A stretch of DNA of 48,934 nt from NCBI RefSeq assembly GCF_025961575.1, contig NZ_JAOQNX010000036.1, positions 1-48,934 of the forward strand, in the 5' to 3' direction. This document shows, piece after piece, positions 1 to 48,934 of this stretch. Source of the DNA: Rhodoblastus acidophilus (GTDB taxonomy: Bacteria; Pseudomonadota; Alphaproteobacteria; Rhizobiales; Beijerinckiaceae). Position 1 is the stretch's first letter. Each line of letters begins with the position of its first letter. A program made the position numbers and the translations under genes. The notes below the pieces were generated by a model, which saw only the letters and a program-made list of their open reading frames with translations, was not told the origin of the DNA and did no database searches.

Positions 1-80
1 AAGAGGGACCCCGCAAGCACGCTGGTTGTCCCCACACCCAACTCATCAGACAAGCGAAGGGACAGAGATTAAGTCACAGC

Positions 81-143
81 CTCTGAGGAGCCCGCGCGAG
101 CGGGCGTCTCGAAGGGCGGGGGCGGTCCACGGGTTTTTCAGCA
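81..143 (+). repeat. Family B palindromic repeat, copy B1
   Basis: A hairpin unit of the form CTGAGGAG / GC-rich stem / CGTCTCGAAGG followed by GGGGGCGGTCCACGG. The same unit recurs near 3605-3747, 11577-11716 and 28940-29006. It lies directly beyond the stop of the molybdopterin oxidoreductase gene, in line with the preference of this family for gene 3' ends. Bases 1-80 hold no gene I can support. Confidence 0.8.
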
Positions 144-148
144 GCCTG

Positions 149-2506
149 CTACACCCCAAACCTCTGCTCCAGCCCGCCAACAAAAACCCCGTTCGCCTTT
201 CTGATGCGCACGGGAATCCCCTTGGCCGCCGGCGTTTTCGATTCCAGGTCGTGTGAGGACAGCGGCAGGAGCGGGTTCAACTCGGGATAATAGCCGGCGA
301 CGCAGCCGTCGGGCAGGGCATAGGGCGTGACGATCAAGTCGCCGACCTCCCGCGTCACGCCATCGTCCACATCGCAGACCAGGGTCACGCGCTCGTGCTC
401 TTTCAGCTTGGCCCGGCGCATGTCGGCCGGGCTGATCAGCACGATGTTGCGCGGCCCCTCCAGCCCGCGCAGCCGGTCGACAAAGCCGTAAATGGTGGTG
501 TTGAACTGGTCGTTGGAGCGCAGCGTCACCAGATGGTAGCGCCCCGCCGCATCGCCCAGGCCCAGAGCCGACAGCGTGGTGGGCGCGGTGAACTCCGCCT
601 TGCCGGAGCGCGTCTTGAACACGCGGTCGCGCGCGGCATTGCCCCGGTAAAACCCGCCAGGCTGATACATGCGGCGATTGAAATCCTTGAACTCCTCCGG
701 ATAGGTCCGCTCGATGGCGTCGCGAATGGACGCATTGTCGTTCTTCCACGCGTCCCACAAAAGTTTCGGATTGTGCGGCAGCGTCGCTTTGGCGAGACCG
801 CAGACGATGGTGGTCTCGGGCAGAAGGGTCGGGCTCGCCGGCCGCCGCGTTCCCAGGGACGCGATGACATGACTAAACGTGTCCTCGATCGACACCACCT
901 GCGGCTTCGAGATCGTCCTGGTCTGCTCTTCCCGCACCAGGCAGGGCAGCAGGAACGAGGTCTTGCCGTGGACGGTGTGGCTGTGGTTGAGTTTTGTCGC
1001 GATGAACACGGTGAGGTCGAGTTTTTCGAACGCCGGCTCGACCAGCGCATGATCGGGCGCGGCGCGGACAAAATTCCCGCCCAGGCTGATGAACGCCTTC
1101 AAATCCCCCCGGATCGCCGCCTCGCAGGCTTCGACGGTGTTCAAACCCTTTTCGCGCGGCGGGCAGAAATCGTAGAGTTCGGCGAGCCGGTCGAGCGGGA
1201 CCAGTTCCGGCTTTTCGGCAATGCCGACGGTGCGCTGGCCCTGCACGTTGGAATGGCCGCGTACCGGCGAAATTCCTGCGCCGGGGCGGCCGATATTGCC
1301 GCGCAGCAGCAGCAGGTTCACCAGCATGCCGACGCTCTGCGAGCCATGGACATGCTGGGTCAGTCCCATGCCATAAATCCCCATCACCGCGCGGGCCTCG
1401 GCATAAACCTTTGCCGCTTTGGCCAGGTTTTCGCGCGACAGTCCGGAGACGCGCTCGATTTCCGCCCAATCCGTCGCCCGCGCCTTGTCCAGAAATTCCT
1501 CAAAACCATGGGTGTGCTGCGCGATGAAACGCACGTCGAGCACCGGCGGTTTTCCCTGCGCGATGGCCGCGTCATGCGCGGCGATCACATGTTTGCAGAC
1601 GCCGAGGAGCGCGGCGATGTCGCCGCCGGGCCGCACTTGAAAATAAAGACAGGACAGATCGGTTGGCCGGTCCGTCAGCATCTGGACGGGGTCCTGCGGA
1701 TTGACGAATTTGAGCAGCCCCTGTTCGCGCAATGGATTGAACGTCACGATCTTGCAGCCGCGCCGCACCGCATCCTGGAGCGGATGCAACATGCGCGGGC
1801 TGTTCCCGCCCGGATTTTGGCCGAAGTAGAAAATCGCGTCGCAACAGTCGAGATCGGAATAGACGCAGGTTCCGACGGGCACGCCAATGCTCTTCTTCAG
1901 CGCCACCGAGGTGGTCTCGTGGCACATATTGGAGCTGTCGGGCAGGTTGTTGTGGCCATAGGCCCGCGCGAACAAGGCGTAGAGATAGGAGGCTTCCAGG
2001 CTCGCCTTGCCCGAGGCGTAGAACACCGTGGATTTTGGCTCGAGCGCCTTGAGTTGCGCGCCGATCTCGGCGAAGGCGCGGTTCCACGAGCAGGGCAAAT
2101 AGCGGTCGCTGGCGGGATCGTAGCGCAAGGGCGCGGTGAGCCGGCCCTGCATTTCCAGATTGAAATCCGGCCAGCGCCGCAGTTCGGAGACGGTGTGGCG
2201 GGCGAAAAATTCGGGCGTGCAGCGGTCGCTGGTCAGGTCCCAAAGCGTCGCTTTGGCGCCGTTCTCGCAAAACTCGAAAAAATGCGGCTTGGCCGGCTTG
2301 CCCCAGGCGCAGGAGGTGCACATGTGGCCGCCCTGCTTGTTCTGGTTCATCAGCGTCTGCAGCGCGGGGACGACGGGCGGGCGTTCGCGCCGCCGGATCG
2401 AATTGATGCCGCGCAGCGACCCCCAGCCGCCGGTCGGCTCGTCCGGCCTGACCGGAAAAACGTCATCCTGTGTTTTCTTGTGATCGCGGGAAGGGGGCTG
2501 AGACAT
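149..2506 (-). CDS. FdhF/YdeP-family molybdopterin oxidoreductase
   Basis: A 785-residue protein of the formate-dehydrogenase-like molybdopterin family (YdeP type), expected to bind a bis-MGD cofactor in the cytoplasm. Its substrate is unknown. The N-terminal cysteine region has only one CxxC pair (MCTSCAWGK, C63 and C66) followed by FCENGAKA, which is typical of YdeP proteins and unlike true formate dehydrogenases with a four-Cys [4Fe-4S] site. Motifs GQNPGGNSPRM, SLGGNFVRAAPD and a C-terminal molydopterin-dinucleotide-binding domain (from about residue 640, SNDQFNTTIYG) are clear. I start at the second Met (MSQPPSRD); an in-frame ATG lies 12 bases upstream, and neither has a strong ribosome binding site. 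No fdhD or accessory subunit gene is adjacent. E. coli YdeP has been linked to acid resistance; nothing here shows the role. Confidence 0.9.
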   Translation of the reverse strand: MSQPPSRDHKKTQDDVFPVRPDEPTGGWGSLRGINSIRRRERPPVVPALQTLMNQNKQGGHMCTSCAWGKPAKPHFFEFCENGAKATLWDLTSDRCTPEFFARHTVSELRRWPDFNLEMQGRLTAPLRYDPASDRYLPCSWNRAFAEIGAQLKALEPKSTVFYASGKASLEASYLYALFARAYGHNNLPDSSNMCHETTSVALKKSIGVPVGTCVYSDLDCCDAIFYFGQNPGGNSPRMLHPLQDAVRRGCKIVTFNPLREQGLLKFVNPQDPVQMLTDRPTDLSCLYFQVRPGGDIAALLGVCKHVIAAHDAAIAQGKPPVLDVRFIAQHTHGFEEFLDKARATDWAEIERVSGLSRENLAKAAKVYAEARAVMGIYGMGLTQHVHGSQSVGMLVNLLLLRGNIGRPGAGISPVRGHSNVQGQRTVGIAEKPELVPLDRLAELYDFCPPREKGLNTVEACEAAIRGDLKAFISLGGNFVRAAPDHALVEPAFEKLDLTVFIATKLNHSHTVHGKTSFLLPCLVREEQTRTISKPQVVSIEDTFSHVIASLGTRRPASPTLLPETTIVCGLAKATLPHNPKLLWDAWKNDNASIRDAIERTYPEEFKDFNRRMYQPGGFYRGNAARDRVFKTRSGKAEFTAPTTLSALGLGDAAGRYHLVTLRSNDQFNTTIYGFVDRLRGLEGPRNIVLISPADMRRAKLKEHERVTLVCDVDDGVTREVGDLIVTPYALPDGCVAGYYPELNPLLPLSSHDLESKTPAAKGIPVRIRKANGVFVGGLEQRFGV

Positions 2507-2572
2507 TTTGAACCGCATGGAGGGATTTGCAGCCCAACGTGCGGTCGCGCGGGCGGTTCCCCGCTCCCGGCG

Positions 2573-2590
2573 TTAGCTGAAAATTAGCTG
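2573..2590. promoter_or_regulatory. Direct repeat TTAGCTG-N4-TTAGCTG in a divergent promoter region
   Basis: Two identical heptamers TTAGCTG are spaced 11 bases start to start, about one helical turn, between the divergent molybdopterin oxidoreductase and the 308-residue protein gene. Spacing and position would suit an activator or repressor site. No known regulator is recognised. Confidence 0.25.
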
Positions 2591-2674
2591 TTCTTCTATC
2601 TGGCGTCCGCTCTTTACTTGGCGGCAAGGCGCGGCCCGGACAATTCGGAGAATTTCTCAAAAGGATTTTCCGCC

Positions 2675-3601
2675 ATGGCCAATGCAATGCTTTCGAATGA
2701 AGTCGCCGCGTTGCGCCGCGACATTTTCGGCAAGGGCGCCGTCACCCCTGAGGATTTTTTGCGGGCGCTCACGCTTCACGGCGCCGGCCCCGAATACGCC
2801 GATCTGCTTGCCGACATCGCCATCGAACTGATCGTCGAGCAGGTGGAGCCCGCGCGCTATGTCAGCGCCAAGGACGCGGCTTGGCTGATCGGCGCGATCC
2901 ATTCGCATCCGCTGCCCTATGACGTCGAAATCCGCCTGCTGACGCGCACGATCGCGCGCGCGCTCAGCCTCCCGGACTCGCTGCCGCGATTCCTGCTCGC
3001 CGAGATCGAGGAGGCGATTGTGTTGGGGCGTCGCGACCATCCCGCGGGAAACATCGACGCGCGGGATGTCGAGGCGCTGCGCTGCGCGGTCTATGCGCCG
3101 GATGAAGACGCCGCGCTTCACGTCACCCGCACCGAGGCCGAAGCTTTGTTCCGCATCGCCCATGCGGGCGCGCCGGGCTCCGTCGATCCCGCTTTCGACC
3201 GCCTGTTCGCCCAGGCCGTCGGCAATCACCTGATGGGCGTCGCCCACAAGATTTTTTCACGCGAGGAGCGGCAGCAGCTGGACGATTTTGAGAACAGCCC
3301 GCCGCCGAGCATGGGGCAATTTCTGACCGGCATGTTTTCGGGCGTCAGCCTGCCGACGCGCGACGACCTCAAAGATGTGGGCGAACGCGCCGACGAGCGC
3401 CTGCGCGCGCGCAACATCGCGGTATCCGTCGAACGGGCCGCCGCCGAGCGCGTCGATGCCGAGGAGACGCGCTGGCTGCTGGCGCTTCTGTCGCCGGAGC
3501 TGACCTCCGCCGAGCGCGCGCTGCTCGCCTTCCTCAAGCAGGAAATGGCGGGCGCGCCGCCGCCCTCGCTCAAAACCCTGTTCGCCCTGGCGGGGGTCTG
3601 A
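2675..3601 (+). CDS. Conserved hypothetical protein (308 aa)
   Basis: Not recognised. A soluble, acidic, strongly helical protein of 308 residues with no signal peptide or membrane segment. The start MANAMLSNEV is chosen because AAAGGA lies at a good distance upstream; the frame is open further upstream without a ribosome binding site. Two sections repeat a similar theme of 'RVDAEETRWLL' / 'YVSAKDAAWLI' (about residues 62-72 and 259-269), so the protein may contain two related helical modules, each ending in a Trp-Leu helix. It diverges from the molybdopterin oxidoreductase gene across about 170 bases and is followed by a pair of family B repeats. Confidence 0.75.
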   Translation: MANAMLSNEVAALRRDIFGKGAVTPEDFLRALTLHGAGPEYADLLADIAIELIVEQVEPARYVSAKDAAWLIGAIHSHPLPYDVEIRLLTRTIARALSLPDSLPRFLLAEIEEAIVLGRRDHPAGNIDARDVEALRCAVYAPDEDAALHVTRTEAEALFRIAHAGAPGSVDPAFDRLFAQAVGNHLMGVAHKIFSREERQQLDDFENSPPPSMGQFLTGMFSGVSLPTRDDLKDVGERADERLRARNIAVSVERAAAERVDAEETRWLLALLSPELTSAERALLAFLKQEMAGAPPPSLKTLFALAGV

Positions 3602-3604
3602 CGG

Positions 3605-3747
3605 CGTGCTGGAAAAAGCCGTGGACCGCCCCCGCCCTTCGAGACGCCCGCCAAGGCGGGCTCCTCAGGGTGAGGGCTACTCTATGATATATATCGAGAA
3701 ATCCCTCATGGTGAGGAGGCTGCGAAGCAGCCGTCTCGAACCATGGC
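3605..3747. repeat. Family B repeat, inverted pair B2/B3
   Basis: B2 (about 3605-3680) lies in reverse orientation and includes the tail matching B1 (rc of GGTCCACGGCTTTTTCCAGC). B3 (about 3700-3747) lies forward (CCTCATGGTGAGGAGGCTGC, then CGTCTCGAACCATGG). They face each other across a short AT-rich spacer (ATGATATATATCG), giving a REPIN-like pair. The pair fills the gap between two convergent genes. Confidence 0.8.
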
Positions 3748-3787
3748 CATCGCAACGGGACGTTTTCAGTCGCCTGCCAAGGTTTTT

Positions 3788-4183
3788 TCACACGTAATGG
3801 CCGTGGCGTTGCAAAACCTCGATCTTGTAGCCGTCGGGGTCCTGCACGAAGAAGAACCGCGCGATCAGATTGCCGTCTGGCGCGAATTCCTTGATGTCGA
3901 GCGGGTTGAGGCCGGCGGCCTTGAACCGGGCGTGCTCGGCGGCGAGATCGTCCACGACCACGGCGATATGGCCGTAGCCGTCGCCATGCGTATAGGGCTC
4001 GGCGCGGTCCTTGTTGACCGTCAGCTCCAGCTCGAAATCGCTTTCGGCATTGCGCAGGTAGATCAGGGTGAAGCTGGGGAAATCGAGCCGATAGGACGGC
4101 TTCAGCCCGAACGCCTTGTCATAAAAGTCCAAAGACCGCTGTTCCTCGAGAACGCGGATCATGGCGTGGATCGCCTTGGCCAT
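3788..4183 (-). CDS. gloA: Lactoylglutathione lyase (glyoxalase I)
   Basis: A 131-residue VOC-fold enzyme expected to isomerise the methylglyoxal-glutathione hemithioacetal to S-lactoylglutathione in the cytoplasm. The four metal ligands of the bacterial GloA type line up: H6, E53 (in ELELT), H72 (in GYGHIAV) and E122 (in DPDGYKIEV). Length fits the short Ni-type enzymes. The start codon sits 6 bases after GAGGAG, and that ribosome binding site forms one arm of a perfect 14-bp hairpin (separate entry). It lies downstream of an outer-membrane protein gene on the same strand. A generic VOC dioxygenase or resistance protein is the alternative, but the DPDGYKIE end favours GloA. Confidence 0.85.
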   Translation of the reverse strand: MAKAIHAMIRVLEEQRSLDFYDKAFGLKPSYRLDFPSFTLIYLRNAESDFELELTVNKDRAEPYTHGDGYGHIAVVVDDLAAEHARFKAAGLNPLDIKEFAPDGNLIARFFFVQDPDGYKIEVLQRHGHYV

Positions 4184-4189
4184 GCAAAA

Positions 4190-4220
4190 CTCCTCGCGTC
4201 GCGAAGCGCGACGCGAGGAG
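4190..4220 (-). terminator. Perfect 14-bp hairpin with T-run overlapping the gloA ribosome binding site
   Basis: On the minus strand CTCCTCGCGTCGCG, a 3-base loop and CGCGACGCGAGGAG are followed by TTTTGC and the gloA ATG. It resembles an intrinsic terminator for the upstream outer-membrane protein gene (4252-5163), but its 3' arm (GAGGAG) is also the ribosome binding site of gloA. It could therefore terminate, or mask gloA translation in read-through transcripts. Confidence 0.65.
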
Positions 4221-4251
4221 TATAGCGCCGCTCCCCGCAGAAAACCGAGCT

Positions 4252-5163
4252 TCAGAACTTGTAGGTGGCCGACAGGATTCCGGAGGTCTGCGCGAGGCGA
4301 TTCTTCACCGCGACTTCATGCGCGCCCTGAAGCGTGAACGAGACGAGATGGTCGTTGATCATCGTCATATAGCCAAAGGTCGGGCCCATGGCGACGGCGC
4401 TCGCCTCGAACGAACCGAGCCGCGCGCCCGCGCCGGTGTCAGGCGTGACCTGCTGGTATTGATAGGAATAGACGCCGGCGCGGAACCCATTGCCGAAATG
4501 TTTTGAAATGCTTTCCTCGAAATGCAGCGCGTCGCCGGAATGATAGGCGGTCTGGGCATTATAGCCTTCGATGGTGAAACCCGCCGTCCCCGAGACTTCG
4601 ATCCCATTGGTCGGCTCGATATAGGTCGCTCCCCAGGAGAAATTGCTGCCCGGCCGGTTCATGCCGACGATCGGGAAGAAGCCGGGTTCGTAGCGGCCGG
4701 TGGGCAGCCATTGGGAAAAGCTGATCTTGTGCGAGAAGGTCGGCGAGAGCTGCCAGCCCAGCGCGACGCCGAGAATCGTGTCCGCCGCGCCCCAGCCCTG
4801 CGTCGATCTCTGGATCGGACCGAGCGCCGCGGTCACCGTCGATTCGCTGAAGCCGGAGGTCAGCGACAGCGCCAGATGTCCGCCGAGCACGTCCTGCGGC
4901 AGCACGCCCAAAATATTGCCGACGAAAGTGGGCGCGATATTGGCCTGGGCCGAGAGCGTGGCGCCGAACGGGGTCGAGATCGACTTGTCCAGGTGCAGCG
5001 CATTGACCGCGGTGGTGAAATAGAAGCCGGCCGGCGGCAATTGCCCTGCGCCGACCGCGCCGCTGCCGAGGCTGTACAATCCCACCGTATATTCCACGGC
5101 GCCGGCCGGTTGCGCCGCGCAAAGGACGGCGGCGCTGAGCAGAAGGGGTCGCAGAAGGCGCAT
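4252..5163 (-). CDS. Outer-membrane beta-barrel protein, phenol MetA-degradation (COG4313-like) family
   Basis: A 303-residue protein with a signal peptide (MRLLRPLLLS..., cleavage after AGA near residue 22). It has the alternating pattern of an outer-membrane barrel and ends in a terminal Phe (SATYKF), the usual barrel-assembly signal. The opening VGLYSLGSGAVGAGQLPPAG, the central FSQWLPTGRYEPG and the late GAGARLGSFEASAVAMGPTFGYM resemble the MetA-pathway/SphA-like transporter family, whose members are implicated in uptake of hydrophobic compounds. The substrate cannot be told. It stands alone, upstream of gloA on the same strand, with a hairpin between them. Another porin-like barrel family is possible. 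Confidence 0.75.
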   Translation of the reverse strand: MRLLRPLLLSAAVLCAAQPAGAVEYTVGLYSLGSGAVGAGQLPPAGFYFTTAVNALHLDKSISTPFGATLSAQANIAPTFVGNILGVLPQDVLGGHLALSLTSGFSESTVTAALGPIQRSTQGWGAADTILGVALGWQLSPTFSHKISFSQWLPTGRYEPGFFPIVGMNRPGSNFSWGATYIEPTNGIEVSGTAGFTIEGYNAQTAYHSGDALHFEESISKHFGNGFRAGVYSYQYQQVTPDTGAGARLGSFEASAVAMGPTFGYMTMINDHLVSFTLQGAHEVAVKNRLAQTSGILSATYKF

Positions 5164-5346
5164 GAGGGTCTCCGAAAGCTGGCCCGGCGCCAGACATTAA
5201 CGCCAGGATAACATTCGGAGATTCCAAGGCACAGCTTGCCTTGGCTTGGCTTGATGAAAAGCAGGTCCAAGTTGCTATTTCGTCACATTTGGCTTTGCTT
5301 GTTGAAAGTCTTGTGACTTTTCAGCTGGGTCGGGCGGGAGGCGCCG

Positions 5347-6984
5347 TCACCCGCCGGCGCCGGGAACCAGCACCTCCCGATCCGCCGGCCATTTCATCCG
5401 ATAGGCGAGCCGCAGCTCCTTGCTTTCGCCCGGCGCCAGCGACAGGCGCCAGTTGAGCAGGCCGCGCTTGCCCTCCGGGTCCTTTTCCGCGCCCGGCGTC
5501 GTCTGCGACGCCAAAAGTTCGACGGTGATGGCGTTGTTTTCCGAATAGGGGGTTTGATCCACCACCAGCAGGTCGACGGGGAAATCGTGCAGGTTTTTCA
5601 GCACAGTCTTGAATTCGCGGGTCTCCGTCTTGGTCTGGCCGTACCAGGTCGGCTCATTTTCCTTGCGCTTGATCGGCGCGCGGGTGACGGTCACGCGTTC
5701 GTCCGGGCCAAAGCCCAGATCCGCGCCCTCCTGCGCCGCGATCAGTTTCAGCGAGGCTTGGCCGATCATCGCGCCGTCGCGGTAAAGGGTGACGGGGCCG
5801 GGCAGCAGCGGCGCCTCCTCGCCATTGACGAAATGGGCGGAGAGGAAGGCGCGCGGATCGAGCGCCGGCGCGGTCTTCCAGCTCAGGTCTACGGCGGGCG
5901 TCTGCGCCGACAGCGCGACCAGTTTCGTCGTCCCGTCGGAGGCGAGGCTCACTTTTCCCGGGGCGCGGAAAAAGGCCTGAATGCCGTTGGAGTCGATCTG
6001 CGCCATTTGCGGCCGCGCGGCTTTTTTCAGCCGCGCGCCATCGGCCTCCTCCAGCATCGGCGGCGCCGCGGCCGGGGCCGGCGCGGACCGCATCACCGCG
6101 CCCATCGGCGCGACCTCGAAAAATTCGATGCGCTGCGGCTGCGGCTCCGGCGCGGCGGCGCGGGAGGCGGCGGGGAAGGCGGCGAGCGTCAGGCTCACCG
6201 CGCTCCAATCCTCGCCGGTGCGCTGGCTGATCGAGGCGCGGCGCAGAAATTCGAGTTTGGCGGTTTTCTTGTCCGTGGTCAGGCGCGCCTCATAGGCCGG
6301 CGTCCAGCGCGCCCCATGCAGCCGATAGGTCAGGCTCAGCCGATATTTGCCCGCCGCGGGCGCCTCCACATCAATGGCGACATCCTGCGCGGCGCCCCGC
6401 GGGGCGGGCGCCGGCCGCGTCGCCTCCAGCGCCTTGATCCGTGTGTCGACCTCCGCGACGACGGCGCGCGCCTGCCGCAATTCGTCTCCCGTCTTGGTCA
6501 GCGCATTGCCGACCAGATCGAAGGCCGCGCTCCAGTCCTGCGCGGTGACCGCCTTCTCCTCGCCGGGTTGCGGGCCTTTGCGGGAAAACTCCTGGATCAT
6601 CGCCAGTTTGGCGGCGAGCGCGTCCACTTTGATTTGCGCGGCCTCGCGTTCGTCCTGCAATCCTTTCAGCTTGGTTTCAAACCCGCCGTCGGGTTTGGGC
6701 GCCGGCGTGCGGCGCACGTCCACCGCGCCCAGCGTCAGCGCGCCGTCCCCCTCGCCGGAAATTTGCAGCGTCGCGGCGTCGAGCGCCGCGGGCAGATCGC
6801 GCAGCACCACCCGGCTCGCCCCGGCCGGCAACACAATTTCGGCGCTGCGGGTCGCTTGCGCCGCGTCGGGATAGAGGGTGACGGATTCGATCCGCGAGGA
6901 GGCCTCGATGTCGGCCGCCAGCGCGGGGCAGGCGAGGCACAGGGCTGCAAGGGAGAGCGCGGAAAGGGAGAGGAAAAGGCGCAT
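5347..6984 (-). CDS. MuiA-family mucoidy inhibitor-like protein (DUF4140/DUF4139)
   Basis: A 545-residue exported protein. Residues 1-23 form a signal peptide ending ALA|AD. An N-terminal DUF4140-like region (SRIESVTLYPDAAQATRSA) is followed by a coiled-coil stretch (about 90-190) and a C-terminal DUF4139-like beta region (from about 210, YRLSLTYRLHGARWTPAYEARL, ending in LRLAYRMKWPADRE). The start MRLFLSL has GGAG upstream; an ATG 18 bases earlier is less likely. MuiA-like proteins take their name from a mucoidy phenotype in enterics; their biochemical role is not known. A Pro/Ala-rich insertion (about residues 295-325) may be a linker. The stop lies about 180 bases upstream of the outer-membrane protein gene start. 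Confidence 0.85.
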   Translation of the reverse strand: MRLFLSLSALSLAALCLACPALAADIEASSRIESVTLYPDAAQATRSAEIVLPAGASRVVLRDLPAALDAATLQISGEGDGALTLGAVDVRRTPAPKPDGGFETKLKGLQDEREAAQIKVDALAAKLAMIQEFSRKGPQPGEEKAVTAQDWSAAFDLVGNALTKTGDELRQARAVVAEVDTRIKALEATRPAPAPRGAAQDVAIDVEAPAAGKYRLSLTYRLHGARWTPAYEARLTTDKKTAKLEFLRRASISQRTGEDWSAVSLTLAAFPAASRAAAPEPQPQRIEFFEVAPMGAVMRSAPAPAAAPPMLEEADGARLKKAARPQMAQIDSNGIQAFFRAPGKVSLASDGTTKLVALSAQTPAVDLSWKTAPALDPRAFLSAHFVNGEEAPLLPGPVTLYRDGAMIGQASLKLIAAQEGADLGFGPDERVTVTRAPIKRKENEPTWYGQTKTETREFKTVLKNLHDFPVDLLVVDQTPYSENNAITVELLASQTTPGAEKDPEGKRGLLNWRLSLAPGESKELRLAYRMKWPADREVLVPGAGG

Positions 6985-7106
6985 AAGACATTCACTCCGC
7001 AAAATTCCCCGGGATCAGACAGTCCGATTGCGCGTTTTTTTCGACGCAAGACCGTGCTTGCCCCGGCAAATCTGGACTTTTGGCCGGCTTGCGCCACAGT
7101 CGCGCC

Positions 7107-8018
7107 ATGACAGCCTGGATTCGCGCCCGCGCCGCGCTCAATGGAAGCGCAGTGACCCTGCTTGTGCTGACCGCCGCCATGTGGGGCGCGAATGGCGTGA
7201 TCAGTCGCGCCGCGGTGGGCCAGATTCCGCCGCTGACCCTGGTCACCTTGCGCTGGCTGGTGGTATGCGCCGTGCTGCTGCCCTTCGTCTGGAAAGATTT
7301 TCGCAAAGCCGCGCCCATGTTGCGGGCGCGCAAAACCTATCTCGCGCTGATGGCGCTCTCCGGCTACACCGGCTTCAACGTGCTGTTTTATCTGGCGGGC
7401 GCGCGCACCAGCGCCGTCAATATCGTCCTGCTGCAAGGGGTGATTCCGGCGGCGGTGCTGGCGCTGGGCGCGCTGTTCAAGGGCCTGCCGGCGCGTCCGT
7501 TGCAAATCGCCGGCATGTTGCTGTCGTTCAGCGGCGCCGGGCTGATCGCCACGCGCGGCGATTTTTTCGCCATCGGCCAGATTTCCCTGAACGCCGGCGA
7601 CGCCATGATGCTGGTCGCCTGCCTGCTCTATGCGCTCTACACATTGGCGCTGCGCGATCGCCCGCCGCTTGCGCCCCTCGTCTTCTTCTCCGGCATGGCG
7701 CTCGCCGCCTTCGTCGAATCGCTGCCGTTCCTGGCTTACGAGATCGCCTCCGGCGGCTTTTTCTGGCCGACGACAAGGGGGTGGCTGTTCGTCCTGTTCG
7801 TCGCGCTGTTTCCCTCGCTGATCTCGCAGATTTTCTTCATGCGCGCGGTGGAGCTGATCGGGCCGGGACGGGCGGGAATCTTCACCAATCTGACGCCTTT
7901 GTTCGGCGCCGTCTTTGCGATAGCTTTGCTGTCGGAGCCATTTCACCTCTACCACGCCGGCGCCATGATTTTGGGCTTGTCTGGCATAGCCTTGGCCGAA
8001 TGGGGTGGCCGCAACTGA
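7107..8018 (+). CDS. EamA/DMT-superfamily transporter
   Basis: A 303-residue polytopic inner-membrane protein with about ten hydrophobic helices in two EamA repeats (first repeat VTLLVLTAAMWGANGVISR, second from about residue 150). Members of this family export amino acids, metabolites or drugs; the substrate is unknown. The start MTAWIRARA is favoured over a TTG 27 bases upstream. It is divergent from the MuiA-like gene and 8 bases upstream of the lytic transglycosylase gene, so the two are probably cotranscribed. Confidence 0.85.
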   Translation: MTAWIRARAALNGSAVTLLVLTAAMWGANGVISRAAVGQIPPLTLVTLRWLVVCAVLLPFVWKDFRKAAPMLRARKTYLALMALSGYTGFNVLFYLAGARTSAVNIVLLQGVIPAAVLALGALFKGLPARPLQIAGMLLSFSGAGLIATRGDFFAIGQISLNAGDAMMLVACLLYALYTLALRDRPPLAPLVFFSGMALAAFVESLPFLAYEIASGGFFWPTTRGWLFVLFVALFPSLISQIFFMRAVELIGPGRAGIFTNLTPLFGAVFAIALLSEPFHLYHAGAMILGLSGIALAEWGGRN

Positions 8019-8026
8019 GATTTGAC

Positions 8027-9190
8027 ATGGACCGACGCGGATTTCTGACTTTCGTGGCCGCGTTGGCGGCGACCCCGGCCTTTGCCGACGATTTTTCCGC
8101 CTTCGTCGCCACCCTGCGCGGTCCCGCCAATGCGGCGGGCGTCCCCGACGCCCTGTTCGATTCGGTCGCGGGCGGTCTGAGCCAGGACCCGTCGCTCGCC
8201 GGCAAGCGCGCGGGGCAGGGCGAGTTCACCCGGCCGCTCAAAACCTATGTCGACGACGCCGCCTCGCCGGCGCGGGTCAAGATCGGCCGCGACAGCGCGG
8301 CCAAATACGGGCTTGCCGTGGCCTCGGCCTCGCGCGCCACCGAAGTTCCCGTCGAAATGATCGTGGCGCTCTGGGGCATGGAGAGCGATTTCGGCCGCTC
8401 CCATGGCGACCGCGACATTTTTCGCACGCTGGCGACGCTCGCCTTCCTGCATCCGGACAATCCGGTTTACGCGCAGGAATTCGTCGCCGGCCTGGTGCTG
8501 CTGCAAAAGGGTCTTCCGCGCGAAAAGCTCAAGGGGTCCTGGGCCGGCGCGATGGGCGACCCGCAATTCATGCCCTCGGCCTATCTCAAATATGCGAAAA
8601 GCGCCTCCGGCGGCATGCCGGACATTTGGAGCGCCCCGGACGCGCTGCTCTCGATCGGCAATTTTCTGCATGAAAGCGGCTGGGTCCAGGGCCTCGCGCC
8701 GCTGATCGAGACTCGCGCGCCGGAAAATTTCGACTATGCGGCCCTAAAACAGGATTTTTCCGCCTGGCGGGCGGCGGGGTTCAAGACGCTCGAGGGCTAT
8801 CCGCTGCCGCGCCAGGGCGTGGCCATGCTGTTCTTTCCCGCCGGCGCGAGCGGCCCGGCCTTCCTGCTCAGCGAGAATTTCTTCGTGCTGAAGGCCTATA
8901 ATTTCTCGGATTCCTACGCCTTCGCCGCCTCCGTGCTCGCGGAGCGCCTGGCCGGCCGCACGGCCCTGCGCCAGCCCTGGCCCGTGGAGGCGCAACCGCT
9001 GACCCAGGCCGAGCGCGAAGCCATCCAGCGCGGCCTTGTCGCCAGGGGCCTCTATGATGGCAAGATCGACGGGCGATTCGGTCCGATCACCCGGCTCGCC
9101 ATCCACGCCTTTCAGCGCGGCTCCGGCGTCGCCAGGGCCGATGGCTATCCCTCACGCGCGGTGCTTGAGCTTTTGCGCGCCAATCCATAG
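8027..9190 (+). CDS. Lytic murein transglycosylase, MltB type, with peptidoglycan-binding domain
   Basis: A 387-residue periplasmic enzyme that would cleave the glycan strand of murein with formation of 1,6-anhydro-MurNAc. The signal peptide contains DRRGFLTF, a possible Tat motif, and ends AFA|DD. The SLT/MltB domain has the catalytic Glu in ALWGMESDFGRS (E119) and the family motifs WAGAMGDPQFMPSAY and SIGNFLHESGW. A C-terminal PG_binding_1 domain covers about 325-385 (GLYDGKIDGRFGPITRLAIHAFQ). The start lies 8 bases after the upstream stop. No lipobox is present, so it is soluble, unlike E. coli MltB. Confidence 0.92.
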   Translation: MDRRGFLTFVAALAATPAFADDFSAFVATLRGPANAAGVPDALFDSVAGGLSQDPSLAGKRAGQGEFTRPLKTYVDDAASPARVKIGRDSAAKYGLAVASASRATEVPVEMIVALWGMESDFGRSHGDRDIFRTLATLAFLHPDNPVYAQEFVAGLVLLQKGLPREKLKGSWAGAMGDPQFMPSAYLKYAKSASGGMPDIWSAPDALLSIGNFLHESGWVQGLAPLIETRAPENFDYAALKQDFSAWRAAGFKTLEGYPLPRQGVAMLFFPAGASGPAFLLSENFFVLKAYNFSDSYAFAASVLAERLAGRTALRQPWPVEAQPLTQAEREAIQRGLVARGLYDGKIDGRFGPITRLAIHAFQRGSGVARADGYPSRAVLELLRANP

Positions 9191-9213
9191 CGCGCCTTCC
9201 CATGGAGAAATGA

Positions 9214-9501
9214 ATGAACAAACTGCTTTTCGCGGCTGTCGCCGTGCTGCTGGCGTCCCCCGCGCTCGCCCAGGTGGCCTCGGGCACGCCCTACGAGCAG
9301 GCGCGCGCGGCGCTGCTCGCCCAGGGCTGGAAGCCCGACGTGACCTATGGCGCGCGCACCGGCAAGGGCCAGCCGCTGTATCACTTCCCGGAAATCTGGT
9401 GCGGCCCGCAGGTCTGCCGCGCCAAATGGCGCGACGCCTCCGGCGCGCCCCAGGCGATCATGCTCAACCGCGGCTTCAACAAGGACCATACGGTTCAGTA
9501 A
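9214..9501 (+). CDS. Small secreted hypothetical protein (95 aa)
   Basis: Not recognised. A 95-residue protein with a clear signal peptide (MNKLLFAAVAVLLASPALA|Q). The mature part is about 75 residues with two cysteines (IWCGPQVCRAKW) that could form a disulfide. GGAG precedes the ATG. It follows the lytic transglycosylase gene by 23 bases and is probably in its operon, which hints at an envelope role. Confidence 0.75.
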   Translation: MNKLLFAAVAVLLASPALAQVASGTPYEQARAALLAQGWKPDVTYGARTGKGQPLYHFPEIWCGPQVCRAKWRDASGAPQAIMLNRGFNKDHTVQ

Positions 9502-9558
9502 GCACACGCTCAGGTTGAACTTTGCAAGGGAGCAAATGATGCAACGCAGCAATGCGGG

Positions 9559-9587
9559 TTGACATTTTGTGCGCCGCAACATAAATT
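9559..9587 (+). promoter_or_regulatory. Sigma-70 promoter of the alpha-r8-like sRNA
   Basis: TTGACA (9559-9564) and TAAATT (9582-9587) are separated by 17 bases. This places the transcription start around 9593-9595, just upstream of the small RNA described next. Confidence 0.75.
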
Positions 9588-9592
9588 CGCAC

Positions 9593-9680
9593 CTGTAGCG
9601 CGGGCCTCGCCTGTGCTGCATGCCCTCCTTGGGCGTTTCCTCCCTAGACTTGGGCCGCTGTTCGCAGCGGCCTTTTTTTT
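9593..9680 (+). ncRNA. alpha-r8/suhB(MmgR)-family trans-acting sRNA
   Basis: A free-standing transcript of about 85-90 bases between the 95-residue protein gene and the convergent haloacid dehalogenase gene. It contains TTTCCTCCCT (9636-9645), which I recall as the ultraconserved single-stranded element of the alphaproteobacterial alpha-r8 (suhB, MmgR) sRNAs. It ends in a strong intrinsic terminator. The CCTCC core is complementary to Shine-Dalgarno sequences, so the family is expected to repress translation of several mRNAs, probably with Hfq. In Sinorhizobium MmgR limits polyhydroxybutyrate accumulation; a PHB-depolymerase-like gene exists elsewhere in this window but no link is shown. Family assignment is from memory of the motif. 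Confidence 0.75.
9653..9680 (+). terminator. Intrinsic terminator of the sRNA
   Basis: Perfect 8-bp stem GGCCGCTG / CAGCGGCC with a TTCG tetraloop (9661-9664), followed by eight T residues. Confidence 0.92.
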
Positions 9681-9687
9681 GCTCGCG

Positions 9688-10335
9688 TCACAGCTCGGCG
9701 AGGCTCGACAGCACCCGGTCCGGGGCGAGGTCGGCATATTCGTCGGGCGCGCCCGACCGATTGATCCAATTGGTGGAAAAGCCGAATTTCTTCGCCCCGG
9801 CGATGTCCCAGCGGTTGGAGGACTGGAAGGCGACCTCTTGCGGCGCCACCCGGTAGCGGCGCAAGACCAGCTCGTAGGCTTGCGGCGCGGTTTTGTAGAG
9901 CCGCAGCGGATCGACCGAAAGGGATTCGTCCAGCCAGGCGCCCAGGCCCGCCGCCGCCACGGCGCGCGCCAGCGCCGGCGGCGTGCCGTTGGAGAGGATC
10001 ACGCAGGCGCCTCCCGAAGCGCGCAGCCGCTCCAAAGCCGGCGCCGCGTCGGCAAAGGCCGAGAGGTCCTTGTAGGCCTCCAGCAGTTTGGCCCGCGCCT
10101 CCGCCGAAATCCCGCCGCAGCGCGCCGCAGCGAAGTCGAGCGCCTGCGCGGTGAGCGTGTCGAAATCCTGGTAGGCGCCCATCAGCGATCGCGTCCACGT
10201 ATATTCGAGCTGCTTGGTCCGCCAGATCTCGGAGAGATTTTCGGCGCGGGGCTCCAGCAGCGACCGGCAGCGCGCGACGGCGGAATGCACGTCGAACAAA
10301 GTGCCATAGGCATCGAACACGTAAACCGCGGCCAT
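9688..10335 (-). CDS. (S)-2-haloacid dehalogenase, type II (HAD superfamily)
   Basis: A 215-residue HAD enzyme expected to hydrolyse short 2-haloalkanoic acids to 2-hydroxyacids by an aspartyl-ester mechanism. Visible motifs are the nucleophile D8 in FDAYGTLFDV, the Ser/Asn motif ILSNGTPPAL, the Lys in RLYKTAP and the type-II signature SSNRWDIAGAKKFGF with N-W-I-N-R. The start MAAVYVFDAY is set by GGGAGGG 8 bases upstream; the frame stays open a further 120 bases without family similarity. It stands alone, convergent with the sRNA. A natural substrate other than haloacids is possible, as the family is broad. Confidence 0.88.
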   Translation of the reverse strand: MAAVYVFDAYGTLFDVHSAVARCRSLLEPRAENLSEIWRTKQLEYTWTRSLMGAYQDFDTLTAQALDFAAARCGGISAEARAKLLEAYKDLSAFADAAPALERLRASGGACVILSNGTPPALARAVAAAGLGAWLDESLSVDPLRLYKTAPQAYELVLRRYRVAPQEVAFQSSNRWDIAGAKKFGFSTNWINRSGAPDEYADLAPDRVLSSLAEL

Positions 10336-10528
10336 CGCGCCCTCCCAAAATTCCTCCGTGAGGAGCTGGCGGCATTGCGGCTTTTCTATGGCTTTGGCGC
10401 AACAACGCCCAAGCATTTGATCCCACGAAAATTTCGACGGGCAACCTCCGCCCAAGCTCTTGCTGGCTCCCGCGAATTCGATTAACTACAACTAGAAATT
10501 GAGGCGCGCCCCAATAGAATCACGCGAT

Positions 10529-10621
10529 GTGACAGAGGACGAGCGCGCCCGTTTGGAATCCATCATTCGACAACTGGCGCCAGGAAAGCTCAACGCAGCT
10601 TTGTGGGGGGGAAATGCTTGA
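10529..10621 (+). CDS. Possible short upstream ORF (30 aa) overlapping the glycosyltransferase start
   Basis: A GTG-started frame of 30 residues (MTEDERARLESIIRQLAPG...) whose TGA overlaps the ATG of the next gene by 8 bases. The composition, with charged and then hydrophobic residues in a helical pattern, looks coding. No good ribosome binding site precedes it. It may be translationally coupled to the following gene or be chance. Confidence 0.3.
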   Translation: MTEDERARLESIIRQLAPGKLNAALWGGNA

Positions 10622-11555
10622 CATCGTGACAGTCATCGCCAATCCGTTGCTATGGAAAAGCCGCGTCTCGACGGCGCGCAAGGCGATCGGCTCCTGGTTG
10701 GAAGAGCCCGAGGTCCGGGTCACCCTGGTCGAATGCGCCTATGGCGACCGTCCCTACGAGCTCGAGGCCTTCGCGGATTACCCGCGCATCACCTATGTGC
10801 CGGTGCGGGCCAAAACCCTGGTGTGGAACAAGGAAAACCTGATGAACATCGGGTTTGCGCGCTCCCCCGCCGACGCCAAATATTTCGGCTCCTTCGACGC
10901 CGATATCGTCTTCCGCCGGCCCGGCTGGGCCAAGGAGGTGATCAACGCTTTGCACCTCTATCCGGTGATCCAGCCCTGGGAAATCTGTTACGATCTCGGA
11001 CCGAACGACGAGCTGATCGGCGTGCACAGAAGTTTCGCCTCTCTGCTGCATGCGGGCCAGCCGGTCGCGCCCAATGGCGCGAAAATGTGGAAGTCGGACG
11101 GCGGCCCCTATGACTATCCGCACAGCGGCTACGCCTGGGCCTACACCCGCGAAATCCTGGATAAGCTCGGCGGCCTGTTCGAGGTCGGCGGCATGGGCTC
11201 GGGCGACCATCACATGGCGCTGGCTTTGGCCGGGTTCGGGGACAATTCCGTGCACAGCAAGGCGAACGGCAATTACCTCCAGGCGGTCCGGCGCTGGGAG
11301 GCGCGGGCCCGCGAATATGTGAAGGGCAAGGTGGGCGCGCTGCCCTTTGCCGTCGAGCACATTTTTCACGGCTCCAAGGTGCGGCGCAATTATGTGGGGC
11401 GCTGGGACATGTTCGTGCAGCACCAGTTCGACCCGGTCAACGACCTGATCCGCAACAGTTTTGGGGTGCTGGAATTTTCCGGCGACAAGCCGGATCTGGA
11501 GCGCGCCTTCGACCGCTACCTGCGTTCGCGTAACGAGGACGCCAATTGCGTGTGA
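10614..11555 (+). CDS. Glycosyltransferase-like (GT-A type) protein
   Basis: A 313-residue soluble protein. The order of a Rossmann-like opening (MLDIVTVIANPLL), the stretch TLVWNKENLMNIGF and a DxD-like motif in YFGSFDADIVFRRPGW (D95-x-D97) resembles GT-A glycosyltransferases that bind a nucleotide sugar and a divalent metal. A late GGMGSGDHHMALALAGF is compatible with an acceptor-site loop. Its donor and acceptor are unknown. A G-rich stretch directly precedes the ATG. It is monocistronic except for the possible short ORF upstream, and it is convergent with ispE across a family B repeat pair. A distant nucleotide-diphospho-sugar transferase without activity is possible. Confidence 0.65.
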   Translation: MLDIVTVIANPLLWKSRVSTARKAIGSWLEEPEVRVTLVECAYGDRPYELEAFADYPRITYVPVRAKTLVWNKENLMNIGFARSPADAKYFGSFDADIVFRRPGWAKEVINALHLYPVIQPWEICYDLGPNDELIGVHRSFASLLHAGQPVAPNGAKMWKSDGGPYDYPHSGYAWAYTREILDKLGGLFEVGGMGSGDHHMALALAGFGDNSVHSKANGNYLQAVRRWEARAREYVKGKVGALPFAVEHIFHGSKVRRNYVGRWDMFVQHQFDPVNDLIRNSFGVLEFSGDKPDLERAFDRYLRSRNEDANCV

Positions 11556-11576
11556 TGTTCGGGGCCGTTCCCATGG

Positions 11577-11716
11577 CCATGGTTCGAGACGGGCGCTGAC
11601 GCGCCCTCCTCACCATGAGGGCTTTTACTATAAAAGTAGCCCTCATCTACTATAAAAGTAGCCCTCATCCTGAGGAGGCCCCGTCAGGGGCCGTCTCGAA
11701 GGGCGAGGGCGGTCCG
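11577..11716. repeat. Family B inverted pair B4/B5 with a 22-bp tandem duplication between
   Basis: B4 (about 11577-11622) is reversed and B5 (about 11663-11716) is forward. Between them stand two adjacent direct copies of a 22-bp unit (11625-11646 and 11647-11668, one mismatch, core ACTATAAAAGTAGCCCTCAT). Each unit holds the small palindrome TACT-ATAAA-AGTA and the CCCTCAT edge of the family. The array lies between two convergent genes. Confidence 0.85.
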
Positions 11717-11732
11717 CGAATGTCTCAGTGGC

Positions 11733-12611
11733 CTACCGCAAAACCGTCGGCTTCACCCACCATTCCGGATGCGCGGCGGAGATCGCCTTGGCCGCCGCGC
11801 CGGCCTGCCGGCAGGTCTCGAACAAGGCGAAACAGGTGGCCCCGGACCCCGACATGCGCGCCAGACGGCAGCCGCGCGCGCCCGAAAGGGTTGACAGCAC
11901 ATGGCCGACGATGGGCGCGATCACGCAGGCCGCGTCCTCCATGTCGTTGCGCCCTTTTTTCAGCACGCGCACAAAACTTTCGAAATCCATGCCGTCGGTC
12001 ACAGCGGGATGCGGCCCGTACCCCGTGCCCTGACCCGGCTTCAGCCCGAGTTTTTGGAACACCGCCTTGGTTTCCACGGGCACGCGCGGATTGACCAGCA
12101 CGGCGGGCAGCGCCGGCAGCTTTAACGTCGGCCCAAGCTTTTCGCCAATGCCGCGCATGAATTTGGCGCGGGGATCGAGGCAGACCGGCACGTCCGCGCC
12201 GGTGCGCCGCGCCGCCTCGTAGAGCGCGGGCGCGTGGAGCGCGATGCCGTTTGCCGCCGCGAGCAGGCGCAGCGCGGCTGCGGCGTCCGAAGAGCCCCCG
12301 CCAATGCCGGCCGCGACCGGCAGGCGCTTGGTCAAATGGAACGCGCCGGTCGAAACATCGGGCTTTTCCGCCCGGAGCGCGCGCTCGACTCTCGCGACCA
12401 AATTGTCGCCGCCGTCGCCCGCCTCGATGGCGGTCGGCCCTGACACTGCGAGCGAGAATTGCGTGTCCGGCTCAAAACTCAGCAAATCGCCGGCGCCGGC
12501 GAAAGCGACCAGGCTGGTCAGCTCGTGATAGCCGTCGGCGCGCCGACCCTCGATGTGCAATGTGAGATTGATTTTCGCGGGCGCTCGGGCGGTTCTGGGA
12601 TTTTTGATCAT
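11733..12611 (-). CDS. ispE: 4-diphosphocytidyl-2-C-methyl-D-erythritol kinase
   Basis: A 292-residue GHMP kinase that phosphorylates CDP-methylerythritol at the 2-hydroxyl in the non-mevalonate isoprenoid pathway (cytoplasm). The opening ARAPAKINLTLHIEGRRADGYHEL is diagnostic, the ATP-binding glycine loop is PVAAGIGGGSSDAAAALRLL, and the third GHMP motif is RLARMSGSGATCFALF near the C-terminus. Length is normal. It overlaps the pirin gene by 4 bases (ATGA) and is last in an operon xseB-pirin-ispE. Confidence 0.97.
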   Translation of the reverse strand: MIKNPRTARAPAKINLTLHIEGRRADGYHELTSLVAFAGAGDLLSFEPDTQFSLAVSGPTAIEAGDGGDNLVARVERALRAEKPDVSTGAFHLTKRLPVAAGIGGGSSDAAAALRLLAAANGIALHAPALYEAARRTGADVPVCLDPRAKFMRGIGEKLGPTLKLPALPAVLVNPRVPVETKAVFQKLGLKPGQGTGYGPHPAVTDGMDFESFVRVLKKGRNDMEDAACVIAPIVGHVLSTLSGARGCRLARMSGSGATCFALFETCRQAGAAAKAISAAHPEWWVKPTVLR

Positions 12612-13492
12612 AGCGCTTTCAGTTCGGGAGCCGGAATGAATTCCGCGTCTCCCTCAATGCCCAAAAAACGTCCGGCAATCCAGTCCTCCCGCGCCTGAAC
12701 GATGCGCTCGCGGCTGGCGGAGACAAAATTCCACCAGAGGTAGCGCGGCCCGTCCATGGGATCGCCGGCGACCAAAGCGATTCGGGCGGCGGTTTTGGCG
12801 CGCACAACAACGTTTTCCCCGGGTTTCAGCACGATCAGGCATTTTTCGGCAAAACCCTTGCCGTCGATTTCGAGCACGCCGGAAATCAGATAGAGCGCGC
12901 GCTCCTCGTAATCGGCGCCGATCTCATAGACCGCGCCGGCGTCGAGCGCGATGTCCGCGAGCGCGCAGGGGCCGAAATGATTATGCACCGGGGCGGTGAC
13001 GCCATCCCAGCGGCCGATCGCAACCCGGCCGCGAAATCCGTCGCCGGCGATGGCCGGTATCTGCCCGGCGTCGAAATGGTCGAACCGCGGCTCACGTTCG
13101 GCCTCCGCCTGCGACAGCGCCAGCCAGAACTGCAAGCCCGCCATCCGCCCGCCCGCCGTGCGGAATTTCTGCGGCGAGCGCTCGGAATGGACGATGCCGC
13201 GCCCCGCCACCATCAGATTGACGGCGCCGGGGGTGATCTCCTGGTCGTTGCGCAAGGAATCCCGGTGGAACAGCGCGCCGTCGAGCAGATAGGTGAGGGT
13301 GGCGAGGCCGATATGCGGGTGCGGGCGCACATCCATGCCTTGCCCGGCGGCGAAATCCGCCGGCCCCATTTCGTCGAAGAACACGAACGGTCCGATCGAA
13401 CGCCGATTCGGCGCGGGCAGGGCGCGCCGCACGCCGAAGCCGCCGATGTCGCGCAGCGGCGGAATGATCTGGGCTTCGACCGATGCGCTCAT
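12608..13492 (-). CDS. Pirin family protein
   Basis: A 294-residue bicupin. The N-terminal cupin carries the metal-binding pattern RPHPHIGLATLTYLLDG with later H and E residues (FHRDSLRNDQEI), as in pirins with quercetinase-like activity. The C-terminal cupin (ERALYLISGVLEIDGKGF) is degenerate, as usual. Function in bacteria ranges from quercetin 2,3-dioxygenase to a redox-linked regulator, and cannot be decided here. It starts 4 bases after the xseB stop and its stop overlaps the ispE start. Confidence 0.9.
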   Translation of the reverse strand: MSASVEAQIIPPLRDIGGFGVRRALPAPNRRSIGPFVFFDEMGPADFAAGQGMDVRPHPHIGLATLTYLLDGALFHRDSLRNDQEITPGAVNLMVAGRGIVHSERSPQKFRTAGGRMAGLQFWLALSQAEAEREPRFDHFDAGQIPAIAGDGFRGRVAIGRWDGVTAPVHNHFGPCALADIALDAGAVYEIGADYEERALYLISGVLEIDGKGFAEKCLIVLKPGENVVVRAKTAARIALVAGDPMDGPRYLWWNFVSASRERIVQAREDWIAGRFLGIEGDAEFIPAPELKAL

Positions 13493-13496
13493 ATTC

Positions 13497-13736
13497 TCAC
13501 TCCACGTCGAGTTTCTCCACCCCCTTGGCCGCGCCGTCGGCGCCTTGCACGATCTTCTCGATTCGCGCCTCGGCGTTCTTGAGCAGGGCGTCGCAATGTT
13601 TCTTCAGCTGCTCGCCGCGCTCGTAGAGCGCGATGCTCTTGTCGAGATCGACATTGCCCTTTTCCAGGGCGGTGACGATCTCCTCGAGTTCGCGCATGGC
13701 GGCCTCGAATGTCAGGGGTGAATCCTTCGTTTGCAT
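13497..13736 (-). CDS. xseB: Exodeoxyribonuclease VII small subunit
   Basis: A 79-residue helical protein that binds the XseA large subunit in exonuclease VII, which degrades single-stranded DNA from both ends. The sequence [20 protein letters not shown] and [20 protein letters not shown] is diagnostic. The start [10 protein letters not shown] has GGAG 5 bases upstream. It is first in the operon with pirin and ispE; xseA is not in the window. Confidence 0.95.
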
Positions 13737-13878
13737 GCGCGCTCCAATTGGACGTGGGGGTGTCCGCGAAACTTTACCACCCCGGCAGACGCCGTCGCAG
13801 TACACGAGCTTGTGATTCGAATCGAGGCAAGGGACGCGCTACCTCTTGGATCGCCGAAGCATCATTTCGGGGGCGGAC

Positions 13879-14148
13879 ATGAGGCAGTCAGCGTTGTTCA
13901 CTCGTTTATTCCTGGTCACCGGCGTGTTGGGCGGGCTGGCGACTCTCGCGTATCAGCCGGCCGCGCCGGCGCGGGCCGCCGCGCCGAAGCCCGCCGCCGC
14001 GCAAGTCGTGCCCGCCGTCCTGATCGACCGGACGCCGCAGCCGACCGCCAGCGATGTGCGCAACAGCGTGTTCGGCCGCGATCCGCCCGACCATTGCTTC
14101 GAGCCGCGCTCGCGCGCCAACGCCCACCAGCGCCTCGCCTGCGGCTGA
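13879..14148 (+). CDS. Small exported hypothetical protein (89 aa)
   Basis: Not recognised. The N-terminus MRQSALFTRLFLVTGVLGGL is an export signal or a single membrane anchor, with a possible cleavage site near ARA. The rest is Ala/Pro-rich and ends in a short polar domain with two cysteines (DHCFEPRSRA...RLACG). The start ATG is chosen over a TTG 33 bases upstream. Its TGA abuts the stop of the convergent NodB-like gene with no base between (TGATCA). Confidence 0.65.
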   Translation: MRQSALFTRLFLVTGVLGGLATLAYQPAAPARAAAPKPAAAQVVPAVLIDRTPQPTASDVRNSVFGRDPPDHCFEPRSRANAHQRLACG

Positions 14149-15144
14149 TCAGGGAGCCTCCATGAGCGGACGAAAAGGTTTTGGCAGCGCTCCCAATTGG
14201 TTGAGCCGGTCGAACAGAGCCAATCCCGCGGGTTCGTTGCCGTTGGGATGGACGAGGATGACCCCGCCCGGGCTTGGCGCCTTGCCCGTAAGGGCCAGCC
14301 AGGAATCGGCGCCGAGGGGGATCAAATGGGCCTCGCGCAGCCGCGACGCCCAGGCCGTGTCGGAGATGAGTCCGGGATAGCGGAAGAACACGCTGGGCGT
14401 CTCGCCATTGGCGATGAGCAAGCGTTCGACATCGGCGATCTCGTCCTCCGGGTCGAGCCCGGGAGTCAGCAGGAAATTCTCCCCGTAAGGCAGACTCGGC
14501 CGAAACGGGTGGGTGAAGGAGTGATTGACCCACAGGATGTTCAGGCGGCCTTCCGCCTTCTCGCGCCGCAGCCAGGTGAAATCTTCGTGATGATGTCTGA
14601 CCCATGCGCCGGTGACCGAAAGGGACACGGGCGCATGTTTTTGCGTCTCGAGTTTTTGCAAAAACGCCCGGTCGAGCGGTTTTCGTGACGGGCAGAGGTC
14701 GCCGGTGACGAATGCGCCTTTGTCCCCGCCATGGGTGAGGCCGGCGTTTTCAAGATAATTGGCGTTTTTGGGAAGTTTTTTCCCCTTGCTGGCCGCAAAA
14801 GCTTCCACCGCCTTGAGATAGCGCGTGTCCTTCGCCTCCGGCCCGGCTTCGCGGCAGGTCCAGCAGGCCGCGCGCTCCAGCCGGGTCTGCAGGCTCTCGG
14901 GGTCGACCATCAGCAACAGCTCTTCGCCATCGACCACCATGGCGCGAATCGCCAGCGCGCTTGTCTTGCTGGCGTCACGCGTGCAGCTTTCCAGCATTTT
15001 CAGTCGGTAGTCGGTGACGCGCTCGAGCGGCTTCACCTCGCCGAGCGGCGCGGCAATGTCGACGGGCGCGGCGCAATCCACGCCGGCGCGTGCGCCAGAG
15101 CAGGAAAACGCCGCTATTGCCAGGGCGGTCAAAAATCGCTTCAT
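14149..15144 (-). CDS. Exported NodB/polysaccharide-deacetylase-like protein
   Basis: A 331-residue protein with signal peptide MKRFLTALAIAAFSCSGARA. Residues from about 170 resemble a degenerate NodB (CE4) fold: FVTGDLCPSR for motif 1, NILWVNHSFTHPF with the H-x3-H of motif 2, FFRYPGLISD for motif 3 and GGVILVHPNG for motif 5. Motif 1 has one acidic residue where the classical motif has the Asp-Asp pair, so catalysis is uncertain. The N-terminal part (CTRDASKTSALAIRAMVVDG) is unassigned and contains a CxxC (ACWTCREAG). It is divergent from the GNAT gene across 9 bases, so their promoters must overlap the coding starts. Confidence 0.7.
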   Translation of the reverse strand: MKRFLTALAIAAFSCSGARAGVDCAAPVDIAAPLGEVKPLERVTDYRLKMLESCTRDASKTSALAIRAMVVDGEELLLMVDPESLQTRLERAACWTCREAGPEAKDTRYLKAVEAFAASKGKKLPKNANYLENAGLTHGGDKGAFVTGDLCPSRKPLDRAFLQKLETQKHAPVSLSVTGAWVRHHHEDFTWLRREKAEGRLNILWVNHSFTHPFRPSLPYGENFLLTPGLDPEDEIADVERLLIANGETPSVFFRYPGLISDTAWASRLREAHLIPLGADSWLALTGKAPSPGGVILVHPNGNEPAGLALFDRLNQLGALPKPFRPLMEAP

Positions 15145-15153
15145 CGTCAAACC

Positions 15154-15636
15154 ATGGATGATCCGATCTTTTCTATCGAGCTTGCGCCCCGCGAGTCCAG
15201 CGCGGCGCAGAGCGTGGGTCAGGCGCTCGGCGCCGAAGTCGCGGCCGAATTCGGCCCGCGCGACGAGCGCAGTTTTGCTTTGCTCGCCCGCGGCGCCAGC
15301 GGCGATGTGGTCGGCGGCGTCAATGGCGTGATCCATTGGCGCTGGCTCTATGTCGCGCAATTCTACGTCGCGCCGCAGGCCCGGGGCGTGGGCCTCGGCG
15401 GCGCGCTGCTGGCGCGCGCCCAGGATTTTGCCTGTGAAAACAATTGCGTCGGGATCTATCTCGACACGTTCAGCGCCTCCGCCTGCGCGTTTTATCAGCG
15501 CCGGGGTTTTGTCGTCACCGGAAGGATCGAGAACTTTCCACCCGGCGCGAGTCGCGTGTTTCTGGCGAAGAGCCTCTCCCTCTCCCCGCTTGCGCACGGC
15601 TGTCCGGGGAAATTGTCGGTTCCACAGATACGCTAA
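15154..15636 (+). CDS. GNAT-family N-acetyltransferase
   Basis: A 160-residue protein with the acetyl-CoA binding signature FYVAPQARGVGLGGALLARA and the later strand AFYQRRGFVVTGRIENFPPG. The substrate is unknown. The natural domain seems to end at about residue 140 (SRVFLAKSL). The last ~20 residues (LSPLAHGCPGKLSVPQIR) are encoded by the left inverted repeat of the composite intergenic element that follows, so this tail was probably added by insertion. Only 9 bases separate its ATG from that of the divergent NodB-like gene. Confidence 0.85.
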   Translation: MDDPIFSIELAPRESSAAQSVGQALGAEVAAEFGPRDERSFALLARGASGDVVGGVNGVIHWRWLYVAQFYVAPQARGVGLGGALLARAQDFACENNCVGIYLDTFSASACAFYQRRGFVVTGRIENFPPGASRVFLAKSLSLSPLAHGCPGKLSVPQIR

Positions 15637-15835
15637 TGTCGGCGTTGCGATGCAACTTGATGTCGTCATGGCCGGGCGTCGTCCCGGCCACCCACGCGGC
15701 GCCGCAATGCGAACTGCCGGAGGTTTTTCCCGGCGGGCCGACGTGGATGCCCGGGACAAGCCCGGGCATGACGTTCTTGGGTTGAAATCGCGCTGGGAAA
15801 CACAACCAATATTGTTTCCCCGGACAGCCGTGCGC
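15592..15835. repeat. Composite repeat: 21-bp perfect inverted repeats enclosing family A copy A1
   Basis: GCGCACGGCTGTCCGGGGAA (15592 onward, 21 bp to 15612) recurs exactly as its reverse complement at 15815-15835, and the flanking CCCCGCTT / AAAGCGGGG extends the match with a small gap. Inside lies family A copy A1 (15664-15773). The structure looks like a MITE with a REPIN inside. Its left arm forms the 3' end of the GNAT gene. Confidence 0.75.
15664..15773. repeat. Family A REPIN-like element, copy A1 (110 bp)
   Basis: Two inverted hairpin units. The left one starts CGTCATGGCCGGGC and continues GTCGTCCCGGCCACCCACG; the right one is ACGTGGATGCCCGGGACAAG then CCCGGGCATGACG. The 45-base centre is related, in reverse orientation, to that of copy A4. 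It lies between convergent genes. Confidence 0.88.
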
Positions 15836-15891
15836 TAAAGCGGGGCGGGGGTGAGGGGCAGGGGCGTTGCCTTCAGCTTCGTCAGGAAAGT

Positions 15892-16269
15892 TTACGCGGC
15901 CAGCACCGCGGGCCGCATGGCGCCGGCGATGGCGTCGAGGATTTTTCGCGGCGAGGCCGGCTTTTCGATATAGGCGCGGGCGCCGAGGGCCAGGGCGGCG
16001 GAGCGGAACGCGCCTTCGCCCTTGCCGGTCATCACCACGACGGGGCAGTCGGGCGCGGTCTTGCGGGTTTCGGCGAGGAGATCGAGGCCGGTGACGCCAC
16101 CGGGCATTTCGATGTCGGTGACGATGCAGCCGATTTCGGAAAAGTCGCCTTCTTCCAGGAATTCGCACCCCGACGAGAAGGCGCGGACATCAAACCCTTC
16201 CTTTTTCAAAGCCATTTCAAGGCCGATGCGGATGAGGACGTCGTCGTCGATGACACAGATGGCTTGCAT
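15892..16269 (-). CDS. Single-domain response regulator (receiver only)
   Basis: A 125-residue stand-alone receiver. Acidic pocket D8-D10 (VIDDD), phospho-acceptor D52 (CIVTDIEMPG), T in VVMTGKGEG and K in YIEKPASP; the alpha4-beta5 region resembles FixJ-type receivers. With no output domain it should work by phosphotransfer or protein contact. The start MQAICVIDDD has GGGGGAT upstream. A full CtrA-type box lies 69 bases before the start, suggesting cell-cycle-linked expression. No kinase gene is adjacent. Confidence 0.9.
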   Translation of the reverse strand: MQAICVIDDDVLIRIGLEMALKKEGFDVRAFSSGCEFLEEGDFSEIGCIVTDIEMPGGVTGLDLLAETRKTAPDCPVVVMTGKGEGAFRSAALALGARAYIEKPASPRKILDAIAGAMRPAVLAA

Positions 16270-16337
16270 GGCGATCCCCCGAGGCGGCGCCGAGCCGATT
16301 GGAACAATTTTAGTAAAAAATGATGCGTTCAAAGAAG

Positions 16338-16353
16338 TTAACAGACCATTAAC
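16338..16353 (-). promoter_or_regulatory. CtrA-type box TTAA-N7-TTAAC upstream of the receiver gene
   Basis: TTAACAGACCATTAAC fits the full alphaproteobacterial CtrA consensus TTAA-N7-TTAAC. It lies inside a longer inverted repeat (AAGTTAA / TTAACTT) in the non-coding region before the receiver gene. TTAA is rare in this high-GC sequence. Confidence 0.7.
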
Positions 16354-16425
16354 TTTCTGATTGCATTCACACAACCGGCGAGGCGAGCCGGCCGGACGCA
16401 TTTGCCGATACAGGCGTAAACCCAG

Positions 16426-16455
16426 GACGTTGCAGGCAAAATATACCGCAACGTC
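16426..16455. repeat. 8-bp inverted repeat downstream of dnaN
   Basis: GACGTTGC and GCAACGTC flank an AT-rich 14-base loop just past the dnaN stop. It could be a transcript-end hairpin, but no T-run follows. Confidence 0.35.
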
Positions 16456-16488
16456 GCCGGGCTCTCACATCCTTGTGATCGCGTCTGC

Positions 16489-17604
16489 TCAGACCCGCAT
16501 CGGCATCAAAACGTAAAGCGCGCTGGCGCCGTCGCGGTCCGCGATGATGGTCGGCGAGCCGGAATCATTCATCTTGAACAGAGCGGTGTCGCTGTCGAGC
16601 TGCCCGGCGATATCCAGGAGGTAGCGGGCGTTGAAGCCGATTTCGAGGGCGGCGCCGTCATAATCGACTTCCAGCTCTTCCACCGCCGAGCCGGAATCCG
16701 GATTGGTGACCGACAGGACCAGCTTGCCGTCCGACACCGCCAGTTTCACCGCGCGTCCGCGCTCCGAGGAAATGGTGGAGACGCGGTCCACGGCCTCGGC
16801 GAAATCTTTTCGCTCAACCGTCAAAAACTTGTCGTTCTGGGTCGGAATCACCCGCGCGTAATCGGGGAAGGAGCCGTCGATCAGTTTGGTCGTCAGCACC
16901 ACCGGACCGATGGAGAACCGAATCTTGGTCGAAGAAAGCTCGACGCCGATCTCCGCCTCGGGGTCTTCGATCAGCTTTTGCACTTCCGCCACGGCTTTGC
17001 GCGGAATGATGATGCCGGGCATGCCCACGGCGCCCGCAGGCGCCGGCGTCTCCAGCCGCGCCAGCCGGTGGCCGTCGGTGGCGACCGCGCGCAAAAACGC
17101 CTGCCCGTCGACCTCGGCGACATGCATGAACACGCCGTTGAGGTAATAGCGGGTTTCCTCGCTCGATATGGCGAATTGGGTCTTGTCGATCAGCCGCTTC
17201 AGTTCGGCCGCGGGGATTTTGAAGGCATGGGTGAGGTCGCCGGTGGCGAGATCGGGAAAATCGCTTTCCGGCAGGCTCTGCAGATTGAAGCGCGAGCGCC
17301 CCGAGCGCAATTGCAGCTGGCCGTTGTCCCCGGCTTCCAGCGACACTTGCGCGCCATCGGGCAATTTGCGCACGATCTCGTAAAGCGTGTGGGCGGGCAA
17401 GGTGGTCGCGCCCTTCTGGCCGATGTCGGCGGGGGTGATTTCCGTCACTTCCAGGTCGAGGTCGGTCGCCTTGAGCTGCAAGCCCTCGCCGCTGGCGCTG
17501 AGCAGGACGTTGGACAGGATCGGAATCGTGTTGCGCCGTTCGACCACGCGATGCACGTGCCCCAGCGATTTGAGCAAAGCCGATCTCTCAAGCGTGACTT
17601 TCAT
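16489..17604 (-). CDS. dnaN: DNA polymerase III beta subunit (sliding clamp)
   Basis: A 371-residue clamp that encircles DNA and tethers Pol III and other partners. Opening MKVTLERSALLKSLGHVHRV, VVERRNTIPILSNVLL, the central FSIGPVVLTTKLIDGSFPDY and the end ALYVLMPMRV are diagnostic. Length agrees with other clamps (E. coli 366). The start is set by family alignment; an upstream in-frame extension of 55 codons is not conserved. Neither dnaA nor recF is adjacent (recF is 21 kb away), so the classical dnaA-dnaN-recF cluster is split. Confidence 0.97.
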   Translation of the reverse strand: MKVTLERSALLKSLGHVHRVVERRNTIPILSNVLLSASGEGLQLKATDLDLEVTEITPADIGQKGATTLPAHTLYEIVRKLPDGAQVSLEAGDNGQLQLRSGRSRFNLQSLPESDFPDLATGDLTHAFKIPAAELKRLIDKTQFAISSEETRYYLNGVFMHVAEVDGQAFLRAVATDGHRLARLETPAPAGAVGMPGIIIPRKAVAEVQKLIEDPEAEIGVELSSTKIRFSIGPVVLTTKLIDGSFPDYARVIPTQNDKFLTVERKDFAEAVDRVSTISSERGRAVKLAVSDGKLVLSVTNPDSGSAVEELEVDYDGAALEIGFNARYLLDIAGQLDSDTALFKMNDSGSPTIIADRDGASALYVLMPMRV

Positions 17605-17886
17605 TTTCGCGAACCGGAACCAACAAAAGGGGGGCAAGACTGCCCCGCTGCGGCGCACAAGGCAAGCGTTTTGCGCCATTCGTCCACGGCATTTGCCGTA
17701 TCCGGTGAAATCCACGGCGCCGCGCGCCCTCCGGTCCCGCGTGTCTGGATAAAAGGACAGAGGAAACAAACTGTTACGCTTTTTGCGGCGCTTTGCCGAT
17801 CCTGGATAGCGGGGGGCTCAGACCAAAGTCTAGATTTTAACGGATTTGTGTCGGCCCGGTGGCCGGCGAAAGCGCAAGGAGCGACC

Positions 17887-19320
17887 ATGTCCGGATTCAC
17901 ACCGGGTCATCACCACGGCAAGGTGACCCATCACGAATTGAAACAGACCCTGTCCACGCTGCAATTGTGGGGCATCGCCGTCGGTCTGGTGATCTCGGGC
18001 GAATATTTCGGCTGGTCCTATGGCTGGGCCTCCGCCGGCACGCTCGGCTTTCTCGCCTCCACCGTATTCATCGCGGTGATGTACACCACTTTCATCTTCT
18101 CCTTCACCGAACTGACCACCTCCATTCCCCATGCCGGCGGCCCCTTCGCCTATGCGCGCCACGCCTTCGGCGACAAGGGCGGGTTCATCGCCGGCGTCGC
18201 CACGCTGATCGAATTCGTCTTCGCGCCGCCGGCCATTTCGCTGGCGATCGGCGCCTATCTCAACGTGCAATTTCCCGCGCTCGACCCGAAATATGCGGCG
18301 GCCGGCGCCTATGCGCTGTTCATGGCGCTGAACATTATCGGCGTGCAAATCGCGGCGACCTTCGAACTGCTGGTGACCGTGCTCGCCATTATCGAATTGC
18401 TGGTGTTCATGGGCGTGGTGTCGCCGGGCTTCAGCTTCGCCAATTTCGTCAAGGGCGGCTGGTCCGGCGCGGATCAATTTTCGCTGGGCGCCGTCTCCGG
18501 CATGTTCGCCGCGCTGCCCTTCGCCATCTGGTTCTTCCTGGCGATCGAAGGCGTCGCCATGGCCGCCGAAGAAGCGAAAAACCCGAAGAAATCCATCCCC
18601 ATCGCTTACATCGCCGGCATTGTGACTCTGGTGGTCCTGGCCTTCGGCGTGATGCTCTTCGCTGGCGGCGCCGGCGACTGGACCAAATTGTCCAACATCA
18701 ACGATCCCCTGCCCAAGGCCATGCAGTTCATCGTCGGCGAAAATTCCAACTGGCTGCACATGCTGGTGTGGATCGGCCTGTTCGGCCTGATCGCCTCGTT
18801 CCACGGCATTATCATGGGCTATTCGCGCCAGATTTTCGCTCTGGCCCGCGCCGGCTACCTGCCCAAGGGCTTTTCCAAGGTCAACAAGCGCTTCCGCACC
18901 CCGCACAACGCCATTCTGGCGGGCGGCGCGGTCGGTCTGGTCGCCATTTTCAGCGACGACATCCTCAGCTTCAACGGCCAGTCGCTGACCGCCAATATCG
19001 TCACGCTCTCGGCCATGGGCGCGGTGATCATGTATATCGTCAGCATGGCGGCTCTGTTCAAGCTGCGCGCCAGCGAGCCGCAGATGGAGCGTCCCTACAA
19101 GACCCCGCTCTATCCCGTGTTCCCGGCCGTCGCGCTCGTCTTCGCGGTGATCTCGCTGATCGCGCTGGTCTGGTATAATTTGCTGCTCACCGGCGTGCTG
19201 GTCGGCATGATCGCCGTCGCCTACCTCTATTTCGCGCTCACCCGCAGGAGCCGCGAGGAGGCGCCGCTCGACACGATGATCGAGACGCCGGCGGAACTGG
19301 CGATCGACGTGAAAGCGTAG
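17887..19320 (+). CDS. eat: Ethanolamine permease (APC superfamily)
   Basis: A 477-residue inner-membrane carrier with about twelve helices, expected to import ethanolamine. The stretch LWGIAVGLVISGEYFGWSYG (about 31-50) and TELTTSIPHAGGPFAYARHAFG are typical of the proton-driven ethanolamine permease subgroup, distinct from the EutH type. The His-rich N-terminus (HHHGKVTHHELKQ) matches family members. It is first in the operon, 12 bases before eutB, which fixes the substrate. The 282-base gap to dnaN must hold its promoter and that of dnaN; no clear -35/-10 pair was recognised there. Confidence 0.92.
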   Translation: MSGFTPGHHHGKVTHHELKQTLSTLQLWGIAVGLVISGEYFGWSYGWASAGTLGFLASTVFIAVMYTTFIFSFTELTTSIPHAGGPFAYARHAFGDKGGFIAGVATLIEFVFAPPAISLAIGAYLNVQFPALDPKYAAAGAYALFMALNIIGVQIAATFELLVTVLAIIELLVFMGVVSPGFSFANFVKGGWSGADQFSLGAVSGMFAALPFAIWFFLAIEGVAMAAEEAKNPKKSIPIAYIAGIVTLVVLAFGVMLFAGGAGDWTKLSNINDPLPKAMQFIVGENSNWLHMLVWIGLFGLIASFHGIIMGYSRQIFALARAGYLPKGFSKVNKRFRTPHNAILAGGAVGLVAIFSDDILSFNGQSLTANIVTLSAMGAVIMYIVSMAALFKLRASEPQMERPYKTPLYPVFPAVALVFAVISLIALVWYNLLLTGVLVGMIAVAYLYFALTRRSREEAPLDTMIETPAELAIDVKA

Positions 19321-19332
19321 GGGAGAGCGGCC

Positions 19333-20715
19333 ATGGCCTATGCGCAAAGCGTTCGTGGACAGACCTATCGCTTCGACGATCTGAAGAGCTTGCTGGCCAA
19401 GGCGACGCCGGCGCGTTCCGGCGACGCCCTCGCCGGGATCGCCGCCCGCGACGACAGCGAGCGCGCCGCCGCGCAATGGGCCCTGGCCGAGCTGCCGCTG
19501 AAAACCTTTTTGAACGAACAGGTCGTCCCCTATGAAGCCGACGAAGTCACGCGGCTGATCGTGGACAGCCATGATGCGGGGGCCTTCGCCCCCGTGTCCC
19601 ACCTCACCGTCGGCGATTTCCGCAATTTTTTGCTGTCCGACGCCGCCGATGAGGCGAGGCTCACGGCTCTGGCGCCGGGCCTGACCCCGGAAATGGCGGC
19701 GGCCGTGTCAAAAATCATGCGGGCGCAGGACCTTGTTCTGGTCGCGCGCAAATGCCGGGTGGTCACGAAATTCCGCAACACCATCGGGCTGCCGGGTCGT
19801 CTCTCCACGCGCCTGCAGCCCAACCACCCCACCGACGATCCCGCTGGCATCGCCGCTTCGGTGCTCGACGGCCTGATGTATGGCTCGGGCGATGCGGTGA
19901 TCGGCATCAATCCCGCCTCGGATTCGATTCCGGCGGTGATGAAACTGGTCGCCATGCTCGACGAGATCATCGCGCGGCAAGAGATCCCGACGCAAAGCTG
20001 CGTGCTCACCCATGTCACCACCAGCATCGAGGCGATTTCACGCGGCGCCCCGCTCGACCTCGTGTTCCAGTCGATCGCCGGCACGCAGGCCGCGAACGCC
20101 AGTTTCGGCGTCGATCTCGCCGTGCTCAGGGAGGGCCGCGACGCCGCTTTGTCGCTGAAACGCGGAACGCTCGGCGACAATGTCATGTATTTCGAGACCG
20201 GCCAGGGCTCGGCGCTGTCGGCGGAGGCGCATCACGGCGTCGACCAGCAAACCCTGGAGGCGCGCGCCTATGCGGTGGCGCGGGCGTTCAAGCCGCTGCT
20301 GGTCAATACGGTGGTCGGCTTCATCGGCCCAGAATATCTGTACAATGGCAAGCAGATCATCCGCGCCGGCCTCGAAGACCATTTTTGCGGAAAACTGCTC
20401 GGCGTCCCCATGGGCTGCGACATTTGCTACACAAATCACGCCGAGGCCGACCAGGACGACATGGACGTTCTGCTCACTTTGCTCGGCGCGGCCGGCGTCA
20501 ATTTCATCATGGGCATTCCCGGGTCCGACGACATCATGCTCAACTATCAGACGACGTCCTTTCACGACGCCCTCTATGCCCGCCGCGTGCTCAATCTCGC
20601 GCCCGCCCCGGAATTTGCGGAATGGCTGGAAAAAGCCGGGATTTTTGTCGATGCCGCCCGGGCAAAACTCAGCGATACCCTGCCGTCGCAAATGCGCGCC
20701 CTGGCGTTTTCGTGA
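19333..20715 (+). CDS. eutB: Ethanolamine ammonia-lyase heavy chain
   Basis: The 460-residue large subunit of the adenosylcobalamin-dependent lyase that converts ethanolamine to acetaldehyde and ammonia. It forms the TIM barrel holding the substrate and binds EutC. Recognisable stretches are NTIGLPGRLSTRLQPNHPTD, YGSGDAVIGINPASDS, ETGQGSALSAEAHHGVDQQT and TNHAEADQDDMDVLL. Length agrees with the E. coli subunit (453). GGGGAGAG precedes the start. EutC follows after 7 bases. No reactivase (EutA) or shell protein gene is present, so reactivation and acetaldehyde disposal must come from elsewhere. Confidence 0.98.
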   Translation: MAYAQSVRGQTYRFDDLKSLLAKATPARSGDALAGIAARDDSERAAAQWALAELPLKTFLNEQVVPYEADEVTRLIVDSHDAGAFAPVSHLTVGDFRNFLLSDAADEARLTALAPGLTPEMAAAVSKIMRAQDLVLVARKCRVVTKFRNTIGLPGRLSTRLQPNHPTDDPAGIAASVLDGLMYGSGDAVIGINPASDSIPAVMKLVAMLDEIIARQEIPTQSCVLTHVTTSIEAISRGAPLDLVFQSIAGTQAANASFGVDLAVLREGRDAALSLKRGTLGDNVMYFETGQGSALSAEAHHGVDQQTLEARAYAVARAFKPLLVNTVVGFIGPEYLYNGKQIIRAGLEDHFCGKLLGVPMGCDICYTNHAEADQDDMDVLLTLLGAAGVNFIMGIPGSDDIMLNYQTTSFHDALYARRVLNLAPAPEFAEWLEKAGIFVDAARAKLSDTLPSQMRALAFS

Positions 20716-20722
20716 GGCGGCC

Positions 20723-21496
20723 ATGAGCGAAGTCATCAAAAATCCCTGGACCGAACTGCGCCGCCTCACCGCCGCGCGCATTGCCTTGGGCCGCGCCGGC
20801 GCCAGCCTGCCCACCGCCGCCCATCTCGATTTCCAGTTCGACCACGCCCGCGCCCGCGACGCCGTGCACCGCCCGCTCGACGCCGACGCGGTCGAAGCGG
20901 TTTTGCGCGGCCACACTCTTGATGTGGTGCGTGCGCACAGCGCCGCGCCGGATCGCGCCACCTATCTGCAACGCCCCGACCTCGGCCGCCGCCTCGACGA
21001 TTCTTCACGCACGGCGTTGCGGCCAAACCCTTGCGATCTCGCGCTGGTGGTGGCGGACGGCCTGTCCTCCTTCGCCATCGAGAACAATGTCGGTCCGTTC
21101 CTGGCGTCGCTGCTGCCCATGCTGGGCGGATTCTCGCTCGGTCCCGTCGCGCTGGCGCTGCAGGGCCGGGTGGCGCTGGGCGACGAGATCGGCGCGGCCT
21201 TGCAGGCCAAAGCCGTGATCGTGCTGATCGGCGAACGCCCCGGCCTGTCCTCGCCGGATTCCATGGGCCTTTATCTGACCTGGGCGCCGCAAAAAGGCCG
21301 CACCGACGCCGACCGCAATTGCATTTCCAACATCAGGCCGGAGGGCCTGAGTTTCGACGCCGCCGCGCGCAAGACTGTTTATCTGCTCAATGAGGCGCGG
21401 CGCCTCGCTTACAGCGGCGTCCGGCTCAAGGATGAAACCGACGCGGATGGCCTGACGCTTGCAAGGGAAGCGCGGCCGGAACTGTCGGCAACCTGA
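20723..21496 (+). CDS. eutC: Ethanolamine ammonia-lyase light chain
   Basis: The 257-residue small subunit, completing the B12-binding site with EutB. TAARIALGRAGASLPTAAHL, DFQFDHARARDAVH, YLQRPDLGRRLD, VVADGLSSFAIE and ERPGLSSPDSMGLYLTW are family hallmarks. It lacks the ~40-residue N-terminal extension that in enterics targets EutC to the microcompartment, in keeping with a cytosolic pathway. The start lies 7 bases past eutB; the araC-type gene follows after 41 bases. Confidence 0.97.
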   Translation: MSEVIKNPWTELRRLTAARIALGRAGASLPTAAHLDFQFDHARARDAVHRPLDADAVEAVLRGHTLDVVRAHSAAPDRATYLQRPDLGRRLDDSSRTALRPNPCDLALVVADGLSSFAIENNVGPFLASLLPMLGGFSLGPVALALQGRVALGDEIGAALQAKAVIVLIGERPGLSSPDSMGLYLTWAPQKGRTDADRNCISNIRPEGLSFDAAARKTVYLLNEARRLAYSGVRLKDETDADGLTLAREARPELSAT

Positions 21497-21516
21497 GGCG
21501 GTTGCAGGGGTTTCGG

Positions 21517-21528
21517 CGAAACGTTTCG
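21517..21528. promoter_or_regulatory. 12-bp perfect palindrome CGAAACGTTTCG before the AraC-type gene
   Basis: CGAAACGTTTCG lies in the 41-base gap between eutC and the regulator gene, ending 9 bases before the chosen ATG. It may be an operator or an mRNA hairpin acting on translation of the regulator. Confidence 0.4.
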
Positions 21529-21537
21529 GAACCCCTC

Positions 21538-22512
21538 ATGGCCCACGCTCTTCCCGATCCTCAAGCCGCGCTGTTTCGCGCCTCCAGCGACGACGTCGAC
21601 CACCAGGCCGAACTGCTGCGCGGCTGGAACCAGAGCTATGCGCAGGTGTCCGCCGGCAAGTTTTTCGGTTCGGTGACCGAAATCGCCCTCGGCCCGGCGC
21701 GCATCTTCTCCGAGCACACCGGACAGGCGCTGATGCAATCCGGCCTGTTGCCCGATGACCTCATCGCTTTGGGCCTGCCGCTCGATATGCCGGGGCCTGC
21801 CGTTTTTTGCGGCATGCCGGACGATTCCCGGGCGCTGCATGTTTTTTCCGGCGGCAATGGTTTTGAATTCCTGTCGCCCGAGGGCATGACCATGGCCGGG
21901 CTGGTGGTTTCGCGCGCGGCGCTGACCGATCTGCTCAGCGAATCGGAAAGGGCGCTTCTGGACCAAAAATTCGGCGCCGCCCATCTCGCCCGCGTCGAGA
22001 CGCAGGCCGCCGCCGCCACCCGCGATTTTGTGCGCGGCGTGCTGGAAATGGCGGAAAACGCGCCGCAGCTTCTCGACAACGGCCCGATCATGGACACGCT
22101 CGCCAAGGGTTTGTTGTCCAATGTCGCCGGGCTGATCTCCGCCTATGGCGACGGTCCCCGCGAGGCCGCGCCGGCGCGGCGCTGGGCGATCGTCGCGCAG
22201 GCGCGCGATTACGCGCTGAGCCGCCCGGACGAACCGACCGGCGTCGCCGAACTTTGCGCGATCACCGGCGTGAGCCGGCGCACGCTGCAAAATTGTTTTC
22301 AGGAGACGCTGGGCATGAGCCCGGCGCAATTCCTGCGCGCGGTGCGGATGAACGGGGTGCGCCGGATGCTGCGCACGGCGCAGTCGGTCACCGAGGCGGC
22401 GGCGCATTGGGGATTTTGGCATTTCGGCCATTTCGCCCGCGATTACGCCGCTTTGTTCGGCGAATTGCCCTCGCAGACCCATCGCCGCCTCAACCCGCGC
22501 CGGCCCCATTGA
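21538..22512 (+). CDS. eutR: AraC-family regulator, EutR-like
   Basis: A 324-residue protein with an N-terminal sensing domain and a C-terminal double helix-turn-helix (from about residue 225: AQARDYALSRPDEPTGVAEL, GVSRRTLQNCFQETLGMSP, then AAAHWGFWHFGHFARDYAALFG). This end is close to the EutR type, which activates eut genes in response to ethanolamine plus adenosylcobalamin. As the last gene of the operon it would form a positive feedback loop, as known in Salmonella. The ATG at 21538 has only a weak ribosome binding site; a TTG 36 bases earlier is the alternative. The name rests on context. Confidence 0.82.
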   Translation: MAHALPDPQAALFRASSDDVDHQAELLRGWNQSYAQVSAGKFFGSVTEIALGPARIFSEHTGQALMQSGLLPDDLIALGLPLDMPGPAVFCGMPDDSRALHVFSGGNGFEFLSPEGMTMAGLVVSRAALTDLLSESERALLDQKFGAAHLARVETQAAAATRDFVRGVLEMAENAPQLLDNGPIMDTLAKGLLSNVAGLISAYGDGPREAAPARRWAIVAQARDYALSRPDEPTGVAELCAITGVSRRTLQNCFQETLGMSPAQFLRAVRMNGVRRMLRTAQSVTEAAAHWGFWHFGHFARDYAALFGELPSQTHRRLNPRRPH

Positions 22513-22542
22513 GGGAAGGGGGCGCCCCGCGGCTTCCGATCC

Positions 22543-22557
22543 TTAACCGGCCCTTAA
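22543..22557 (+). promoter_or_regulatory. CtrA-type box TTAA-N7-TTAA upstream of the class A PBP gene
   Basis: TTAACCGGCCCTTAA, 54 bases before the PBP start codon, has the exact TTAA-N7-TTAA spacing of CtrA sites. It is the second such site in the window; both are intergenic. Confidence 0.65.
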
Positions 22558-22611
22558 TTCGCCCAACTTAAGCTCGAAAAGGCCGTTTTCACCCATTCGG
22601 ACTTGAGGGAC

Positions 22612-24834
22612 ATGGCGCGGAAGAAACGCGGCGAACGGATCGAGCCGACCTTTGACGCCGCTGCGCCGCCCGTCGAACCGGATGCGCGCGCCCCGGCGGC
22701 AAAGCCGCGGAAGGCCGCGCCCAAAGCCGAAAAGCCGAGGAAAAGACGCCGCTCGCTGTTCGGCGGGCTGTTCTATTGGACCTTCGTGCTCGGCGTCTGG
22801 GGCGTGATCGGCCTCGGCGGCCTCACCGTCTATTACGGCTCGCAATTGCCGCAGATCGACCATCTCTCGGTGCCCAAACGCCCGCCCAATATCGCCATTC
22901 TCGGCATGGACGGCAGCCTGCTCGCCAATCGCGGCGACACCGGCGGCGCGGCGGTGCGTCTGCAGGATCTGCCGCCCTATCTGCCCAAGGCCTTCATCGC
23001 CATCGAGGACCGCCGTTTCTACAGCCATTACGGCGTCGATCCCGTCGGCATCCTCCGCGCGCTCGCCCGCAATGTCACCGGACGCGGCGGCATGCAGGGC
23101 GGCTCGACGCTCACCCAGCAGCTCGCCAAAAACCTGTTCCTTACCCAGGAGCGCACGGTCTCGCGCAAAATCCAGGAGGCGATTCTGGCGCTCTGGCTGG
23201 AGCACAAATATTCCAAGGACCAGATTCTCGAGCTTTATCTGAACCGCGTCTATTTCGGCTCGGGCGCCTATGGCGTCGACGCCGCCGCGCTCAAATATTT
23301 TGGCCATCCCTCGCGCGACGTCACGCTCGCCGAGGCGGCCATGCTCGCCGGCCTGATGAAGGCGCCGACGAAACTCGCGCCCAACCATTACGAATCCGCC
23401 GCCGTCGAGCGCGCCAATATGGTGATCGCCGCCATGGCGCAGGAGGGCCACATCACCGAGGCCATGGCGCAGCTCGCGCTGGCCCGCCCCGCCCGCGCCG
23501 TGAAGGGCAAGGACGCCAGCACGCTCAATTACGCCGCCGATTACGTGATGGACACGCTCGACGAGACCATCGGCGCCATCGACGAGGACATTGTCGTCAC
23601 CACCACCATCAACCCGACCATGCAGGCGGCGGGCGAAAAGGCGCTGAACGCGGTTCTGGCGCAAAGCGGCGGCAAATTCGGCGTGTCCCAGGGCGCGCTG
23701 GTCTCGGTGGACCCGACCGGAGCGATCCGCGCCCTGATCGGCGGCCGCAATTACGAGGAAAGCCAGTTCAACCGCGCCGTGTCTGCGCGGCGGCAGCCGG
23801 GCTCGGCCTTCAAGCCGTTCGTCTATCTCACCGCGCTGGAAAAAGGCCTGACGCCCGATTCTACCCGTGAGGACGGGCCGATCAATGTGAAGGGCTGGCA
23901 GCCGGAAAATTCCACCCACAAATATATGGGCGAGGTCAATCTGACCACGGCGCTCGCCTTGTCGCTCAATACGGTGGCGGTGCGGCTCGGCCTCGAAGTC
24001 GGCCCGCGCGCGGTGATCGAGACGGCGCATCGGCTCGGCGTGTCCTCGAAACTGGAGCCCAACGCCTCGATCGCGCTCGGCACTTCCGTGGTGTCGCCGC
24101 TGGAGCTGGTCACCGCCTATGTCCCGCTCGCCAATGGCGGTATCGGCGTGCAGAGCCACATCATCACCAAGGTGCGCACGGCGGACGGCAAGCTTTTGTA
24201 CGCCCGCAAAGGCTCGAGCAACGGACGGGTGATCGACCCGACCTATGTCGCCATGATGAACAGCATGCTGCAGCAGACGCTGATCATCGGCACGGCGCGC
24301 AAAGCCGATCTGCCCGGCTGGGAGGCGGCGGGCAAGACGGGGACCAGCCAGGATTACCGCGACGCCTGGTTCGTCGGCTACACCAGCCAACTGGTCACCG
24401 GCGTCTGGCTCGGCAATGACGACAATTCGCCGACGAAAAAGGCGTCGGGCGCCAATCTTCCCGTGGAGATCTGGAGCCGCTACATGCGCGACGCCTTGAA
24501 AGGCCAGGTGGTCGCCGGCCTGCCGACCGGCGGCTGGCGCAACGAAAGCCTGGGCGGCCTGCCGTCCTCGCTGTGGCCGCAGCCGGAGCCGCCGCGCGAG
24601 CCGGCGCCGCCGCAGGCGCCGGTCCAGCATCTCGATACGACCAATCCGTCCGCGCCCGTGGTCTTCTCCAGCGCCGGACGCGGCGCGCCGCCGCCGCCGC
24701 GCCCGCCGGAGAGGATTCCAGGGTTCGACCGCGACGAGGAGCCGATTCCGCCCGCCGAGATTCCGACCGGCCGCACCGCCCGCCAGGCGCGCGACGACCG
24801 GAATTTCTTCGAAAAACTGTTCAGCGACGATTGA
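22612..24834 (+). CDS. Class A penicillin-binding protein (PBP1A family)
   Basis: A 740-residue bifunctional peptidoglycan synthase. A basic cytoplasmic tail rich in Lys/Pro (1-45) precedes one membrane helix (about 48-72). The GT51 glycosyltransferase has the catalytic Glu in IEDRRFYSHYGVD (E132) and GGSTLTQQLAKNLFL. The transpeptidase has SxxK in QPGSAFKPF (S398), SxN in SLNTVAV (S451-N453) and KTG in AAGKTGTSQDY (K575). A Pro-rich, probably disordered periplasmic tail follows (about 640-720). GAGGGAC precedes the start. A CtrA-type box upstream suggests cell-cycle timing of synthesis. Confidence 0.95.
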   Translation: MARKKRGERIEPTFDAAAPPVEPDARAPAAKPRKAAPKAEKPRKRRRSLFGGLFYWTFVLGVWGVIGLGGLTVYYGSQLPQIDHLSVPKRPPNIAILGMDGSLLANRGDTGGAAVRLQDLPPYLPKAFIAIEDRRFYSHYGVDPVGILRALARNVTGRGGMQGGSTLTQQLAKNLFLTQERTVSRKIQEAILALWLEHKYSKDQILELYLNRVYFGSGAYGVDAAALKYFGHPSRDVTLAEAAMLAGLMKAPTKLAPNHYESAAVERANMVIAAMAQEGHITEAMAQLALARPARAVKGKDASTLNYAADYVMDTLDETIGAIDEDIVVTTTINPTMQAAGEKALNAVLAQSGGKFGVSQGALVSVDPTGAIRALIGGRNYEESQFNRAVSARRQPGSAFKPFVYLTALEKGLTPDSTREDGPINVKGWQPENSTHKYMGEVNLTTALALSLNTVAVRLGLEVGPRAVIETAHRLGVSSKLEPNASIALGTSVVSPLELVTAYVPLANGGIGVQSHIITKVRTADGKLLYARKGSSNGRVIDPTYVAMMNSMLQQTLIIGTARKADLPGWEAAGKTGTSQDYRDAWFVGYTSQLVTGVWLGNDDNSPTKKASGANLPVEIWSRYMRDALKGQVVAGLPTGGWRNESLGGLPSSLWPQPEPPREPAPPQAPVQHLDTTNPSAPVVFSSAGRGAPPPPRPPERIPGFDRDEEPIPPAEIPTGRTARQARDDRNFFEKLFSDD

Positions 24835-24919
24835 GGCGGGTCAGGGAACTTTGATAGGCAGGGCGCATTGATCGCGCTACTCTCGCGGTCCGCCGGCCTT
24901 TCCGGCGAAAGAGGTTTTG

Positions 24920-25258
24920 ATGTTCGGACATTTTGCCCGTCTTTTCCCCCTCTGCGTCGCGCTGGTCGGCGTCGCGACCTTCGCCTCGGACGCGCGCGCC
25001 CAGGTGAGGACCGCCAACGGCGTGTCCTATTACGATGTCGATCCCGGGCCGATCGATCCCGGCGCGTTCTGGACATCCGGTCAGTACAAATACGACCCCA
25101 ACGCCTATCTGGATCGGACCCGCTGGGACGCCGGGCGCCCGATGATCGTCTACGCCCCCCACGCCGGCAAGGCGAATTGCGTGTTCCGCAAGCGGGTGAT
25201 TTTTGACGACTGGGATTTCCGCCACCCCTACGTGCAGGTGTGCCGCAAGCCCGAATAG
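24920..25258 (+). CDS. Small secreted protein, paralogue 1 of a tandem pair (112 aa)
   Basis: Not recognised. The signal peptide ends ARA|QV near residue 28. The mature part has a motif NGVSYYDVDPGPIDPGAF and a C-terminal block ANCVFRKRVIFDDWDFRHPY-VQVCRK with two cysteines, a likely disulfide. The next gene encodes a clear paralogue. GAGG precedes the start; a TTG one codon earlier is also possible. The pair lies between the PBP gene and the isochorismatase gene on the same strand. Confidence 0.75.
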   Translation: MFGHFARLFPLCVALVGVATFASDARAQVRTANGVSYYDVDPGPIDPGAFWTSGQYKYDPNAYLDRTRWDAGRPMIVYAPHAGKANCVFRKRVIFDDWDFRHPYVQVCRKPE

Positions 25259-25306
25259 AACGGAACGATCGCGCCCGCCGCGCATTAACGCGGCGCGGAG
25301 GCGGTG

Positions 25307-25624
25307 ATGTCCAAAATTCTGCTGGGCGCGTGCTGCGCGGCTCTGATGGGCGCCCCGGCGCTGGCGAAGACCGGCGACATCCGGTTTCTGAACGGCGTGT
25401 TGCTCTACGAGGGCGATCCCGGCCCGGTCGATCCCGCCAAGGCGCCCGGGCCGAAAGAGCCGGACATGCATCTGGTGGTCGACGATTCCGGCGCCGTCCT
25501 CCACTTCAACACGCTTTACGGCGACCACGGGGGCGCCACCAATTGCGTCCTGCGCCATCGCGTCATGCTCGACGCCTGGGACCGCGCCCACCCCTATGTG
25601 CGCGTCTGCCGCAAGCGGGGGTGA
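25307..25624 (+). CDS. Small secreted protein, paralogue 2 of a tandem pair (105 aa)
   Basis: A paralogue of the preceding protein. Signal peptide MSKILLGACCAALMGAPALA; then NGVLLYEGDPGPVDPAKA matching the D-P-G-P-[IV]-D-P motif, and ATNCVLRHRVMLDAWDRAHP then YVRVCRKRG matching the C-terminal block, with the same two cysteines. The middle region has diverged. GGAGG lies 7 bases before the ATG. It starts 48 bases after paralogue 1 and is probably in the same transcript. Confidence 0.75.
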   Translation: MSKILLGACCAALMGAPALAKTGDIRFLNGVLLYEGDPGPVDPAKAPGPKEPDMHLVVDDSGAVLHFNTLYGDHGGATNCVLRHRVMLDAWDRAHPYVRVCRKRG

Positions 25625-25676
25625 TGCGACATTGGCGACATTGACATTGCCGGCGCGCTATGGCGCATATGACGTT

Positions 25677-25727
25677 ATGACACACGCCCGCATCACGCTC
25701 ACCGCAGGCTATTGGCGCTCCTTTTAG
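25677..25727 (+). CDS. Possible leader peptide (16 aa) upstream of the isochorismatase gene
   Basis: A short frame MTHARITLTAGYWRSF, stop TAG. It carries Tyr, Trp and Phe near its end, as expected of an aromatic-amino-acid-sensing leader. A TTGACA at 25641-25646 with a weak AT stretch around 25665-25671 would start transcription at or very near the ATG, so it could be a leaderless message. The stop codon lies in the loop of a hairpin (25716-25733). No ribosome binding site is seen. The assignment is speculative. Confidence 0.35.
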   Translation: MTHARITLTAGYWRSF

Positions 25728-25733
25728 GGAGCG
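25716..25733 (+). promoter_or_regulatory. Hairpin overlapping the end of the possible leader peptide
   Basis: CGCTCC-TTTTAG-GGAGCG, a 6-bp stem that includes the last three sense codons and stop of the 16-residue frame. No T-run follows, so it is not an intrinsic terminator. Confidence 0.4.
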
Positions 25734-25813
25734 GCCACGTCATCACCCATGACCATGGCCGCCGTATCGGCAGGCGTTTGGTCAAACAATTCAATTCGCG
25801 TGACGATGCGGCG

Positions 25814-25827
25814 GCCTCCAAGGAGGC
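25814..25827 (+). promoter_or_regulatory. Ribosome binding site of the isochorismatase gene inside a short inverted repeat
   Basis: GCCTCCAAGGAGGC: the strong site AAGGAGG is preceded by its own complement, so it can fold on itself and hide. The GTG start lies 6 bases downstream. Confidence 0.5.
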
Positions 25828-25833
25828 AAGCCC

Positions 25834-26460
25834 GTGACTGTTTCAAACAAGGTGGATTGGACGATTGAGCCGGAGCGATGCGCGCTGCTGGTGCATGACA
25901 TGCAGCCGCATTTTTTGACCGCGCTCCCCGACGACCGTCGCGCGCTGATCGTGGCGCAAACGCGCGACCTCTGCGAGGCCAGCGCCCGGCGGGGCATTCC
26001 GATTTTCGCCTCCCATGTGCCGAAAGCGCGCCGCCTCGACGAACGCGGGTTGATGGCGGACATGTGGGGCCCTGGTCCCTCGGCCCCAGGCATCGAGCCG
26101 GCGCTCGGCCTCGACGTTTTCCACGCGCGCCCGCTGGTGAAGCGCAGCTACAGCGCCTTCTACGGCAATGATTTCGAGCCGCTGCTGCGCCGCCTGGGCC
26201 GCGACGCCCTGCTGATCGTCGGCGTCTACACCTCCATCGGCTGCCATTATTCCGCCGTCGATGCTTTTTCCCGCGACATCAAACCGTTTGTCGTCTCCGA
26301 CGCCGTGGCCGACATGCACGAGGCCGACCATGCCGCGGGCTTGTCCGCCATCGCCAAGACCTGCGGAAAGGTTGTCGCGACCTCAGACGTGTTGGACGCG
26401 CTCGCGCCGAAAAAGCCGCGCCGGATGCTGCCGGAAAGCTATGCTTATGATGTGTGCTGA
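25834..26460 (+). CDS. Isochorismatase-family hydrolase (EntB N-domain-like)
   Basis: A 208-residue alpha/beta hydrolase of the isochorismatase family, expected to release pyruvate from an isochorismate-type substrate. RCALLVHDMQPHFL, LVKRSYSAFYGNDF and IVGVYTSIGCHYSAVDAFSR then DIKPFVVSDAVADM are closer to the EntB/PhzD/DhbB branch than to nicotinamidases. It has no aryl-carrier domain (EntB is about 285 residues), and no siderophore or phenazine genes are near. GTG start set by AAGGAGG. The ~200-base leader has a possible aromatic leader peptide. The substrate remains unproven. Confidence 0.85.
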   Translation: MTVSNKVDWTIEPERCALLVHDMQPHFLTALPDDRRALIVAQTRDLCEASARRGIPIFASHVPKARRLDERGLMADMWGPGPSAPGIEPALGLDVFHARPLVKRSYSAFYGNDFEPLLRRLGRDALLIVGVYTSIGCHYSAVDAFSRDIKPFVVSDAVADMHEADHAAGLSAIAKTCGKVVATSDVLDALAPKKPRRMLPESYAYDVC

Positions 26461-26527
26461 GGCGCCCGCTCCCGCGCTCGAGGACATACAATGACGCGCA
26501 TGTCCCGTTTAACATCCCACTTCCTGT

Positions 26528-26638
26528 CGTCATGGCCGGGCGTCGTCCCGGCCATCCACGCCGGGCCGCCGCGCGAACCGATGCAGAATTGAGCCTTGCG
26601 TGTCGGCGTGGATGCCCGGCACAAGGCCGGGCATGACG
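26528..26638. repeat. Family A REPIN-like element, copy A2 (111 bp)
   Basis: Left unit CGTCATGGCCGGGCGTCGTC then CCGGCCATCCACG; right unit CGGCGTGGATGCCCGGCACA then AGGCCGGGCATGACG. The outer edges CGTCATG / CATGACG define the ends. It lies between convergent genes. Confidence 0.88.
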
Positions 26639-26677
26639 TTCGTGGGGTGATCGGCCCACGTGCGCGGACGGGAGCGC

Positions 26678-28000
26678 TCAGAGCGCCTCCAAAAACCGCA
26701 CCGGCCGACCGGTGGCGGGCGCCAAAATCTCGCCCTCCCACATCACTTTGGCGCCGCGTACAAAAGTGCCGACCGGCCAGCCCTTGACCTGTTTGCCGTC
26801 ATAGGGCGTCCAGCCGCAGCGCGAGGCGATCCAGTCGTTGCGAATGGTTTCGACGCGGTTGAGATCGACGATCGTAAAATCGGCGTCATAGCCCTTGGCG
26901 ATCCGCCCCTTGCCGGCGATCTGGAACAGCCGCGCCGGCCCGGCGCTGGTGAGGTCGACGAAACGTTGCAGGGTCAGGCGCCCGGCGTTGACATGGTCGA
27001 GCAGGGTGGGGACCAGGGTTTGCACGCCGGTCATGCCCGAGGGGCTCTCCGGGTACGGTTTTGCTTTCTCCTCCAGCGTGTGCGGCGCGTGGTCGGAGCC
27101 GAGCACGTCGACCACGCCCTGCGCCACGCCCTGCCACAAAGCGTCGCGGTGGCGCGAAGCGCGCACCGGCGGATTCATCTGGATCAGCGTGCCCAGCCGC
27201 GCATAATCGTCGGCGCTGAGGGTCAGATGGTGCGGCGTCACCTCGACGCTCGCCAAATGCTTGTAGCCCGCCAGAAATTCGATTTCTTCGGCGGTCGTTA
27301 CATGCAGCACGTGGACGCGGGCCCGGTGCTGTTCGGCCAATGCGATCAGGCGTTTCGTGCTGGTCAGCGCCGTCAATTCATCGCGCCAGACCGGATGCGA
27401 GGCGGCGTCGCCCGGAACACGTTCGCCCATGCGCTGGTTGAGCCGCGCTTCGTCCTCGCTGTGAAACGCCGCGCGGCGGCGGATGTTTTTCAGCACCTCG
27501 GCCACGCCGGCGTCATCGGCGATCAACAGCGATCCCGTCGACGAGCCCATGAACACTTTTATGCCCGCCGCGCCGGGCAGCCGCTCCAGTTCGGCGACGT
27601 GTTTGGCGTTGTCATGCGTGCCGCCCACCCAAAAGGCGAAATCGCAGTGCATCCGGTTTGTGCCGCGCGAAACCTTGTCGGCGACGGCTTCGGGCGTGGT
27701 GGTCAGCGGATTGGTGTTGGGCATTTCGAACACGGCGGTGACGCCGCCGAGCACGGCCGCCGCCGAACCCGTCTGCAAATCTTCCTTGTGGACCGGACCG
27801 GGCTCGCGGAAATGCACCTGGCTGTCGATCACGCCGGGCAGGATATGCAGGCCGCGGCAATCCACGATTTCGCCCGCCGAAGCGGCGGCGAGATCGCCGA
27901 TGAACGCGATCTTGCCGCCCACAATCCCGACATCGCGGGCAAAAACGCCGTCCTGGTTGACCAGCGTTCCGCCGCGCAGGATCAGGTCATAGCTCGTCAA
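26678..28000 (-). CDS. pyrC: Dihydroorotase-family amidohydrolase with Q-x-H metal motif
   Basis: A 440-residue type I dihydroorotase-like enzyme (pyrimidine synthesis, carbamoyl-aspartate to dihydroorotate). Visible are DSQVHFREPG (59-68), the carboxylated-Lys motif GIKVFMGSSTG, VHVLHVTTAEE, VEVTPHHL and LGSDHAPHT. The first His of the usual D-x-H-x-H is Gln61, so one metal ligand is changed; I recall the same variant in other Rhizobiales. It opens with a TTG (MTSYDLILRGG) set by GGAG 7 bases upstream; an in-frame ATG 45 bases earlier is the alternative. No pyrB is adjacent. An allantoinase or dihydropyrimidinase role is possible. Confidence 0.85.
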   Translation of the reverse strand: MTSYDLILRGGTLVNQDGVFARDVGIVGGKIAFIGDLAAASAGEIVDCRGLHILPGVIDSQVHFREPGPVHKEDLQTGSAAAVLGGVTAVFEMPNTNPLTTTPEAVADKVSRGTNRMHCDFAFWVGGTHDNAKHVAELERLPGAAGIKVFMGSSTGSLLIADDAGVAEVLKNIRRRAAFHSEDEARLNQRMGERVPGDAASHPVWRDELTALTSTKRLIALAEQHRARVHVLHVTTAEEIEFLAGYKHLASVEVTPHHLTLSADDYARLGTLIQMNPPVRASRHRDALWQGVAQGVVDVLGSDHAPHTLEEKAKPYPESPSGMTGVQTLVPTLLDHVNAGRLTLQRFVDLTSAGPARLFQIAGKGRIAKGYDADFTIVDLNRVETIRNDWIASRCGWTPYDGKQVKGWPVGTFVRGAKVMWEGEILAPATGRPVRFLEAL

Positions 28001-28117
28001 GGGCGTTCTCCGATTTTTTGAGGGGTCGCGGACCAAACTTTGCATAAGTGCGTTATGAGTCGGGCTTAAGCGCGTCCGCGCGCGGGCGCAACAGCCTAAA
28101 TATATAGGGGACGGAAC

Positions 28118-28930
28118 ATGAAAGCGGCGAAACTTTCCGATCGCGGCCTGGTTCGGGTGAGCGGACCGGAGGCGCGCAGCTTTTTGCAGGGGCTGGTGAC
28201 CGGCAATGTCCTGACGCTGGAGCCGGGCGAGGCGCGCTGGGCGGCGCTGCTGTCGCCGCAGGGCAAAATCCTGTTTGATTTCCTGATGAGCGTGGCCGAC
28301 GAGGCGATTCTGCTCGACGTGAAGGCTGAAAAGGCGGCCGAGCTGGCGAAGCGCCTGACCATGTACAGACTGCGGGCGAAAGTCGACATCGCCGACGCCA
28401 GCGCCGATTTTGTCGTCATCGCGCTTTATGGCGGACCGGTCGGGGAGGGGGCGAAGGATTCGCGTCACGCCGACATGGGCGCGCGGCTGATCGTCCCCGC
28501 CGCCGGGGCCGACGCCGCTTTGTTGACGCTTGGCGGCGATTATGGCGCGGCCGATTATGCCGCGCATCGCATCGCTTTGGGCATTCCCGAGGGTGGGGTC
28601 GACTTCGCCTATGGCGACGCCTTTCCCGCCGAGGCCGACATGGACCTGTTCAACGGCGTGGATTTCAAAAAGGGTTGTTTCGTCGGCCAGGAGGTGGTGG
28701 CGCGCATGCACTACCGCAGCACGGTGCGCACGCGGGTCACGAAAGTTCTTGTTGAGGGCGCGGCGCCTGAGCCCGGCGCGGCCATCACCGCTGGCGACAA
28801 GGCGGTGGGGACGATGGGCTCCAGCGCCAATGGAATCGGCCTCGCTTTGCTGCGCCTCGACCGCGTCGAAGAGGCGGCGCAAGCCGGCCTGCCCTTGAAA
28901 AGCGGCGAGGCCGCGCTGCGCCCGGCGTGA
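28118..28930 (+). CDS. ygfZ: Folate-binding Fe-S cluster assembly protein YgfZ
   Basis: A 270-residue GcvT-like protein that binds tetrahydrofolate and supports assembly or repair of [4Fe-4S] enzymes such as MiaB. The signature FKKGCFVGQEVVARMHYRS, with the conserved Cys187, is diagnostic. The opening RGLVRVSGPEARSFLQGLVT and WAALLSPQGKILFDFL agree. GGGGACGGAAC precedes the ATG. It is divergent from the dihydroorotase gene with 117 bases between, and a family B repeat follows its stop. Confidence 0.95.
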   Translation: MKAAKLSDRGLVRVSGPEARSFLQGLVTGNVLTLEPGEARWAALLSPQGKILFDFLMSVADEAILLDVKAEKAAELAKRLTMYRLRAKVDIADASADFVVIALYGGPVGEGAKDSRHADMGARLIVPAAGADAALLTLGGDYGAADYAAHRIALGIPEGGVDFAYGDAFPAEADMDLFNGVDFKKGCFVGQEVVARMHYRSTVRTRVTKVLVEGAAPEPGAAITAGDKAVGTMGSSANGIGLALLRLDRVEEAAQAGLPLKSGEAALRPA

Positions 28931-28939
28931 GCGGATTCC

Positions 28940-29006
28940 TATAAATAGCCCCTCATGCTGAGGAGGCGCGAAAGCGCCGTCTCGAAGCACGAGGGCGGTC
29001 CACGCG
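28940..29006 (+). repeat. Family B palindromic repeat, copy B6
   Basis: CCTCATGCTGAGGAGGCGCG, AAAG, CGCCGTCTCGAAGCACGAGG then GCGGTCCACG, preceded by CTATAAATAGCC like the spacer in B4/B5. A single forward unit between convergent ygfZ and the AhpD-like gene, ending just before that gene's stop codon. Confidence 0.82.
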
Positions 29007-29008
29007 AC

Positions 29009-29365
29009 TCAGTCCGCCTTCGCCTCGGAAAACTGGTTGAACGCCTGCAGCGCGTGGCTGGAATACATGACGGACGGACCGGCCCCCATATAGATCGCCA
29101 TGGACAGGGTCTCCTCCACCTCCTCGCGCGTCGCGCCGAGCTGCGCGGCGGCCTTGGCGTGGAAGGCGATGCAATCGTCGCAGCGGATCGCCACGCCAAT
29201 GGCCAAAGCGATCAGCTCCTTGGTCTTGGCGTCGAGCGCCCCGGCCTTGGTCGCGGTCTGCGCCAAAGCGGAAAAATTCTTCATCGCGTCGGAAGCCGCG
29301 CCGCCGCGCAGGTCGCGCAACATGGCGGAAAGGTCTCTCGTCGCCTGCGGCCAATCGGAAATCAT
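29009..29365 (-). CDS. Carboxymuconolactone decarboxylase/AhpD-like family protein
   Basis: A 118-residue all-helical protein with the AhpD-type redox motif and proton-relay His in RCDDCIAFHAKAAAQLGAT (CxxC-x3-H). The family includes alkylhydroperoxidase partners and gamma-carboxymuconolactone decarboxylases; the CxxC-x3-H pattern favours the peroxidase-like type. Later LSMAIYMGAGPSVMYSSHAL is also typical. It lies 39 bases after the small membrane protein gene on the same strand, probably one transcript. Confidence 0.88.
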   Translation of the reverse strand: MISDWPQATRDLSAMLRDLRGGAASDAMKNFSALAQTATKAGALDAKTKELIALAIGVAIRCDDCIAFHAKAAAQLGATREEVEETLSMAIYMGAGPSVMYSSHALQAFNQFSEAKAD

Positions 29366-29404
29366 CGTCCACCTCGTTTGTCAGAGTGAGGATGATATAT
29401 TCGA

Positions 29405-29821
29405 TTATTCGTAATTATGCAATATGACGCCTTCGGCTTCCGCCGCCGCGCGCCGCTCCCGCATCGACAGGCCCATGCAGGCCATCGCGCCGCACAGGAA
29501 GACCAGCGCGACGATCCCACCGAAAACATTCATGGCGCCCGACACGCTGGCCACCAGCGCGGCGGCGGCGCCGACCGCATCGGCGAAGCCGGTGGCGCGC
29601 AGCACGGCCGCTTGCGCCTCCGCGTCGAACCGGCGCGCCGACCACAGGATCAGGCCCCAGGCCAGCATGGCCGCGCCCATCAACCGTCCGAGCGCGGCCA
29701 CCGAGCCGGAGGTTTCGAGGCCGAGGACCGCGCCGAATTTGCCCGGGGCGAAGACGAAGGCGAGGCCGAACGCCAGGGCGATCCCGGACAGCAAGACCAA
29801 AGAAATTCGTGTTGTCGCCAC
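29405..29821 (-). CDS. Small four-helix integral membrane protein (138 aa)
   Basis: Not recognised with certainty. Four hydrophobic helices (about 5-25, 40-60, 68-90, 95-118) with short loops and a charged C-terminal tail (MRERRAAAEAEG). The layout resembles the DUF4345-like group of unknown function. A GTG start is chosen because GGGGGAGGA lies 5-6 bases upstream; an ATG 69 bases earlier would overlap the promoter region of tag and has no such site. It is divergent from tag and upstream of the AhpD-like gene. Confidence 0.7.
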   Translation of the reverse strand: MATTRISLVLLSGIALAFGLAFVFAPGKFGAVLGLETSGSVAALGRLMGAAMLAWGLILWSARRFDAEAQAAVLRATGFADAVGAAAALVASVSGAMNVFGGIVALVFLCGAMACMGLSMRERRAAAEAEGVILHNYE

Positions 29822-29910
29822 GGAATCCTCCCCCGCCTCGATCAACACCGGCGCCGCCGCCCTGTTCCGGCGCGATTTGCGCCGGCACATAGATGTTCTA
29901 TATCTGTCCC

Positions 29911-30516
29911 ATGAACGACTCGTCGAAAAAGCAGGTGATCCTGCACGAAGACGGCCTGCGCCGCTGCCCCTGGCCGGGGTTCGACCCCGCCTATCTCGCC
30001 TATCACGACCAGGAATGGGGCGTCCCCGAATATGATTCGCGCGCGCTCTATGAAAAGCTCGTGCTCGACGGGTTCCAGGCCGGCCTGTCCTGGATCGCCA
30101 TCCTGCGCAAGCGCGACAATTTCAGAAAGGCCTTCGACAATTTCGACCCGCTGAAGATCGCGGCCTATGACGAGGCGAAAATCGAGAGCCTGATGCAGGA
30201 CGCCGGCATCGTCCGTAACCGCGCCAAAATCACCGGCGCCGTCGCCTCCGCGCGCGTCTATCTCGAGATCGAGGCGTCCCAGGGCTTTTCCAACTATCTT
30301 TGGGATTTTGTCGACGGACGGCCGATCGTCAACCAGCTCCGCAGCCTCGCCGAGGCGCCCGCCGCCACGCCGCTGTCGGAGAAAATGTCGAAGGACCTCA
30401 AGCGGCGCGGCATTAAATTCTGCGGCCCCACCATTGTTTACGCCTTCATGCAGGCGGTCGGCATGGTCAACGACCATCTGGTGGACTGCTGGCGCCATCA
30501 GGCCTGCCAATCGTGA
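29911..30516 (+). CDS. tag: DNA-3-methyladenine glycosylase I
   Basis: A 201-residue base-excision repair enzyme that removes 3-methyladenine. The zinc site of the Tag type is visible: Cys19 in RRCPW, His32 in YHDQEWG, and the C-terminal His and Cys in MVNDHLVDCWRH. FQAGLSWIAILRKRDNFRKA and GIKFCGPTIVYAFMQAVGM agree. The start MNDSSKKQ is preferred over an ATG 18 bases earlier. Its stop overlaps the GTG of the next gene. Confidence 0.96.
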   Translation: MNDSSKKQVILHEDGLRRCPWPGFDPAYLAYHDQEWGVPEYDSRALYEKLVLDGFQAGLSWIAILRKRDNFRKAFDNFDPLKIAAYDEAKIESLMQDAGIVRNRAKITGAVASARVYLEIEASQGFSNYLWDFVDGRPIVNQLRSLAEAPAATPLSEKMSKDLKRRGIKFCGPTIVYAFMQAVGMVNDHLVDCWRHQACQS

Positions 30517-31112
30517 GTTCCAAGCCTGCAAGAGCCTGGCAGCGCATGCTGTCGGGCCGCCGTCTCGACATTTTGAACCCCTCGCCGCTCGACGTGGAGA
30601 TCGAGGACATCGCCCATGGCCTCGCCCGGGTCGCCCGCTGGAACGGCCAGACGCGCGGCGGCGAGATTTTTTCGGTCGCCCAGCATTCGGTGGCGGTGGC
30701 CGAGATCGTGCGCCTGCTCGACCCCGGCGCCCCGGCGCGCTGGCTGCTGTTCGCGCTGCTGCATGATGCGCCCGAATATGTGATCGGCGATATGATCTCG
30801 CCGTTCAAGGCGGCGCTGGGCGGGGTCTATGTCGAGGTCGAATCGCGTCTGGCGCGGGCGATCCTGCAACGCTTCTCGCTCAAGCCCGAGGCGCCGGCGG
30901 CGCTGACCAAACTCACCAAATCCGCGGATCGCATCTCCGCCTATTTCGAGGCCACGCTTTACGCCGGTTTTGCCGAGGAGGAGGCCAAGCCTCTGTTCGG
31001 CGAGCCCAAAATCGCTTTCGAGCGCGTCGCGCCTCTGTTTGCGCCTCGCGCGCCCGAAACGGCGCAAGCGGAGTTCTTGGGGAAATTCGCCGAAATCTCG
31101 GGGCTGCTCTAA
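30513..31112 (+). CDS. HD-domain phosphohydrolase, YfbR-like
   Basis: A 199-residue HD-superfamily protein. Metal residues are seen at H58 (SVAQHSVAVAEI), H84-D85 (ALLHDAPEYVIGD) and a late Asp in KSADRISAYFEA. The order fits the YfbR 5'-deoxynucleotidase type or related HD nucleotidases. GTG start overlapping the tag stop by 4 bases, so the two are translationally coupled. That pairing suggests a nucleotide-sanitation or repair role, which is inference. Confidence 0.82.
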   Translation: MSSKPARAWQRMLSGRRLDILNPSPLDVEIEDIAHGLARVARWNGQTRGGEIFSVAQHSVAVAEIVRLLDPGAPARWLLFALLHDAPEYVIGDMISPFKAALGGVYVEVESRLARAILQRFSLKPEAPAALTKLTKSADRISAYFEATLYAGFAEEEAKPLFGEPKIAFERVAPLFAPRAPETAQAEFLGKFAEISGLL

Positions 31113-31180
31113 CCGCCCGCCTCAAATTTTCGCTATGAAGATGGCATGAGCATGGTTCGCGCGATCATCATCGAGACCGC

Positions 31181-31221
31181 CGTCATGCCCGGATTAGCGC
31201 CGGGCAAGCCCGGCCATGACG
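31181..31221. repeat. Family A short copy A3 (41 bp)
   Basis: CGTCATGCCCGGATTAGCGC then CGGGCAAGCCCGGCCATGACG: the two outer edges CGTCATG and CATGACG of family A joined around a collapsed centre. It looks like a deletion form or a single hairpin unit. It lies between the HD hydrolase gene and nadQ. Confidence 0.7.
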
Positions 31222-31261
31222 GCCCAAAAGTGCGGGCGCCCATTTTTCGGGCGCAAAACCC

Positions 31262-32245
31262 ATGAACGAGGCGCGGCCGCCCATCGCCGTCGAGATCGGC
31301 CTCACCGCGGCCATTGTCGCGCTGCGCGGTGATGCGCCGCTGATTCTGGTCGCGCGCGCCGCGACCGGCGCGGCGGCGGCGGCGCTGCCGTCCGGTCCGT
31401 TCGACCCCGTCAATCACCGCACGTTTGAAATCGGCCTGCGCGCCTGGGTCGCCGAACAGACCGGCGCGCCGGTCGGCTATGTCGAGCAGCTCTATACGTT
31501 TGGCGATCGCGGCCGCCACAGCCGCGCCGAAACCCGCACCCCGCATGTGGTTTCGGTCGGCTATCTCGCGCTGACCCGGCTGTCGGGAACCGGCGAGGCC
31601 ATCGCGCCGGGCGCGGGTTTTCGCGAATGGTACCGTTTCTTCCCCTGGGAGGACTGGCGCCAGGGCCGGCCGGGGCTCTTAGATTCTGCGATCATGCCGG
31701 GCCTGCGCGCTTTTGTCGCGCAGGGCGATGGCGGTCCGCTGAAACGCGGCCTGACCCGCGCCGAACGCGTCCGCGCGCTGTTTGGCGAGGAGGGCGAGCG
31801 TTTTGATGAGGAAAACGTCCTCGACCGCTATGAATTGTTGTACGAAGCCGGCCTGGTCGAGGAAAGCGTGCGCGACGGCCGCGATCCCGCGCCGGGCTTT
31901 TACGACACCCCGCTGCTTGGCGAGAGCATGGAGGCGGATCATCGCCGCATTCTGGCGACGGCGATGGGGCGGCTGCGCGCCAAGCTGAAGTACCGCCCGG
32001 TCATTTTCGAGCTGATGCCGGAAACCTTTACTCTGACCGAATTGCAAACGACGGTTGAGGCGATTTCGGGCCGCCATCTGCACAAACAGAATTTTCGCCG
32101 CCTGGTCGAGGCCTCGGCCGTGGTCGAGCCGACCGGCCAGATGTCGCATGCAACCGGCGGACGACCCGCCGCTTTGTTCCGTTTTCGCCGGGAAGTGCTG
32201 CAGGAGCGCCCGGCGCCCGGCTTGCGCGTCGGCATACGCGGCTAA
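31262..32245 (+). CDS. nadQ: NadQ-like NAD biosynthesis regulator (Nudix-like domain plus winged helix)
   Basis: A 327-residue protein with an N-terminal Nudix-like domain lacking an intact Nudix box (about 8-150; IAVEIGLTAAIVALRGDAPL, FDPVNHRTFEIGLRAWVAEQ) and a C-terminal winged-helix domain (FELMPETFTLTELQTTVEAI then SGRHLHKQNFRRLVEAS). This matches COG4111, the NadQ repressors that control nadABC in alphaproteobacteria. No nad gene or partner is adjacent, so its targets are elsewhere. The start ATG has only a weak ribosome binding site. Confidence 0.8.
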   Translation: MNEARPPIAVEIGLTAAIVALRGDAPLILVARAATGAAAAALPSGPFDPVNHRTFEIGLRAWVAEQTGAPVGYVEQLYTFGDRGRHSRAETRTPHVVSVGYLALTRLSGTGEAIAPGAGFREWYRFFPWEDWRQGRPGLLDSAIMPGLRAFVAQGDGGPLKRGLTRAERVRALFGEEGERFDEENVLDRYELLYEAGLVEESVRDGRDPAPGFYDTPLLGESMEADHRRILATAMGRLRAKLKYRPVIFELMPETFTLTELQTTVEAISGRHLHKQNFRRLVEASAVVEPTGQMSHATGGRPAALFRFRREVLQERPAPGLRVGIRG

Positions 32246-32323
32246 ATCTTGGGCGAAACTCCGCTCTGGCGGGGGCTGCGATTCGCGCTATAGTCGTGTC
32301 TCGGCAAATCAAAAGGATTTGAT

Positions 32324-33571
32324 ATGGCGGAGCCGGGCGAGGCGATTCAGACCCATGGCTGGCTGATCGCATGCGACGATCAGGCCCGGATCATCCGTCG
32401 TCATTCCGCCAATCTCGCCGACATCTTTCCGCATTGGTCCGAACCTTTTGTCGGCGCCCGCCTGCGCGACCTGCTCGGCTCGGAAGAATCGCATCGGCTG
32501 CGCAATCTGTTGTCGCGCTTCGCCGCGCCGGCGCGCCCCGCTTTGGTGTCGGGCTGCCGCTTTCCCAATGTCGAAGGCGCCTTCGACGCCGCCGTCCATT
32601 TCAACGGCGAGGAAATGGTCCTGGAACTGGAGCCCAGCGACGGCCATAGCGGCCTGTCGGCGCTCGACCGCGCCGCCGCGCTGATCGACCGGATCGAGGA
32701 GCTCGGCGACCCCAACGAGCTCGGCCAGCGCGCCGCCATGCTCGCCGGCGCGGCGCTGGATGCGGAACAGACGTTTTTCCTGATGCTGGAGCCCGAAAGC
32801 GTGCGCGTCGCCGGGACCTACCGGCGTCTCGGCGCGCCGCCGTCCGCGCCGGAAAGCCTGAACGCCTTCTGGCCGGGGCGGCGGCTGCATGCGCTGGGCG
32901 ACATTGACGCGCCGGAAATCGCCATTGTGTCGGAGCCCGACATGCTGCCGCTCGACACCGGCATGACGGCGCTGCGCGCGCCGCCCGATCCGTTGCGGCA
33001 ATGGCTGCGCGACTCCGGCTTCCGTTCCGCGGCTTTTTTGCCGGTGGCGTCGGATGGGTTGCGTCTCGCCATGATCGCCGGCCTCGGCCGCCAGCCGCGC
33101 TTTCCCAGCCTGGGTCTGCGCGCCGCGCTCGAACTCTTTGCCGAAGCCCTGGCTTTGCGCCTGCGGCTGGTGCTGCCGGCCCATCACGAGGCCTGGGCGC
33201 CGGATGCGCCGACCGAGCCGCTCAGCGTGCTGGTGGTCGAGGACCAGCAGATGGTGGCGACGCAGCTCGCCGCCGCATTGGGCGAGGCGGGGGCGAAAGT
33301 GGTGCGCATTTGCGGCACGGTCAATTCGGCGCTCGAAGCGCTGGACGAAACGTTTGACGCGGCGCTGCTCGATTATTCGCTCGGCGGGGAAAATGTGATT
33401 CCGGTGGCGCGGGAGCTCGAAGCCCGCGGAAAGCCGTTTGTGTTCGCCAGCGGCCATGGCGACGATCTCGACCTGCCCCTGGCCTTCGCCGGAAAACCGA
33501 TCGTCGGCAAACCCTATAAGATCGAAAAAATCGTCGCCGCGCTCAGGGCGGCTAAGGAGGGGAAGGCCTGA
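32324..33571 (+). CDS. Degenerate phytochrome-like PAS-GAF protein with C-terminal receiver domain
   Basis: A 415-residue soluble protein. Residues 7-100 resemble the phytochrome PAS-2 domain (EAIQTHGWLIACDDQARIIR, then SANLADIF). Residues about 130-290 resemble its GAF domain (PLRQWLRDSGFRSAAFLPVA then SDGLRLAMIAGLG). The N-terminal chromophore Cys is absent, and the His residues expected in the HLQY and CHH motifs are replaced (PLRQ, GLG), so bilin binding is unlikely. The receiver starts at residue 300 (LSVLVVEDQQ) with D350 (ALLDYSLGG) and K396 (VGKPYK). There is no kinase domain. AAAAGGA precedes the ATG. It probably receives phosphate from a separate kinase and senses something other than light. 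Confidence 0.75.
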   Translation: MAEPGEAIQTHGWLIACDDQARIIRRHSANLADIFPHWSEPFVGARLRDLLGSEESHRLRNLLSRFAAPARPALVSGCRFPNVEGAFDAAVHFNGEEMVLELEPSDGHSGLSALDRAAALIDRIEELGDPNELGQRAAMLAGAALDAEQTFFLMLEPESVRVAGTYRRLGAPPSAPESLNAFWPGRRLHALGDIDAPEIAIVSEPDMLPLDTGMTALRAPPDPLRQWLRDSGFRSAAFLPVASDGLRLAMIAGLGRQPRFPSLGLRAALELFAEALALRLRLVLPAHHEAWAPDAPTEPLSVLVVEDQQMVATQLAAALGEAGAKVVRICGTVNSALEALDETFDAALLDYSLGGENVIPVARELEARGKPFVFASGHGDDLDLPLAFAGKPIVGKPYKIEKIVAALRAAKEGKA

Positions 33572-33590
33572 ATTCGGGGATGCCCAAGGA

Positions 33591-33700
33591 CGTCATGCCC
33601 GGGCTTGTCCCGGGCATCCACGCCGGGCCGCGAGAGAAAGTTCTGCGGGAGTTCGCGTTGGGGCGCCGCGTGGATGGCCGGGACAAGCCCGGCCATGACG
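33591..33700. repeat. Family A REPIN-like element, copy A4 (110 bp)
   Basis: Left unit CGTCATGCCCGGGCTTGTCC then CGGGCATCCACGCCGGGCCG; right unit GCGTGGATGGCCGGGACAAG then CCCGGCCATGACG. Its centre (AGTTCTGCGGGAGTTCGCG) corresponds to the reverse complement of the centre of A1. It lies between convergent genes. Confidence 0.9.
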
Positions 33701-33751
33701 ACATCAAAATGCGCCGCTCATTTGAAGTTCGCTTAGCTTTAGCCGAAGAGC

Positions 33752-34264
33752 TTACGCCGCCGCTCCGCAGCACTTCTTGTATTTTTTGCCGGATCCGCAG
33801 GGGCAGGGGTCGTTGCGGCCCGTCCGGTTGCCCAGCACCACCGGCGCGTTCTTGATGCTGATCTCGCCGGCGAAATACCACTTCCGGTCCTCGCCCTCGC
33901 GGATGAACCGGGATTTTTCCTTGTGCGGGAGCGGTTTGCCCTTGTGGATGAAATGCGCGGTGAAGGTCACCGTGCCCGTCTCATCGCCTTCCAGGCCCTC
34001 TTCGGTCTCCTGGATGTCGATGCCCTGCCATTCCGACTTGGCCCAGTTCTCCGTCGACTCCCGGTCAAACGTCTTGCGCTGCTCTTCCGACAGCGTCTCC
34101 TCGAGATAATCGATGTCGGCCTTGACGAAGGCGCTGTAGCGCGAGCGCATCAGGGCCTCGGCCGTCGGCGGCGCGGCGGTGCGGGCGAGATAGGGACCGC
34201 AGCAAGCGGCGAATTCGCGTTTGTCGTCCTCGCGGACGCGGCAGGGGCAGATGTCTTGGGTCAT
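33752..34264 (-). CDS. ychJ: YchJ-family protein with two SEC-C zinc motifs
   Basis: A 170-residue protein with a Cys-rich motif at each end: [20 protein letters not shown] near the N-terminus and [20 protein letters not shown], a canonical SEC-C motif, at the C-terminus. Between them is the YchJ central domain ([40 protein letters not shown]). Length matches E. coli YchJ (152-170). Function is not established; SEC-C modules bind zinc and mediate ribosome or SecB contacts in other proteins. It is convergent with the phytochrome-like gene. Confidence 0.9.
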
Positions 34265-34311
34265 GGCCGCATCACTAGACGATTCCGCTCAGTCCGCGCA
34301 AGCCGGCGCGA

Positions 34312-34794
34312 TCATCGCGGCTGCGACATCGGGACGCCGCCGGGGTCGAGCGCGCCGAACGGGTTTGGCGCGGCCGCCGCTTCCGTCTTGAGCGGGAGGG
34401 GCTCGGCGGGCGCGGGCGCCGGCGGCTTGGGCGGCGCGATCTTGACCGTGCGCACCGTTTTCACCTGCGGCGCCGAGGACGCCGCCTCCGGTTCGGGCGC
34501 CGTCGCGGGCTGGGCGATGACGGGCGTCTCAGGCGCGGGCGCCGGGCTCGCCGCCTGCTGCGGCGCGGTCTCCTGCAGCGCGGGCGTTGGCGCCGCGGGC
34601 TCTTGCGCCGCCTCGGCCTCGGGTTTCGCGGCATTATGCGCGGGACCGTGGATGATGCCGAGCTTGACGGCCTCGTCGTGATCGATGCACGCGTGTTTGG
34701 ACACGCGGTAAATCTGGCCGCGCGGGCAGCCGGCCTGGGCGGCGCCGGTCGCGAGCGCCAGCGCGAGGAGGGAAAGGGCGAGCGTCCTGTTCAT
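34312..34794 (-). CDS. Exported Ala/Pro-rich hypothetical protein (160 aa)
   Basis: Not recognised. Signal peptide MNRTLALSLLALALATGAAQA, then a small Cys-containing module (GCPRGQIYRVSKHACIDHDE) and a long low-complexity Ala/Pro/Glu tail (about 60-150), probably disordered. The start is set by GAGAGG; an in-frame ATG 18 bases upstream is possible. It is divergent from ychF. The two cysteines could form a disulfide in the periplasm. Confidence 0.7.
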   Translation of the reverse strand: MNRTLALSLLALALATGAAQAGCPRGQIYRVSKHACIDHDEAVKLGIIHGPAHNAAKPEAEAAQEPAAPTPALQETAPQQAASPAPAPETPVIAQPATAPEPEAASSAPQVKTVRTVKIAPPKPPAPAPAEPLPLKTEAAAAPNPFGALDPGGVPMSQPR

Positions 34795-34908
34795 GGCCTC
34801 TCGGTAAATCACAAATGCGGCAATGTTTCAGCAAAAGATCGCGCCCCCTTGCCTTTTGCGGCGCAGCGCCGCATAGGCAGGTCAATCCTCCCACACGCGA
34901 GCGCTCAA

Positions 34909-36006
34909 ATGGGTTTCAAATGCGGCATCGTCGGCCTGCCGAATGTCGGCAAGTCGACGCTTTTCAACGCTCTGACGCAGACGGCGGCGGCGCAGGCGGC
35001 GAATTATCCGTTCTGCACCATCGAGCCGAACGTCGGCGACGTCGCCGTGCCCGATCCGCGCCTTGAAGTCTTGACCAAAATCGCGGGCTCCAAGGAAATC
35101 ATCCCGACCCGTCTCACCTTTGTCGACATCGCCGGCCTGGTGCGCGGCGCCTCCAAGGGCGAAGGCCTCGGCAACCAGTTTCTGGCCAACATTCGCGAAT
35201 GCGACGCCATCGCCCATGTGGTCCGCTGTTTTGTCGACGGCGACATCACCCATGTCGACGGCGAGGTCGACCCGATCCGCGACATCGACACGATCGAGAC
35301 CGAGCTGATGCTCGCCGATCTGGACTCGCTGGAAAAGCGCGTCGGCAATCTGGAAAAGAAGGCCAAGGGCGGCGACAAGGAGTCGAAGGAGGTCCTTGAT
35401 CTGGTCAACCGCTGCCTCGTGCTGCTGCGCGAGGGCAAACCGGCGCGTCTGGTCGAGCGGGCGCCGGAAGAGCGCAAGATTTTTTCGCAGCTCGGCCTGC
35501 TCTCGTCAAAGCCTGTGCTCTACGTCTGCAACGTGGAGGAAGCCTCCGCCGACAAGGGCAATGAGCACTCGCAAAAAGTTTTTGCCCGCGCTGAAGAGGA
35601 GGGCGAGGTGGCTGTCGTCGTCTCCGCCCAGATCGAAAGCGAAATCGCGGTGATGCCCGCGGCTGAGCAGAAGGACTTTTTGGAGGCCGTCGGACTTGAG
35701 GAGCCCGGCCTCAACCGCGTGATCCGCGCCGGCTACGGGCTGCTGCACCTCATTACCTATTTCACCGTCGGCCCCAAGGAGGCCCGCGCCTGGACCATCG
35801 AAAAGGGCACAAAAGCCCCGGCGGCGGCGGGCGTGATCCACACCGACTTCGAAAAGGGTTTTATTCGCGCGGAGACCATCGGCTACGAGGATTACGTGGC
35901 CTGCAACGGCGAGTCCGGCGCCCGCGAAGCCGGCAAATTCCGCCTGGAAGGCAAGGAATATACGGTCGCCGACGGCGACGTGCTGCATTTCAGGTTCGCG
36001 AACTGA
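34909..36006 (+). CDS. ychF: Redox-regulated ATPase YchF (Obg-family)
   Basis: A 365-residue translation-associated P-loop protein. G1 GLPNVGKST, G3 DIAGLV, and the G4 position reads NVEE instead of NKxD, the change that makes YchF prefer ATP over GTP. The C-terminal TGS domain (YFTVGPKEARAWTIEKGTKA ... DGDVLHFRF) is intact. Length equals E. coli YchF (363). The frame is open upstream but MGFKCGIVGL is the family start. The downstream gap carries the GIY-YIG element. Confidence 0.97.
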   Translation: MGFKCGIVGLPNVGKSTLFNALTQTAAAQAANYPFCTIEPNVGDVAVPDPRLEVLTKIAGSKEIIPTRLTFVDIAGLVRGASKGEGLGNQFLANIRECDAIAHVVRCFVDGDITHVDGEVDPIRDIDTIETELMLADLDSLEKRVGNLEKKAKGGDKESKEVLDLVNRCLVLLREGKPARLVERAPEERKIFSQLGLLSSKPVLYVCNVEEASADKGNEHSQKVFARAEEEGEVAVVVSAQIESEIAVMPAAEQKDFLEAVGLEEPGLNRVIRAGYGLLHLITYFTVGPKEARAWTIEKGTKAPAAAGVIHTDFEKGFIRAETIGYEDYVACNGESGAREAGKFRLEGKEYTVADGDVLHFRFAN

Positions 36007-36053
36007 GGAATCTGTAGCGCACCACTTTCGGCGTCTACCCGTACCCTTTCCAC

Positions 36054-36451
36054 CGTCATGACCGGGCTTGTCCCGGTCATCCACGCCGTCCAACATGGAG
36101 GGATGAAGGGCGGGTGGGTGTACATTGTCACAAACAAGCGGAACGGCGTGCTCTACACTGGCGTGACGTCCGACCTTGCGCGCCGCATCCATCAGCACCG
36201 CACAGGCGCGTGTGACGGCTTCACCAAGCACTATGGGCTGACCCGCCTCGTCTATTACGAGCGCCACGACGACATAATCGCCGCCATCCAGCGTGAAAAG
36301 AACATCAAGCATTGGCCGCGCGCGTGGAAAGCGCGGCTGATCCTGGAATTTAACGCGTCTTGGCGAGACCTGTACGAGGATCTCGCCTGAAGCGCCGCGC
36401 AACGCGTCTCACGGCCCGGCGTGGATGACCGGGACAAGCCCGGTCATGACG
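36054..36451. mobile_element. 398-bp inverted-repeat element carrying a GIY-YIG nuclease gene (expanded family A)
   Basis: Perfect 35-bp inverted repeats at 36054-36088 and 36417-36451. Each end is itself a hairpin (ATGACCGGG-CTTGT-CCCGGTCAT) with outer edge CGTCATGA, the same edge as the ~110-bp family A copies elsewhere in the window. The interior is a single gene for a small GIY-YIG nuclease. No target-site duplication is obvious. The element lies between ychF and the RHH gene. Confidence 0.75.
36103..36390 (+). CDS. GIY-YIG nuclease domain protein (COG2827-like)
   Basis: A 95-residue single-domain endonuclease. The GIY half is GGWVYIVTNKRNG (Val in place of Gly-Ile), the YIG half VLYTGVT, followed by the catalytic Arg27 (LARRIHQHR), the helix DDIIAAIQREKNIKHWPRAW and a late Glu (E82) with WRDLYEDL. 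It belongs to the short YhbQ/COG2827 type, which has no DNA-recognition domain. The start MKGGWVYI is chosen; the frame continues upstream into the left repeat. It is the sole gene between perfect inverted repeats and may act on them. Confidence 0.88.
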   Translation: MKGGWVYIVTNKRNGVLYTGVTSDLARRIHQHRTGACDGFTKHYGLTRLVYYERHDDIIAAIQREKNIKHWPRAWKARLILEFNASWRDLYEDLA

Positions 36452-36543
36452 GCTGAAGCAGCGGAAATCATCTCCCCCGCTCTTGCGCACCCCGACACGT
36501 GCGCCCATCTACCATCCACACGGATGGCGCACGGATGGAAAAT

Positions 36544-36960
36544 ATGGCCTCAAACGTCCAAGACCTTCGCCCGAAAACCGACAGCGAGAAGATCACCATC
36601 AATCTCGGCTATGTCGACCTCGGGCAGATCGACCTCCTTGTAAAGGAAGGTTTTTATTCCAACCGCACGGATTTCATCCGCACGGCGATCCGCAACCAGC
36701 TTGACCGGCATAATGACGCCCTGAAACAATCGGTCGCCCGCCACCAGCTCGACCTCGGCCTGCGCCGTTTCGGCCGGCGGGAATTGGAGGCGGCGCGCGC
36801 CGCCGGGCAAACCCTGCACATCCAGGTGCTCGGCCTCGCCACCATCGACCTCGACGTCACGCCGGAACTGGCGCGCGAAACCATCGGCTCATTGAAGGTG
36901 CTGGGGGCCTTGCAGGCCAGCCCTGAAGTCAAGGCGGCGCTGCGCGACCGTCTGCTCTGA
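36544..36960 (+). CDS. Ribbon-helix-helix transcriptional regulator (CopG-like)
   Basis: A 138-residue protein. The N-terminal RHH fold is EKITINLGYVDLGQIDLLVK then EGFYSNRTDFIRTAIRNQLD, which binds DNA as a dimer. The C-terminal part (HIQVLGLATIDLDVTPELAR then ETIGSLKVLGALQASP) is a beta-rich extension of unknown role, perhaps ligand binding. An ATG 9 bases upstream is equally possible as start. It lies 19 bases before the esterase gene and probably regulates that transcript. Confidence 0.82.
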   Translation: MASNVQDLRPKTDSEKITINLGYVDLGQIDLLVKEGFYSNRTDFIRTAIRNQLDRHNDALKQSVARHQLDLGLRRFGRRELEAARAAGQTLHIQVLGLATIDLDVTPELARETIGSLKVLGALQASPEVKAALRDRLL

Positions 36961-36979
36961 CCGCCACAAAGGATCGGCC

Positions 36980-38047
36980 ATGCCCCGTTTTCCCAAATTC
37001 GACCTCAGCGAGGCGACCCGCCTCACCCGCGCCGGCCGGCTCAAGGAGGCCATGGCGCAGCTCAAGGACGCCTTGCCCGGCCTGGCGCGCGACGCCGCGC
37101 CCCATCTCGACCTGCGCGGCGCCAAGGATTTGTTGCACGGCCTGGGCGACCGGCTCGGCGAAGGCCTCAGCGGCCTCGAAGGTTTTGTGAACCGCGGCCC
37201 CAAAATGCCCTTGCCGGTCCCCAGCGGAGCGAAATGGGAGGCGCGCGTCCATGCGGGCGCGGCGGGCCGTCGCAACTACAAGCTCTACATTCCCTCGGGC
37301 TATCGCCAAAAACCGGTTCCGCTGGTGGTGATGCTGCACGGCTGCACCCAGTCGCCCGACGATTTCGCTTTGGGCACGCGCATGAACGAACTGGCGGAGG
37401 AGCAAAATTTTCTCGTCGCCTATCCCGCGCAAGCCCAGTCAGCAAATGTGTCCAAATGCTGGAACTGGTTCAACGAGGCCGACCAGCAGCGCGGCGCCGG
37501 CGAGCCCTCGCTGATCGCCGGCATTGCGCGCGATCTCGTCGCCGAGCTCGCCGTCGATCCGGCGCGGGTCTATGTCGCCGGACTCTCGGCGGGCGGCGCG
37601 GCGGCGGCGGTTTTGGGCGCGACTTATCCCGACGTGTTCAAGGGGATCGGCGTGCATTCCGGCCTCGCCTGCGGCGCCGCGCGCGACCTGCCCTCAGCTT
37701 TGGCGGCGATGAAAACCGGGGCGAAATCCGCGCGACGCCACGAGGTCCCGACCATTGTCTTCCACGGCGACGGCGACAGAACCGTGAATCCCGTCAATGG
37801 CGACCACGTGATCGCGCAATCGCGAAACGGCGCGCACGAGCCCAGGGTTGAGGGCGGCGTGTCCCGGGGCGGCATGCGCTACACCCGCATCGTCTATGCC
37901 GACGGGTCCGGACGGCCGGCGCATGAACATTGGGTGCTGCACGGCGCGGGGCACGCCTGGTCGGGCGGCAGCGCCTCCGGGTCGTTCACCGATCCGCGCG
38001 GCCCCGACGCCAGCCGCGAGATGATGCGCTTCTTCAACAACCTGTGA
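36980..38047 (+). CDS. PHB depolymerase-family esterase
   Basis: A 355-residue alpha/beta hydrolase of the extracellular-PHB-depolymerase/feruloyl-esterase type. LVVMLHGCTQSPDDFALGTR, nucleophile S203 in VAGLSAGGAAA, acidic residue in FHGDGDRTVNP and catalytic His in GAGHAWSGG are visible. No signal peptide is present, and residues 1-70 form an amphipathic helical region, so it may act on intracellular polyester granules or small esters. AAGGA precedes the ATG. The RHH regulator gene is directly upstream. Confidence 0.87.
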   Translation: MPRFPKFDLSEATRLTRAGRLKEAMAQLKDALPGLARDAAPHLDLRGAKDLLHGLGDRLGEGLSGLEGFVNRGPKMPLPVPSGAKWEARVHAGAAGRRNYKLYIPSGYRQKPVPLVVMLHGCTQSPDDFALGTRMNELAEEQNFLVAYPAQAQSANVSKCWNWFNEADQQRGAGEPSLIAGIARDLVAELAVDPARVYVAGLSAGGAAAAVLGATYPDVFKGIGVHSGLACGAARDLPSALAAMKTGAKSARRHEVPTIVFHGDGDRTVNPVNGDHVIAQSRNGAHEPRVEGGVSRGGMRYTRIVYADGSGRPAHEHWVLHGAGHAWSGGSASGSFTDPRGPDASREMMRFFNNL

Positions 38048-38150
38048 TCGGCGCGGGTCACGTTTGCGCTTGAGCGGACTCGCGCGGTTCGTTTCACTCC
38101 TGTTCATCGGCCATTGCGCATAGTCGCGCCGAAAGAGCAGGGGAGGCCGG

Positions 38151-38660
38151 ATGATTGATCAATTGACCGTCTTCAAACAGGACGGCACGCGTCAGTGCGA
38201 TCCGGACACGCAGCCGCGCGCCTTGAGCGACGACGCCGACAAGATCGCCGCGCTCAAAATCAAGGTCGTTGGGGAGGGGCGGCGGGTTCGTCTGCCGATC
38301 GCCGGTCCCGAGGCGTGCCATGCGCCGACGCCCTGGGCGAATGTCTTCGACATCGACGGCGCCGGATTGAGCCGGACGCAGCTGTTTCAACTGGCCGAAA
38401 TCGGCTTTCATCTGTGGGGCTATGAAACCGCGCCGCAGCTGAGGGCGGGCGGTTCGGACACGCCGTTCCCGCTCGACCTCGCCCTTGCGGCGAATCTGCT
38501 GGCCGGTCCCGCGCCGCCCGACAGGATCGGCGAGCTCGTCGGCCATCATCTGCGCGTGTACAAAAAAGGCGATCCGATCACGCGGGATTATCGGCGCGAC
38601 CGGATCAATTTTGAAATCGCCCCCGTCACCGGCGCGATCGGACGCATCTGGTTCGGCTGA
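38151..38660 (+). CDS. Hypothetical protein with C-terminal I78-like domain (169 aa)
   Basis: Residues about 120-169 (IGELVGHHLRVYKKGDPITR then DYRRDRINFEIAPVTGAIGR) match the pattern of the peptidase inhibitor I78 family (R-V-x3-G-D-x-x-T-x-D-[YF]-R-x-D-R-[LI]-N). The N-terminal 115 residues are unassigned. There is no signal peptide, whereas I78 proteins are usually short and exported. GGGGAGG precedes the ATG. It is convergent with the 59-residue protein gene, stops 3 bases apart. Confidence 0.65.
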   Translation: MIDQLTVFKQDGTRQCDPDTQPRALSDDADKIAALKIKVVGEGRRVRLPIAGPEACHAPTPWANVFDIDGAGLSRTQLFQLAEIGFHLWGYETAPQLRAGGSDTPFPLDLALAANLLAGPAPPDRIGELVGHHLRVYKKGDPITRDYRRDRINFEIAPVTGAIGRIWFG

Positions 38661-38663
38661 GCC

Positions 38664-38843
38664 TCAGCCGGCGCCCGGATCGGTTTCGAAACCGAATTCC
38701 ATTTCGTCCGGCAGCGCGCCGCAGCCGGGGCAGGCGTCCCAGTTGGTCAATTCGGGGCGGGCATGCGGGCCAGCCGGCGGGAACGCGGCGCGGCGCGGCT
38801 TGTCTTGCTCGGTTTCGGTGGTTTGGACGGGCGGCAGAGTCAT
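38664..38843 (-). CDS. Small CPxCG zinc-ribbon-like protein (59 aa)
   Basis: A 59-codon gene with GGAGG 5 bases before the ATG. The product has a Pro-rich, charged first half (MTLPPVQTTETEQDKPRRAA) and a conserved-looking second half with one CPxCG knuckle (NWDACPGCGALPDEMEFGF, C38 and C41). With one knuckle it may bind zinc as a dimer. It is divergent from recF. Function unknown. Confidence 0.65.
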   Translation of the reverse strand: MTLPPVQTTETEQDKPRRAAFPPAGPHARPELTNWDACPGCGALPDEMEFGFETDPGAG

Positions 38844-38997
38844 GCGGGCCTCCAGGACGTGGCGCGGGCGTGCTCAAATATGAGGCGCGACGCATTGGCA
38901 TTCGCGGTCTGTATACGCCTTCTTAACATTTCTGCAGCGTGACGCGATGTCGCAACGCGTGGTTTTCCCGGGCCGCGCGAGTCGCTACAACGCGCCC

Positions 38998-40176
38998 ATG
39001 ACATTTGCGGCCGACGATTCCCCTCCGCGCGCGCCAAAAGCGCGGCGCCTCGTGCTGGCCGATTTCCGCTGCTATGCCGCGCTCGACCTGAAAACCCAGG
39101 CCAAGCTGGTCGCGCTCTCGGGCGACAATGGCGCGGGAAAGACCAATCTTTTGGAGGCCTTGTCCCTGTTCGCGCAGGGGCGGGGCCTGCGCCGCGCCGA
39201 TCTCTCCGACATGGCGCGCGAGGGCGGAGCCGGCGGCTTTGCTGTTTCGCTCGAACTTGAAGGCGAGGCGGGCGGCCCCGTGCAAATGGGCGCAGGCCTC
39301 GAGCGGATCGAAGGCGTCGCGCAAAGAAAATTTCGCCTGGACCGCGAGCCCATCGGCTCCGCCAGGAATTTTTCGGACCATATCCGCATCGTCTGGCTGA
39401 CCCCGGCCATGGATGGGCTGTTCACCGGCCCGGCCGGCGACCGCCGCCGGTTCCTCGACCGTCTGGTTCTGGCGGTGGACAGCGAGCATGGCGCGCGGGT
39501 CAGCGGGTTGGAGCGGGCGCTGCGCAACCGCAACCGCCTGCTGGACGAGCGTTATTCCGAAAAAATCTGGCTCGACGCCGCCGAGCGCGAGATCGCCGAA
39601 CTCGCCATCGCCGTGGCCAGCGCCCGGCGCGAGACGGTCGAGCGCCTCGCCGCGCTGATCGCCGCGACCTCGGACGAAACCTCGCCCTTCCCCTGGGCCG
39701 AGATCGCGCTGGAGGGCGAAATCGACCGGCTCGTCGCAGAAAATCCGGCGCTGTCAGCCGAGGATTCGTATCGCGCGCTGCTGCGCGACAACCGCGCCCG
39801 CGACGCAGCCGCTGGCCGCACCCTGATCGGCCCGCAGGCCAGCGATTTGGCCGTGCGCCATGGTCCCAAAATGTGCGAGGCGCGGCGCGCCTCGACGGGC
39901 GAACAAAAGGCTTTGCTCGTCGGGCTGGTGCTCGCCCACGCCCGTCTCGTCGCGGCGATGAGCGGCATTGCGCCGCTGGTCCTGCTCGACGAGATCGCCG
40001 CGCATTTCGACCCATTGCGGCGGCGCGCTTTGTTCGACGCCCTCGACGCGCTCGGCGGCCAGATCTGGATGACCGGGGCGGATGCCGCGCTGTTCCACGA
40101 CCTGCTCGGCCGCGCCGACCTGTTTGAAGTCGCGAGCGGCCGGGTCTCCACCCTTTCGCGCGGGGAAAGCGCATGA
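38998..40176 (+). CDS. recF: DNA replication/repair protein RecF
   Basis: A 392-residue SMC-like ABC ATPase that loads RecA at single-strand gaps with RecO and RecR. Walker A is SGDNGAGKTNLLEALSLF, followed by VWLTPAMDGLFTGPAGDRRR then FLDRLV, the signature STGEQKALLVGLVLAHARL and Walker B PLVLLDEIAAHFD. I use the second ATG (MTFAADDS); an ATG 51 bases upstream is possible. It overlaps recQ by 4 bases (ATGA). dnaN lies far away in the window. Confidence 0.95.
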   Translation: MTFAADDSPPRAPKARRLVLADFRCYAALDLKTQAKLVALSGDNGAGKTNLLEALSLFAQGRGLRRADLSDMAREGGAGGFAVSLELEGEAGGPVQMGAGLERIEGVAQRKFRLDREPIGSARNFSDHIRIVWLTPAMDGLFTGPAGDRRRFLDRLVLAVDSEHGARVSGLERALRNRNRLLDERYSEKIWLDAAEREIAELAIAVASARRETVERLAALIAATSDETSPFPWAEIALEGEIDRLVAENPALSAEDSYRALLRDNRARDAAAGRTLIGPQASDLAVRHGPKMCEARRASTGEQKALLVGLVLAHARLVAAMSGIAPLVLLDEIAAHFDPLRRRALFDALDALGGQIWMTGADAALFHDLLGRADLFEVASGRVSTLSRGESA

Positions 40177-41987
40177 CAGATGTGTCCGCCGCCCGCCGGG
40201 CGCTGAAAAAAGTGTTCGGCTTCGACGATTTTCGCCCGGGGCAGGGGGAGATTGTCGAGGCGGTGCTGTCGGGCGCGCCGGTGCTCGCCGTCATGCCCAC
40301 CGGCTCCGGCAAGAGCCTGTGTTATCAATTGCCGGCGCTGATGAGCGACGGCCTGACCCTGGTCGTGTCGCCGCTGATCGCGCTGATGCGCGACCAGGTC
40401 GGGCAGATGCGGTCGCTCGGACTGCCCGCGGCGACGCTCAATTCGCAAAGCAGCGAGGAGGAGTCCAGCGAAACCTGGCGGCAAATCCGCGACGGTTCCC
40501 TCAAATTGCTGTTCGTGTCGCCGGAGCGGCTCGCCATGGACGGGCTGACGGAAGCCCTGTCTCGCGCAAAAATCAGCCGCGTCGCCGTGGACGAGGCCCA
40601 TTGCATCTGCGAATGGGGCCATGATTTCCGCCCGGAATATCGGCTGATCCGGCAGAGCGTGGAAAAGCTCGGCGCGGTCCAGGCCATCGCCTTCACCGCC
40701 ACGGCCGACGCCGCCATGCGCGCGGAAATCGCCGAACGGCTGTTCGACCGCGCGCCGAAAATTTTCCTGCATTCTTTCGACCGGCCCAATATTTCGCTGG
40801 CTTTCGCCGCCAAGGACCAGCCGCGCAAGCAATTGCTGCGTTTCCTCAATGCGCGGCGCGGACAGAGCGGCATCGTCTATTGCGCCTCGCGCGCGGGGAC
40901 CGAACGGCTGGCGGAATTTTTCGGCGAACAGGGGTTTGACACGCTCGCCTATCACGCCGGCATCGAGCAGGGGCGGCGCAACGCCAACCAGGATCGTTTT
41001 CTGCGCGACGATGGCGTCGTCGCCTTCGCCACCATCGCTTTCGGCATGGGGGTGAACAAGCCGGACGTGCGCTTCGTCGCCCATGCCGACATGCCGTCAT
41101 CGATTGAAAGCTATTACCAGGAGATCGGCCGCGCCGGCCGCGACGGCCTGCCCGCCGCCGCTTATTGCCTCTATGGCCTCGACGATATGGCGCTGCGCCG
41201 CCGCCAGATCGACGAAAAGGACCTTTCGGAGGAGCGCCGCCGCTTCGAGCACGAACGCTTTTCGGCTCTGGCCTCGTTGTGCGAGGCGGTCGCCTGCCGC
41301 CGACAACTGCTGCTCGCCCATTTCAACGAAAAGTCAGAGCCTTGCGGCGCCTGCGATTTTTGCCGGGGCGAAATTTTGACCCGGGACGGCACGGTCGAGG
41401 CGCAAAAGGCGCTCGCGGCCGTCTATCGCACCGGCCAGCGGTTCGGCCTGAATTATCTCTCCGACCTGCTGATCGGCACCGACAGCGAGGCTTTGCGCCG
41501 CAACCGCCATGACGAACTGAAAACCTTTGGCGTCGGCGCCGACCGCAGCAAGACCGAGTGGGCCTCCACCTTTCGGCAACTGTTCGCGGCCGGGGCGCTG
41601 CGCACGGCGAGCGCCGAACATGGCGGCTTCGCGCTGACCGAAAAGGGCGACGCCATTCTGCGCGGGCGCGAAAATTTTGTCTTGCGCGCGGACCCGCCGC
41701 GCGAGAAATCGTCGTCCAAGTCGGCTTTGCGCAAAGGCCGGGATTTCGAGGATGTCGCGAGCGGCGACGGCAAGGTGTTCGAAGCCTTGCGCAAACTGCG
41801 CCGCGAGTTGGCCAACGACCAGGGCATCGCCGCCTTCATGGTGTTCGCCGACCGCACGCTGCTGGAAATGGCGGAGCGCCGCCCGGCGACGTTGGACGAG
41901 CTGCGCGGCATCCACGGCGTCGGCGAACGCAAGATCGCGCTTTACGGCGACGCTTTTTTGGAGGCGATCGCGCAGGCCTCGGAGTGA
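40173..41987 (+). CDS. recQ: ATP-dependent DNA helicase RecQ
   Basis: A 604-residue 3'-5' helicase of the RecF recombination pathway. Walker A MPTGSGKSLCYQLP (43-49), DEAH box at 140-143 in VDEAHCICEWGHDFRPEYR, motif VI SYYQEIGRAGRDG, the zinc-binding Cys set CEAVACRR...CGACDFC, a winged helix and a C-terminal HRDC domain (ADRTLLEMAERRPATLDELR then GIHGVGERK). Length matches E. coli RecQ (609). The recF-recQ overlap fits a joint gap-repair function. Confidence 0.97.
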   Translation: MTDVSAARRALKKVFGFDDFRPGQGEIVEAVLSGAPVLAVMPTGSGKSLCYQLPALMSDGLTLVVSPLIALMRDQVGQMRSLGLPAATLNSQSSEEESSETWRQIRDGSLKLLFVSPERLAMDGLTEALSRAKISRVAVDEAHCICEWGHDFRPEYRLIRQSVEKLGAVQAIAFTATADAAMRAEIAERLFDRAPKIFLHSFDRPNISLAFAAKDQPRKQLLRFLNARRGQSGIVYCASRAGTERLAEFFGEQGFDTLAYHAGIEQGRRNANQDRFLRDDGVVAFATIAFGMGVNKPDVRFVAHADMPSSIESYYQEIGRAGRDGLPAAAYCLYGLDDMALRRRQIDEKDLSEERRRFEHERFSALASLCEAVACRRQLLLAHFNEKSEPCGACDFCRGEILTRDGTVEAQKALAAVYRTGQRFGLNYLSDLLIGTDSEALRRNRHDELKTFGVGADRSKTEWASTFRQLFAAGALRTASAEHGGFALTEKGDAILRGRENFVLRADPPREKSSSKSALRKGRDFEDVASGDGKVFEALRKLRRELANDQGIAAFMVFADRTLLEMAERRPATLDELRGIHGVGERKIALYGDAFLEAIAQASE

Positions 41988-42015
41988 AGCCGAAGCGGCG
42001 CCGCATCCTATGGCT

Positions 42016-42363
42016 TCAATTCACCCCGAACCGCCGGACTTCCCGGATCAAATCCGCGTCCTTGAACGGCTTTTCCACCACCGTGGCGCTGCGATGCGCC
42101 GGGGGGAGATTGTCCCGCCCATAAGCGGTGACGAATACGAACGGAACCTGTTTTTGCGCCAGGATTGCGGCGACATCGTCGATCCGTCCGCCGTCGATGT
42201 TCACATCGAGCAGCGCGCCGTCCACATCTTCGTTGCGCGCCAGCTGCATCGCCTCCTGCAGCGACCCAACCGGCCCGATCACCTCCACACCTTCGCCTTC
42301 AAGAACATGTTCGATATGAGCCGCGACGAAGAACTCGTCTTCGATCACCAGGATTCGCTGCAT
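42016..42363 (-). CDS. Single-domain response regulator
   Basis: A 115-residue receiver: E8-D9 acidic pocket (VIEDEFFVAAHIEHVLEGEG), phospho-acceptor D53 (ALLDVNIDGG), T in VFVTAYGRD and K in VVEKPFKD. It belongs to the type often paired with HWE kinases in Rhizobiales. An ATG 12 bases upstream is also available. It is divergent from the HWE kinase gene across about 210 bases. Confidence 0.9.
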   Translation of the reverse strand: MQRILVIEDEFFVAAHIEHVLEGEGVEVIGPVGSLQEAMQLARNEDVDGALLDVNIDGGRIDDVAAILAQKQVPFVFVTAYGRDNLPPAHRSATVVEKPFKDADLIREVRRFGVN

Positions 42364-42575
42364 CTGCCTCTTCATCCTCGCGCCAAAGGCGGCGCGCGGA
42401 AAGGGCGCGCGCGTCCAGACGAAGCAATGTATGCTTTTTTGCCGGCGTTTGAAACACTTGCGTCACAATTCTTCATCAATCGCCATCGGGCTGCATCCGA
42501 ATGGCCGTTTGCGCGTTGTTACGCTTTGTTCGTTCGGGCCGGCCGCGCGAACGCCGTGAACTGTGAAGGCTGGGA

Positions 42576-43616
42576 ATGACGGACAAAACGCCCGAACCCG
42601 CGGACGCGACCTTTTTCGTCGGCGAGGGCGACATGGCCGCGCTCAGGCGGGCGCTCGACCTCACCGTGGACCGTCTCAGCCTGGCGCTGGACAGCGCGCG
42701 CATGGGCAGCTGGGACTGGGATATCGACGCCGACACGCTCGAATGGACGCCAATGTGCAAGGCGATTTTCGGCATGGCCGAGGATGAGCCGATCAGCTAT
42801 GCCGCCTTCCTCGACCGCGTCCATCCCGACGACCGCGCGCCCGTCGACGCGCTGTGCCGCAATGTGCTCGATCCCGACATACGCGCGCTCTACGATGTCG
42901 AATTTCGCGCGATCTGGCCGGATGGCTCGGTGCGCTGGGTGCTGTCGCGCGGCCGCGCCTATTTTGTCGAGGGCAGGGCCATCCGCTTCATCGGCGCCGT
43001 CATCGACGTCACCGACCAGAAGGATTCCGAGGTTCGGCTGAGAAACCTGGTCCATGAGCTCGCCCATCGCGTGAAGAACACCCTGGCCGTGGTCCAGTCG
43101 ATCGCCGAGCAGACGTTTCGCGGCGGGACCGATGTGGCGGAGGTCCGCGACGCGCTGATGGGGCGGCTTCAGGCGCTCGCCGACACCCACACGCTGCTGT
43201 CGCAGGCGAACTGGCAGAGCGTCGATCTGGCCGCGCTGGTCGCGCGCGTCGCCGGACGGCTGGTCCCCGACGACGACGGGCGTTTCGCGGTCGCGGGACC
43301 GTCGGTCCAGCTGCGCCCGAAGGCGGCGCTGGCGCTGGGGCTGGTGCTGCACGAACTCGCCGGCAACGCCCTGCGCCATGGCGCCTGGACCGCGCCGCGC
43401 GGCAAAGTCGCTTGCCGCTGGAGCCGGATCGACGGGGCCGTGCAATTCGAGTGGAGCGAAACCGGCCTGGAGAACCTCACCCCGCCCACGCGAAAAGGGT
43501 TTGGCGCCCGGCTCATCACCCAGGCGGTCGCTTATGACGTCGCCGGAAAAGCCAGCCAGACCTGGCGGCCGGAGGGACTGCTTTATCTGCTGGTTCTGCC
43601 TTCGCAGAAGGCGTGA
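42576..43616 (+). CDS. PAS-domain HWE-family sensor histidine kinase
   Basis: A 346-residue cytoplasmic kinase. One PAS domain (about 35-150: ALDSARMGSWDWDIDADTLE, VHPDDRAPVDAL, AVIDVTDQKD) is followed by the HWE dimerisation/phosphoacceptor region with H164 in HELAHRVKNTLAVVQSIAEQ, the N-box LVLHELAGNALRHG and the WxE motif FEWSETG. The PAS fold resembles LOV-like PAS_3 domains but has no flavin Cys that I can see. It is flanked by two receiver genes on the opposite strand, likely partners. Confidence 0.92.
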   Translation: MTDKTPEPADATFFVGEGDMAALRRALDLTVDRLSLALDSARMGSWDWDIDADTLEWTPMCKAIFGMAEDEPISYAAFLDRVHPDDRAPVDALCRNVLDPDIRALYDVEFRAIWPDGSVRWVLSRGRAYFVEGRAIRFIGAVIDVTDQKDSEVRLRNLVHELAHRVKNTLAVVQSIAEQTFRGGTDVAEVRDALMGRLQALADTHTLLSQANWQSVDLAALVARVAGRLVPDDDGRFAVAGPSVQLRPKAALALGLVLHELAGNALRHGAWTAPRGKVACRWSRIDGAVQFEWSETGLENLTPPTRKGFGARLITQAVAYDVAGKASQTWRPEGLLYLLVLPSQKA

Positions 43617-43623
43617 CGGGCGC

Positions 43624-43983
43624 TCAAGGCTTCAAAAGCCGCGCCACGGCGTCGCGCAGCGCCTCGGGCTGATAGGGCTTGTTCAGCGACGGGCGATCCT
43701 TGAAATTTGGCGGCAGCGCGGAGGCGCTGGTGTAGCCGGTGGTGAAGACGAAGGGCACGCCGCCGCCCGCCAGCGCCTCGGCGACGGGTTCGATGGTCTC
43801 GCCGCCGAGATTGACGTCGAGAATGGCGGCGTCGATTTTTTCCGCGCCGACCAGTTTCAGCGCCGCCTGCACATTTGGCGCGGGACCGATGACCTCATAG
43901 CCGAAATCGCCGAGCATTTCCTCGAGCGCGAAGGCGACCAGGGCTTCATCCTCAACGATAAGAACTCGGGCTCGCGCGCTCAC
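43624..43983 (-). CDS. Single-domain response regulator
   Basis: A 119-residue receiver with ED pocket (VLIVEDEALVAFALEEMLGD), D56 (AILDVNLGG), T in FVFTTGYTS and K in SLNKPYQPEALRDAV. Closely similar in plan to the receiver at 42016-42363 and to the receiver of the phytochrome-like protein. It is convergent with the HWE kinase gene (7 bases apart) and downstream of arfB on the minus strand. Confidence 0.9.
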   Translation of the reverse strand: MSARARVLIVEDEALVAFALEEMLGDFGYEVIGPAPNVQAALKLVGAEKIDAAILDVNLGGETIEPVAEALAGGGVPFVFTTGYTSASALPPNFKDRPSLNKPYQPEALRDAVARLLKP

Positions 43984-43994
43984 GTTTCCTCCCT

Positions 43995-44417
43995 TCAGTC
44001 CCGATCGAGGACCGATTTGCGGCCCTGCTTGTGCAGAGACCGCGTCTTCTTGGCTTCGAGCCGCCGCTCCACCGATCCCTTGGTCGGCCGCGTCGGACGC
44101 CGCGCCGGCGGCGGCGGCTTGGCCGCCTCCCGCACCAATTCGGCAAGACGCTCAAGCGCATCGGCGCGATTAAGTTCCTGTGTGCGGAAGCGCTGCGCAT
44201 TGATCACGATCACGCCGTCCTTCGTCAAGCGCCGCCCGGCCAGCGCCATCGCATTGGCGCGCACCCGTTCGCTGAGCGCCGGGGAGGCCGCGATGTTCCA
44301 GCGCAGCTGGACGGCGGTCTCCACCTTGTTGACGTTCTGCCCGCCGGCGCCGGACGACCGCATGAACGACAGCGCGATCTCGCTGTCGTCGATGACAATG
44401 CGGCCGACCCTCAGCAT
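43995..44417 (-). CDS. arfB: Alternative ribosome-rescue factor ArfB (peptidyl-tRNA hydrolase)
   Basis: A 140-residue release-factor-like protein that frees stalled ribosomes. The catalytic GGQ is in SSGAGGQNVNKVET (25-27) and the basic C-terminal tail that enters the mRNA channel is present (RPTKGSVERRLEAKKTRS then LHKQGRKS). The ATG overlaps the tyrS stop by one base (TGATG), so translation is coupled. The start is fixed by this overlap. Confidence 0.95.
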   Translation of the reverse strand: MLRVGRIVIDDSEIALSFMRSSGAGGQNVNKVETAVQLRWNIAASPALSERVRANAMALAGRRLTKDGVIVINAQRFRTQELNRADALERLAELVREAAKPPPPARRPTRPTKGSVERRLEAKKTRSLHKQGRKSVLDRD

Positions 44418-45673
44418 CACTCCACCTTCAGCAGGACGTGCTTCTTCTTGCCCACGGAGAGCTTGGCAAAACCATCGACAAAGTCTTTTTCGCTGAGCGC
44501 ATAGCGCTCGTCGGTGAGCGCGGAATCGTTCAGGCGCAAGCCGCCGCCCTTGATCTGGCGGCGCGCCTCGCCGGTGGACGGGGTGAGCCCGGCCTTGACG
44601 AAGGCGGTGAGCACGCCGAGACCCGAGGCCACTTCCGCAGCGGCCACGGCCACGGTCGGCAGGCTGTCGGCCAGAACGCCCTCTTCAAAGGTTTTGCGTG
44701 CCGTCTCCGCCGCAAGTTCGGCGGCCTCGCGGCCATGGAGCAGCGCGGTGGCCTCGTTGGCCAGCACTTTCTTCGCTTCGTTGATCTCCGAGCCTTGCAG
44801 GGCGCCGAGCCGGGCGATCTCGTCCATCGGCAGGGTCGTGAACAGCTTTAGAAAACGCACGACATCGGCGTCCTCGGCGTTGCGCCAGTACTGCCAATAG
44901 TCATAGACGGGCAGCATGTCGGCGTTGAGCCAGACCGCGCCGGCGGCGGTCTTGCCCATTTTCGCGCCCGAGGCCGTGGTCAGCAGCGGCGAGGTCAGGG
45001 CGTAAAGCTGCGGCGTCCCCATGCGGCGTCCCAGGTCGAGGCCGGTGACGATATTGCCCCATTGGTCCGACCCGCCCATCTGCAGCACACAGCCGTAGCG
45101 CCGGTTCAGCTCGACGAAATCATAGGCCTGGAGGCACATATAGTTGAATTCGATGAAGGACAGCTCGTGCTCGCGCTCCAGCCGCAGTTTTACGGAGTCC
45201 ATCGCCAGCATGCGGTTGACGGAGAAATGTTTTCCGACGTCGCGCAGGAAATCGATGTAGTTGAGCGCCGTCAGCCATTCGGCGTTATCCGTCATCACCG
45301 CGTCGGTCTTGCCCGCGCCAAAGGTGAGGAATTTTTCGAAAACCTTCTTGATCGAATTCTTGTTGGAATCGATCTGCTCGATGGTGAGCATTTTGCGGCT
45401 TTCGTCCTTGCCGGAGGGGTCGCCGACCCGCGTCGTGCCGCCGCCCATCAGCGGGATCGGCTTGCCGCCGGTTTTTTGCAGCCAGTGCAGCATCATGATC
45501 GGCAGCATCGAGCCGACATGCAGCGAGGCGGCGGTGCAGTCGAAGCCGATATAGGCGATCAGGTCCCCGGACGCCGCCTTCTCGTCGAGGCCGGCGAGAT
45601 CGGAACACTGATGAATGAAGCCGCGCTCGGTGAGCACGCGCAAGAAATCGGATTTCGGCTGGAACTCGGACAT
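44417..45673 (-). CDS. tyrS: Tyrosyl-tRNA synthetase
   Basis: A 418-residue class I synthetase of the bacterial TyrRS type. HIGH-like motif [16 protein letters not shown] (52-55), the Tyr-binding [18 protein letters not shown] and [25 protein letters not shown]-like motif [13 protein letters not shown] and a C-terminal S4 RNA-binding domain ([17 protein letters not shown]). GAGGGGAAAA precedes the ATG. The frame upstream of [10 protein letters not shown] is not conserved. arfB follows in the same transcript. Confidence 0.98.
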
Positions 45674-45900
45674 TTTTCCCCTCGCTTGAGGCGAGGTTTT
45701 AGGGTTTTGGCGCGCGCGGCGCAAGCCGAGGCGCTGCGCGCCCCGCGGCGCGCACCCGCAGCTTCCCAGAGGTCGTGAGGCGCGATCGGAGGGATCCGTT
45801 TGGACGCGTTTGCATAAGTTTTCCCGTCGACAGAAGCTCAGGAATCCCTGACATTGGTCCACATTGAACTGGCTTCGCCGTATATTGGAGAGCGAAGAAG

Positions 45901-46932
45901 GTGAACCTGGAAGACATTTACCACTTGATGCGCAGCAGCCATGTGATGGCGCAAGGCATCGTGGACTCTATTGACGCGCCGCTCGTGGTCCTCGACTCAG
46001 CGTTCGTCGTGGTCTCTGCAAACCGCGCCTTCTATCGGCATTTCAAGGTTGATCGGCGGGAAACGTGCGGGCGGACCCTTATGGAGCTTGGGGACGGGCA
46101 ATGGGACTTGCCAGCGCTTCGGGACTTGTTGCAGGACGTGATGCCGAAATCACAGGCCATCCTGGGCTACGAGGTGACGCACGACTTCCCAGGCTTGGGC
46201 GTTCGCACCATGACCGTGTCAGCGCGGCGTCTGACGCACCCCGACGACACCAGCGCGAACATGCTCGTGGTCTTCGAAGACGTGACCGACGCGCGCGATG
46301 CGGCCCTGAAGGCCGACGTCTTGGCCGCGGAGTCGCGTCATAGGGTGAAGAACCTGCTCACGGTGGTGCAGGCCGTCGTGAGCCACACGCGCACGGCCGA
46401 CCGCTCGGCGGAAGAGTACAAGCAGATTCTTCTCGGTCGGGTTGCTGCGCTGGGCGAGGCCCAGGAGTTGTCGTTGTCGGATGGCGTCCAAGCCACGCTG
46501 GAACACCTCGTTGGAAAGGCTGCGCTCATGGTCGAGGACCGCGTCGTGCTCACGCCTGGCCCATCGGTCATCCTTGCTGACCACCAGGTTTTGCCTTTCA
46601 ACATGATCATCCATGAGATGTTCACCAACTCGCTCAAATATGGCGCGCTGTCGCAAGAGGGCGGCCGGGTGCGGATCCGTTGGGACGCGGAACAAGAGGA
46701 CGCAGACGTGGAAAGGGTGGCGGTGCGGCTTCTTTGGACCGAAGAGGGTGGTCCAAGTCCGAAACCAACGTCGACGCAGGGATTTGGAACACGGCTGATT
46801 CACCTGAGCGCGGCTCAGCTGGGCGGCGCTTCGGAGCATACGATTGGGCCTGAGGGGTGCCGGCTGCTGCTGACGTTCGCGGCGCTGAACAAACCCGACG
46901 AACCATCCTCGCCGGACGGCTCTCAGCCCTGA
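45901..46932 (+). CDS. PAS-domain HWE-family histidine kinase of foreign codon style
   Basis: A 343-residue soluble kinase. A PAS domain (about 15-130: [52 protein letters not shown]) is followed by the HWE motif with H147 ([20 protein letters not shown]), N-box [17 protein letters not shown] and WxE (LLWTEEGG). GTG start with GAAGAAG upstream. Codon choice (CGG, CTT, TTG, CAC, GAG) differs from neighbours that prefer CGC, CTC, CAT and GAA, suggesting later acquisition. No receiver gene is adjacent. Confidence 0.9.
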
Positions 46933-47083
46933 AACTCTGACAGCCCGTCTTGAGCATACAGGAGCCTGCCCCAAGCAGATTGACCCTGCCCGCCAATGTC
47001 GCGTGGCGGAGCATGATCGCTTGCCGCAAGCAAGACGCAAGCTTCACCCGACATGCTGCGAACCGCTTGCGCGCGGAGTGGCC

Positions 47084-47437
47084 ATGTTCGCAAAATTCTT
47101 GATTCTGACGACACTCGGGTTGCTCGCCCTAGGGGGCGCCGCGCAAGCCGGTTGCGTCACATGCGAAACCCGCGTTTATAAAGTGGTGGTGGTCAAAAAA
47201 TGCACGCCGTCGCGGGTGGTGCGCGTCCGCAAGCATCCGAGGCATCGTGTGCGCGTGCGCGCGGCCGCCCGCGTGATCTCCGCGCCTTTCGTCTACTGCC
47301 CCACCGGCTATGACGATCTCGGTTACGCCTGCGGCTATCCGATCCATGTGCCCCGGCCGTTTCCTTACGACAGTTCTTACGGAGTCGGCTTTCCCTTCGA
47401 TAATTCGATTGCGCCCGGCTTCACCTTCCGGCCTTAA
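47084..47437 (+). CDS. Small secreted basic protein (117 aa)
   Basis: Not recognised. Signal peptide MFAKFLILTTLGLLALGGAA ending QAG; then a Cys pair (GCVTCETR), a Lys/Arg/His-rich stretch (VVVVKKCTPSRVVRVRKHPR) and an aromatic, Gly/Pro-rich C-terminus (YGVGFPFDNSIAPGFTFRP). GGAG lies before the ATG. It is alone between the HWE kinase and tRNA-Thr. Such proteins are common in Rhizobiales envelopes, without known role. Confidence 0.7.
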   Translation: MFAKFLILTTLGLLALGGAAQAGCVTCETRVYKVVVVKKCTPSRVVRVRKHPRHRVRVRAAARVISAPFVYCPTGYDDLGYACGYPIHVPRPFPYDSSYGVGFPFDNSIAPGFTFRP

Positions 47438-47505
47438 GCATTTTCGAGCGAAGTGGATGCCGGCCGCCCGGAAAGCCGCAAGGCTTCGGGCCGATAGGGC
47501 TGATT

Positions 47506-47580
47506 TGGTGCCGGCGGAGAGGATCGAACTCCCGACCTTCGGTTTACAAAACCGCTGCACTACCGCTGTGCTACGCCGGC
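47506..47580 (-). tRNA. tRNA-Thr(TGT)
   Basis: Minus-strand cloverleaf: acceptor GCCGGCG / CGCCGGC, D-arm GCAC-AGCGGTA-GTGC, anticodon loop TTTGTAA (anticodon TGT at 47546-47548), T-arm GGGAG-TTCGATC-CTCTC, discriminator A and encoded CCA. The lower anticodon-stem pair (27-43) is a mismatch, otherwise the fold is complete. Confidence 0.96.
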
Positions 47581-47625
47581 CAAGGGCTCTCTGCTAACAA
47601 ACCCGCGCGAGCCGCGCAACCCGCG

Positions 47626-48471
47626 CTATGGCGTTTCCCGGAGCGCGCGGCGCGCGAGGGTCAGCGCCACCGCGCAGGCGTTGGAAACATTCAGGCTCTT
47701 GACCGCGCCGGGCATGTCGAGCCTTGCGAGCACATCGCATTTCTCGCGCGTCAGCCGCCGCAGCCCCTTGCCCTCGGCGCCGAGCAGCAGAACCGTGGGG
47801 CGCGACAAAACCGTGTCCTCCAGGCTCGCCGGCCCCTCCGAATCCAGGCCGACGCGCAAAAAGCCGGCTTCGCCCAGCTGATCGAGCGCGCGGGCGAGAT
47901 TGACCACCTCGACCAGCGGGACGTGCTCCAGCCCCCCCGAAGCGGTTTTCGCCAGGACGCCTGAAAACTCGGGCGCATGGCGCTCGGTGACGATCACCGC
48001 GTCCACGGCGAAGGCGGCGGCGGTGCGCAGAATCGCGCCGACATTGTGCGGGTCGGTGATCTGGTCGAGCGCCAGCACCAGACCGGATTTCACTTCGATA
48101 TCGGCGATGTCGAGGTCGGGCAGGGGGCGCGCCTCCAGCAGCACGCCCTGGTGCACGGCGTCGGCGCCAAGCCGCGCGTCCAAGACATCGGGGGCGACGA
48201 CATGGGTGGTCACGCCGCTGGCGGCGATTTCCGGCTGCAATTTCTCCAGCGCCGCCGGTGTGGCGAACAGGTCGAGCGCCTTACGTTTTTGTGCGCGCAA
48301 CACCTCGCGAACGGCGTGGTAACCATAAAGGATCGACAGTTCGGCGGAGGGGCGGCGGAAGGCGATGTCGCCGCTCGGCCGCGGCGCCGCCCGACCGCCC
48401 CTAGCGGGGGCCGCATGCGGCTTGCTGCGCGCGGTTTTCGCGCCGAACGGGGGTTTGCTGGATTTTCTCAT
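47626..48471 (-). CDS. rlmB: 23S rRNA (guanosine-2251-2'-O)-methyltransferase RlmB
   Basis: A 281-residue SPOUT methyltransferase. The N-terminal substrate-binding domain (ILYGYHAVREVLRAQKRKAL) and the three SPOUT motifs are visible: ITDPHNVGAILRTAAAFAVD, LLLGAEGKGLRRLTREKCD and VKSLNVSNACAVALTLARRA. A basic, low-complexity N-terminal extension (about 1-45) precedes them. The start MRKSSKPPFG is preferred with GGAG upstream; a GTG 27 bases earlier is the alternative. It lies between tRNA-Thr and tRNA-Tyr, an order I recall from other Rhizobiales. Confidence 0.95.
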   Translation of the reverse strand: MRKSSKPPFGAKTARSKPHAAPARGGRAAPRPSGDIAFRRPSAELSILYGYHAVREVLRAQKRKALDLFATPAALEKLQPEIAASGVTTHVVAPDVLDARLGADAVHQGVLLEARPLPDLDIADIEVKSGLVLALDQITDPHNVGAILRTAAAFAVDAVIVTERHAPEFSGVLAKTASGGLEHVPLVEVVNLARALDQLGEAGFLRVGLDSEGPASLEDTVLSRPTVLLLGAEGKGLRRLTREKCDVLARLDMPGAVKSLNVSNACAVALTLARRALRETP

Positions 48472-48642
48472 GGCCGGTCTCCGGCCTCGTCCTGTCACGG
48501 GGCGCCGAATTTGGCAAGAAACGGCTCTGCTTTTTGCAGTTGACAGACTCAGCTGAACTCGCGATAAGGCCCCCCACGACGGGCCGCCCCAACGGCCTTT
48601 TCGTCGCCGGATCCGTCTGGTGTGCTGATGAAAATCGGCGAT

Positions 48643-48688
48643 GGGAGAGTGTCCCGAGCGGCAAAGGGGGGGGACTGTAAATCCTGTG
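48643..48688 (+). pseudogene. 5' half of tRNA-Tyr(GTA), truncated in the anticodon arm; candidate attachment site
   Basis: GGGAGAGTGTCCCGAGCGGC followed by AAAGG and GGACTGTAAATCC matches the acceptor 5' strand, D-arm and anticodon loop (CTGTAAA, anticodon GTA) of bacterial tRNA-Tyr. Past TCC the 3' side of the stem no longer pairs, and no variable arm, T-arm (GGTTCGAATCC) or acceptor 3' strand follows within the window. AT-rich DNA starts here. The break in the anticodon arm is where many tyrosine integrases cross over. Confidence 0.65.
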
Positions 48689-48732
48689 AAATCAAGGTTT
48701 TACAACCTCTTGGCATAAAAAAGTGCCTTACG

Positions 48733-48765
48733 AGCTAGGTGCCCAGGTGCCTAGCTTTTTCTTTT
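48733..48765 (+). terminator. Intrinsic terminator in the AT-rich end region
   Basis: AGCTAGG (48733-48739) pairs with CCTAGCT (48750-48756), extended inward by wobble and GC pairs, and is followed by TTTTTCTTTT. It would end transcription coming from the tRNA-Tyr promoter side. Confidence 0.75.
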
Positions 48766-48802
48766 GGTTAATTATTACCCTTTCGTATATTCCACTAATA
48801 GG

Positions 48803-48830
48803 TTGACATTCCGTAAAGCCATGTTTACGG
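48803..48830 (+). promoter_or_regulatory. Promoter-like TTGACA with overlapping operator-like palindrome
   Basis: TTGACA (48803-48808) is followed by the inverted repeat CCGTAAA-GCCATG-TTTACGG (48811-48830), which would occupy the -35/-10 spacer and the -10 site. A -10 near 48826 is poor (TACGGG). The position, before the GTG at 48868, suits a self-controlled first gene of a mobile element. Confidence 0.5.
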
Positions 48831-48867
48831 GTGCGGTTATTCGCTTGTAAAACAAAAGGTTAACACA

Positions 48868-48934
48868 GTGAGCTTCTGGGCTAAGATAGCACAACTAGGT
48901 GAATGCCAGGAACTTCCGATAGTTGATCAGATTG
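48868..48934 (+). CDS. Start of an unknown gene, cut by the window end
   Basis: A GTG-started frame open to the window edge (MSFWAKIAQLGECQELPIVD). AAAGG lies 8 bases upstream. The codon use is AT-richer than the chromosome. The visible 22 residues do not allow assignment. The bases between the truncated tRNA-Tyr and this start hold only the terminator and promoter listed above. Confidence 0.45.
   Translation, partial: MSFWAKIAQLGECQELPIVDQI

Follow-up and report, generated by a model that had tools for sequence, protein, structure and literature searches.

Why should a lone GIY-YIG nuclease gene lie between two exact, inverted copies of a repeat that is scattered in high copy, often as dimers, through the window (the whole 48,934-nucleotide stretch of DNA analysed here) and the Rhodoblastus genome it belongs to? 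An earlier note on this DNA had pointed out the arrangement at the ychF locus and had read the gene as an 'autonomous' relative of shorter, gene-less repeats nearby. Here we follow up this proposal, asking what the gene and the repeats are, how regularly they occur together elsewhere and whether they behave as one unit.

The nuclease gene and its flanking repeats

The likely start of the gene is at 36103; an alternative in-frame ATG at 36058 falls inside the left repeat. As judged by profile matching, a single Pfam domain (PF01541, E 8.7e-16) spans the whole 95-residue product, which we assign on this sequence basis to the GIY-YIG nuclease superfamily. Residues Y7, Y18, R28, H32, E65 and N84 are 98–100% conserved among 132 sequences, with Y7, Y18, R28 and E65, which we take to be the catalytic positions of GIY-YIG nucleases, reaching 99–100%. 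The structure model is a bare GIY-YIG fold (pLDDT 93), and neither Pfam nor the model reveals a second domain or a DNA-binding module; PF01541 is the sole domain detected in the protein, and no transposase was found in the REP-gene-REP unit. The best solved-structure match is to UPF0213 (1zg2; sequence E 1.3e-5, Foldseek E 6.2e-4), followed by Slx1-Slx4 (7cq2; Foldseek E 0.02). The protein is under purifying selection: dN is 0.040 and dS 0.641 in comparison with the copy of the comparison genome R. acidophilus (90 codons; that copy ends early), and dN is 0.118 and dS 1.415 in comparison with a second copy in the same genome.

The flanking repeats had been given as perfect over 35 bp; they are indeed perfect, the arms being exact over 36 bp and reaching 41 bp at 95% identity. 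Each arm is laid out as CGTC + ATGACCGGG + CTTGT + CCCGGTCAT + CCA + CGCCG, and is predicted to fold, as a single strand, into a hairpin (z -3.4 for the left and -3.9 for the right copy). CGTC REPs (families CGTC-1 to -4) were described by Di Nocera et al. 2013 (PMC3733652), whose excerpted text gives a tag, an 8–9 bp stem starting with AT, a loop of 4–5 bases and a CCA tail, mostly in alphaproteobacteria. Judged by their CGTC tag, AT-starting 9-bp stem, 5-base loop and CCA tail, the 36-bp arms that flank the nuclease gene are CGTC-type REPs, a connection that is absent from the earlier note, as is that to the Ssn family discussed below. The ends CGTCATG...CATGACG are common to the unit, to the three dimers of about 110 bp and to the 41-bp palindrome of the window (Table 1), as had been proposed.

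Table 1. Features of the window, and loci of two groups of homologues treated below
Feature	Position or loci	Strand	Description
Left CGTC-type REP	36053..36088	+	CGTC tag outward, 9-bp stem ATGACCGGG, loop CTTGT, CCA tail, then CGCCG
Lone GIY-YIG nuclease gene, 95 aa	36103..36390, stop included	+	ORF with PF01541 domain
Right CGTC-type REP	36417..36452	-	Exact inverted copy of left REP
110-bp REP dimer	33591..33700		Gene-less, proposed non-autonomous relative; CGTCATG...CATGACG ends
41-bp hybrid palindrome	31181..31221		Outer part of left REP fused to outer part of right REP
111-bp REP dimer	26528..26638		Gene-less; CGTCATG...CATGACG ends
110-bp REP dimer	15664..15773		Gene-less; CGTCATG...CATGACG ends
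GSR/GSQ sub-group	L026, L033, L042, L050, L054, L055, L059, L062, L180
Second clade, between inverted CCTCATCCTGAGG...CTCGAAGGACG palindromes	L067, L068/L247, L069, L072, L248, L249, L250, L253

A 110-bp dimer is predicted to fold into one long hairpin (z -9.7). The 110-bp spacer bears a weak likeness to the 3' flank of one of the two gene copies of this genome, the score being reached by 7/500 and 206/500 shuffles for the two flanks. Genome-wide, CGTCATGNCCGG occurs at 118 sites in 4.91 Mb and the reversed pattern at none, and the abundance of the repeat is therefore not a matter of chance. Rfam has no entry at the repeats of the window; elsewhere in it, at 9615–9687, Rfam matches the small RNA mmgR/suhB.

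Recurrence across homologues

Nuclease and repeats are paired generally, and the pairing is real. In a set of 60 genomes (including the one studied here) 38 contain a match to the protein at E 1e-3, and this clade is present in 33; among 398 Pseudomonadota genomes, 101 have a match at E 1e-18, a single genome carrying up to 6 copies. A scan of contigs returned at least 579 relatives, of which the best 80 were used; some are recorded as Betaproteobacteria, Nitrospirae, Planctomycetota or Leptolyngbya, and several of these records are metagenome bins.

We scored loci by the best inverted repeat between their 250-bp flanks, and used 285-bp windows slid across the same loci as control. The earlier note had raised the question of whether homologues sit between inverted repeats more often than chance, and they do: scores of at least 14 were reached by 46/60 homologue loci as compared to 47/1838 control windows in the first sample, by 65/79 as compared to 11/1184 in the second and by 23/29 as compared to 5/433 in the third, and scores of at least 20 by 32/60 (control 4/1838), 52/79 (2/1184) and 18/29 (0/433), respectively. 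Loci without a scoring inverted repeat number 14/60, 14/79 and 6/29, and the R. tumorigenes copy also has no flanking inverted repeat. The three samples overlap slightly (L131–L133 repeat L005–L007; L279 and L281 resemble L168 and L154). L180 was omitted from the 79-locus sample for its short flank, and the 29 loci are the best-scoring matches of the phylum search, our own genome excluded. The 60-locus sample is one side of a split made by tblastn at E 1e-10, with L071, which has no match, omitted; the other group of this split, in which 5/10 loci have repeats, led to the second clade described below.

Among plasmids, 8 of the 9 loci inspected (of 37 records; some share a site) score at least 14. 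By comparison, only 3/226 neighbouring ORFs of at least 100 residues, taken from blocks of our genome and of R. acidophilus, reach this score, the window gene being among the three. A stricter hairpin finder, applied to 137 loci, placed a repeat unit within 130 bp on both sides of the gene at 71 loci, on one side at 24 and on neither at 42; the tag points outward at 51 of the 71 loci with units on both sides, and the median unit start and end are -48 and +44. At L009, REP dimers are arrayed in tandem upstream of the homologue, with a period of about 112 bp.

The GIY-YIG clade is thus widespread, patchy and often multi-copy, with members that usually lie between CGTC-type repeats. The possibility that the gene is fixed at ychF across genera is rejected by homologue mapping, which places it at many other loci. 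Genomes with the clade have 11.4 REP-pattern hits per Mb as compared to 7.2 in those without (p 0.006; Spearman 0.35), a modest correlation that includes our own genome and is not corrected for background. Four of the 27 clade-less genomes (G057, G035, G016 and G024) have at least 60 REP-pattern hits, and so the repeats persist without the gene. The REP-rich G057 has REP pairs about 180 and 300 bp apart, and its only PF01541 match lies in a 674-aa frame. Since the gene-plus-repeat pairing recurs in many bacteria, this nuclease probably supplies the partner that a very common bacterial repeat family had been lacking.

Repeat type follows protein sequence

The stems of the repeats vary between organisms, with ends that remain close to YGTCAT...ATCCA. 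Protein distance and distance of the upstream repeat unit are correlated across 66 loci (Mantel r 0.46, to which shared ancestry contributes), a value reached by 0/1000 permutations, the maximum among these being 0.17. In one sub-group the helix after the catalytic Glu carries K.GS(R/Q) in place of the usual KxWxR. All 9/9 of these GSR/GSQ loci have a CATTGCGAG...GAAGCAATCC-type repeat no more than 300 bp away, on both sides in 7 cases, as compared to 3/128 of the others (Fisher p 6e-12); motif and repeat pattern were chosen post hoc, after most loci had been inspected. The locus L180, from a Nitrospiraceae metagenome-assembled genome, was previously uninspected and fits the association with CATTGCGAG. 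The type of repeat thus follows the sequence of the protein.

Furthermore, a second, related clade of lone GIY-YIG proteins (VYILRC.DGSYYVGS-like) scores at least 14 at 8/15 loci and at least 20 at 7/15, with 5 and 0 of 293 control windows reaching these values; the 15 include one UvrC-length frame and one weak match (L255 and L256). All eight scoring loci have, as judged by eye, a different palindrome with CCTCATCCTGAGG...CTCGAAGGACG-type ends. Because the second clade carries a different repeat, the pairing of a lone GIY-YIG nuclease with a palindrome has occurred with at least two repeat types.

Boundaries of the unit and related sites without the gene

PF01541 has three matches in the genome, one of which lies within a 662-aa frame, presumably UvrC judging from its size. 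Outside long frames, the only match besides the window gene has the same type of flanks: on contig C24, between trmFO-like and cstA-like genes (names judged from sequence), a copy encoding a protein 79% identical to that of the window is likewise enclosed by inverted CGTC REPs. DNA homology of the two copies extends over -55..+68 and -54..+69 around the gene and ends about 4–5 bases beyond the REP edges; the terminal inverted repeats of this pair bound the duplicated unit, as in a classical insertion sequence. In the relative G029 two copies differ at 6 of 95 residues, and their homology begins within the left REP, interrupted in one copy, and continues to where the right-hand repeats end, while in older paralogue pairs it is mainly confined to the gene. 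In G037 the last 30 or so codons of the gene are left between intact REPs, and this remnant reads as an internally deleted derivative of a full unit. Paralogue boundaries and deleted relative lend support to the earlier note's picture of an 'autonomous' element with non-autonomous derivatives.

The earlier note had also proposed to compare empty and filled junctions. Gene-less junctions exist, both at ychF and at a Sphingobium site, and none is clean enough to establish a target-site duplication, flanks at the aligned junctions having diverged too far. The ychF site holds a full unit in our genome, in G001 (the congener whose DNA matches the ychF region best) and in G005, and a single palindrome in G008. 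No REP was found there in six other Rhodoblastus; downstream neighbours differ in these REP-free species, and the site is therefore comparable on one side only. G010 gave no match to the ychF region. In G001 (L122) the right REP is followed by about 150 extra bases with palindromic TTCCGAAGGAT/GCGGAAATCC motifs, absent from the window, before the RHH gene is reached.

The Sphingobium site is the plasmid interval that separates fnrL from a response-regulator gene; it contains the full unit in 7 records and is gene-less in 4, not counting four one-sided matches (H61–H64). Four of the seven full copies were read, one of which (TYG73) carries a frameshift. Two of the gene-less sites have hybrid palindromes made of the outer parts of both REPs, one has another palindromic insert and one has little. 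In both FastTree trees (midpoint-rooted) full copies cluster, hybrids occur in the neighbouring lineage, and lineages further out have neither. This pattern fits loss and gain equally: a full unit may have been lost, or a palindrome already in place may have been invaded.

We also searched for empty sites by setting 153.7 kb of R. acidophilus against 133.8 kb of our own DNA, drawn from contig C24 and the window; five junctions could be aligned. Two of our dimers, among them that at 33591..33700, are missing at the matching places in R. acidophilus and one R. acidophilus REP is missing here, at joints made unreadable by diverged flanks; the sole clear case is a full dimer in R. acidophilus where the window has the 41-bp hybrid. 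Where our genome has the C24 copy, a degenerate REP is visible by eye in R. acidophilus, and the hairpin finder reports no REP; the finder detects none in seven other relatives, where the upstream side differs. No empty site was among the matches listed for the CIAT894 and R. tumorigenes flanks (30 of 145 records in the case of R. tumorigenes). Taken together, sequence comparison strongly suggests that the REP-gene-REP unit is mobile.

A possible mechanism and its alternatives

We think it probable that nuclease and repeat are a cognate pair forming a mobile unit, and that the stretch of about 400 bp downstream of ychF would then be a REP-nuclease-REP unit, a CGTC counterpart of the RAYT 'REPtron' of GTAG REPs. 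The nuclease would recognise the REP, probably in the form of a single-stranded hairpin such as may occur in the lagging-strand template, and would cut at or near its tag, although for the cutting step itself the nuclease is a plausible rather than a probable agent. Cuts at paired REPs could release or expose the DNA that they bound, which host repair and replication would copy or move. GIY-YIG enzymes hydrolyse DNA and would not join strands themselves, hence the moving is left to the host. The 110-bp dimers may be short passengers kept by the same enzyme, and the 41-bp hybrid what remains once the inner part is lost. Against this reading, no cleavage, excision or transposition has been observed, hybrid palindromes could come from replication slippage between stem arms, no target-site duplication was established, some homologues have no flanking repeats, repeats persist in clade-less genomes, and the likeness of the 110-bp spacer to a gene flank is weak.

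If the pairing were coincidental, REPs would simply be so common between genes that any short gene is often flanked by them. REPs are intergenic and abundant (118 sites here; PMC3733652, excerpted text), but this explanation is very improbable: homologue-versus-control counts led us to reject it, and the neighbour-ORF comparison, the spacing and orientation of the units, the co-variation of protein and repeat and the second clade with its second repeat speak against it as well. A non-mobile host enzyme, that is, a site-specific single-strand nuclease which polices incoming or exposed single-stranded DNA through its cognate repeats and whose gene lies among them for regulatory or historical reasons, is unlikely. 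It would agree with purifying selection on the protein and with the gonococcal homologue flanked by dRS3-like repeats, Neisseria Ssn being, reportedly, a single-strand nuclease linked to natural transformation; it fits poorly with a patchy, multi-copy distribution at many loci, with related sites that are gene-less and with a gene remnant between REPs.

Homing into repeats overlaps with the reading that we prefer, being likewise a mobile nuclease-repeat pair, and the two are compatible. Here the nuclease would cut REP palindromes or dimers that hold no gene, which would then be converted through the arms of about 36 bp as a gene-bearing copy serves as repair template, and the REPs would spread by other means. 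GIY-YIG is a homing-endonuclease fold, and residues 4–34 match a PHROG homing endonuclease (E 2.8e-5); neighbouring lineages hold single or hybrid palindromes at the sites, as a pre-existing target would look, and paralogue homology stops at the REP edges. Homing is nonetheless doubtful, given a nuclease with no second domain, arms that are short for conversion and relatives (six Rhodoblastus and two Sphingobium, with differing flanks in most) that have no such REP at the site.

Returning to the cognate pair as a mobile unit, we tentatively put forward a wider reading, which may or may not hold as a whole: CGTC REPs would be the non-autonomous members of a class of minimal mobile elements in which a lone GIY-YIG nuclease takes the place of a transposase, with at least two clades each having its own palindrome (GTCAT...ATCCA and CCTCATCCTGAGG...CTCGAAGGACG), a post-Glu motif that in the first clade predicts the hairpin, convergence with RAYTs and GTAG REPs, and hybrids as excision footprints. 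CGTC REPs are widespread alphaproteobacterial intergenic repeats that the excerpted text of PMC3733652 left without an enzyme in 2013, and assigning them a particular nuclease clade opens their origin and spread to direct tests. It also provides numerous natural pairs of nuclease and hairpin whose specificities can be read, and with them a candidate motif for specificity.

Comparison with known systems

Seg-type enzymes are free-standing GIY-YIG homing endonucleases. The window gene shares with them its catalytic fold and a selfish-looking distribution, and differs in that its product has no visible DNA-binding module and that repeats flank the gene. It is like UPF0213 and Slx1 in that these are its best solved-structure matches; Slx1 works with Slx4 in repair.

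The Ssn enzymes (site-specific single-stranded nucleases) of Neisseria, the subject of a 2025 study in Nature Communications, are said to be GIY-YIG nucleases that cut single-stranded DNA at a repeated sequence (NTS repeats), and thousands of homologues reportedly have cognate repeated sequences of their own. A frame of N. gonorrhoeae, which we take to be Ssn, shares 55% identity with the window protein across 94% of the query length, and at this locus (L225) dRS3-like repeats directly follow the stop codon. Since this homologue sits among dRS3-like repeats and dRS3 is CGTC-1 according to the excerpted text of PMC3733652, the window enzyme is probably an Ssn-family enzyme. Like Ssn, it is a single-domain GIY-YIG protein with a gonococcal homologue among dRS3-like repeats and, as in the Ssn family, a cognate repeated sequence is present, at 118 sites and of a type that tracks the protein.

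Among the papers listed in a search that covered part of the journals, none joins GIY-YIG nucleases to REPs, and COG2827 and UPF0213 are not named in the excerpted text of the 2006 GIY-YIG survey (PMC1564403). The present analysis joins two literatures that were not found together, those of CGTC REPs and of GIY-YIG single-strand nucleases. What it adds is the identification of the cognate repeats as CGTC REPs across lineages, the delimited REP-gene-REP unit, a deleted derivative, hybrid palindromes, a motif for one repeat type and a second clade-repeat pair.

The repeats of the window are like the CGTC REPs of PMC3733652 in tag, stem, loop and tail, in their occurrence as dimers and in their alphaproteobacterial host. 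According to the excerpted text of that paper CGTC REPs "apparently lack a dedicated transposase", no transposase gene having been found, whereas those of the window flank a GIY-YIG nuclease gene. The RAYT/REPtron system, in which, per the same excerpt, an IS200-like tyrosine transposase goes with GTAG REPs, resembles ours: there too a short gene lies between inverted REPs, non-coding REP dimers are dispersed and the distribution is patchy; the window enzyme, however, is of the GIY-YIG type and not a tyrosine (HUH) transposase, and its tag is CGTC, not GTAG.
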